The notes below the pieces were generated by a model, which searched no databases, was not told the DNA's origin, and worked only from the letters and a program-made list of their open reading frames with translations. Source: Synergistaceae bacterium (GTDB lineage Bacteria > Synergistota > Synergistia > Synergistales > Synergistaceae). From it: DNA of 37,067 bases. Positions 1 to 37,067 of the stretch are shown in pieces. Made by a program: the position numbers and the translations under genes. The stretch covers positions 1 through 37,067 of the forward strand of contig JAIROA010000082.1 of the NCBI GenBank assembly GCA_031257775.1, in the 5' to 3' direction. Position 1 is the first letter of the stretch. Every line of letters begins with the position of its first letter.

Positions 1-61
1 GCTTTCCAGTGTATAATTGGCTCATGCTGTTAAAGCTGGTAAAAAAATCGGGAGTGTGGGA

Positions 62-1153
62 ATGACATCGTTTCATGACGACGAGACAATAAAAATCATA
101 GACGTAGGGCTTGACAGGATCAACAGGCTTAACGACAGGTTCGCCAAATACCTGCTTGCGGGCCCGAAAAGCAAGCCGATCCTGCTGGATTTCATCAACG
201 GCGCGCTTCTCCTGGATGAGGCTGACAAAATCGCCGACCTGGAGGTTCTCTCCGGCGAGCTGGTTCAGGACGCGGCCAGCATGAAACTCTCGGTCCTCGA
301 CGTATCGGCAAGGCTCGCTGACGGGCGCACCGTCGATATTGAGATCCAGATCGTAAACCGGCACGACTTCCGCAAACGCTCCCCTTTCTACTGGGCGATG
401 CGGCACGTGAAAAAGCTAGAGTCGGGCATGGTCTACGCGCTCTTAAAGCCGACGATAACGATATGCCTGCTCGCGTTCGACCTCCTTGAGGAAGAGGAGG
501 CGTACCGCAATTCTTACGGCATCCGCAACGACAAAAGCGGCAACCGCCTGTGCGAGGACATGCAGATCATATATCTGGAGCTGCCTAAATTCCGGAGGCA
601 TTTAGGCAAGGATTGCCCTAAAACAGGGCTCGAAAGATGGCTTTTGTATTTCTCTAACGAGGAGGGTGAGCGCATGAACAAGGCATCGGAGGAAAGCACG
701 GCTCTAGCGGCGGCAAGGGAGATGGAGGCGGTTTTCTGGGCGGACAGTGCGGAAAAGGAGATGTACTTCGCGCATCAGCGTCTGCTGATGGACGCATACA
801 GCGACGAGCATACGCATGAGGTTCTTCTGGAACAGGAGCGGGAGAAAGCGGAGAAAATGGCGGCTGCCGCGGCACAACATGCATTGCAAGAAGGACTGCA
901 AAAAGGGTTAGAAGAAGGATTAGAAAAAGGGCTGCAAAAAGGGTTAGCAAAAGGGTTAGAGGAAGGGTTAGAAAAAGGATTAGAGGAAGGGCTGCAAAAA
1001 GGGTTAGAAAAAGGGTTAGAGGAAGGATTAGAAAAAGGATTAGAGGAAGGGCTGACTAAAGTCGCCCGCAATCTTCTGAAAAAAGGCATCGACATAAACC
1101 TGATAATTGAGGCAACCGGCCTGTCCAGGGAAGACATAGACAAGCTGCGCTGA
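62..1153 (+). CDS. Rpn family recombination-promoting nuclease / putative transposase
   Basis: Predicted PD-(D/E)XK-fold nuclease of the Rpn (transposase_31-like) family, which cuts DNA and promotes RecA-independent recombination. The N-terminal two thirds carries the family core, with Asp80 in LDVSAR and Glu94-x-Gln96 in DIEIQ as likely metal ligands. Residues ~277-332 are an E/K-G-L-x tetrapeptide repeat, and the C-terminus ends in the family's usual KGIDINLIIEATGLSREDI helix. I place the start at ATG 62 because GGGAG at 50-54 sits 7 nt upstream; an in-frame TTG at 17 lacks a ribosome site and lies inside a TATAAT (12-17) that may be the -10 box. The protein is 363 aa, normal to slightly long because of the repeat. 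Family call is firm; biological role (mobile gene, defence or recombination) is open. Confidence 0.85.
   Translation: MTSFHDDETIKIIDVGLDRINRLNDRFAKYLLAGPKSKPILLDFINGALLLDEADKIADLEVLSGELVQDAASMKLSVLDVSARLADGRTVDIEIQIVNRHDFRKRSPFYWAMRHVKKLESGMVYALLKPTITICLLAFDLLEEEEAYRNSYGIRNDKSGNRLCEDMQIIYLELPKFRRHLGKDCPKTGLERWLLYFSNEEGERMNKASEESTALAAAREMEAVFWADSAEKEMYFAHQRLLMDAYSDEHTHEVLLEQEREKAEKMAAAAAQHALQEGLQKGLEEGLEKGLQKGLAKGLEEGLEKGLEEGLQKGLEKGLEEGLEKGLEEGLTKVARNLLKKGIDINLIIEATGLSREDIDKLR
890..1057 (+). repeat. 14 x 12-bp coding tandem repeat in the Rpn gene
   Basis: Fourteen consecutive 12-bp units of the form (G/A)AAGG(A/G)(C/T)T(A/G)(C/G)A(A/G) run in frame and encode EGLQ, KGLE, EGLE or KGLA tetrapeptides. 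Units differ at only a few bases, so copy-number change by slippage would stay in frame and only lengthen or shorten a likely helical or coiled-coil linker. Similar EGLxKGL tails are common in Rpn proteins. Confidence 0.9.
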
Positions 1154-1222
1154 CATCCGCGGCTTCGACGTCCTCAGTGGGGGAGGGAGAATGCCGGGAT
1201 CATAGGGGTTTGCAAATCGGTA

Positions 1223-1867
1223 TTAAACTATACCCAGTGTCTTCAAAAGCATTTCGAGCGCGTCCGGCTCGCTTGCCAGAAGGATGTTCGCGTCGATGGC
1301 TTCGGCATGTTCCTGCCCCTCTGGCCTGACGTTTAGCTGCGACTTCGTGACAAGCGCCAGGTCTCCGTACTGCCCGAACATAGCGGAAACGAAGCTCAGG
1401 ATGGAAGCAAGCGTGTCGTGCGTTATGCTTGGCGTGCTGATGCCGCTCGATAGGCCCAAGAGGCCGTTTACGGATGTCAAAAAGGAGCCGAGCAGTATAT
1501 TTCCTATCTCGCCCAGAGCGCTCTCCATCATCTCGCCCGGCATCGAGGAGGCGTCCATTTGCATCCCGAACTGTTTTGCCACGAGCATTCCGACTATCTT
1601 GCTGACATCCGCTTCCTTTATTAGAAGCATGAAGTTAAAGGGCTTGTCGTTGTCGGAAGTGGCAAACACCGCGGCGTAGGTAGCGTCTGGCTCGTCGTAG
1701 TAGCTGTTGAGGTTATATATGGAAATCAGCTCGGCTTTCGGTATGTCGATCTCGACCATGCAGCCAAGCATCTCAGAAAGAGCGGTCGCGGCGTGCCCCG
1801 CGCCGATATTGCCTATCTCGCGGATCGCGTCGAGCTGCATCTGGTTCATGGAATTCAAATCAAGCAA
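1223..1867 (-). CDS. cheC: CheC-family chemotaxis phosphatase
   Basis: CheC-type CheY-P phosphatase, acting in the cytoplasm to dephosphorylate the chemotaxis response regulator. Two copies of the catalytic helix signature are visible, EIGNIGAG (Glu17, Asn20) and EIGNILLG (Glu120, Asn123), which marks CheC rather than one-site CheX. I chose a TTG start at 1867: GGAGGGG lies 6 nt upstream, and the resulting N-terminus (LDLNSMNQMQLDAIREIG) begins where CheC proteins normally begin. ATG at 1882 is possible but has no ribosome site. The 214-aa length is typical. No other chemotaxis gene is nearby, so it is an orphan here. It is divergent from mnmG. Confidence 0.88.
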   Translation of the reverse strand: MLDLNSMNQMQLDAIREIGNIGAGHAATALSEMLGCMVEIDIPKAELISIYNLNSYYDEPDATYAAVFATSDNDKPFNFMLLIKEADVSKIVGMLVAKQFGMQMDASSMPGEMMESALGEIGNILLGSFLTSVNGLLGLSSGISTPSITHDTLASILSFVSAMFGQYGDLALVTKSQLNVRPEGQEHAEAIDANILLASEPDALEMLLKTLGIV

Positions 1868-2022
1868 TATATTCCCCTCCATTCGAAAATAAGTCCCACT
1901 AAAAAGCTTTGAGTTTTTATGGGCCGCACCCGGCGAAGCCACTACAATTTTTGCACAACGATATTATATCAAAGAGCGCTAGGATGTCTTCCATCATTCA
2001 TCCAACACCTCGATACATGTAG

Positions 2023-2028
2023 TATAAT
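2023..2028 (+). promoter_or_regulatory. Candidate -10 box for mnmG (possible leaderless start)
   Basis: A perfect TATAAT ends 7 nt before the mnmG ATG at 2036, and no Shine-Dalgarno sequence precedes that ATG. If the box is used, transcription would begin at or within a base or two of the start codon, giving a leaderless mRNA. I cannot find a good -35 hexamer at 16-18 bp. Confidence 0.4.
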
Positions 2029-2035
2029 ACCTCTC

Positions 2036-3937
2036 ATGAATCAAGATAGCGGCTATGACGTAATTGTTGTCGGCGGCGGACATTCCGGCTGCGAGGCTTC
2101 CCTTGCCGCCTCCCGCATGGGTTGCCGTACGCTTCTCCTTAATCACAATATCGATAACATGGCGCTTATGCCGTGCAACCCGGCCATAGGCGGGCCCGCA
2201 AAGGGCAATCTTGTCCGCGAGCTAGACGCGCTCGGAGGCGAGCAAGCAATCGCGGCGGATTTCGCTACCCTTCATCTGAGATGGCTGAACACGTCCAAGG
2301 GATACGCCGTGCGGACGCTGCGCGCTCAATGCGACCTCAAGGACTACGCGTCGCACTATATGCTGGTTTTAGCGAAGGTTCCCAATCTCTTCGTCTATCA
2401 GGCTATGGTTTCTGAGATAATCACGGACGCTGGAAGCGTTATCGGGGTCGTGACGCGCGCCGGCGAAAAGTTTTCCGCGCCCAGAGTGATACTTGCATCC
2501 GGCACGTATATGAGCGGGGTCGTTCACATGGGCCTTACGAGCTTTCCGTCCGGGCCGCTCGGGCAGGTCCCATCGCCTGAGATATCCGGCTCGCTCCGCC
2601 GTGCCGGCCTTGAGCTTAAGCGCTTCCGCACGGATACAACGCCCAGAATATGCAGGCACAGCGTCAATTGGGACGCCCTGCCGCTCCAGCCCAGCGATCC
2701 GGCGCCTGATGCTTTCTCGCACTGGGGCAGAAAGAAGGTTCACGAAGGTTATTTCTGCGCTCAGACGAGGACTTCCAAAAAGACGCACGACATTTTAAAG
2801 GCGGCGCTGGGGCGCAGCCCGCTTGCAACGAAAAAACTCGGCACAGCGGGACCAAGGTACTGCCCTTCCATAGACGATAAAATACTTAAGTTCCCTGACA
2901 AGGAGTCGCACCCGATCTTCCTCGAACCGGTCGGCAGGCACAGCAGGGAGATTTACATGCAGAACTTCTCGACGACAAGCCCGCCGGACGTTCAGCTCGA
3001 AATGATACGCACTCTGCCCGGATGCGAGCGGGCTCTCATGATTCGCCCGGGATACGGGATAGAGTACGACTACGTCGACCCGACGCAGCTCGAGCCGTGG
3101 CTTGAGACGAGGCAGGTAAAGGGGCTCTTCTGCGCTGGCCAGATATGCGGAACCTCCGGGTATGAGGAGGCCGCCGCGCAGGGCATGATGGCTGGCATAA
3201 ACGCCGCGCTTTCGCTCAAAGGGCGGGAACCGATCGTCCTGGGCAGGGGCGAAGCCTATATAGGCGTGCTTATAGACGATCTCACGACGCGCGGGACGGA
3301 CGAGCCATACAGGATGCTTCCGAGCAGATGCGAGCATAGGCTGCTCATGAGGCACGACAACGCCGACGACAGGCTCTGCCGCACCGGCAGGGATATAGGC
3401 CTGCTGGACGACGCGAAATGGGCGGCATTCGAGGCAAGAAGGCAGGCCGTGTCGCTTGAGCGCGAGCGCCTGGCCGCGTTCAAGATACCTGTATGCGACA
3501 GGACGAACTCCATTCTGCGCGAATTGGGCTCGTCTCCGCTTTCAGAACCGATAACGGCCATGGATCTTCTGCTCAGGCCCGAGATATCGTGGGGCGCATT
3601 AACGAGGCTGATTGATTCGGAACTCGCGCCGGATCTTGGCACAAAGATAGAGATAGAGGCAAAATATTCCGGATACGCGCTTAGGGAGGACAGAAGGGTC
3701 AGAAGGCTCTCATCCATGGAAAGGCTCAGGATTCCCGATGAGCTGGAGTACAGGGAGGTTCCGGGTTTATCGGCGGAAGCGTCGGAAAAGCTCTCCCGCG
3801 TCCGCCCAAGGACGCTCGGACAGGCCACAAGAGTCCCAGGAGTCAACAACGTCGACGTTCAGCTCGTTCAGGTGGCAATAGAGCGGGCAAGAAGGCAGGG
3901 CGAGTCAGCCCGAGGCGGGGCGGGCCCGCCTCGGTGA
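2036..3937 (+). CDS. mnmG: tRNA uridine-5-carboxymethylaminomethyl(34) synthesis enzyme MnmG (GidA)
   Basis: FAD-dependent enzyme that, with MnmE, installs the (carboxymethyl)aminomethyl group on U34 of tRNAs reading NNA/NNG codons. The dinucleotide-binding motif VVGGGHSGCEA is at residues ~9-20, followed by the MnmG hallmark PCNPAIGGPAKGNLVRE, the GYEEAAAQGMMAGINAAL block and a C-terminal helical domain ending IERARR. From ATG 2036 it is 633 aa, the usual length. An upstream in-frame TTG (1919) would add 39 residues unlike any MnmG, so I rejected it. No mnmE is visible here. The stop overlaps the next gene by GTGA (3934-3937), so mnmG heads a short operon. Confidence 0.97.
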   Translation: MNQDSGYDVIVVGGGHSGCEASLAASRMGCRTLLLNHNIDNMALMPCNPAIGGPAKGNLVRELDALGGEQAIAADFATLHLRWLNTSKGYAVRTLRAQCDLKDYASHYMLVLAKVPNLFVYQAMVSEIITDAGSVIGVVTRAGEKFSAPRVILASGTYMSGVVHMGLTSFPSGPLGQVPSPEISGSLRRAGLELKRFRTDTTPRICRHSVNWDALPLQPSDPAPDAFSHWGRKKVHEGYFCAQTRTSKKTHDILKAALGRSPLATKKLGTAGPRYCPSIDDKILKFPDKESHPIFLEPVGRHSREIYMQNFSTTSPPDVQLEMIRTLPGCERALMIRPGYGIEYDYVDPTQLEPWLETRQVKGLFCAGQICGTSGYEEAAAQGMMAGINAALSLKGREPIVLGRGEAYIGVLIDDLTTRGTDEPYRMLPSRCEHRLLMRHDNADDRLCRTGRDIGLLDDAKWAAFEARRQAVSLERERLAAFKIPVCDRTNSILRELGSSPLSEPITAMDLLLRPEISWGALTRLIDSELAPDLGTKIEIEAKYSGYALREDRRVRRLSSMERLRIPDELEYREVPGLSAEASEKLSRVRPRTLGQATRVPGVNNVDVQLVQVAIERARRQGESARGGAGPPR

Positions 3938-4413
3938 GAAAGCGCGGAGAGAAGCGCCCGATATACAGCGCTTTAGGCATCGACTCCCCCATACTGCGGC
4001 TCTGCGCCGCTCTCACGGCGATAGAGCGCGAGTGGCCCAGAATAGTGGGCAGCGCGCTTGCCGCGCGGAGCTTTCCGAAAGCGTTTGAAGACGGCGTGCT
4101 GGTGGTTTCAGTCGATGGGCACTCGGCCCTTCAGGACATGAACTTCAGGAAAAATCAGATCATAAACGAGATAAGGAAAAACGCGTGGCTGAGGCTGAGC
4201 GACATCAGGACGGAAACGGGACGAGCCGCGAGGCTTCAAAGCCCCGCGCCGCCGCGCGCGCCGCGCGGGAGAGCCTCGTTTCGCGTCGACGGCGAAGCCG
4301 TCGAAAATCTTGCGGGCGAAATTCTGTCAGCTTATTCCGATCTCGACCCGGAGATTGCGCGTTCGATAGCGAGATGCCGCCTGATCACAGGCCGCGGGGA
4401 CAAAAACAAATGA
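3934..4413 (+). CDS. DUF721 / DciA-like protein (putative replicative helicase loader factor)
   Basis: 159-aa protein with the DUF721 core: ALTAIEREWPRIVGSALAARSFPKAF, then a short beta segment VLVVSVDGHSALQDM and the helix MNFRKNQIINEIRK. Members called DciA help load or activate the DnaB replicative helicase. The region after residue ~85 is rich in Ala, Arg and Pro and looks disordered, ending in a helical patch (LDPEIARSIARCRLITG). It starts with GTG overlapping the mnmG stop and its stop overlaps the next ATG (ATGA, 4410-4413), so translation is probably coupled. Family assignment is good; the helicase-loading role is inferred from other members. Confidence 0.75.
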   Translation: MRKRGEKRPIYSALGIDSPILRLCAALTAIEREWPRIVGSALAARSFPKAFEDGVLVVSVDGHSALQDMNFRKNQIINEIRKNAWLRLSDIRTETGRAARLQSPAPPRAPRGRASFRVDGEAVENLAGEILSAYSDLDPEIARSIARCRLITGRGDKNK

Positions 4414-6266
4414 CGATGAAAAATTTCCTGCGGGAACCGCGCGCTTTACGGATGGCTGTAACGCTCTGCGCCGGGCTCGTACAGGGACTTCTCATTTTTT
4501 TCATGTACAGCGCCTCGCGCGAGTGGCAGTGGCACACGACCATATTCCTGCTGCCTCTTCCCTTTTACCTTGCGCGCGGCATGTCAAAGCGTCTGCTGCC
4601 CGGGCTGATTCTGTGGGCGGCGCTCCTTTTCGCGCTCGACAGCGCTCAGGTTTTTTTTAAAAACCCCTACGTCTACTATTTTTCGTCGGACAGCATGACA
4701 CTGGCCTCGATGGCTTACGCGGGCGCGCTGCTGCTTGCGCCCAATTTCGTCTCCTGGATAGACGGCGACGGCGCGCTGCCGGCCTGGCCCGTCTCTTTCC
4801 GGCATTATTCCAGGATTTTCTTCGCTTCGGCCATAACGCAATTCTTCCTGACCGCGTTCGTATCCGTCGGCGTCATGGGCGCCGCGCTCATAACAATGCT
4901 TGGCGGTGAATTCCGCCTCATTATCCGCTGGATCTCGAAATATTTTATAATATACGCCGCGGCGGCGTTCGGCTGCGTGTTCTATTGGACGGCCGCCGCC
5001 GACAAGCTGCTCAATGTCCTGGAACGATACGTGCTCGCGGTATTCTCATGCATCCTTCCGTTCGTGTCCGTCTTCATTCTGCTCTTCATGGCCGCGCTTC
5101 CGCTGGGAATCGAAAGATTGTGGAGAAGCGGTTTTAACAGCGGGATAATCTTAGGCTTGTATATCGCCGCTGGTTTCTGCGCTTACGCCGCGTGGCAGGG
5201 AGGCGCTGAGGATGGCGAAAGCGGGCGGCAGCCGTTCTTCAAACCCGTCAACACCCTCGTAAAGATATCGATCACCCTGCTGCCTCTCTTATGCCCGATT
5301 CTAATCTATACTTTCGGGCTTCGAGTACGCCAGTACGGCTGGACGGTCGATCGGGCGGCCGGCATGACGCTCTCCATTCTTTTCGGCCTTTACAGTGCCG
5401 CGTGGGCGTTTTCCCTGATCAAAAAATGGAAAGCGTGGCCAAGCTGCTATGGCAAGGTAAATAGGATAGCGCTTCCGGCAATCGCCGCCGTACTCGTGCT
5501 CCTGTCGTCCCCTCTATGCGACGCAAGGAGGGTAGTGCTGAACGAACGCTTAGATATGCTTGGAGACCTGCCCGGAAACGGCAAAGACGTCACCGATTTC
5601 GACTGGCGATACGTGGCGCGTAATTTAGGCAGCTACGGAACAAACGCAATGGAGAACTTCGCCGGAGAGGGCGGCAAAGCCGCGCTCGAAAAAATATTAG
5701 GCCCTAAAGCGACGGACGAGGAGATCCGGCAAATTCAGGCGGCAATCAGAACCGAGCTGGAGTCTGCCAAAAAAGAAAAAGACACGCACGATGCATGGAA
5801 GGATCCTGCCGTTGCCGCGTCGCAGCGCGACACAGCGATCGAGAACTCCATAGCTGCCGCGAGAAGCGCCCCCGTATTTGGCGGCACGATGGACGAAGAC
5901 GGCAAAGAGCGGCTGGCGCGGGTTTTCTCGGAAGAAAACCTCACGAATGACAACTGGCGCAGATACGGGGCCGAAGCGCAAAACTGCTTCTTCTACCTTG
6001 CGGATCTAAACGGCGACGGGGAAAAGGAGGTCTTGTTCGGGATAGGACAGGATCTGTTCATGATCCGGGACAATCGCGTCTTCACCCTCTATCAGGGGTG
6101 GGTAAAAAACGGCGGGCGGGGCTTGCCGGACAACATGCTCGCCATATCCGCCGACGAGCAGAGGATCATAAAAAACGAGTGGGCCTCGCTTGTCATAAAC
6201 AGCAAAATATACTCGCTCGACCCCAGCGACGCCGAAGAGATCGCGTCTGCGGATAAAACCCGCTAA
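4410..6266 (+). CDS. DUF4153 family polytopic membrane protein with C-terminal soluble domain
   Basis: 618-aa membrane protein. About ten hydrophobic segments fill residues ~10-370. The stretch ending LRVRQYGWTVDRAAGM, followed by a long hydrophobic segment and LSSPLCDARRVVLNERLDML, matches the conserved end of DUF4153 proteins, whose function is unknown. After residue ~370 comes a soluble region of ~245 residues containing DLNGDGEKEVLFG (Asp532, Asn534, Asp536, Glu540), an EF-hand or FG-GAP-like calcium loop, which suggests an exported domain. Start ATG 4410 overlaps the upstream stop; ATG 4416 is an alternative. It converges on the 670-aa gene with only 18 bp between and no clear terminator. 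Confidence 0.7.
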   Translation: MTMKNFLREPRALRMAVTLCAGLVQGLLIFFMYSASREWQWHTTIFLLPLPFYLARGMSKRLLPGLILWAALLFALDSAQVFFKNPYVYYFSSDSMTLASMAYAGALLLAPNFVSWIDGDGALPAWPVSFRHYSRIFFASAITQFFLTAFVSVGVMGAALITMLGGEFRLIIRWISKYFIIYAAAAFGCVFYWTAAADKLLNVLERYVLAVFSCILPFVSVFILLFMAALPLGIERLWRSGFNSGIILGLYIAAGFCAYAAWQGGAEDGESGRQPFFKPVNTLVKISITLLPLLCPILIYTFGLRVRQYGWTVDRAAGMTLSILFGLYSAAWAFSLIKKWKAWPSCYGKVNRIALPAIAAVLVLLSSPLCDARRVVLNERLDMLGDLPGNGKDVTDFDWRYVARNLGSYGTNAMENFAGEGGKAALEKILGPKATDEEIRQIQAAIRTELESAKKEKDTHDAWKDPAVAASQRDTAIENSIAAARSAPVFGGTMDEDGKERLARVFSEENLTNDNWRRYGAEAQNCFFYLADLNGDGEKEVLFGIGQDLFMIRDNRVFTLYQGWVKNGGRGLPDNMLAISADEQRIIKNEWASLVINSKIYSLDPSDAEEIASADKTR

Positions 6267-6284
6267 CGAGGGTATCTGTTCCCA

Positions 6285-8297
6285 TCATCGTTTGATTATG
6301 CGCTTTATTATTTCCATAATATCTTCCTTGTCGAGATCAAGGCCATCAAAATCAATGCCATCAAAGGCACCCGGCCGACGATCATGCCTTTCCGGCAGTT
6401 TGCCGCCTTTTTCCAGCGATCGGAGATCGCTGATGGCAGCATCAAGGCCGAGAACCCTCCTGTTCCGATACCTTCTTTTTAGAATTTGCGATACCCCTCG
6501 CGCGATATTTTTTCTATCCTCAGGGCTATGAATCCTGGAGATGACTTTCGGAATCATTTTCCATTGTTTTACTTGCTCGTGACCGTCGAGAGAGTCCTCG
6601 AAGAGCCGTAAAAGGAATTCCGCCGGCACCCCGGGCCAAGTCATTAAAAACAGCGAAAGCAAAGAGGTCAGAAAGGGATCCTCGCTCGGGCGCGGGGCAA
6701 AAAACGCGGCTATCTTAGACGGATCGCTGGATAAAGTCATCTGCTTTTGCCCCAGACAGAGCTGGAAAAAGGCCCAGGCCTTCGAATCCTCCCGCAGTTT
6801 TTCCGCGAACAGCTCAATATGGGATCGTGACATTGCGGACCATAGCGTAGGGACATGACTCTCTGACGCAAGCACTCTGTCGAGATCACAACGGATTTGG
6901 GCTATAAATACGGACTTGAAGAAGCTATGGCGCCCATTCTTATCCAACAGCCCGGAGATCGCCGCAAGAGCCGGCACAGGGAAAAGCATATCGGGGAGAT
7001 ATTCTTCTAAAACAGTTTCGTCCCTATCATCCAGGCTCATCGGAAGGCGTGATTTTAACCTGTCCTTCATCAGCCCGAAGATGCGCGGACAGTAAAGAAG
7101 CATCGTTATGATCGTTGGCACGGTCATGGATTCGAACGGAAGGCTCTCTCTCGCAAACAACTCCGCGCGGCTGGCTTCGTCGGAAAGGATAAGGCTCTCG
7201 AACGCCAGCCTGACAGTCATTGGCCACGCCCCTTCCGAGCGCCGCCTGCCCCCTATGTCGCCAAGAGTCTTGAACCACCTGATAAGCGTCTTCGTCGGGA
7301 TATTCGTCAAAAAATCGTTGTCCCTAGTCTGTCCCGATACGGCGAGAAATATGAGGATGAATCTCTCCTGTTCCGTCCATCCGTAGTAATGCCGCTCTGC
7401 CGCGACCGGGAGGTTTTCTCCGGGAGAGCCCGTGGCCATCAGCTTTTCGTAGGCCGGACTGAATTCCTCGTTAAAGACCAGGCTCATTCTGGCCGCTCTT
7501 GCCGCGTTTTCCCAGCTGCCGCCGAATTTGAGCCCTCCTAGTTTGCACATGTATTCCCACAGCGCAAGCAACGCGGGGCAGCCCGTGCGCAGCGGATAGC
7601 CTGAGGAGCTGATGTATGAAGTTATGCCGGATGGATCCCTGATTTCGGGCACGCCGCGCGCTACGTCCCGCATTATTGACGCTATGTCGCGGACAGCTTT
7701 GAATATCCAGGCTGATTCCGTCTTTTCTGTTTCCGCTAGCAGGGCCTCCGCGGTCTTTAAAAAGCTATTGTACGGGCCGCTGTTCTTTGCTGACGGAAGG
7801 GCGTCGAACTGCTTCGCGAGTTTTTCCACGAGTGGGTTGGACGCAGCCTGCTTTCTTCTGCCCCGGCGCACCGGTGCAAACCCTTCTTCGAGTTTACGCC
7901 TCAGTTCCCCGTACGGAGCGGGAAGCGCTATGCCGAGCCCTTCTTCTTCGGGCAGGCGGGCTATTCCGCCCTCCTTTATGTTTATGAGGGCAAGAGCCGT
8001 CTTCGCGCATGTCCTGAGCGTATCCCCATCCGGGCCAAGGCTGCGCTCTGACAGCATTATTTCCGCCACTTGCCGCGCTCCATCGTAATTCCTGTGCAGA
8101 AACAACGCCGCGGTAAGGCAGTTATAGAGGGCATCCGGAAATCTGTCCGCCCACGGTCCCCTGTCGGACTGCTCTCTGTCCCTCATGTAGAGCGAGAAAA
8201 ACGCCTCCCATTTTTCATTCTTCCAATGGCGCTCCAGCCGTTCCGACAAGGACAGGTTCTGCCCGGCGATTTTTTTCTTTTTTTTATTGCGAGACAC
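6285..8297 (-). CDS. Unknown 670-aa helical protein of the accessory Hsp70 operon
   Basis: I do not recognise this family. The protein is almost entirely alpha-helical and reads like a chain of irregular TPR- or HEAT-like helical pairs (for example ALYNCLTAALFLHRNYDGAR near residue 60), with a Lys-rich N-terminus (RNKKKKK) and an acidic-then-basic C-terminus (FDGIDFDGLDLDKED, then IKRIIKR). There is no signal peptide or membrane segment. It starts at GTG 8297, 12 nt after the Hsp70 stop, as the last gene of the GrpE-like/J-like/Hsp70 operon, so it may be a client, adaptor or effector of that chaperone. Two poly-A runs (8 and 7 A on the coding strand, 8270-8285) directly follow the start codon and could be slippage-prone. 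Confidence 0.75.
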   Translation of the reverse strand: MSRNKKKKKIAGQNLSLSERLERHWKNEKWEAFFSLYMRDREQSDRGPWADRFPDALYNCLTAALFLHRNYDGARQVAEIMLSERSLGPDGDTLRTCAKTALALINIKEGGIARLPEEEGLGIALPAPYGELRRKLEEGFAPVRRGRRKQAASNPLVEKLAKQFDALPSAKNSGPYNSFLKTAEALLAETEKTESAWIFKAVRDIASIMRDVARGVPEIRDPSGITSYISSSGYPLRTGCPALLALWEYMCKLGGLKFGGSWENAARAARMSLVFNEEFSPAYEKLMATGSPGENLPVAAERHYYGWTEQERFILIFLAVSGQTRDNDFLTNIPTKTLIRWFKTLGDIGGRRRSEGAWPMTVRLAFESLILSDEASRAELFARESLPFESMTVPTIITMLLYCPRIFGLMKDRLKSRLPMSLDDRDETVLEEYLPDMLFPVPALAAISGLLDKNGRHSFFKSVFIAQIRCDLDRVLASESHVPTLWSAMSRSHIELFAEKLREDSKAWAFFQLCLGQKQMTLSSDPSKIAAFFAPRPSEDPFLTSLLSLFLMTWPGVPAEFLLRLFEDSLDGHEQVKQWKMIPKVISRIHSPEDRKNIARGVSQILKRRYRNRRVLGLDAAISDLRSLEKGGKLPERHDRRPGAFDGIDFDGLDLDKEDIMEIIKRIIKR

Positions 8298-8309
8298 TTG
8301 CCTGGGCCC

Positions 8310-10013
8310 TCAAAGCTCATCCATTGCCGACAACAGCTCGTCCTCGATGCCGTCGATGTCATCCGAGTCCTCCGCCAGCGCCGATTCGTAGCGTGCCAAG
8401 ATGTCAGCCAAAGATGTTTTCCCAGGCCCATCGGACATGCCGTTGAGCAGGGTTCTGGCCCTATGGGTGACAAAATTGACGGGCGCCGCGGGCAACTCCG
8501 GCTCTTCCAAGTCTTCGGGCAGATCCTCAGCGAGCGACTGACTCCGCGTCTCCTCGGGATTCCGGCTGTCGAAATATACCTCGACCTTTTTGCTGAAGCC
8601 CTTGTGTTCGGCAGTGAGGCGTATTATCCCGTTGAGGTCATATGAATATTCGACCTCAACGGGCGAGTCGGCCTCCGCTTTAGCTAATTCCAATTTTGAG
8701 CGCCCTATAAGCGTATTCTCCTCCGGCAGGTCGGATTCGCCCTGATAAACGTCAAGCTGCACATATTTCTGGTTTTTCTCAACAGTCCAGAATTGCCTGG
8801 CGCGAGTAGCCGGAATCTGGTTGTTGCGCGGAATTATCGGCACGCACACAAGCTCCCCTGTGTATGGATTGATCGCCTCGAGGCTTAGCGTGTGCGAAGT
8901 AACGTCCAGCAGGATCTGCTCTACGTTCTCTCCGCTTATTATTCCTCCCTGTATCGCGGCGCCAAACGCCACGCTGAGGTCTGGGTCGACGGCGGGCATG
9001 CTCGCGTCCCCGAATAGCTCGACGATCCTCTGAGTGACGGCAGGCATTCTTGTCATGCCGCCCACGAGCAGCACCTTGTCTATGTCCCTCGCGTGCAGCT
9101 TCGCCTCATCAAGGGACTTGCGCACGAAATCGACCGTGCGTTCCAAAAGATGCGACGTCCACTCGTCGACATCGTTCCTCGATACCTCCGTGGATATAGC
9201 GCAGCCGCGCCCGTCCGGAGTTGGAATATTCGCTTCTTCGATCATCACTGTCGCTTTGACGGACAGATCCATCTTCGCCTGTTCGGCGATCGCCGACAAT
9301 CTCGCGATTGCGGGGGCAAACTCCGATAAATCCGTACCGCCGTTTGCGACTATGAGATCGATAAGATGTGTCGATATGCACCCGTCGAAATCGTCTCCGC
9401 CGAGCCTCGTGTCACCGGTGCTGGCAAGCACCTCAATTATCTCGCTCATCCTCAGGACTGACACGTCGAACGTGCCGCCGCCTAGGTCGTATACGAGAGC
9501 GTGTTTCCACGAGCCAGCCACGTCGCCGGACGAAATGTTGATATGATCGTAAAAGAGCGCCGCGGCCGTCGGTTCGTTGATTATTCTCTCAACCGACAGC
9601 CCAGCCTTCTTCCCGGCCTCTATCGTAGCCCTTCTCTGCGCGTCGCTGAAATAGGCCGGGACAGTGATGACCGCGTTTGAAACTTTGCGCCCCTCCAAGC
9701 GCTCGGCTTCGTCGCGGAGATAGCGCAGGATCATGGCTGAGATGTCCTCCGGGCTGTATGTTTTTTTGCCGATAACGATGCTCCAGTCCGTCCCCATCCG
9801 CCGTTTCACCGAGCGTACCGACTGCTCCGGAAAGGCAATGGCCCTGTTTTTAGCCCTGCGCCCCACCATGATTTCGTCCCCGCTGACGCTTACCACCGAC
9901 GGAACGACGCCGTTCCCATCAACTGGAATCACCCGCGGCCTTCCGTCCGACAAAATGGAAATGCAGGAGTTCGTCGTTCCGAGATCAATTCCGAAAATAC
10001 CCGGTTCAGCCAT
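8310..10013 (-). CDS. Hsp70-family chaperone, DnaK/HscC-like, shortened C-terminus
   Basis: 567-aa Hsp70 ATPase. The nucleotide-binding domain shows FGIDLGTTNSCIS (phosphate 1), the INEPTAAAL segment, VYDLGGGTFDVSVL (phosphate 2) and VLLVGGMTRMPAV. The linker reads EQILLDVTSHTLSLE in place of the DnaK VLLLDVTPLSLGIE, and the substrate-binding beta domain ends near residue 480. Only ~85 residues remain for the lid, and there is no EEVD-type end, so it is ~50-70 aa shorter than housekeeping DnaK. I therefore call it an accessory Hsp70, not dnaK. It lies 6 nt after the J-like gene and 12 nt before the 670-aa gene, with a GrpE-like gene at the head of the same run. Confidence 0.92.
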   Translation of the reverse strand: MAEPGIFGIDLGTTNSCISILSDGRPRVIPVDGNGVVPSVVSVSGDEIMVGRRAKNRAIAFPEQSVRSVKRRMGTDWSIVIGKKTYSPEDISAMILRYLRDEAERLEGRKVSNAVITVPAYFSDAQRRATIEAGKKAGLSVERIINEPTAAALFYDHINISSGDVAGSWKHALVYDLGGGTFDVSVLRMSEIIEVLASTGDTRLGGDDFDGCISTHLIDLIVANGGTDLSEFAPAIARLSAIAEQAKMDLSVKATVMIEEANIPTPDGRGCAISTEVSRNDVDEWTSHLLERTVDFVRKSLDEAKLHARDIDKVLLVGGMTRMPAVTQRIVELFGDASMPAVDPDLSVAFGAAIQGGIISGENVEQILLDVTSHTLSLEAINPYTGELVCVPIIPRNNQIPATRARQFWTVEKNQKYVQLDVYQGESDLPEENTLIGRSKLELAKAEADSPVEVEYSYDLNGIIRLTAEHKGFSKKVEVYFDSRNPEETRSQSLAEDLPEDLEEPELPAAPVNFVTHRARTLLNGMSDGPGKTSLADILARYESALAEDSDDIDGIEDELLSAMDEL

Positions 10014-10019
10014 TTTCGA

Positions 10020-10394
10020 TCAATTCTTTCCTCTCCATTCGATGTTAGAAATATCCACAGATTCAAGGATATCTTCCGCCTTGCGGGAATCCCCTCCGCC
10101 AGCGCGCGCTGCCAGATCACGTATGCCGGATTCATCTGACGCAAGCTCGCTTCTGTCGCCCCAGAGAAATCCGGCGAACTCGGCCTTAGACATGCGGAAC
10201 GTGCCCGATTTTAAAAGGTTTTGCAGGTAATCGTCGCCCAGGCATGCCTTTTCGTAGGCGTTGCGTAAAGCGGCGAACCTCTCCGGAAAGCTTTCAGGGG
10301 GATATCGCCGGACCATCTTAACATACGCCGCCCTCACTTCCTCCGGAGCGGCATTGCGCGGGATCTTCAAAAGTTCGTACGCTGACTCGATCAT
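10020..10394 (-). CDS. J-domain-like co-chaperone lacking the HPD motif
   Basis: 124-aa protein whose first ~50 residues read as a J domain: SAYELLKIPRNAAPEEVRAA (helices I-II), YVKMVRRYPPE in the loop, then FPERFAALRNAYEKA (helix III). The loop that normally carries His-Pro-Asp has Tyr-Pro-Pro, so all but the Pro of the catalytic triad is replaced. HPD is needed by canonical J proteins to stimulate Hsp70, so partnership with the adjacent non-canonical Hsp70 is inferred. The C-terminal half has no recognised domain. The ATG at 10394 is the third of three ATGs in an 11-bp tandem repeat; the two upstream ones open 4-codon mini-ORFs. Confidence 0.75.
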   Translation of the reverse strand: MIESAYELLKIPRNAAPEEVRAAYVKMVRRYPPESFPERFAALRNAYEKACLGDDYLQNLLKSGTFRMSKAEFAGFLWGDRSELASDESGIRDLAARAGGGDSRKAEDILESVDISNIEWRGKN

Positions 10395-10423
10395 CTGCCT
10401 TTCATCTGCCTTTCATCTGCCTT
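10391..10423 (-). repeat. Three perfect 11-bp tandem repeats with chained mini-ORFs at the J-like gene start
   Basis: Three exact copies of the unit AAAGGCAGATG (coding strand) sit at the 5' end of the J-like gene. Each contains a Shine-Dalgarno-like AAAGG and an ATG. The first two ATGs (10416 and 10405) each encode M-K-G-R-stop, and each stop overlaps the next ATG as ATGA; the third ATG (10394) opens the real gene. A ribosome could step through by termination-reinitiation. Confidence 0.85.
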
Positions 10424-10437
10424 TCGGGTTTTTCAAA

Positions 10438-11037
10438 TCATTCCCCTGCATCCTCCTCACCGTATTTTTCAGCCCATGGCGCCTCGGCACCGGTTGTCAT
10501 GGCTGCCGGACGGTTTATCACCACTGACGCGCAGCGCAAAACCTCCCCGTCCGACAAGAAGCCAGGGCGGATCACCTCAAGCACGTGCTCTTCCGGCACA
10601 TCAGGGCTGAAGCGCACAGCGCATGCCTCATGAAAGGACGGGTCGAATGGGACCCCGGCTTCCGCCAGGATCTTCAGCCCAAATTGCTCTAGAAGCGCCG
10701 AAAGCTTCGCCCATAACACCCGAACTTCAGGCGAATCAGGCTGAGACTGACTCCACAGGGCAAAATTCTCCGCAAAGGCCATCAAAGACTTTAGAGCTAT
10801 CGATTCGTCCCGCATGGCGCGCAGAATCGATAGCTCCGCCTGCTGATTTTCAAAGACGCTTCCCAATGCCGCCTGGTTCTTGCGTTCCTGACGTATCGAT
10901 TGCTGAACGCGCTCGTCCAGTTCCTCGAAACGGCGCGAGAGATGCTCCTCGATTTTTTTTACGGACTCTTCGATTTTATCGGATATCCTTTTCTCCATTG
11001 AGCCTAAGCCGAACATCCCCGCATCTCTTCCTCTCAT
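10438..11037 (-). CDS. GrpE-like nucleotide exchange factor
   Basis: 199-aa protein with the GrpE layout: a charged coiled coil over residues ~14-60 (KIEESVKKIEEHLSRRFEEL), a helical segment, and a C-terminal beta domain FDPSFHEACAVRF followed by HVLEVIRPGFLSDGEVLR and CASVVINRP, the GrpE beta-wing pattern. GrpE proteins release ADP from Hsp70. It heads the accessory Hsp70 operon. The start is uncertain: ATG 11037 has no ribosome site, ATG 11016 has AGAGGA about 12 nt upstream, and ATG 10998 begins right before the coiled coil. It is divergent enough that I do not call it the housekeeping grpE. Confidence 0.78.
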   Translation of the reverse strand: MRGRDAGMFGLGSMEKRISDKIEESVKKIEEHLSRRFEELDERVQQSIRQERKNQAALGSVFENQQAELSILRAMRDESIALKSLMAFAENFALWSQSQPDSPEVRVLWAKLSALLEQFGLKILAEAGVPFDPSFHEACAVRFSPDVPEEHVLEVIRPGFLSDGEVLRCASVVINRPAAMTTGAEAPWAEKYGEEDAGE

Positions 11038-11159
11038 GCCGATGTGAAATCAACAGAGTAAACAAAAACGACATATAGCCGCCTTTTCTCTATCTGGCAC
11101 CTAATTCTCTAGAATGTCGTTTATTATGAAAATTTTATTTTGTCGCTAATCTGAATTAA

Positions 11160-11268
11160 GGAAGCGCTGATTAATTCGCCTGAACGACATTTCAACGTTT
11201 AAGAACCCAGGCGTTGCAAGGGTTTAAATCTTCACCCTTTAGGCCCCTGACGATAAATCAGCCTTTCC
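11160..11268. mobile_element. MITE-like element with imperfect terminal inverted repeats and TTAA flanks
   Basis: A 109-bp segment between pssA and the GrpE-like gene. Its left end GGAAGCGCTGATTAAT and the reverse complement of its right end GGAAAGGCTGATTTAT match at 13-14 of 16 positions. Both ends are flanked by TTAA (11156-11159 and 11269-11272), consistent with a 4-bp YTAR-type target duplication as used by IS5-group elements. It has no ORF. An internal AAGGGT/ACCCTT hairpin lies near its right side. The surrounding gap (11038-11290) shows no other feature I can support. Confidence 0.5.
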
Positions 11269-11290
11269 TTAAGCGTGCCCTTATGCAGCC

Positions 11291-12040
11291 TTACTTCTCC
11301 ATGCTCGGGCGCTCGTCCTCGCGCTGGCTTCTTGAAAGCCACGCGCCCCAGTCGAAACGCAGCGGCCCGCTCACAATGTAAACGCATATAAGAGCCAGGA
11401 GGGCTTTTTCCTTGAGCGCGGCGCAGCAAGATACCGCTATGCCCATGAGGATCGCGGCCTTCAGCTTATTGACATTTCCTCTGCGGAGGAGCTTGAGATT
11501 GCCGTAGGGGACGGTGGAGATCATGAGGCCGCCAAGAAGAACCATCACGGCTACCGCGGCGTAGGGCGTCAACGGAATGTCCGCTATGACGATGGAAGCG
11601 AGAACCATCCCGGCCGCTGGGATCGGAAGGCCCTGGAAGTTGCCGGCGACGTGCATCACGTTGAACCGCGCAAGCCGCAGGACTCCGCAGAGCGCAAAAA
11701 ACGCCGTCCCCAGAGTGGCCAAGGTGCCAACCCCTATGTCGATGTACCTAGCGTACATCAAAAACGCGGGGGCCGCTCCGAAAGACAGGGCGTCCGCCAG
11801 GCTGTCCAGCTCCTCGCCAAAGGCGCTGCTTCCGCCTATGCTGCGCGCGACCCTTCCGTCCATATAGTCAAAAAATACCGCTATCACAAGCACGAACGCG
11901 GACGGCAGAAAATGCCCGCGATAGGTCAGCATCAGCGAGAACATGCCGCACAGAACGCTTCCGCTCGTAATCATGTTAGGCACTATTTTATTGAACGGAA
12001 TGTTCCTTACTCGTCTGACGCGTCTTTTGCGTATTGTCAT
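11291..12040 (-). CDS. pssA: CDP-diacylglycerol-serine O-phosphatidyltransferase
   Basis: Integral membrane enzyme making phosphatidylserine from CDP-diacylglycerol and serine. The CDP-alcohol phosphotransferase signature D-x2-D-G-x2-A-R-x8-G-x3-D-x3-D is complete in DYMDGRVARSIGG...FGEELDSLAD around residues 60-85. About six to seven hydrophobic helices follow, and the 249-aa length fits the Gram-positive/archaeal-type PssA (TIGR00473-like). A basic N-terminus (TIRKRRVRRVRNIPFNK) should stay in the cytoplasm. Its ATG overlaps the psd stop by ATGA, so it is translated with the next enzyme of the phosphatidylethanolamine pathway. Last gene of the gyrA-psd-pssA unit. Confidence 0.95.
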   Translation of the reverse strand: MTIRKRRVRRVRNIPFNKIVPNMITSGSVLCGMFSLMLTYRGHFLPSAFVLVIAVFFDYMDGRVARSIGGSSAFGEELDSLADALSFGAAPAFLMYARYIDIGVGTLATLGTAFFALCGVLRLARFNVMHVAGNFQGLPIPAAGMVLASIVIADIPLTPYAAVAVMVLLGGLMISTVPYGNLKLLRRGNVNKLKAAILMGIAVSCCAALKEKALLALICVYIVSGPLRFDWGAWLSRSQREDERPSMEK

Positions 12041-12663
12041 TTCTCAATCACTCCTATTTTCGACTCTCCGGCGCGGACTCTGTCGCCCAGGCTTACTGTA
12101 GGGCGCACTTTTTCGGGCAGATACACGTCGACTTTTGAACCAAGTTTTATCATACCATATCGTTCGCCACGCGCAAGCGTATGGCCTTTATCCGCCCAGC
12201 AGACGATGCGGCGGGCCATAATGCCCGCTATTTGAACCACGGTCGTCCTGCCCTGAGCCGTATTGGCGCAGACGTAAAGGCGCTCATTGAGATCCGAGGA
12301 CTTCGGCGCTATGACGAACCATCTTTTTCCCGAAACGTATCTCAGTTCCTCGACGGCGGCATCCGCGGGGAAGCGGTTCACATGGACGTCAAAGCCGTTC
12401 ATGAATATGCCGATTTTCGTGGTTTTGCCCGCGTATGGGTCAACGGCACCCTCGATTATCTCCACGACCTTGCCGTCCGCCGGACTCACCCACGCGTTCT
12501 CGTCATCAGGAGGCGTCCTGTCAGGATCCCTGTAAAACCAAAGTGCTATAGCCAGAGGGAACAACATTACCGCGCCGGCTGCCCAGGACATAAAGAACGC
12601 GCCCGCGGCAAGAAGAAACATCGTCCCTATGGCAGGCAAGCCGCCTCGCGCGAAGCGCACCAC
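12037..12663 (-). CDS. psd: Phosphatidylserine decarboxylase proenzyme (short type)
   Basis: Converts phosphatidylserine to phosphatidylethanolamine at the membrane. The short (208 aa) archaeal/anaerobe-type Psd has two N-terminal hydrophobic segments (residues ~10-45), the VSPADGKVVEI motif and the self-cleavage site MIKLGSKVDVYLP, where Gly-Ser cleavage creates the pyruvoyl group. The GTG start at 12663 is preceded by AAGGAG within the end of gyrA, with one base between the gyrA stop and this start. The stop overlaps pssA. Order psd-pssA on one transcript couples both steps of PE synthesis. Confidence 0.95.
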   Translation of the reverse strand: MVRFARGGLPAIGTMFLLAAGAFFMSWAAGAVMLFPLAIALWFYRDPDRTPPDDENAWVSPADGKVVEIIEGAVDPYAGKTTKIGIFMNGFDVHVNRFPADAAVEELRYVSGKRWFVIAPKSSDLNERLYVCANTAQGRTTVVQIAGIMARRIVCWADKGHTLARGERYGMIKLGSKVDVYLPEKVRPTVSLGDRVRAGESKIGVIEK

Positions 12664-12664
12664 G

Positions 12665-15121
12665 CTACTCCTTAGCGGCCTCTGGATCGGCCTTTACTAT
12701 GCTTATGTCCGCCAGGACATCTCCATCGTCGAGCTTAACCATCGTGTAGCCTGTGGCTGTGCGGCTCAGGCTCGATATCTCTGCCGCGCCGAGACGGACA
12801 ACCCGCCCGCGCCCGCTTATCGCGACAAGCTCGTCATCCTCCGCGACGCCCCAGGCGCCTATAAGGTTTCCGGTGCGCTTGCTGCGGTTTATGGCCATGA
12901 CTCCGCCTCCCCCTCTGTGGTGCGGGGTGAATTCGTCATATGGCGTTCTCTTGCCTATGCCGTGCTCGCTGGCTATCAAAAGCTGACGGCCGGGGATTAT
13001 GACATCGCAGCCGACGACGTGATCGTCTGACGAGAGCTTTATGCCGCGCACTCCGTGCCCTGCCCGTCCCTGCGGGCGGAACTCGTTTTCGTCCACTCTG
13101 AGCGTCTGCCCCTTTGCCGTCGTCAGAAGAAGCTCGTCGTGCCCGTTCGTGATGCGGACCCTCGCTATGTAGTCGTCCTCGTTGACGCCCAGGACGCGGC
13201 GCCCTGCCTTGGTAAGGCCCTCCAGCTCCTCTATCGGCAGGCGTTTCGCAAGGCCGTTTTTCGTGACGAAGAAGACAAACTTCGCGTCTCCGTGATTCAT
13301 GTCGCGCAGGGCGACGACCTTCTCGTCCTGCTCCAGGGCGACAAGCGAGCCCACAAGCTTGCCCTTGCCCGTCTTCGGCTCCGGGATCACGAGCCCCTTT
13401 AAGCCGAAGATGCGGCCTTTCGTCGTAAAGAGGCAGAGGGTGTTGTGCGTCGTCGTCACCTTCACGAGGGCGATTTCGTCCTCAGGCTTAGGCGTAGCGC
13501 CCTTGACGCCCTTCCCTCCCCTGGCTTGAAGCCTGTAGTCCTGGAGGGGCATTCGCCGGACATAGCCATCCCTGCTCAATACGACGACGATCTCAGCCTC
13601 CTGTATGAGATCCTCCGCGCCGACGTCCTCCATGGAATCCTGGATGTCCGTGCGGCGCTCGTCCTTGTACGACTTTTTTATGTTTTCCAGCTCGTCTACG
13701 ATTACAGCGTCCAGAACAGCCGGATTGCCCAGGATAGTGCGGTAGCGCTCTATATCCGCCAAAAGCCCGGCCAGCTCGTCATCCAGCTTATGGCGCTCCA
13801 GGCCCGTGAGGCGCTGAAGGCGCATCTCCAGTATCGCCTGAGCCTGAATCTCCGAAAACGACAGCGCCTCGACCAGTTCGGCCCTTGCGGACTGTGCGTC
13901 GTTAGACGACCTTATGATCCCGATCACCCGGTCGATCATGTCAAGAGCCCGGATCAAGCCCTCAACGATATGGGCGCGTTCCTCCGCTTTCCTGAGACGG
14001 AATTCGGTGCGCCGGCGCACGACCGTCCTTCTGTGTTCTATGAAGACATTTATGATGCGTTTTAAGCCCATCTCGACGGGCCGTCCGTTCACTAAAGCCA
14101 GATTTATCACGCCGAAAGTGCTTTGGAGCTGAGTGCGGATATAAAGCTGCCTTAAAACGAGATTGGGATCCGCGTCCTTATGCAGCTCTATCACGATGCG
14201 CATCCCGCCCCTCTCGGACGATTCGTCGCGCATGTCGGTGATGCCGTCTATCTGGCCGTTCTGAGCGCCTTTGGCTATCGTCTCTATGATGTTTGACTTG
14301 CTGACCATGTAGGGAATTTCGGTGATGATTATCGCGCTCTTGCCGCGTTTTATATCCTCGATCTGAGCCCGTCCGCGGAGTATGATCTTGCCCCGCCCCG
14401 TAGCGTAGGCGTCCGCTATCCCGTCCCTGCCCAGGATGACGCCTCCCGTCGGGAAGTCCGGCCCCGGTATGAGGCTCATGAGATCCCCCAGCTCTATGTC
14501 CGGGTTCAGAAGAACCGCCTTTACCCCGTCAATGACTTCCCCCAGGTTGTGCGGAGGCATGTTTGAGGCCATCCCCACGGCAATGCCGGAACTTCCGTTC
14601 ACGAGAAGGTTGGGCACAAGCGAGGGCAGCAGGACGGGCTCCATGAGCGATTCGTCGAAGTTGGGCCCCCAGTCGACAGTCTCTTCATCTATATTCAGCA
14701 GCATCTCCTCGCCGATCGGGTGCAGCCTGGCCTCCGTGTAACGCATCGCGGCCGGCGGGTCGTCGTCGATGGAGCCGAAGTTGCCCATGCCCTCCACAAG
14801 GGGATATCTCATGCTGAAGTCCTGGGCCATCCTGACCATTGTGCCGTAAATAGCCTGGTCGCCGTGCGGGTGATATTTACCCATCGCCTCTCCCACGATG
14901 CGGGCCGATTTTTTGTACGGCTGGCTGTGCCGGAGCCCCAGTTCAAGCATGGAGAAAAGGACTCGCCTCTGAACGGGCTTGAGCCCGTCGCGCGCGTCCG
15001 GTATCGCGCGGCCGACTATTACGCTCATGGCGTAATCCAGATAGCTGTGCTTTATCTCGTCCTCGATGGGAAGCGGCAAAATCCTGTCGAACAAGTTCTG
15101 TTGCCTGTTATCGTGATCCAT
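12665..15121 (-). CDS. gyrA: DNA gyrase subunit A
   Basis: Breakage-reunion subunit of the type IIA topoisomerase that introduces negative supercoils. The catalytic Tyr is in [10 protein letters not shown], and the C-terminal beta-pinwheel carries a GyrA box, QARGGKG, which separates it from ParC. I start at ATG 15121 ([11 protein letters not shown]) because GGAGG lies 7 nt upstream; ATG 15127 would be only one base from that site. Length 818 aa is normal. The quinolone-contact helix reads [10 protein letters not shown], so E. coli Ser83 and Asp87 correspond to Gln and Gly. No gyrB is nearby. Co-directional psd and pssA follow with almost no spacing. Confidence 0.97.
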
Positions 15122-15145
15122 GGACATACCTCCGGTAAAATGCTG

Positions 15146-15186
15146 ACAAAATAACAAAAATCAAGCGGCGGGAACTCCGCCGCTTG
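15146..15186 (-). terminator. Rho-independent terminator/attenuator between lrp and gyrA
   Basis: A perfect 10-bp GC-rich stem, CAAGCGGCGG (15162-15171) with CCGCCGCTTG (15177-15186) and a 5-nt loop, is followed on the - strand by a T-rich stretch (ATTTTTGTTATTTTG). It ends the lrp transcript. It lies only ~25 nt upstream of gyrA's ribosome site, so any gyrA promoter located before it would be attenuated. Confidence 0.88.
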
Positions 15187-15226
15187 TTGGGGAATTTCTG
15201 CAGACCCCATTTTAACACTTTTAACG

Positions 15227-15688
15227 CTATATTGGGTAAAAAGGCATAAGCACTCTTGATGAGACCGGCGACGACAGGACTATCGACGTCGTGGTCTGGC
15301 CGTAATTGCCGATCTGGTTGATGATTTCCTCAAGGTGCCCTACCGAAGCCACCACGACTTTCAGTATGAATCCGTCCGCGCCGGTGAGGTGATGCCCCTC
15401 GACCACTTCCGGGATCGTGCGCGCCATCTCATCGGCTTCTTTCAGCTTGCCGGCGTTCGCCGCTACCCTGATAAAGGCGGTGATCGGGAAACCTAGCTTT
15501 TCCTGATCAACTATTGCTCTGTACTCCTTAATATAGCCAGACTCTTCCATGCGATGCACCCTCTCGGCCACAGCCGGCGAGGAAAGACCTACGCGCCTTC
15601 CAAGCTCGCTGAAAGAAATCCTCGCGTTCTCCTGAAGGGCCTTCAGGATCTGTCTGCCTATATCGTCTAATAGTTTGTCTCCCTGCAT
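15227..15688 (-). CDS. Lrp/AsnC family transcriptional regulator
   Basis: 153-aa DNA-binding protein. The N-terminal winged helix-turn-helix reads DDIGRQILKALQENARISFSE then LGRRVGLSSPAVAERVHRMEESG, typical of Lrp/AsnC. The C-terminal RAM domain (residues ~65-150) contains EGHHLTGADGFILKV, the effector-binding and oligomerisation segment. The ATG at 15688 has AGGAGG ten bases upstream. It is divergent from glpF across a ~1 kb gap and is the closest regulator to the glycerol/BMC genes, but control of those genes is only a positional guess; most relatives respond to amino acids. Confidence 0.95.
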   Translation of the reverse strand: MQGDKLLDDIGRQILKALQENARISFSELGRRVGLSSPAVAERVHRMEESGYIKEYRAIVDQEKLGFPITAFIRVAANAGKLKEADEMARTIPEVVEGHHLTGADGFILKVVVASVGHLEEIINQIGNYGQTTTSIVLSSPVSSRVLMPFYPI

Positions 15689-15771
15689 CTCCGTCTCCTC
15701 CTAAAAAGTTATCTTAGTTTCCTGACCGCGCATTCATGCTATGGAAAATAAATATTAAACCTAACGCTACC

Positions 15772-15801
15772 AGTATAAACTATTTATAAAGCGTTCCGCA
15801 A
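15772..15801 (-). promoter_or_regulatory. Candidate promoter for the Lrp/AsnC gene
   Basis: On the - strand, TTGCGG (-35, 15796-15801) and TATACT (-10, 15772-15777) are separated by 18 bp, and the gene starts ~85 nt downstream. The spacing and hexamers are reasonable for a sigma-70-type promoter; no operator palindrome is obvious. Confidence 0.45.
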
Positions 15802-16282
15802 TATTAGCCTCAACTGGATCTTCCTCCCAGCGTTGATATCTCCTCTCGTATCCAGTAATTTGCACAGATGGCGCATACATATTTCCCGCAACTACTTCGG
15901 TGAAGAATTAAAAAACAAAGCGTTTGTTTATATAGCTTACGTTATCAGAAAACATTGGAAAAGGCAAGTATTTATAGCATGATTTCTGTCGAATTGTGAT
16001 GACTTTTTAAAAATTTTATATAACATAACTGAATTTAATAGGCTTTAAGATTTACAAAGCCGCCTCCTCATAATAGGGCGCCGTTAGATTATCCGGCATG
16101 ACCCGCTTACGCGCCAGCGAAACGAGCGGGATTCAAAACGCTTCATAAACCAGCGGCGGGATTAGACGAAAACACATAAAATCTAATTGCACAGCAATTC
16201 TTTAAACAAATTATGCCGCGTTTTTTGGTGAAGAACGGATGTGAAACTTGAATTTTTTTTCGTTCTTTTCCCGCATTGCCTA

Positions 16283-16310
16283 TTGCAAATTACGCAAAAA
16301 GCGCTATAGT
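16283..16310 (+). promoter_or_regulatory. Candidate promoter upstream of glpF
   Basis: TTGCAA (16283-16288) and TATAGT (16305-16310) are spaced 16 bp. If used, the leader to glpF would be ~440 nt. Another TATAAT at 16467-16472 lacks a well-spaced -35. I cannot decide between them from sequence. Confidence 0.4.
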
Positions 16311-16550
16311 CAATACGGGATTTATGTAGGTCATTTGTTCGCCTTCAGCTTGTCTGGGCTCGTTTTAATAAAAAAACAACACAATATGGCATTATACGTA
16401 TATTGAGGGTAGTTTTGCTTTAATTTTAAAGGAAGGGAGCGTCATTTTGCCGCGTTTGTCTTGCTTTATAATGCTGTGTCGCTAGAACCGGGCGGCAAAG
16501 TATATCTTTGCGCTCACCGCTGTAGGGTTTGCATGTTTACATTATCCGGC

Positions 16551-16571
16551 TTAAGGAAGGGCTGATTTGCC
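16551..16571 (+). repeat. Solo copy of the MITE-like terminal repeat in the glpF leader
   Basis: TTAA followed by GGAAGGGCTGATTTG matches the terminal repeats of the element at 11160-11268 (GGAAAGGCTGATTTA differs at two positions), including the TTAA flank. No convincing inverted partner is found within 150 bp, although another TTAA occurs at 16662-16665. It may be a decayed copy. Confidence 0.4.
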
Positions 16572-16756
16572 GCTAGGGCGCTAAGGCGGCATAGGTGGAT
16601 ACAGCGGTTGCGGCTTCATCCAGGTTTTCTTGAGGTTATGTACAGGGGATTCCGGCCGGTCTTAAAAATGAGAAAGGGGGGGTAAGGGAAGATCGGTCCA
16701 TGTTGCGTCACGTAATACTTGATTTCTCACAATTACACAACGGAGGGGTTAAAAAA

Positions 16757-17488
16757 ATGAGCAATCTTTTAGGCGAATTTCTTGGTACTATGACTCTCTG
16801 CGCGTTCGGAGACTCTGTGGTAGCTAACCTCGTTTTGAAAGATACCAAGGGAAACGGCGCTGGCTGGGTTCACGTAAACTGGGGCTGGTCTTTTGGCCTC
16901 ATGATGGGCATCTACGCCGCGTGGGCTTTCGGCGCCGGCGAAGCCGACCTGAATCCCGCGGTGACGATTTTCAAGTTCCTAATCGGCGGTCACTACACGG
17001 CATCTCAGGTCATCCCGACCATCATTGCGGAAGTAGCCGGCGGCACCGTGGGGGGCGTAGTCGTTTACTTCCTGTACCTCAACCACTGGGACATCACTGA
17101 GGATCCAGGCCTCAAGCTCGCGGTCTTCGCGACGGGCCCCGCAAAGCGCGATCTTCTCCCCAACTTCATCACTGAGGTAATAGCCACTTTCTTCCTCATT
17201 ATGGGCATCCAGTGCATCGTCAGGGCTATGGGCTCCAGCGAGGTCAATCTGTATCTTCTGCCCTTTATGATCGGCGGACTTCTGTACGCTCTGGGTGCCG
17301 GCATGGGCGGCGCGACGGGGTACGGCATGAATCCGGCCCGCGACATGGGCCCGCGCATCGCGCACGCAATCCTGCCGATCCCCGGCAAGGGAACGAACGA
17401 CTGGCAGTTCGGCCTATCCGTAGCGACTGCCGGCCCGATCGTAGGCGCCCTTATCGCGGTTGCGGCTTACAAACTGGCTGGCTGGTAG
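16757..17488 (+). CDS. glpF: Glycerol uptake facilitator (aquaglyceroporin)
   Basis: 243-aa MIP-family channel for glycerol diffusion across the inner membrane. Two NPA half-helix motifs are visible, DLNPAVT (Asn66) and MNPARDMGPR (Asn192); Asp after NPAR is the glycerol-facilitator signature, as against plain aquaporins. Six membrane helices fit. Start ATG 16757 has GGAGGGG 8 nt upstream; an in-frame ATG at 16700 would add 19 non-conserved residues. It is the first gene of the long + strand glycerol/BMC block, followed after 42 bp by dhaK. Intracellular glycerol would feed GlpK and, on the microcompartment reading, the dehydratase. Confidence 0.95.
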   Translation: MSNLLGEFLGTMTLCAFGDSVVANLVLKDTKGNGAGWVHVNWGWSFGLMMGIYAAWAFGAGEADLNPAVTIFKFLIGGHYTASQVIPTIIAEVAGGTVGGVVVYFLYLNHWDITEDPGLKLAVFATGPAKRDLLPNFITEVIATFFLIMGIQCIVRAMGSSEVNLYLLPFMIGGLLYALGAGMGGATGYGMNPARDMGPRIAHAILPIPGKGTNDWQFGLSVATAGPIVGALIAVAAYKLAGW

Positions 17489-17530
17489 ACGAAACACGCA
17501 GCACCGCACTAGTTAAGGAGGCGTTGCAAT

Positions 17531-18529
17531 TTGAAGAAACTCATCAATAAAGTAGACGACGTCGTAATAGAATCGCTTGCCGGCATGGGCGAGGCCTTTC
17601 CGGATCTGATAAAGATACTTCCGGAAGTCCGAGTCGTGGCACGCAAATCGGCGCCGCATCCCAAAGTAGCGGTAATATCCGGCGGCGGAAGCGGGCACGA
17701 GCCGATGCACGGCGGTTTCGTCGGGTATGGGATGCTTGACGCGGCCTGCGCGGGAGAGGTATTCACCTCGCCCAGCCCCGATCAGATGTACGAAGCCGCC
17801 AAGGCTGTGGATGGCGGCAAGGGAATTCTCTTTCTCGTCAAAAACTACACGGGCGACATAATGAACTTCCAGATGGCCGCTGACATGCTTGCCGGCGAGG
17901 GAGTCAAAGTCGAGCAGGTCGTCGTGAACGACGACGTTGCCGTCAAGGACTCGCTCTACACGGCGGGGCGGCGCGGCGTCGGCGGGACTGTCCTGATCGA
18001 GAAGATCATAGGTGCTTACGCTCAGGCCGGAGCGTCGCTGGAAGAGGTCAAGGCATTGGCGGAGGAGACGAACGCCAAGGTACGCTCCATGGGAATGGCG
18101 CTAACGAGCTGCACCGTCCCGGCGGCGGGCAAGCCTACTTTCGATCTCCCGGAAGACGAGATAGAGCTGGGGATAGGCATCCACGGCGAACCTGGGCGCG
18201 AGAGGGTAAAGCTCAAGACATCCGCTGAGATAGTCGAGTATATGGCCTCCGCGATCACGAGCGACCTACCGTTCAAAGAGGGCGACGAGGTTCTGGCGTT
18301 CGTCAACGGCATGGGCGGCACCCCGCTCATCGAGCTGTTCGTAGTCTACAACGATCTCAAGAAGTTCCTGGACAAGAAGGGGATCACGGTTGCGCGCAAC
18401 CTCGTTGGAAACTACATCACGAGCCTAGACATGCAGGGCTGCTCCATAACGCTCCTCAAGCTTGACAGCCATACCAAGGCTCTCTGGGACTATCCGGTCA
18501 AGACTCCCGGATTGCGTTGGGGGAGGTAA
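17531..18529 (+). CDS. dhaK: Dihydroxyacetone kinase, substrate-binding subunit DhaK
   Basis: 332-aa DhaK subunit, which binds dihydroxyacetone covalently through a histidine as a hemiaminal. That residue is His218 in GIGIHGEPG, the same position as in E. coli. The N-terminal fold shows GGGSGHEPMHGGFVG and GEVFTSPSPDQM. It starts with TTG 17531, placed by AAGGAGG 9 nt upstream and by the canonical N-terminus MKKLINKVDDVV. DhaL lies 8 bp downstream and DhaM after that, making the phosphoenolpyruvate-dependent three-subunit kinase. No glycerol dehydrogenase (dhaD/gldA) that would supply dihydroxyacetone is seen in the window. Confidence 0.96.
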   Translation: MKKLINKVDDVVIESLAGMGEAFPDLIKILPEVRVVARKSAPHPKVAVISGGGSGHEPMHGGFVGYGMLDAACAGEVFTSPSPDQMYEAAKAVDGGKGILFLVKNYTGDIMNFQMAADMLAGEGVKVEQVVVNDDVAVKDSLYTAGRRGVGGTVLIEKIIGAYAQAGASLEEVKALAEETNAKVRSMGMALTSCTVPAAGKPTFDLPEDEIELGIGIHGEPGRERVKLKTSAEIVEYMASAITSDLPFKEGDEVLAFVNGMGGTPLIELFVVYNDLKKFLDKKGITVARNLVGNYITSLDMQGCSITLLKLDSHTKALWDYPVKTPGLRWGR

Positions 18530-18537
18530 CAGGAAAT

Positions 18538-19167
18538 ATGGCATTCACCCTCGAAATGGCACTGCGCACCCTTCAGAATTTCAGCGAGGCGGTAGAGGAG
18601 AAAAAGGACTACCTGACGGATCTCGATTCCGCCATAGGCGACGCGGATCACGGAATAAACATGAACCGCGGGATGAAGAAGGCCATGGAAAAAACCTGCG
18701 GCAAAGAGTACAGTGATTTCGGGGGGCTTTTCAAGGATATCGCAATGACCATAATGAGTGCCGTAGGCGGCTCCGCTGGGCCGCTATACGGCACTTTCTT
18801 CATGAAACTGGGACAGAAGCTCGCCGGGAAGAGCGAAGCCCCGCTGGAGTCCGTGGCAGACGCGCTTCAGGAAGGGCTGGGCGGCATAACGACGCTCGGC
18901 AAGTCGCAGGCTGGAGACAAGACCATGGTCGACGCCCTGCAGCCCGCCATCGGCGCTCTCAGGCTCGCGGCGCCGGAAGGGGATGCCGCGGCGTGGCAAG
19001 CCGCCGTGGACGCGGCGGAGAAGGGCATGACGGACACTATCCCGATGCTCGCGAAACGCGGACGCAGCAGTTATCTGGGCGAGCGCTCCATCGGGCATCA
19101 GGATCCCGGCGCCACGTCCATCTTTTATCTCATCTCGGCTTTCCGGGATGCTTGCGTTAAGGAATGA
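18538..19167 (+). CDS. dhaL: Dihydroxyacetone kinase, ADP-binding subunit DhaL
   Basis: 209-aa all-helical subunit holding ADP as a cofactor that is phosphorylated by DhaM and passes the phosphate to DhaK-bound dihydroxyacetone. The Mg-binding motif DSAIGDADHGINMNRG (three Asp) and the SQAGDKTMVDALQPA segment are intact. ATG 18538 is preceded by GGGAGG at 18520-18525 within the end of dhaK; an in-frame TTG at 18517 is less likely. The end contains GERSIGHQDPGATS, the conserved DhaL finish. Length is standard. Confidence 0.96.
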   Translation: MAFTLEMALRTLQNFSEAVEEKKDYLTDLDSAIGDADHGINMNRGMKKAMEKTCGKEYSDFGGLFKDIAMTIMSAVGGSAGPLYGTFFMKLGQKLAGKSEAPLESVADALQEGLGGITTLGKSQAGDKTMVDALQPAIGALRLAAPEGDAAAWQAAVDAAEKGMTDTIPMLAKRGRSSYLGERSIGHQDPGATSIFYLISAFRDACVKE

Positions 19168-19173
19168 CGTGAC

Positions 19174-19581
19174 ATGATTGGAATCCTCATAGTATCGCAC
19201 AGCGAGGACGCGGCGCGGGGCATAGCGCAGATAGCCGAGGGGATGGCGCCGTCTAAAGGCAGCGTATCGGTATCAGGCGTAGGCGGCAATGACGACGGCG
19301 GCCTCGGCGTATCGGTCGCTAAAATCTACGCCGCGCTTACCGAAATGCTGCCAAGGTGCGACGGGATTCTCATCCTGCCGGATCTCGGCAGCTCCATACT
19401 CTCGTCAAGAGGCGCGATCGGGATGTTATCCGGCGAAGAGGCCGCGAAAATCATCATTGCCGACGCGCCCGTCCTCGAAGGGGCCATGATGGCGGCGGTC
19501 GAGGCCAGCACAGGCTCGGATCTGGAGACGGTGGCCGCTACGGCGAGGGACGCGAAAAATCTGAAAAAAGGCGATCATTGA
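19174..19581 (+). CDS. dhaM: Dihydroxyacetone kinase phosphotransfer subunit DhaM (EIIA-man-like, single domain)
   Basis: 135-aa EIIA-mannose-like domain with the phospho-accepting His9 in ILIVSHSEDAARG and the conserved LPDLGSS loop. Unlike E. coli DhaM it lacks the fused HPr and EI domains, so it must take phosphate from a separate general PTS (EI, HPr) encoded elsewhere. It follows dhaL by 6 bp in the canonical K-L-M order. It is the reason the kinase is predicted to use PEP and not ATP. glpK begins 51 bp downstream. Confidence 0.94.
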   Translation: MIGILIVSHSEDAARGIAQIAEGMAPSKGSVSVSGVGGNDDGGLGVSVAKIYAALTEMLPRCDGILILPDLGSSILSSRGAIGMLSGEEAAKIIIADAPVLEGAMMAAVEASTGSDLETVAATARDAKNLKKGDH

Positions 19582-19632
19582 CAGCCCTTTGACCGCAAAT
19601 TGGTGCAAACCAACATTAGGAGGGGTTTTAGA

Positions 19633-21168
19633 ATGGCCGAGAAAAAATACGTAGTCGCGATTGACCAGGGAACGACAAGCTCACGCTGTATGCTTTTCGA
19701 TAAAAAAGGGCTCCCCGTCGCGTCAGATCAGATGGAACACGCGCAGATATTCCCGAAGCCCGGCTGGGTCGAGCACGACGCGATGGAAATATGGGCAAGG
19801 GTTCAGGATGTGGTGAGAAACGCGCTTAAAAAGAGCGGAGTCTCCACAGACGAAATCGCGTCAATCGGCATCACGAACCAGCGCGAGACGACGGTCGTTT
19901 GGGAAAAAGCCACAGGCAAGCCGATATACAACGCGATAGTGTGGCAGTGCACACGCACTGAGGATTTCTGCAAGGAATGGCAGAAGACTCCCGGATGGGG
20001 ACAGGACGAGACTGGGCAGGGCAAGGTCAAGGAGCATACGGGCCTTCTCATCAACCCCTACTTCTCGGGCACGAAGATAAAGTGGATACTGGACAACGTG
20101 CCTGGATCCAGGGAAAAGGCCGCTAAAGGCGAGCTTCTCTTCGGCAACATCGACACATGGCTCATCTGGAACCTGACGGGCGGGCCAAACGGCGGAGTGC
20201 ATGTGACGGATGTCTCCAATGCCTCCCGCACGCTCCTCATGAACATAAAGACGCTCAAATGGGACGAGGAAATGGCTAAATTCCTCGACGTGCCCATCGC
20301 TATGCTCCCGGCGATCAAGCCATCGAGCGCCGTCTACGGCAACACGATCCCCGGCGGGCCGTTCGGCGCTCCCATCCCCGTCGCGGGCGACCTGGGCGAC
20401 CAGCAGGCGGCCCTTTTCGGGCAGGCTTGCTTCAACAAGGGCGACACAAAGAACACTTACGGGACGGGCTGCTTCATGCTGATGAACATCGGCGAAACCC
20501 CGGTCTCATCGAAGAACGGGCTTTTGACGACGGCAGGGTACAGCCTCGAAGAGGGCAAGTGCGTTTACGCCCTTGAGGGATCCATAGCCATCACGGGCGC
20601 CGCTGTCCAGTGGCTCCGCGACAACCTGAAGATAGTGGACGAATCCCCGGACAGCGAGTATCTGGCGAATAAGGTCGACGACAACGGCGGAGTCTACTTC
20701 GTCCCCGCGTTCTCCGGCCTGTACGCCCCATATTGGGATATGAGCGCTCGCGGCGTCATAGCCGGACTGACGCGCTACGTCCGCAAGGAACACATCATCC
20801 GCGCCACGCTCGAGAGCATCTGCTACCAGACGCGCGATGTCGTCGAGGCTATGAACAAGGACTCCGGCGTGCCGCTTGCCGAACTTAAAGTTGACGGCGG
20901 CGCGGTTAAGAACAACCTTCTCATGCAGCTTCAGTCCAACATCTTGGGCGCAAAGGTCGTGCGCCCCGTCGTGAACGAGACGACAGCCTTGGGCGCTGCT
21001 TATGCTGCCGGCCTTGCCGTAGGCTTCTGGAAGAACATCGACGACCTCCGCGAGAACTGGGCAAAGGATGTCTCGTTCTCCCCGACGTGGTCCGACGAGA
21101 AGAAGGAAGCCGGATACAAGGGCTGGAATAAGGCCATTGAGAAGTCGAAGGGATGGATCGACGACTGA
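19633..21168 (+). CDS. glpK: Glycerol kinase
   Basis: 511-aa FGGY-family kinase converting glycerol and ATP to sn-glycerol-3-phosphate, trapping glycerol in the cell. Signatures include [15 protein letters not shown], the substrate-contact segment NQRETTVVW and [21 protein letters not shown] and the C-terminal [14 protein letters not shown] block. Start ATG 19633 is set by AGGAGGGG 8 nt upstream, so the extra 11 residues from 19600 are leader. It sits between dhaKLM and the G3P dehydrogenase pair, completing a glycerol-to-DHAP route. A strong hairpin lies in the 104-bp gap after it. Confidence 0.97.
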
Positions 21169-21196
21169 TCTGACTCATTACTGACTGGAATGCCTG

Positions 21197-21244
21197 CCCG
21201 CCCGAAGCCGCGCGTGAAAATTTCCAGGCGCGGGTTTGGGCGGG
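21197..21244 (+). promoter_or_regulatory. Strong intercistronic hairpin between glpK and the GlpA-like gene
   Basis: Arms 21197-21212 and 21229-21244 pair at 15 of 16 positions (one G-T wobble, one G-G mismatch), around a 16-nt loop. It is GC-rich but not followed by a T-tract, so it looks more like an mRNA stabiliser or partial attenuator than a terminator. The next gene's ribosome site (AGGAGG) begins ~15 nt after it. Confidence 0.65.
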
Positions 21245-21272
21245 GCATAAGGCTGCGGGAGGAGGATACCCT

Positions 21273-22769
21273 TTGCAGGGTTTCGTCAAGGAAAACGGCA
21301 ATTACGACGTACTGATTATCGGATGCGGGATAGTAGGCGCCACGATAGCTAGGGAGCTGTCGCGCTATACGATGAAAATCGCCGTTTTGGAGAAGGCGTC
21401 CGATATTCCTTTCGGCGCCAGCCGCGCAAACAGCTCAATGATCCACGGCGGTTTCGACGACGAGCCAGGCAGCGCCAAGGCAAAGTTCTGTCCGAAAGGC
21501 AACAGGATGTACCACAGGCTTCATGAGGAACTGGACTTCAAACTCAGGAAGTTCGGATCGTTCGTATGCGCGAAGGGCGAGTCGGAAGAGCGCCACTTAA
21601 AGAAACTTTTCGAACAGGGCAAGGCGAACGGTGCCGTGGGCATGGAGATCGTCTCAGGACAGAAGCTTCGCGAGAAGGAGCCCCACACGGCGCCGGACAT
21701 AACGGCTGCGCTGTGGTGCGAATCAGGTGCCATAGTGAACAATTTCGAGGCCACGCTGGCATTTATCGACAACGCCAGGCAGAACGGCGCGGCGCTTTTC
21801 ATGGAGACCTCAGCAGACGGGCTTTTGTTCGACGAGACGCGTTCGAGCGTTCGCGGCGTCTCGACAAACAGGGGAAATTTCCGCGCCCCTGTCGTGATAA
21901 ACGCTTCCGGCGTTTACACGGACGTAATTTCAAGGATGGCCGGGGACGACAGCTTCATCATTCACCCGACGAGGGGAGAATATTTCATATTCGACAGGAC
22001 AGTGGGGGGCATGGTGACTTCCTTCCTTTTTTCATGCCCTTCGGCGCTTGGCAAGGGTATAACGGTGACGCACACAGCCGACGACAATCTTTTGATCGGG
22101 CCTACGTCCGTCCAGCAGGCCGGCCGGGATAATAGAAACACGACAGTGCCGGGCCTCGACGAGACATTCGACGGCGCAAGGCGCCTCGTGCCGGGCATAC
22201 CGAGAAATATGGCGATAACGACATTCTCGGGCGTGAGGGCAAACATCAACACGGGCGATTTTTACATAAAGGCGCTCGACCGCCCTCGGGGATTCATCAA
22301 CGTCGCGGGCATAAAATCCCCGGGCTTCACGAGCGCTCCAGCCATTGCCGAATACGTGGCGGAGCTTATGAGGGAGAACCTGGGAGATGTCGTTAAATTC
22401 GAAAACGACCCGGCATTCGTGCCGGAGAGAAAGCATATACCGCGCTTCATCGATCTTCCGAACGAGGAGAGAGCGCGCCTTGCCAAATCCGACCCGAAGT
22501 GGGGACAGATAGTCTGCCGCTGCGAGAGCGTCACGGAAGCTCAGGTGGTGGAAGCGATCCGCAGGGGCGCCCGCACTGTAGCGGCCGTAAAGCTTTGGGT
22601 GCGTCCCGGGACAGGCCGCTGTCAGGGCGGATTCTGCTCTCCAAGGGTCGTCGAGATCCTTTCAAGAGAGCTTGGGATCTCTCCGCTTGAAATAACACGC
22701 CACGGAGGAGATTCATACATGCTTACAGGCAAAACGAAACAGCCGCTTTTGCCGGAGTCCGCGCAATGA
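21273..22769 (+). CDS. GlpA-like FAD-dependent glycerol-3-phosphate dehydrogenase with BFD 2Fe-2S domain
   Basis: 498-aa flavoprotein predicted to oxidise glycerol-3-phosphate to DHAP under anaerobic conditions. The FAD-binding motif LIIGCGIVGATIARELS is at residues ~13-30, followed by the DAO-fold core with GASRANSSMIHGGFD. A C-terminal BFD-like domain has four cysteines, C415-x-C417 and C450-x4-C455, for a [2Fe-2S] cluster. The TTG start at 21273 has AGGAGG 8 nt upstream. It overlaps the next flavoprotein by ATGA. Placement after glpK supports G3P as substrate, but this subfamily also includes other 2-hydroxyacid oxidases, so the exact substrate is inferred. Confidence 0.85.
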   Translation: MQGFVKENGNYDVLIIGCGIVGATIARELSRYTMKIAVLEKASDIPFGASRANSSMIHGGFDDEPGSAKAKFCPKGNRMYHRLHEELDFKLRKFGSFVCAKGESEERHLKKLFEQGKANGAVGMEIVSGQKLREKEPHTAPDITAALWCESGAIVNNFEATLAFIDNARQNGAALFMETSADGLLFDETRSSVRGVSTNRGNFRAPVVINASGVYTDVISRMAGDDSFIIHPTRGEYFIFDRTVGGMVTSFLFSCPSALGKGITVTHTADDNLLIGPTSVQQAGRDNRNTTVPGLDETFDGARRLVPGIPRNMAITTFSGVRANINTGDFYIKALDRPRGFINVAGIKSPGFTSAPAIAEYVAELMRENLGDVVKFENDPAFVPERKHIPRFIDLPNEERARLAKSDPKWGQIVCRCESVTEAQVVEAIRRGARTVAAVKLWVRPGTGRCQGGFCSPRVVEILSRELGISPLEITRHGGDSYMLTGKTKQPLLPESAQ

Positions 22770-24055
22770 GCGATTACGCCGGCATCCGAGAAGTCGATGT
22801 GGCCGTAATCGGCGGAGGCCCGGCCGGCATTGCCGCCGCCATAGCCGCGCGCAAGGAAGGCGCTCTGAAGGTCGTCGTATTCGAGCGCGACTGGGAGGCG
22901 GGCGGGATACTGCAGCAGTGCATTCATCCCGGTTTCGGCCTTCACATGTTCGGTCTTGAGCTGACGGGACCGGAATATATGGATAGATATCTGAAACAGG
23001 CGTATGAAGCCGGAGTCGAGTTCGCGCTGAACACGATGGTATTTCAGATGGATCCCCCGGCCGAGACTGACGGGCGGAAAACGGCGTCGTTCTGGATCAT
23101 GAGCCCTAAGACGGGCATTGAGAAAGTACACGCTAAATCCGTCGTTCTTGCCATGGGGTGCAGGGAACGCCCGGCCGGCGCTTTGGGCATAGCCGGCAGT
23201 AGGCCGGCTGGCGTGTACACCGCCGGAACGGCTCAGAGATTCGTGAACATGGAGGGCTGCATGCCGGGCAAAAAAGCGGTCATCATGGGGACAGGAGACA
23301 TTGGCCTCATTATGGCCCGACGCATGATGCTTGAGGGCGCGGAGGTCGTGGCAGTCTTCGAGATAATGCCCTGGGTTTCGGGCCTCAGGCGAAATGTCGC
23401 CCAGTGCCTCGACGACTTCGGGATACCGTATTATCTGGAACACAGCGTCTGCGAGCTGCACGGCAAGGACAGGCTCGAAGGGATATCAGTGGTCAAAATC
23501 GGCAAGGACAGGCGCCCGGTAGACGGGACGCTCCGCTTTGTCGGCTGCGACACGCTGCTTCTGGCCGTCGGCCTCATACCGGAGAACGAGCTGTCCCGCA
23601 TGGCAGGAGTCGAGATATCCCCGCTGACGAACGGCCCGGTCGTGAACGATTTTCTTCAGACAAGCGCCGACTGCATTTTCGCGTCCGGCAACGTCGTTGT
23701 GGTATACGACCTCGTGGACTTCGTGAGCGAGGCGGGAGAGCGTGCGGGAAGCAGCGCCGCGCTTTACGCGATGGGAAAACTCAGCAAGCCTCGCGAGCTG
23801 CCGATAGAAACGACGCCCAACATCAGGGTAGTCTCCCCGCAGAAGCTGTGCGGCGGGCGCGACACGACGGTTTTCGTCCGCGTCGCCGAGCCTATCGAGG
23901 GCCGGTGCAGGCTCTTCGCGGAGCCCGGGATATTTTCTCAGACGCTCCGCTACGCAAGGCCCGGAGAGATGAACGAAGTCAAAATCAGCGCGGAGAAATT
24001 CAGGGCGCTGCCTGAGACGGAAAAATGCGTAAGAATAGGCATAGAGGCCTTTTAA
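22766..24055 (+). CDS. GlpB-like NAD(P)/FAD-dependent oxidoreductase subunit
   Basis: 429-aa pyridine-nucleotide-disulfide-type flavoprotein. The first Rossmann motif is VAVIGGGPAGIAAAIAARKEG (residues ~12-32) and the second dinucleotide motif is AVIMGTGDIGLIMARRMML near residue 172; an ATG motif reads VVLAMGCRERPAGA. It lacks the CxxxxC redox pair of true disulfide reductases, although a Cys-x-His segment (GILQQCIHPGFG) is conserved in this subfamily. It partners the GlpA-like subunit (4-bp overlap) and the DUF1667 protein, an arrangement seen in anaerobes in place of GlpABC. It probably relays electrons from G3P oxidation to NAD(P) or a carrier. Confidence 0.82.
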   Translation: MSDYAGIREVDVAVIGGGPAGIAAAIAARKEGALKVVVFERDWEAGGILQQCIHPGFGLHMFGLELTGPEYMDRYLKQAYEAGVEFALNTMVFQMDPPAETDGRKTASFWIMSPKTGIEKVHAKSVVLAMGCRERPAGALGIAGSRPAGVYTAGTAQRFVNMEGCMPGKKAVIMGTGDIGLIMARRMMLEGAEVVAVFEIMPWVSGLRRNVAQCLDDFGIPYYLEHSVCELHGKDRLEGISVVKIGKDRRPVDGTLRFVGCDTLLLAVGLIPENELSRMAGVEISPLTNGPVVNDFLQTSADCIFASGNVVVVYDLVDFVSEAGERAGSSAALYAMGKLSKPRELPIETTPNIRVVSPQKLCGGRDTTVFVRVAEPIEGRCRLFAEPGIFSQTLRYARPGEMNEVKISAEKFRALPETEKCVRIGIEAF

Positions 24056-24079
24056 ACAGGACTACGGAGGTTCTGTGAC

Positions 24080-24451
24080 ATGACCTTGAACGAGGAGACA
24101 AAGAAATTCATTTGCGTTTCATGTCCGGTCGGCTGCCTTCTGAAGGTCACCGTCCAGGGAAAAGATGTGCTGTCCGTAGAGGACAATGGCTGTCCTCTTG
24201 GCATCAAGTACGCTAAAAACGAAATAGCTAACCCGGTGCGCACATTTACCTCGACCGTGCGGGTGAGCGGCGCTCATCTTCCCGTCTGCCCCGTGAGGAG
24301 CAGGATCCCCCTGCCGCTTTCGAAGATGCGCGATGTGGCGAGGGAAGTTGCGAAGGTTCAGGCAATCGCGCCGATTTCAATCGGCCAGATTCTAATTGAG
24401 GACGTATGCGGCACAGGATCTGATATAATAGCCAGCAGATCTCTTTCATAA
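24080..24451 (+). CDS. DUF1667 Cys-rich redox partner
   Basis: 123-aa protein of the DUF1667 family, found next to GlpA/GlpB-like flavoproteins in anaerobes. Cysteines at 12, 15, 19 and 38 (CVSCPVGC then NGC) and Cys70 look like a metal- or Fe-S-binding set. The C-terminal 40 residues are helical and lack further motifs. The start at ATG 24080 has GGAGG ten bases upstream. It closes the glycerol module; its last ~30 bases overlap a strong extended -10 box for the next operon. Biochemical role is unproven; electron transfer is inferred from its partners. Confidence 0.85.
   Translation: MTLNEETKKFICVSCPVGCLLKVTVQGKDVLSVEDNGCPLGIKYAKNEIANPVRTFTSTVRVSGAHLPVCPVRSRIPLPLSKMRDVAREVAKVQAIAPISIGQILIEDVCGTGSDIIASRSLS
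24421..24429 (+). promoter_or_regulatory. Extended -10 candidate promoter for the BMC operon
   Basis: TGATATAAT is an exact TGnTATAAT extended -10 element inside the last codons of the DUF1667 gene, ~60 nt before the pduU ATG. Extended -10 promoters can work without a good -35; the nearest TTGAGG is at a 22-bp spacing. It would let the microcompartment genes be expressed apart from the glp/dha genes. Confidence 0.5.
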
Positions 24452-24488
24452 TATTGCAAAATAACGCTGCCTTTTTAGGAGAAGAGTT

Positions 24489-24839
24489 ATGGCTTATGAC
24501 GCTGGGGAAAAAACCAGGATAATTCAGGAGTTCGTTCCGGGTAAACAGGTCACTATCGCACACATCATCGCGAATCCCAATAGGGACATTTGCGAAAGAA
24601 TCGGGGTGGACAATAAGGGCGCTGTCGGTATAATGACTATAACTCCAGGGGAAGGTTCGATCATAGCGGCGGACGCGGCTTCTAAGTCAGCGAATGTTAA
24701 AGTAGAGTTTGTCGATAGATTCACAGGCGGGCTGGTTTTCAGCGGAGAGGTTTCCGCGGTAGAGTCCGCGCTTATCAACGCGATGCACGCCCTGTCGAAT
24801 ATTCTAGGATTTGCCGCGGCTTCCATAACCAGGAGCTGA
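24489..24839 (+). CDS. pduU: PduU/EutS-type circularly permuted BMC shell protein
   Basis: 116-aa shell hexamer subunit with a circularly permuted BMC domain. The N-terminal EKTRIIQEFVPGKQVTIAHI forms the beta-barrel plug and permuted strand, followed by VGIMTITPGEGSIIAADAA. It matches PduU/EutS along its whole length, with the usual size. AGGAGA precedes ATG 24489 by about seven bases. It is the first gene of the BMC block and lies beside pduV, a neighbour with which PduU-type proteins are commonly paired. Confidence 0.94.
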   Translation: MAYDAGEKTRIIQEFVPGKQVTIAHIIANPNRDICERIGVDNKGAVGIMTITPGEGSIIAADAASKSANVKVEFVDRFTGGLVFSGEVSAVESALINAMHALSNILGFAAASITRS

Positions 24840-24844
24840 CGCGA

Positions 24845-25294
24845 TTGGACAGGCTGATGGTGGCGGGCCCCACTCGGGCAGGGAAATCGACGCTGCTGAA
24901 GGCGTTAGGCTACATAACCGAAGTCAACAAAACCCAGATGGTCGTTCACGGCGACTTTTTCATTGATACGCCTGGGGAGCTGTTAAATCATCTTTATCTA
25001 TACAGGTCATTGCTGCAAAACGCTAACAAGGCAAAGCTGGTTCTTTTTCTCGCGGATCCTACGCAGACGCCTCGCTATCCGCCAAAGTTCAACACGGCGA
25101 TCAAAGGCAGAGTTTTAGGCGTAGTAACGAAGATTGACATATCGACAGAGCCCATGATCAAAAAGGCAAAAAGGGCTCTCGAGGTAGCTGGCGCCAGGGA
25201 GGTGATGCGCTGTTCATCAGTGACGGGCGATGGAATACCGGAGTTGAAAGCCAAAATTGAGAGCATTCTAGGAGGTGCATTAGATGAACGGTGA
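24845..25294 (+). CDS. pduV: PduV/EutP-type small GTPase
   Basis: 149-aa P-loop protein. The Walker A motif is GPTRAGKST (residues 8-16), [11 protein letters not shown] holds the DxPG switch II, and VTKIDI is the NKxD-like guanine-specificity motif. PduV/EutP proteins associate with the microcompartment exterior and are thought to affect its positioning; EutP is also reported to have acetate kinase activity. It starts with TTG 24845, nine bases after AGGAG in the end of pduU. Its 3' end overlaps pduA by 11 bp, so translation is coupled. Confidence 0.9.
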
Positions 25295-25562
25295 AGCGCT
25301 TGGCATGATCGAGACCAGGGGACTGGTGGGGGCAATCGAGGCAGCCGACGCAATGGTGAAAGCGGCGAACGTCCACTTGATCGGCTACGAGAAGATCGGG
25401 TCGGCATACGTTACCGTGATGGTGCGCGGAGATGTGGGTGCCGTAAAGGCAGCTACTGACGCGGGTGCCGCCGCGGCCAAAAAAGTCGGCGAGATTATTT
25501 CCGTGCATGTCATCCCGCGTCCGCATGTCGACACGGAAAAAATTCTCCCAAAAATGAGTTAA
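25284..25562 (+). CDS. pduA: Major BMC shell hexamer, PduA-like
   Basis: 92-aa canonical BMC-H protein: [20 protein letters not shown], the [16 protein letters not shown] helix and the IPRPH end. The C-terminus ([12 protein letters not shown]) is closer to PduA than to PduJ. The pore loop reads KIGSAYV where PduA and PduJ have KIGSGLV, so the residue after the pore Ser is Ala in place of Gly. AGGAGG lies eight bases before ATG 25284. It is the only unmodified BMC-H in the window and should tile most facets. Confidence 0.96.
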
Positions 25563-25592
25563 AACTCTTTCCAATCTGAGGAGGTGCGATAG

Positions 25593-26384
25593 ATGGAACA
25601 GGAAACAGTAAAGAAAGTTATGGATGAAGTAATGAAGCGATTTGCCAGCGAAGCTCCCGGCGAGTCGAAGCCTGTCGAAGAAGCTTGCTGCGTCCCGGCA
25701 GCTTGCACCGAGTACATCGGCACGGCTATGGGGCACACGATCGGACTCGTAATCGCGAACGTGGAAGGCAGACTTCACGAGCTGATGGGCATCGACAAGA
25801 AATACCGCTCCATCGGGATACTCTCAGACCGCATCGGCGCCGGCCCGCAGCTCATGGCAGCGGACGAGGCGGTAAAAGCGACGAACACCGAGATCGTCTC
25901 CGCCGAGATGTGCCGCGACACCGAGGGCGGATGCGGACACGGCGCGCTCATAATCTTCGGCGCGGAGGACGTATCCGACGCGAAGCGCGCTATCGAAGTC
26001 TCCCTCAAGGAACTGCCGAAGTTCTTCGGCGACGTCTGGGGCAACGAGGTCGGTTACCTCGAACTTCAGTACACCGCCCGCGCCAGCTACTGCCTCAATA
26101 AGGCCCTCGGTGCTCCAGTAGGCCGCGCGTTCGGACTCATCCTTGGCGCGCCCGCCGGCATCGGCGTCGTCATAAGCGATACGGCGCTCAAAGCGGCGGA
26201 AGTCGAGGCGTACCAGTACTGCTCGCCCGCGAAGGGCACCTGCTTCACCAACGAGGCGTTCGTCATGGTCAGCGGCGATTCCGGTGCCGTCCGCCAGTCG
26301 ATCATCTCCGCCCGCGACGTGGGCGTGAAGCTGCTCCATTCTCTGGGAGGCAAAGCCAAGTCAATGACCGTTCCTTATATTTAA
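25593..26384 (+). CDS. pduB: PduB-type tandem-BMC shell trimer
   Basis: 263-aa protein with two fused BMC domains (residues ~45-150 and ~160-260) forming a trimeric pseudohexamer. The N-terminal helix TVKKVMDEVMKRF is amphipathic and resembles the segment of Salmonella PduB that anchors enzyme cargo to the shell. The linker is Cys-rich (EEACCVPAAC), and AEMCRDTEGGCGHGAL adds two more Cys. No Met occurs near residue 38 to give the short PduB' product; the nearest is Met46. A strong ribosome site (GAGGAGG) precedes ATG 25593. Confidence 0.96.
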   Translation: MEQETVKKVMDEVMKRFASEAPGESKPVEEACCVPAACTEYIGTAMGHTIGLVIANVEGRLHELMGIDKKYRSIGILSDRIGAGPQLMAADEAVKATNTEIVSAEMCRDTEGGCGHGALIIFGAEDVSDAKRAIEVSLKELPKFFGDVWGNEVGYLELQYTARASYCLNKALGAPVGRAFGLILGAPAGIGVVISDTALKAAEVEAYQYCSPAKGTCFTNEAFVMVSGDSGAVRQSIISARDVGVKLLHSLGGKAKSMTVPYI

Positions 26385-26423
26385 AAATTCCCGGGAATAC
26401 GCAGAGTTAAGGAGGTGGCTTTT

Positions 26424-28097
26424 ATGGCAGTAAGCAAGCGCAGTAAAAGATTTGAGGTACTGGAACAGCGCCCTGTCCATAAGGATGGATTCATCGGCGA
26501 GTGGGTCGACGTCGGCCTTATCGCGATGGGCAGCCCCAACGATCCGAAGCCTTCCATCAGGATAGAGGGCAGCAAGGTAGTCGAGATGGACGGCAAGCGC
26601 CGCGAGGACTTCTCCATGATCGAGCAGTTCGTCGCGGACTACGCGATCAACGTCAAGAACGCCCCGGAGGCCATGGCGAAGAGCGAGCTGGAGATAGCCA
26701 GGATGCTCGTAGACGTCAACGTTTCCCGCGGCGAATGCATCCGCGTCATGACTGCCCTTACTCCGGCCAAGATAGCGCGGGTCATGGACAGCCTCAACAT
26801 AGTCGAGACCATGATGGCGATGCAGAAGATGCGCTGCCGTCAGACACCCGGCAACCAGTGCCATATCACGAACGTCAAGGACCACCCCGTCCTTCTGGCC
26901 GCGGATTCCGCCGAAGCGGCGCTTCGCGGTTTCATCGAAATAGAAACGACGGTCGGCGTCGCCCGCTACGCTCCGTTTAACGCCCTGGCCCTTTTGGTCG
27001 GCGGACAGACCGGACGCCGCGGCACCCTCTCGCAGGACGCGCTCGAAGAGGCCTTCGAGCTGGAGATCGGCATGAGGGGCCTCACGAGCTACGCTGAAAC
27101 CGTTTCCGTGTACGGCACGGAGAGCGTGTTCGTCGACGGCGACGACACGCCGTGGTCGAAGTCCTTCCTGGCTTCCGCCTACGCGAGCCGCGGACTCAAG
27201 ATGCGCTTCACGTCCGGCACCGGCTCCGAGGTCCAGATGGGCGCCGCCGAAGGCAAATCCATGCTCTACCTTGAAGTGCTGTGCATAATGGTTACGAAAG
27301 GTGCCGGAGTCCAGGGGCTGCAGAACGGCTCCATCTCCTGCATCGGCGTTCCCGGCGCCGTGCCGTCAGGACTTCGCGCCATAGCCTGCGAGAACCTGGT
27401 CACGATGTGCCTCGACCTCGAGGTCGCTTCCGGCAACGACCAGACGTTCTCCCACTCCGATCAGCGACGCACAGCACGCACTATCCCCCAACTGTTCCCA
27501 GGCACGGACCTCATCTTCTCCGGCTATGCCGCTGAGCCCAACTACGACAACATGTTCGCGGGCTCCAACTGGGATATCGACGACATGGACGATTTCCTCG
27601 CCATCCAGCGTGACTTTAAGGTCGACGGAGGGCTCCGCCCCGCCAGCGAGGAAGACGTCATCGCGATCCGCAACAAGGCCGGCAGGGCGCTCCAGGCTGT
27701 CTTCGCCGAACTCGGCTTCCCGCCGATCACGGACGAAGAGATCGAGCAGGCCACGTATGCCCACGGCACCAAGGAGATGGGCGACCGCAACATTCCGGAG
27801 GATCTGAAAGCCACTGAGCGCCTGATGAAAGAGGGCGTCACCGGCATAGACGTCGCCAAGGCCCTCGCGAAGCGCGGTTTCCGTGATATCGCGGAGTCGA
27901 TAATACTCATGATGCGCCAGCGCGTCGCCGGAGACTATCTCCAGACGTCCGCCTGGATCGACGGCGACGGCACGGTCTACAGCGCTGTGAACGATCCTAA
28001 CACATACGCGGGACCGGGCACAGGCTACAAGATGTCCGATGCGCGCTGGGACGAGATCAAGGCGATTCCGTGGGCGGTTCGCGCCGAGGATGTCTAG
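26424..28097 (+). CDS. pduC: B12-dependent diol/glycerol dehydratase, large subunit
   Basis: 557-aa TIM-barrel catalytic subunit, dehydrating 1,2-diols or glycerol to aldehydes by adenosylcobalamin radical chemistry. Substrate-contact residues known from Klebsiella diol dehydratase (Gln296, Ser301, Asp335, Gln336) are kept as Gln300, Ser305, Asp339 and Gln340 in GLQNGSISCIG and GNDQTFSHSD; His is in QCHITNVKD. These residues are shared by diol and glycerol dehydratases, so the sequence does not decide the substrate; the glpF/glpK/dhaKLM neighbourhood favours glycerol. AAGGAGG lies eight bases before ATG 26424. Medium and small subunits follow at once. Confidence 0.96.
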   Translation: MAVSKRSKRFEVLEQRPVHKDGFIGEWVDVGLIAMGSPNDPKPSIRIEGSKVVEMDGKRREDFSMIEQFVADYAINVKNAPEAMAKSELEIARMLVDVNVSRGECIRVMTALTPAKIARVMDSLNIVETMMAMQKMRCRQTPGNQCHITNVKDHPVLLAADSAEAALRGFIEIETTVGVARYAPFNALALLVGGQTGRRGTLSQDALEEAFELEIGMRGLTSYAETVSVYGTESVFVDGDDTPWSKSFLASAYASRGLKMRFTSGTGSEVQMGAAEGKSMLYLEVLCIMVTKGAGVQGLQNGSISCIGVPGAVPSGLRAIACENLVTMCLDLEVASGNDQTFSHSDQRRTARTIPQLFPGTDLIFSGYAAEPNYDNMFAGSNWDIDDMDDFLAIQRDFKVDGGLRPASEEDVIAIRNKAGRALQAVFAELGFPPITDEEIEQATYAHGTKEMGDRNIPEDLKATERLMKEGVTGIDVAKALAKRGFRDIAESIILMMRQRVAGDYLQTSAWIDGDGTVYSAVNDPNTYAGPGTGYKMSDARWDEIKAIPWAVRAEDV

Positions 28098-28117
28098 GAA
28101 GAAGGGGGGAAACAGAT

Positions 28118-28774
28118 ATGCAGATAAATCCTGAACTGCTCGAAAAAATCGTAGCTGAAGTCTTAGCGGAGATGAGCGGCGGATCTTCTGGTTCTTCTGT
28201 GGCAACAGCGGCACCGGAAGATGTCGCGGGGGTAAAATTGAGCGAGACCGGCAAAGCCGTTCGCGGCACTGATCCTAAGGAAGTCGTTCTCGCGATATCT
28301 CCGGCGTTCGCGACTACATTTAAAAAAACAATCACCGACATTCCTCTTGCCGATGTCTTGAGACAGGTTTTTGCCGGCGTTGAGGAAGAGGGTCTTCATG
28401 TTCGCGTCATCCGCGTCTACCACACCGCTGACGTCGCTTTCATGTCGCATCTCGGGGCAAGGCTCTCCGGCTCCGGCATAGGCATTGGAATTCTCTCGCG
28501 CGGAACTACGATAATTCACCAGCGCGACTTGAACCCTCTGTCAAACCTCGAACTGTTCCCTCAGGCGCCTGTCATTGATCTCCCGGCCTTCCGCGCTATC
28601 GGTAAAAACGCGGCCAAATACGCGAAAGGCGAGAGCCCGACGCCTGTTCCGACGAAAAACGATCCGATGGCGCGCCCGCGCTATCAGGGACTTGCCGCTC
28701 TCCTGCACAACAAGGAGGCAAGCTTCATCGATCGTTCGAAAGCTCCTCAGGAGCTGTCGGTGACCTTCGAGTAG
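28118..28774 (+). CDS. pduD: B12-dependent diol/glycerol dehydratase, medium subunit
   Basis: 218-aa beta subunit, which with PduC holds the base-on cobalamin. Residues 1-19 (INPELLEKIVAEVLAEM) form a typical amphipathic encapsulation peptide followed by a Gly/Ser linker (SGGSSGSS), close to the Salmonella PduD signal. The body includes HVRVIRVYHTADVAFM and the GIGILSRGTTIIHQRDL block. ATG 28118 has AAGGGGGG about seven bases upstream. An earlier in-frame ATG at 28070 lies inside pduC and is not used. Confidence 0.95.
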   Translation: MQINPELLEKIVAEVLAEMSGGSSGSSVATAAPEDVAGVKLSETGKAVRGTDPKEVVLAISPAFATTFKKTITDIPLADVLRQVFAGVEEEGLHVRVIRVYHTADVAFMSHLGARLSGSGIGIGILSRGTTIIHQRDLNPLSNLELFPQAPVIDLPAFRAIGKNAAKYAKGESPTPVPTKNDPMARPRYQGLAALLHNKEASFIDRSKAPQELSVTFE

Positions 28775-28787
28775 GGGGGGATATAAA

Positions 28788-29312
28788 ATGGCACAGGTAA
28801 ATGAACAGCTTATTGCCGATGTCGTGCGTCAGGTTCTCAAGGGAGTGAACGGCGGCGGTTCCTCCGCGCCGGCGGCGTCCGGCAGCGGGATAACGTCCGC
28901 GGACTATCCCCTCGGCATAAAACGCAATGATTTGCTTAAAAGCCCTCGCGGCATCCCGTTCGGTGAGTTGACGCTCGAAAACGTGGAGAGCGGAAAAGTC
29001 ACGTTCGAAGATTTCCGCATAAGCCCTGAAGTCCTCAAGATGCAGGGCGAGATAGCGACTTCGGCCGGCCGCTCGCAGATAGCCCTGAATCTCGGGCGCG
29101 CGGGCGAGCTGACGAAAGTTCCGGATGCCAGGATACTGGAAATTTACAATAGCCTCCGTCCGCACCGCTCCACGAAAGATGAACTCCTCTCGATCGCTGA
29201 CGAGCTTGAGAAGAAATTCGGCGCGTCCGTCTGCGCCGGCTTCGTCCGCGAAGCCGCGGACGTCTACCAGCGCCGCAAGCTGCTGAAGGGCGATCTGCCC
29301 TCGGCCGACTAG
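28788..29312 (+). CDS. pduE: B12-dependent diol/glycerol dehydratase, small subunit
   Basis: 174-aa gamma subunit of the (alpha-beta-gamma)2 dehydratase. Residues 3-18 (QVNEQLIADVVRQVLKG) form a second encapsulation-type helix followed by a Gly/Ser/Ala linker, so both accessory subunits carry import signals. The body has ADYPLGIKRNDLLKSPRG, the PRSTKDE-like segment HRSTKDELLSIADEL and AAEVYxxR-like DVYQRRKLLKGD, as in PduE and DhaB3. A G-rich ribosome site precedes ATG 28788. An intercistronic hairpin follows it. Confidence 0.95.
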   Translation: MAQVNEQLIADVVRQVLKGVNGGGSSAPAASGSGITSADYPLGIKRNDLLKSPRGIPFGELTLENVESGKVTFEDFRISPEVLKMQGEIATSAGRSQIALNLGRAGELTKVPDARILEIYNSLRPHRSTKDELLSIADELEKKFGASVCAGFVREAADVYQRRKLLKGDLPSAD

Positions 29313-29320
29313 CGCAAGCC

Positions 29321-29356
29321 AGGGCCTCGGCGCTTATATGTCAGCTCCGGGGCCCT
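29321..29356 (+). promoter_or_regulatory. Intercistronic hairpin between dehydratase and reactivase genes
   Basis: AGGGCCTCGG (29321-29330) pairs with CCGGGGCCCT (29347-29356) over all ten positions with one wobble, around a 16-nt loop. Only a short weak T-run follows. It lies in the 84-bp gap after pduE, the widest gap in the BMC block, and is placed to reduce read-through or stabilise the pduCDE message, which would fit the need for less reactivase than dehydratase. Confidence 0.6.
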
Positions 29357-29396
29357 TTAGTGCAGCATCTTACATTATTCCGAAAGGATGAATTTG

Positions 29397-31232
29397 ATGG
29401 CGATTGTTGCTGGCATCGACATAGGCAACGCGACCACAGAGACAGCCTTAGCCAGAGTCGATGGGCGAAAAGTAACTTTCTTGTCCACGGGCATCAAAGC
29501 CACTACAGGCATAAAGGGCACTCTGCAGAACATCGCGGGACTGCGCTCGTCGCTTGGCATGGCCCTTGAAAAAGCCGGATTCCGGCACGACGAGTACGGC
29601 GCGGTGGATGTCATCCGCCTCAATCAGGCCGCTCCCGTCATAGGGGACGTGGCGATGGAGACGGTGACCGAAACGATCGTCACCGAGTCGACCATGATAG
29701 GGCATAATCCCTCCACGCCGGGAGGCGTCGGCGTGGGGCTTGGGCTGACCGTGGCGTTCGAAAAGCTTCGCGATCTCCCTCCCGAAGAAGCTGCCATACC
29801 GATAATAGAAGCTAAACACGACTACGAGCTGGCCGCTTCCGAAATAAAGGACGCGATCTCCCGCGGGGTGAGGGTCACGGCCGCAATCTGCCAGTCCGAC
29901 GACGGCGTTCTGATAGCGAACCGTCTGCCCTGCGTCATACCGATCGTGGACGAGGTTTCCGCGATAGACCGGGTGCCCCTGGGAATGCACTGCTGCGTCG
30001 AGGTGGCGCCTCCTGGCCGCGTCATAGAGCTGCTGGCGAATCCGTATGACATCGCCACGCTCTTCGGGCTGTCCCCGGAGGAAACAAAGCACATAGTCCC
30101 GGTGGCCCGCGCGCTGGTCGGCAACCGTTCGGCAGTCGTGATACGGACTCCGTTAGGGGAAGTCAAGGAGCGGCGCATTCCGGCGGGAGAGCTTTACATA
30201 ATCGGCCCGCAAGGCAAACGCACGGTCAATGTCGAGGACGGCGCCGACGATATACAGAAAACTATCCTGGCCTGTTACCCTGTGGATAACATATTCGGGC
30301 AGCCAGGCACAAACGTCGGCGGGATGATGGAGAGGGTCCGCCGCACGATGTCGGATCTGACAGAGATACCGATCGCCGACGTATATATCAGGGATCTGCT
30401 CGCGGTCGACACGCTCGTCCCTCAAAAGGTAGTGGGCGGAGTCGCCGGCGAGTTCTCGCTCGAATCGGGCGTAGCGCTTGCCGTCATGGTCAAGACGGAA
30501 GAGCTTCCCATGCAGAAACTCGCCGCCGCCATCTCGCGGGAACTGGGCGTCAAGGTCGAGGTCGGAGGCGTCGAGGCCGACATGGCCATAAGGGGCGCCT
30601 TGACGACGCCCGGCACAAAACCCCCCATAGCCATTTTAGACCTTGGCGCGGGAAGCTCCGACGCGTCGTTCATGAAAACAGACGGCTCTGTCGCGCTGAC
30701 GCATCTTGCGGGCGCGGGCAACATGGTGAACACGATAATAGCGTCAGAGCTTGGATTCGAGGACACGGAGCTGGCGGAAGCCATAAAGCGCAACCCGCTC
30801 TGCCGGGTTGAGAGCGCTTTTCACATCAGGCAGGAGGACGGCACGGTGCGCTTTTTCAGCGAGCCGCTTGATCCAAGCGCTTACGGGCGCGTCTCGCTTC
30901 TGCACGACGGCGATATCCTTCAGCCGCTTATGCTGCCACACATCAACGTCGAGCGGGTGCGGGCGACAAGGCGCAAGGCAAAGCAGGAGGTTTTCGTCAA
31001 AAACGCCATTAGGGCGCTCGAACAGGTGGCGCCGAGCAACAACATAAGGCTCGTCGACTATGTCGTCTTAGTCGGCGGATCTGCCAAGGATTTCGAGATC
31101 GCGAACATGATAACGGACGCCTTGGCGCGTTACGGCATAGTGGCCGGGCGCGGGAACATCCGCTCGACCGAAGGCCCTAGGAACGCCGTCGCGACGGGGC
31201 TTGTTCTCTCGTCCGTCGCTAACGGATCATGA
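29397..31232 (+). CDS. pduG: Diol/glycerol dehydratase reactivase, large (ATPase) subunit
   Basis: 611-aa Hsp70-like ATPase that swaps inactivated cobalamin out of the dehydratase. The N-terminus has VAGIDIGNATTETALARV (phosphate 1), and later segments include ILDLGAGSSDAS (phosphate 2) and VDYVVLVGGSAKDFEI. I use ATG 29397, since AAAGGA lies eight bases upstream, while ATG 29388 overlaps that site. The length equals that of Salmonella PduG. Its stop overlaps pduH by ATGA, keeping both reactivase subunits coupled. Confidence 0.96.
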   Translation: MAIVAGIDIGNATTETALARVDGRKVTFLSTGIKATTGIKGTLQNIAGLRSSLGMALEKAGFRHDEYGAVDVIRLNQAAPVIGDVAMETVTETIVTESTMIGHNPSTPGGVGVGLGLTVAFEKLRDLPPEEAAIPIIEAKHDYELAASEIKDAISRGVRVTAAICQSDDGVLIANRLPCVIPIVDEVSAIDRVPLGMHCCVEVAPPGRVIELLANPYDIATLFGLSPEETKHIVPVARALVGNRSAVVIRTPLGEVKERRIPAGELYIIGPQGKRTVNVEDGADDIQKTILACYPVDNIFGQPGTNVGGMMERVRRTMSDLTEIPIADVYIRDLLAVDTLVPQKVVGGVAGEFSLESGVALAVMVKTEELPMQKLAAAISRELGVKVEVGGVEADMAIRGALTTPGTKPPIAILDLGAGSSDASFMKTDGSVALTHLAGAGNMVNTIIASELGFEDTELAEAIKRNPLCRVESAFHIRQEDGTVRFFSEPLDPSAYGRVSLLHDGDILQPLMLPHINVERVRATRRKAKQEVFVKNAIRALEQVAPSNNIRLVDYVVLVGGSAKDFEIANMITDALARYGIVAGRGNIRSTEGPRNAVATGLVLSSVANGS

Positions 31233-31774
31233 GCGTTTTTTCCGTCTGGTTCGGACAGGTAGGCACCCCAAGCGCCCTGCCCGAAAAAAAACCCGCAATC
31301 TGGCTCATTACCGACCCGTCCTGCCCGGAGGACGCGGCACGGAAAGTAGCGGACGGCTGCGAGGAGGAGGGGACCCCCCTCGCGTGGGACGTGAGGCAGG
31401 GCAGCGCCAGCGATCTCGCGCGCGAAGCGTGTCTTTCTTCTCACCTGGAAACAGGCATAGGCATAGGCCCGGACGGAACGGCCGCCATCGCCCTCGTTTC
31501 AGTGAGCGAAAAGCCGTACATCGAGATGACGTCCGGCGCGGCGGATGAAAAACGGCTCCGCTGGCTCGGGCAGGCGGCGGCGCGGATCACAAAGAGCCAG
31601 CCGATACCGCCCAGAAGCGAAAATGCCCTCATGACGCCGCTAAAGGCGGAAGAGCCCAAAAACGCGCAGACGGACAAACAGCCTGCGGGCGAAGAGGCGG
31701 AAAAAGAATTATTGACGCGAATGCTGACCGAAGTGTTGCTTAACGGAATATTGAAGGGTGGAGGACTGAAATGA
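31229..31774 (+). CDS. pduH: Dehydratase reactivase small subunit with C-terminal encapsulation-like helix
   Basis: 181-aa protein. Residues ~22-115 are the PduH fold (AIWLITDPSCPEDAARKV, TGIGIGPDGTAAI, LRWLGQAAARI). Typical PduH ends near 115-125 residues; here ~60 residues are added, comprising a charged Pro/Lys/Glu linker and a final amphipathic helix (EKELLTRMLTEVLLNGILKG). That helix looks like a microcompartment encapsulation peptide placed at the C-terminus. It overlaps pduG (ATGA) and the next BMC gene (ATGA). Function as the PduG partner is secure from context; the targeting role of the tail is inference. Confidence 0.88.
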   Translation: MSVFSVWFGQVGTPSALPEKKPAIWLITDPSCPEDAARKVADGCEEEGTPLAWDVRQGSASDLAREACLSSHLETGIGIGPDGTAAIALVSVSEKPYIEMTSGAADEKRLRWLGQAAARITKSQPIPPRSENALMTPLKAEEPKNAQTDKQPAGEEAEKELLTRMLTEVLLNGILKGGGLK

Positions 31775-32376
31775 GCAGAGGCAAAGCCATGGGCTTTATA
31801 GAATCCCTAGGACTCGCTTCGGCTGTGACTGCGGCAGACGCGGCTCTCAAAGCGGCAAACGTGGAGCTGATCGGACGCGAAAATTCCAGAGGCGCGGGAA
31901 TGATCACGATAAAGATAATCGGAGACGTCGGGGCGGTCAAGGCCGCGATCGACGCGGCAAAGACCGTCTCATCGCAGGTAGCGCGCGTCTGGTCCATAGA
32001 CGTGATCCCGCGTCCGGCGGAAGCCTTGGGGCGGACGCTGGGATGGAATGCCGACACGCAGGGCGCTTCGGAGTGGCTGGGCAAAAATGAGCCCGCGCCT
32101 TTGCCGATTTCGCCCAACCTTCCCGCCATCAAAGAAGACGCGCCATTGGCAGCCCGCCCTGCCCATGAAATAGTGGCGGTAGATACCGACATACCGAAGC
32201 CGGCCATTATACCGGATCCAGGCAAAGAAGAGAGCATAAAAGAAGAAAGCATAGAGGATCATCCGGAAGAACACGCGCCTGAAGGCGGCAGCCCTGCCCC
32301 CTCGGCGGACAAAAAGCCAGACGGCACAAGACCGAAGAAGAACCCGCCGAGAAGACGGGGAAGGAAACCGAAATAA
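31771..32376 (+). CDS. PduK-like BMC shell protein with long disordered basic tail
   Basis: 201-aa protein: an N-terminal BMC domain (residues ~6-90; [46 protein letters not shown]) plus a ~110-aa extension. The extension is Pro/Ala-rich, then acidic (KEESIKEESIEDHPEEH), and ends strongly basic (RPKKNPPRRRGRKPK). Position and layout match PduK, but the Cys residues proposed to bind Fe-S in Salmonella PduK are absent, since the protein has no Cys. The pore loop ENSRGAGM differs from PduA. It overlaps pduH by 4 bp. The symbol is withheld because only layout is shared. Confidence 0.88.
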   Translation: MSRGKAMGFIESLGLASAVTAADAALKAANVELIGRENSRGAGMITIKIIGDVGAVKAAIDAAKTVSSQVARVWSIDVIPRPAEALGRTLGWNADTQGASEWLGKNEPAPLPISPNLPAIKEDAPLAARPAHEIVAVDTDIPKPAIIPDPGKEESIKEESIEDHPEEHAPEGGSPAPSADKKPDGTRPKKNPPRRRGRKPK

Positions 32377-32410
32377 GCAAAAAGCAGGACAAAGGGGATA
32401 ATTAAGGTCT

Positions 32411-33397
32411 ATGGAGGACGCTCTAAAACTACAGGCCGATGAGGCAATAGAGGAAACAACGGACGGGGCGAAAAAAACGGAAAACGAGGACAAAGAGAAC
32501 CAAGAGGACAAAGAGAGCGAGTCCGGTTTCCCTTATGACCTCGGCATGGTTAGGACATTGCTTGAGCCGCTCGAAAGATCCATAAAGACGGGCGAGGTTC
32601 TTTCAGATTGGAAAAAACTGTTCCTTGGCTTCGACCTTGGGACGACTAACACGGTCTTAGTGGCACTGAACGAGTTGGGCGAGCCTGTTTGCGCTGAGAT
32701 GGAGTCGTCCGGGGCGTCCGTCAGGGATGGGGTCGTGGTCGATTACCTGGCTGCCATAAGCGCCATGAAGAAATGCCTGGAGCGTTTGCAGCGCAGAACA
32801 GGGCGCGAGCTTATCGGCATAGGCGCGGCGGCTTACCCTCCGGGAATATCGGAGCGCACGGCCCGCGTATGCGCGAATGTGGTGGAGGCCCTGGGTTTCA
32901 GCTGCGAGGGCCTTTATGAGGAGCCAACCGCCGCGTCTGACGCCCTTCTGATGCACGACGGGGCTATCGTCGACATAGGCGGCGGCACGACAGGCATTTC
33001 CATACTGGAGGACGGCAAGGTCGTTTACTCCGCCGACGAGCCGACGGGAGGCACTCACATGACGCTGGTGCTTGCGGGCGCGCAGGGAATCGACTTTGAC
33101 AGGGCGGAGCAGATGAAGCGCGACATCGAGCGTCACCCGCACCTCGTGCCGATGCTGCGCCCTACGCTTGAAAAGATGGCTACCATAGTGAAGAATCATC
33201 TACAGGAGAGCGGCTATTACGGGAAAGTCCCTATACTGACTGTCGGCGGAGGAGCGGCGCTTCCGGGCGCGGAGGAGATTCTTTCCGATACGGTAGGCTT
33301 CCCCGTGTATATCTGCCCACATCCGTTGATGGTGACTCCGGCTGGAATAGCCACCCGTCTCTGGCGGGAAAAGGGCGCGGCGCCGCGTCAAGGATAA
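32411..33397 (+). CDS. eutJ: EutJ-family Hsp70-like protein with acidic N-terminal extension
   Basis: 328-aa actin/Hsp70-fold ATPase of the EutJ family, thought to be a chaperone of microcompartment enzymes. Core motifs are FLGFDLGTTNTVLVAL (near residue 78), EPTAASDALLM, AIVDIGGGTTGISIL and ILTVGGGAALPGAEE. Canonical EutJ is ~280 aa; the first ~40 residues here are an added, highly acidic tail (about half Asp/Glu). A weak AAGG precedes ATG 32411. EutJ belongs to ethanolamine loci but also occurs in some propanediol loci. It sits directly after the gene with the basic tail. Confidence 0.9.
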   Translation: MEDALKLQADEAIEETTDGAKKTENEDKENQEDKESESGFPYDLGMVRTLLEPLERSIKTGEVLSDWKKLFLGFDLGTTNTVLVALNELGEPVCAEMESSGASVRDGVVVDYLAAISAMKKCLERLQRRTGRELIGIGAAAYPPGISERTARVCANVVEALGFSCEGLYEEPTAASDALLMHDGAIVDIGGGTTGISILEDGKVVYSADEPTGGTHMTLVLAGAQGIDFDRAEQMKRDIERHPHLVPMLRPTLEKMATIVKNHLQESGYYGKVPILTVGGGAALPGAEEILSDTVGFPVYICPHPLMVTPAGIATRLWREKGAAPRQG

Positions 33398-33409
33398 GGG
33401 GGGCACTCA

Positions 33410-33727
33410 ATGGCTCTCAATTATAAGCTGATATTAGCTCCGTCAGAATCCGTTAAGAGGATGCTCGCTCGGCGCATGACGTTCGGTAAAGCCTCGTCTG
33501 AGGCGGACGCGCTCAAGGTCATGAGCTGGGGCGCTGTCCTGATGGTGCAGGGATCTGTTCCCGACTTGTTTTACGCCGCCGACATAGGCGCCAAAATCAG
33601 CCCTGTCTTCGTGGCGGAAGTCGTAGGAAACTGCCCGCAGAATATCGTGACGATGGCGTTCGTCGGCAACGTGGCGGACGTGAGGCAGGTTTTGGATGCC
33701 CTTAAAAATGAAGGAGTGGTTTCATGA
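33410..33727 (+). CDS. Divergent BMC-domain protein
   Basis: 105-aa protein. Residues ~40-102 align by eye to a BMC domain: SVPDLFYAADIGAKISPVFV matches the helix with AAD and K, and MAFVGNVADVRQVLDAL matches the VRGDV-VkaA helix. The usual GLIET opening is replaced by GAVLMVQGS, and the pore loop by GNCPQN with a Cys. A 38-aa N-terminal extension (LILAPSESVKRMLARRMTFG) replaces the usual start. AAGGGGGG precedes ATG 33410, and it overlaps pduN by ATGA. I considered PduM, but length and pattern disagree. It is probably a specialised shell or shell-associated subunit. Confidence 0.7.
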   Translation: MALNYKLILAPSESVKRMLARRMTFGKASSEADALKVMSWGAVLMVQGSVPDLFYAADIGAKISPVFVAEVVGNCPQNIVTMAFVGNVADVRQVLDALKNEGVVS

Positions 33728-34032
33728 ATCTCGGAAGGGTTGTTGGCTCAATCGTCGCTACCCGCAAGGACGAAAGGCTGCGCGGACATAAATTATTGCT
33801 CGTTCAGAAGCTCAAGCCAGGCGAAGGCGGGCAGTTCATCCCATCAAAGGGCAGCAGCGAGTTTTTGGTGTCGGTTGACCTCGTAGGCGCCGGCACGGGC
33901 GAGCTTGTCCTCTATACCTCTGGCAGTTCGGCCAGAAACGCGGCGTCCGAATCGTATGACAACCCCATAGACGCCGCAATTGTAGGAATTGTCGATCAGA
34001 CGGACATAGACGAGAGAGTTCTTATCCTCTAA
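33724..34032 (+). CDS. pduN: PduN/EutN/CcmL-type BMC vertex protein
   Basis: 102-aa pentameric vertex protein that caps the shell corners. It shows the BMV pattern: MNLGRVVGSIVATRKDERLRGHKLLLVQ, the SVDLVGAGTGELVLYTSGSSAR core (G-A-G at the pore, G-S-S-AR) and DAAIVGIVDQ at the end. Length is normal. It overlaps the divergent BMC gene by ATGA. With only one vertex gene in the window this should be the sole corner protein, unless another lies beyond the right edge. Confidence 0.95.
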   Translation: MNLGRVVGSIVATRKDERLRGHKLLLVQKLKPGEGGQFIPSKGSSEFLVSVDLVGAGTGELVLYTSGSSARNAASESYDNPIDAAIVGIVDQTDIDERVLIL

Positions 34033-34051
34033 AACCGGGAGGAGCGTTTAG

Positions 34052-35446
34052 GTGGAATCGCACGCCGACGAGAGCCTTATACTGGAGATAACCCGCAAGG
34101 TAGCTCTGACGCTCGAAAACGGAGGCGCCTTTGGCGGGCTTTACGGGCACGTCGACACGGCAGTCACGGCAGCTCTCAAAGCACAGCAGGCGTGGCAATG
34201 GGAATTTTCGCACAAAGATAGAATCAGGATCATAAACGAGGCAAAAGCTGAGCTGGCGGGCGATGACGCGGTAAACGAGCTTGCCCTGCTGTCCGTGGCG
34301 GAAACTGGGATGGGGCGCGCGCGGGACAAGGCAGCAAAAATCAGGCTCGCTTTAGAGAAAACGCCCGGACCTGAATCCTTTAAGGCAAACGCCGTCATGG
34401 GAGATCACGGGCTCGCGCTTGAAGAGCTGTCGCCGTTCGGGGTAATAGCGTCTTTAGTCCCGTCTATAGACGCGGCGCCGGTTGTTTTCTGCAACGCCTT
34501 AAATATGATATCCGGCGCCAACGCCGCCGTGATAACCCCGCACCCGGACGCGATAAAGACAGCCCTTCGCGCCGCGGATCTCCTGAGCGTGGCGCTCGCG
34601 AAGAGCGGCGCGCCTGAAGGGCTCGTTTCGGCAATACGGGATCCGGGTGCCCCGAACCTTGAAAAACTCATAAATCATCGTTCAATAGCGCAGATCTGCG
34701 TAACAGGGGGAAGCGCGGCCGTCTCTTCCGCGCTCAGATCCGGAAAGCCCGTCATCGCGGCAGGGCCTGGAAATCCTCCCGTCATGGTCGACGGGACGGC
34801 GGATCTCCGCAAAGCGGCCCGTGACATAGTGTCAGGGTGTTCTTTTGATAACAACTCCTCCTGTCTCGGCGAAAAGGCCCTCTTCGTCACGCACGGCGCG
34901 GCTAATGAGCTAGTAGGGCTCATGATGGCAGAAGGCGCCGTCACGCTCCCAAATCCAAGGGACGCGAGGCGTCTCATGGACGTCCTGCTCAAAGGGCGCG
35001 TTCCTGACAAACGGCTCTTAGGCAAGAGCCCCTGCCATATCCTGGCCGCGGCGGGCATATCCGTCCCGAAAGACACGAAGCTCATCCTTGTGGAAACAGG
35101 AGAGACGCACCCATTCGTCCAGGAGGAGATCATGGCGCCGATACTTCCGCTCGTGAGGGTGGCAGACTTCGAGGACGGGCTTGCCGCGGCAATAAGGGCC
35201 GAGCATTCCTTGCGCCACTCCTCGGCCATATACAGCGCAAACATCCGTAACATGAGCAGGATGGCGAGGGCAATGGGGACTTCTATTTTTACGAAAAACG
35301 CGCCGGTGTTTTCGGCGATAGGTTATAATGGTGACTGTCCAACAGCCTTTACGATAGCGACAGTGACCGGGCAGGGGCCCGTGACGCCGGTTGCTTTTTG
35401 CAGGACCAGAAGGTGCGTGCTGTCGGGCGCCTTCAGCATCGTATGA
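34052..35446 (+). CDS. PduP-like aldehyde dehydrogenase paralogue with altered active site
   Basis: 464-aa member of the CoA-acylating propionaldehyde dehydrogenase family. The segments ETGMGRARDKAAKIRLALEK, AAGPGNPPVMVD, QEEIMAPILPLVRV and RTRRCVLSGAFSIV all fit PduP. The nucleophile is kept as Cys271 (FDNNSSCLGEK). The conserved P-S/C-T-N-P motif, whose Asn stabilises the acyl intermediate in the aldehyde dehydrogenase superfamily, reads PSIDAAP, with Asp140 at the Asn position; the second copy downstream keeps PCTNP. It starts with GTG 34052 seven bases after GGGAGGAG. Activity may be altered or lost; no frameshift is seen. Confidence 0.88.
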   Translation: MESHADESLILEITRKVALTLENGGAFGGLYGHVDTAVTAALKAQQAWQWEFSHKDRIRIINEAKAELAGDDAVNELALLSVAETGMGRARDKAAKIRLALEKTPGPESFKANAVMGDHGLALEELSPFGVIASLVPSIDAAPVVFCNALNMISGANAAVITPHPDAIKTALRAADLLSVALAKSGAPEGLVSAIRDPGAPNLEKLINHRSIAQICVTGGSAAVSSALRSGKPVIAAGPGNPPVMVDGTADLRKAARDIVSGCSFDNNSSCLGEKALFVTHGAANELVGLMMAEGAVTLPNPRDARRLMDVLLKGRVPDKRLLGKSPCHILAAAGISVPKDTKLILVETGETHPFVQEEIMAPILPLVRVADFEDGLAAAIRAEHSLRHSSAIYSANIRNMSRMARAMGTSIFTKNAPVFSAIGYNGDCPTAFTIATVTGQGPVTPVAFCRTRRCVLSGAFSIV

Positions 35447-35489
35447 ATCAGTTTTTCCTCAATAAATCGTCGGATGGAGGATAACGAGG

Positions 35490-36473
35490 ATGCCTAGAAT
35501 TTACACGAAAACCGGTGATGCCGGAAAGACCCGCCTCTGGGACGGGACGCTAGTCGACAAGAATGACCTCCACATCGAGACAAACGGGGCGCTGGACGAG
35601 ACAAACGCCGCGCTTGGCCTTGCGAGGAGTTTGGCCCCGGATAGCGTCAAGAATGAGATAGATGCCCTCCAGAGCAGCCTCATAACGCTCATGGCCTACA
35701 TCGCGAGAGGGAAAAAACCGCAACCGGCGCCCGATCCGGAGGAACTTGAAAAAAGAATCGACAGGATACTCGAAGACTACCCCATGGGCAACAGCTTCGT
35801 CAATCCCGGCGAGTCGCAGGCCGGCGCCGCCATACATATGGCCCGCGCCACTGTAAGAAGGGCCGAGCGTTTCGCCCTCAGGATCATGGAGGAGGGCGGG
35901 GACGTCGAGCCGCAAGCATACAAATACATAAACAGGCTTTCTGACTTTCTCTTCGCATTCGCGCATAAGACAGACGTCGAGAGCAAAGTGGCACAAATAA
36001 CCCGCGAGGTGATGCATAGGGCATCGTCAGGCGGCACGGATGGCTTTCGTAAAAAACTCGATCTGGATACGGCGCTCGCCCTCTTGACGGAAGCGAGTCT
36101 CAAGGCGGAAAGCATAGGGAAAAAGCTCGTCTTCGCCGTGGTGGACGCTTCTGGCGAACTCATTGCCCTTCACCGCATGGAGGGCGCGCTTTTGGTCAGC
36201 ATAGCCCACGCGCAGAGCAAGGCGCGCTCGGCGGTGCGCATTCAGCTCGACACGAAGGACATCACGCCTTTGGCCCAGCCCGGCGCTCCTTTTTACGGCG
36301 TCCAGAACGAGCCGGAATTCTTCTCCATAATAGCGGGCGGGCGCCTTCTTCGCGACGGGGACAGGATATTGGGCGCGATAGGCGTGAGCGGAGGGAGCGT
36401 CGATGAGGATTTGGCGGTCGCCGACGCGGTGGTCAGCCTTTTTGACAGCTTTGACGGCTCTATAGGAAAATAA
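35490..36473 (+). CDS. pduO: Two-domain PduO: ATP:cob(I)alamin adenosyltransferase plus C-terminal heme-binding-type domain
   Basis: 327-aa protein making adenosylcobalamin for the dehydratase. The N-terminal domain (residues ~1-175) has YTKTGDAGKTRLWDG (ATP loop), RATVRRAERFALRI and YINRLSDFLFAFA, the PduO-type signature. Residues ~185-325 are a DUF336/GlcG-like domain (LVFAVVDASGELIALHRMEGA, GAIGVSGGSVDEDLAVADA), known to bind heme in some PduO proteins. The domain order and length match Salmonella PduO. GGAGG precedes ATG 35490. Its presence makes B12 activation local to the locus. Confidence 0.96.
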   Translation: MPRIYTKTGDAGKTRLWDGTLVDKNDLHIETNGALDETNAALGLARSLAPDSVKNEIDALQSSLITLMAYIARGKKPQPAPDPEELEKRIDRILEDYPMGNSFVNPGESQAGAAIHMARATVRRAERFALRIMEEGGDVEPQAYKYINRLSDFLFAFAHKTDVESKVAQITREVMHRASSGGTDGFRKKLDLDTALALLTEASLKAESIGKKLVFAVVDASGELIALHRMEGALLVSIAHAQSKARSAVRIQLDTKDITPLAQPGAPFYGVQNEPEFFSIIAGGRLLRDGDRILGAIGVSGGSVDEDLAVADAVVSLFDSFDGSIGK

Positions 36474-36522
36474 ATTCAAAAAATTCATTAAATAAAATTT
36501 AAGCAAAGGGGACGTGAATGAG

Positions 36523-37067
36523 ATGACTCAAGGCGCGGATATCCAGGCGATAGTGCAACAGGTTCTTTTAAAAATGCAAGACGCCGCGAAAGAACCATCA
36601 GGCTTCGGTGACCTCGGATGCGACGTGGATAAATATGTGGAGGCCGCGACGCGGGCTCAGGGGATCTGGCACCGCGATTTCGGCCTCGACAGGCGATGCC
36701 AGATCGTCGAGGAGATAAGGGCTGACTTGAGGCCGCATGTCGAATCCCTCGCCAAAATGGCGGTCGAGGAGACCGGAATGGGCAACCTCCGCGACAAGAT
36801 AACCAAAAAGACCGTGACGATCGAAAAAACGCCTGGCCCAGAAAGCATCAAGCCGCGCGCGATAACGGGGGACAAGGGCCTCGTGCTGGAGGAACACGCG
36901 CCATACGGTGTGATCGCCTCCATTATCCCATGCACGAACCCCGTCGCGACCGTCATTCACAACGCTATCTGCATGATATCCGGCGGGAACTCCGTCATAT
37001 TCGCGCCGCACCCGAAGGCTTTAAAGGTCTCGCTCAGGACTGCCGAGATCATCTGCCAGACGCTGCG
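36523..37067 (+). CDS. pduP: CoA-acylating aldehyde dehydrogenase PduP (partial, runs off the right edge)
   Basis: The first ~181 codons of a PduP-type dehydrogenase, cut by the window end. Residues 1-18 (TQGADIQAIVQQVLLKMQ) form an encapsulation peptide, then ETGMGNLRDKITKKTVTIEKTPGPESIKP and the intact motif IIPCTNPVATVIHN, as expected for an active enzyme converting propionaldehyde or 3-hydroxypropionaldehyde to its acyl-CoA. ATG 36523 is chosen; GTG 36514 is in frame but too near the AAAGGGG. The catalytic Cys lies beyond the edge. It is clearly paralogous to the gene at 34052. Confidence 0.93.
   Translation, partial: MTQGADIQAIVQQVLLKMQDAAKEPSGFGDLGCDVDKYVEAATRAQGIWHRDFGLDRRCQIVEEIRADLRPHVESLAKMAVEETGMGNLRDKITKKTVTIEKTPGPESIKPRAITGDKGLVLEEHAPYGVIASIIPCTNPVATVIHNAICMISGGNSVIFAPHPKALKVSLRTAEIICQTL

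Follow-up and report, generated by a model that had tools for sequence, protein, structure and literature searches.

The pdu operon of a Synergistaceae bacterium encodes, beside a canonical PduP (P2), an extra, lineage-specific PduP paralogue (P1) that is still under selection and carries Asp in place of the oxyanion Asn. We propose, at a probability slightly under one half (about 0.48), that P1 has a remodelled active site and is kept, probably as cargo of the microcompartment, that P2 performs the ordinary NAD/CoA aldehyde oxidation, and that the Cys-His-Glu apparatus of P1 has probably been repurposed. Both genes lie at the 3’ end of the window, by which we mean the whole stretch of DNA analysed, 37,067 nucleotides in length. 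The principal features are as follows.

33724..34032, + strand: PduN/EutN-type vertex protein, immediately upstream of P1 (homology match)
34052..35446, + strand: P1, PduP paralogue; Asp140 replaces the oxyanion Asn, with Cys271, His389, Glu359 and Lys96 retained (NF011927 match)
34052..34117, + strand: residues 1-22 of P1, candidate amphipathic targeting helix at the N-terminus (alignment, hydrophobic moment, predicted helix)
34460..34480, + strand: PSIDAAP motif, P1 residues 137-143; the D140 codon, GAC, is 34469-34471
34862..34864, + strand: codon of the catalytic Cys271 of P1 (alignment)
35490..36473, + strand: PduO cobalamin adenosyltransferase, between P1 and P2 (profile/homology match, tree)
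36514..37067, + strand: P2, canonical PduP (PCTNP), truncated where the contig ends; contig C122 of the same genome terminates in the probable C-terminal part

Organisation of the pdu operon

P1 is encoded within a pdu microcompartment operon, with genes for PduB, C, D, E and G, EutJ, PduN, PduO and BMC proteins around it. P1 and P2 are approximately 47% identical, and the PduP fragment that ends contig C122 is very probably the remainder of P2. We additionally identified a third gene in the same genome, a separate EutE-like sequence on contig C119, with the normal Asn.

Two further proteins of the operon are of note. The product of 31771-32376 is a BMC-domain shell protein whose C-terminal tail is long and Lys/Pro-rich, and the gene, with a dN/dS of 0.149, is among the fastest-evolving of the operon. 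A 105-residue protein (33410-33727) occupies the PduM position, has a weak BMC-domain match and is conserved in relatives (50-82%). A PduL-type phosphotransacylase (L080, G000:C122:11106-11630) is encoded outside the operon on another contig, and is likewise off-operon in two related genomes, G034 and G039. We did not find a PduL-type phosphotransacylase in G001, a nearly complete genome, or in G032, both of which have a pdu operon.

Directly 5’ of the operon lies a glycerol gene set (16700-24451), consisting of a GlpF-type channel, DhaK, DhaL, an EIIA-man/DhaM-like protein, an FGGY kinase, GlpA-like and GlpB-like oxidoreductases and a DUF1667 protein. Its position suggests that glycerol may be used as well as 1,2-propanediol.

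Family assignment and predicted structure of P1

The P1 open reading frame begins with GTG, encodes 464 amino acids and is intact, and a Shine-Dalgarno-like ggaggag ends 7 bases 5’ of its start. Its score against the NF011927 profile (483.8 bits, cut-off 403) places it within the PduP/EutE-type acylating aldehyde dehydrogenases, and by sequence family we assign it as a PduP-family CoA-acylating aldehyde dehydrogenase. The AlphaFold2 model has a mean pLDDT of 89.4, and its top PDB matches are PduP structures (4c3s, 5jfl, 5jfm and 5jfn; TM 0.89-0.91, 37-40% identity). The P1 N-terminus aligns with the N-termini of sister PduPs, has a hydrophobic moment within the top 3% of the windows along the protein, and is predicted to be helical over residues 2-22, at lower confidence. 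This candidate helix is consistent with microcompartment targeting, although it does not prove it.

Distribution of the Asn to Asp substitution

The first-pass annotation of this DNA had described two PduP-type genes that differ by PSIDAAP and PCTNP, giving D140 in P1 where P2 has Asn, and this description holds. We surveyed the position in genomes of the phylum and in public genomes with names, counting only sequences that cover the segment; the phylum sample comprised 188 genomes, of which 38 had a match at 1e-80 or better. Asn was seen in all other PduP/EutE/AdhE-type proteins, amounting to more than 50 distinct genes and extending down to 28% identity, and in every background PduP/EutE row covering the site within a 37-row set.

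The sole other case of Asp is the P1 orthologue of G034, which has the motif PSVDPA and is 70% identical to P1. Its locus is on public contig JAISYM010000019.1, from Synergistaceae isolate Nc350_bin32, of the same genus as G000, the genome of the window. We take such isolate codes to denote termite-gut MAGs, and both species to be termite-gut Synergistaceae. The gene order PduN-P1-PduO-P2 is shared, with P1 and P2 two genes apart in both species. Since two independently assembled MAGs share the Asp, an assembly or sequencing error is excluded. The codon at the site is most commonly AAC among relatives and is GAC in both P1s, a single transition. P1 is known from two sequences, and the literature searched held no report of a natural PduP that lacks the oxyanion Asn.

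Active-site residues retained and altered

D140 aligns gaplessly to N138 of the Clostridium phytofermentans PduP Cphy1178 (4c3s), for which a double role has been proposed, as oxyanion residue and, together with K94, in proton relay (PMC4762007); the view that P1 has lost the oxyanion residue is thereby upheld. The equivalent Asn of PutA hydrogen-bonds the aldehyde oxygen (PMC12398946). In AMSDH, Asn169 has been changed to Ala, Ser, Asp and Gln, and dehydrogenase activity is reported to be lost upon mutating this residue (PMC10143591, review). The oxyanion Asn expected of an active CoA-acylating propionaldehyde dehydrogenase is replaced by D140 in both P1 orthologues.

The remaining catalytic residues are in place. 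C271, H389, E359 and K96 align to C269, H387, E357 and K94 of Cphy1178 (the catalytic Cys, base His, CoA-activating Glu and relay Lys, respectively), Cys271, the retention of which the first-pass annotation had noted, lying within FDNNSSCLGEK, and all four are retained in both orthologues, together with His164.

We identified further changes beside that at residue 140. Four of the 79 positions with at least 95% conservation are altered in both P1s: T139 (to Ile/Val), N140, M362 (to Ala) and T444 (to Val). As controls, seven ingroup pairs, P2 included, showed no shared changes at these 79 positions, and four more distant pairs showed from two to nine, the EutE pair having the most. Around the NAD adenine, P1 further differs at the counterparts of L198, P219 and V221. 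The earlier emphasis on a single substitution was right in that the substitution is real, but it is not the lone change.

Two compensating changes were considered and rejected. Alignment with PduP structures, the check that the first-pass annotation had called for, showed the oxyanion position to be taken by no other Asn. N151, the one P1-specific Asn nearby that both orthologues share, is 11 residues on and three turns along a predicted helix (141-154), which by helix geometry places it approximately 16 Å away. The position equivalent to the hydrolytic base Glu268 (236) is, by our reading of the alignment, Ala in P1.

These data bear on whether P1 could be an ordinary active isozyme, in which Asp140 would be tolerated, either through protonation or because the oxyanion hole is formed by Lys96 and the backbone amide of the Cys, perhaps with preference for another aldehyde such as 3-hydroxypropionaldehyde from glycerol. 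Every other catalytic residue is retained, P1 lies above the PduP/EutE-type cut-off and is under purifying selection (see below), and the glycerol gene set is directly upstream. However, the Asn is invariant in the related enzymes surveyed, even the most distant, the AMSDH mutants lose activity, the NAD-adenine pocket is altered too, and G039, with upstream glycerol genes belonging to this set, has no P1. We therefore regard an ordinary isozyme as improbable. P1 probably does not work efficiently as an NAD/CoA aldehyde dehydrogenase, and its job probably differs from that of the normal enzyme P2.

Phylogenetic origin of P1

The P1 pair, placed in a tree of 39 PduP/EutE proteins, is nested in a clade of normal, Asn-bearing PduPs from G032, G033, G029, G147, G145 and others (support 100/98). 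The P1 stem (0.74) and tips (0.31 and 0.24) are long, those of P2 in the same two species being 0.066 and 0.082, and the exact placement of P1 is uncertain owing to its long branch. Its closest relatives, at 55-57% identity and in the same clade, are the single PduPs of G032, G029, G147 and G145, from Synergistaceae and another family of the order. These carry PSTNP, in contrast to PSID/PSVD in P1, and the P1 branch is several times longer. In G032, which has a complete operon, the PSTNP protein is the only PduP of the operon, whereas P1 stands beside P2.

G039 is sister to the two species in the P2, PduO and dehydratase core trees, and is without P1. P2 and PduO thus agree with the operon core, which makes P1 the extra copy. 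On this sequence evidence it would have been gained by duplication or transfer, or else lost in G039. The converse arrangement, with a native P1 and a newcomer P2, is ruled out, as P2 and PduO track the operon core tree.

The PduO proteins of G032, G033, G026 and G001 (L035, L036, L042 and L043) are only approximately 40% identical to that of G000, and the dehydratase genes of G032, G033 and G001 (G026 left out) are 66-85% identical to those of G000. The types of PduO and of PduP thus switch jointly from operon to operon.

Selection on P1 and P2

We compared selective constraint with a custom codon model on 12 genes. Omega was 0.098 on the P1 tips and 0.036 on the P2 tips, a supported difference (2dlnL 12.1, p = 5e-4), and fixing the P1 tips at an omega of 1 was rejected (2dlnL 271). 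Pairwise dN/dS was 0.160 for P1 and 0.062 for P2 taken at full length, with PduH and the 31771 shell protein approximately as high as P1. The dS is approximately 1.3 between the two P1s and 1 per tip, and is saturated on the P1 stem, so that an omega for the stem is meaningless. P1 is therefore relaxed relative to P2 yet clearly constrained by purifying selection, which answers the earlier suggestion that selection be checked across relatives.

A redundant, functionless copy decaying after duplication or transfer would account for the longer tip branches of P1. Such decay is very improbable, given the rejection of neutrality, an intact frame in two species at this divergence, the retention of a ribosome-binding site and catalytic residues, and a dN/dS matched by two other genes of the same operon. 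The selection tests and the intact frame in both G000 and G034 likewise exclude a pseudogene. The first-pass annotation had offered a changed reaction, a pseudo-enzyme or another specificity; a non-selected degenerate copy is now removed from this range, while a changed reaction or specificity and a pseudo-enzyme subunit are not separable by sequence.

Distribution of changes along P1

Conservation by segment, measured against the sister PduP consensus, differed along the protein. Among the well-sampled segments, conservation in both species is lowest in the oxyanion loop and helix (137-154; 0.38 and 0.56), next lowest in the Rossmann and 247-300 parts (approximately 0.65), and highest in the oligomerisation segments 113-136 (0.84-0.89) and 431-464 (0.83-0.93). 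Within residues 137-154, 6 of 16 conserved positions are kept in G000 (Fisher p = 0.008) and 9 of 16 in G034 (p = 0.15). The clustering of changes in this segment is thus significant in one of the two species only.

This pattern bears on a further explanation, by which P1 would be a pseudo-enzyme subunit without useful catalysis, forming mixed tetramers with P2 and tuning P2 activity, cofactor or CoA binding, or microcompartment packing. A PduP homologue is a D2 tetramer (PMC4762007), both species encode the two proteins two genes apart, divergence is greatest in the oxyanion helix and Rossmann region and least in the oligomerisation segments, and Asn mutation is reported to abolish activity in AMSDH. 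The preserved segments suit a structural subunit equally well as they suit an enzyme. However, P1 and P2 have less than half of their residues in common, and Cys271, His389, Glu359 and Lys96 are retained in both lineages although folding does not depend on the Cys and His. We consider such a subunit possible but doubtful. The Cphy1178 variants C269A and H387A are reported to be structurally normal (PMC4762007), and the retention of Cys271 and His389 is therefore best explained by a chemical role. We accordingly lean towards repurposed catalysis over a structural or regulatory subunit.

Proposed function

Under repurposed catalysis, P1 would have entered the operon, between pduN and pduO, in the common ancestor of the two Synergistaceae, or would have been retained in these two only, and would have been kept as microcompartment cargo, presumably encapsulated, with P2 supplying the ordinary activity. 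P1 would still use its Cys-His-Glu residues, for catalysis other than efficient CoA-acylating aldehyde oxidation, the normal activity presumably having been lost. Asp140, perhaps paired with Lys96, may act with the altered aldehyde-side residues and NAD-adenine pocket to accommodate another substrate or another, possibly non-redox, thioester or thiohemiacetal reaction. The chemistry that we would favour is of the thioester or thiohemiacetal kind, centred on Cys271, with Asp140 beside Lys96. More specifically, P1 may be a naturally neofunctionalised ALDH-superfamily microcompartment enzyme with an Asp140-Lys96 pair in place of the oxyanion Asn, so that Cys271 either acts on a new aldehyde or runs thioester chemistry without redox, such as acyl-CoA hydrolysis or acyl transfer; in this precise form we find the idea rather unlikely.

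The TNP Asn is treated as essential across the ALDH superfamily, and P1 offers a natural test of the role of that residue beside a canonical copy. P1 could also point to a new reaction, or to a regulatory subunit, within Pdu-type microcompartments, with its reach limited so far to two species.

Comparison with known systems

Non-catalytic ALDHs of the ALDH16A1 type are natural pseudo-enzymes of the superfamily that lack the catalytic Cys; P1, in contrast, retains the Cys and loses the oxyanion Asn. The Asn169 mutants of AMSDH are an engineered version of the P1 substitution in the same superfamily, with activity reported lost (PMC10143591), but AMSDH is a hydrolytic ALDH with another substrate, and the substitution in P1 is natural. 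With PduP/EutE-type enzymes, P1 shares the fold, the four catalytic residues (Cys, His, Glu and Lys) and the setting of a pdu operon, and its N-terminus has a predicted helix where the targeting helix would lie. It differs from them in the Asp for the invariant Asn, in the changes at Thr139, Met362 and Thr444, in the NAD-adenine pocket, and in being a second copy beside a canonical PduP. P1 is thus a variant within a known enzyme family, and not a new kind of system.
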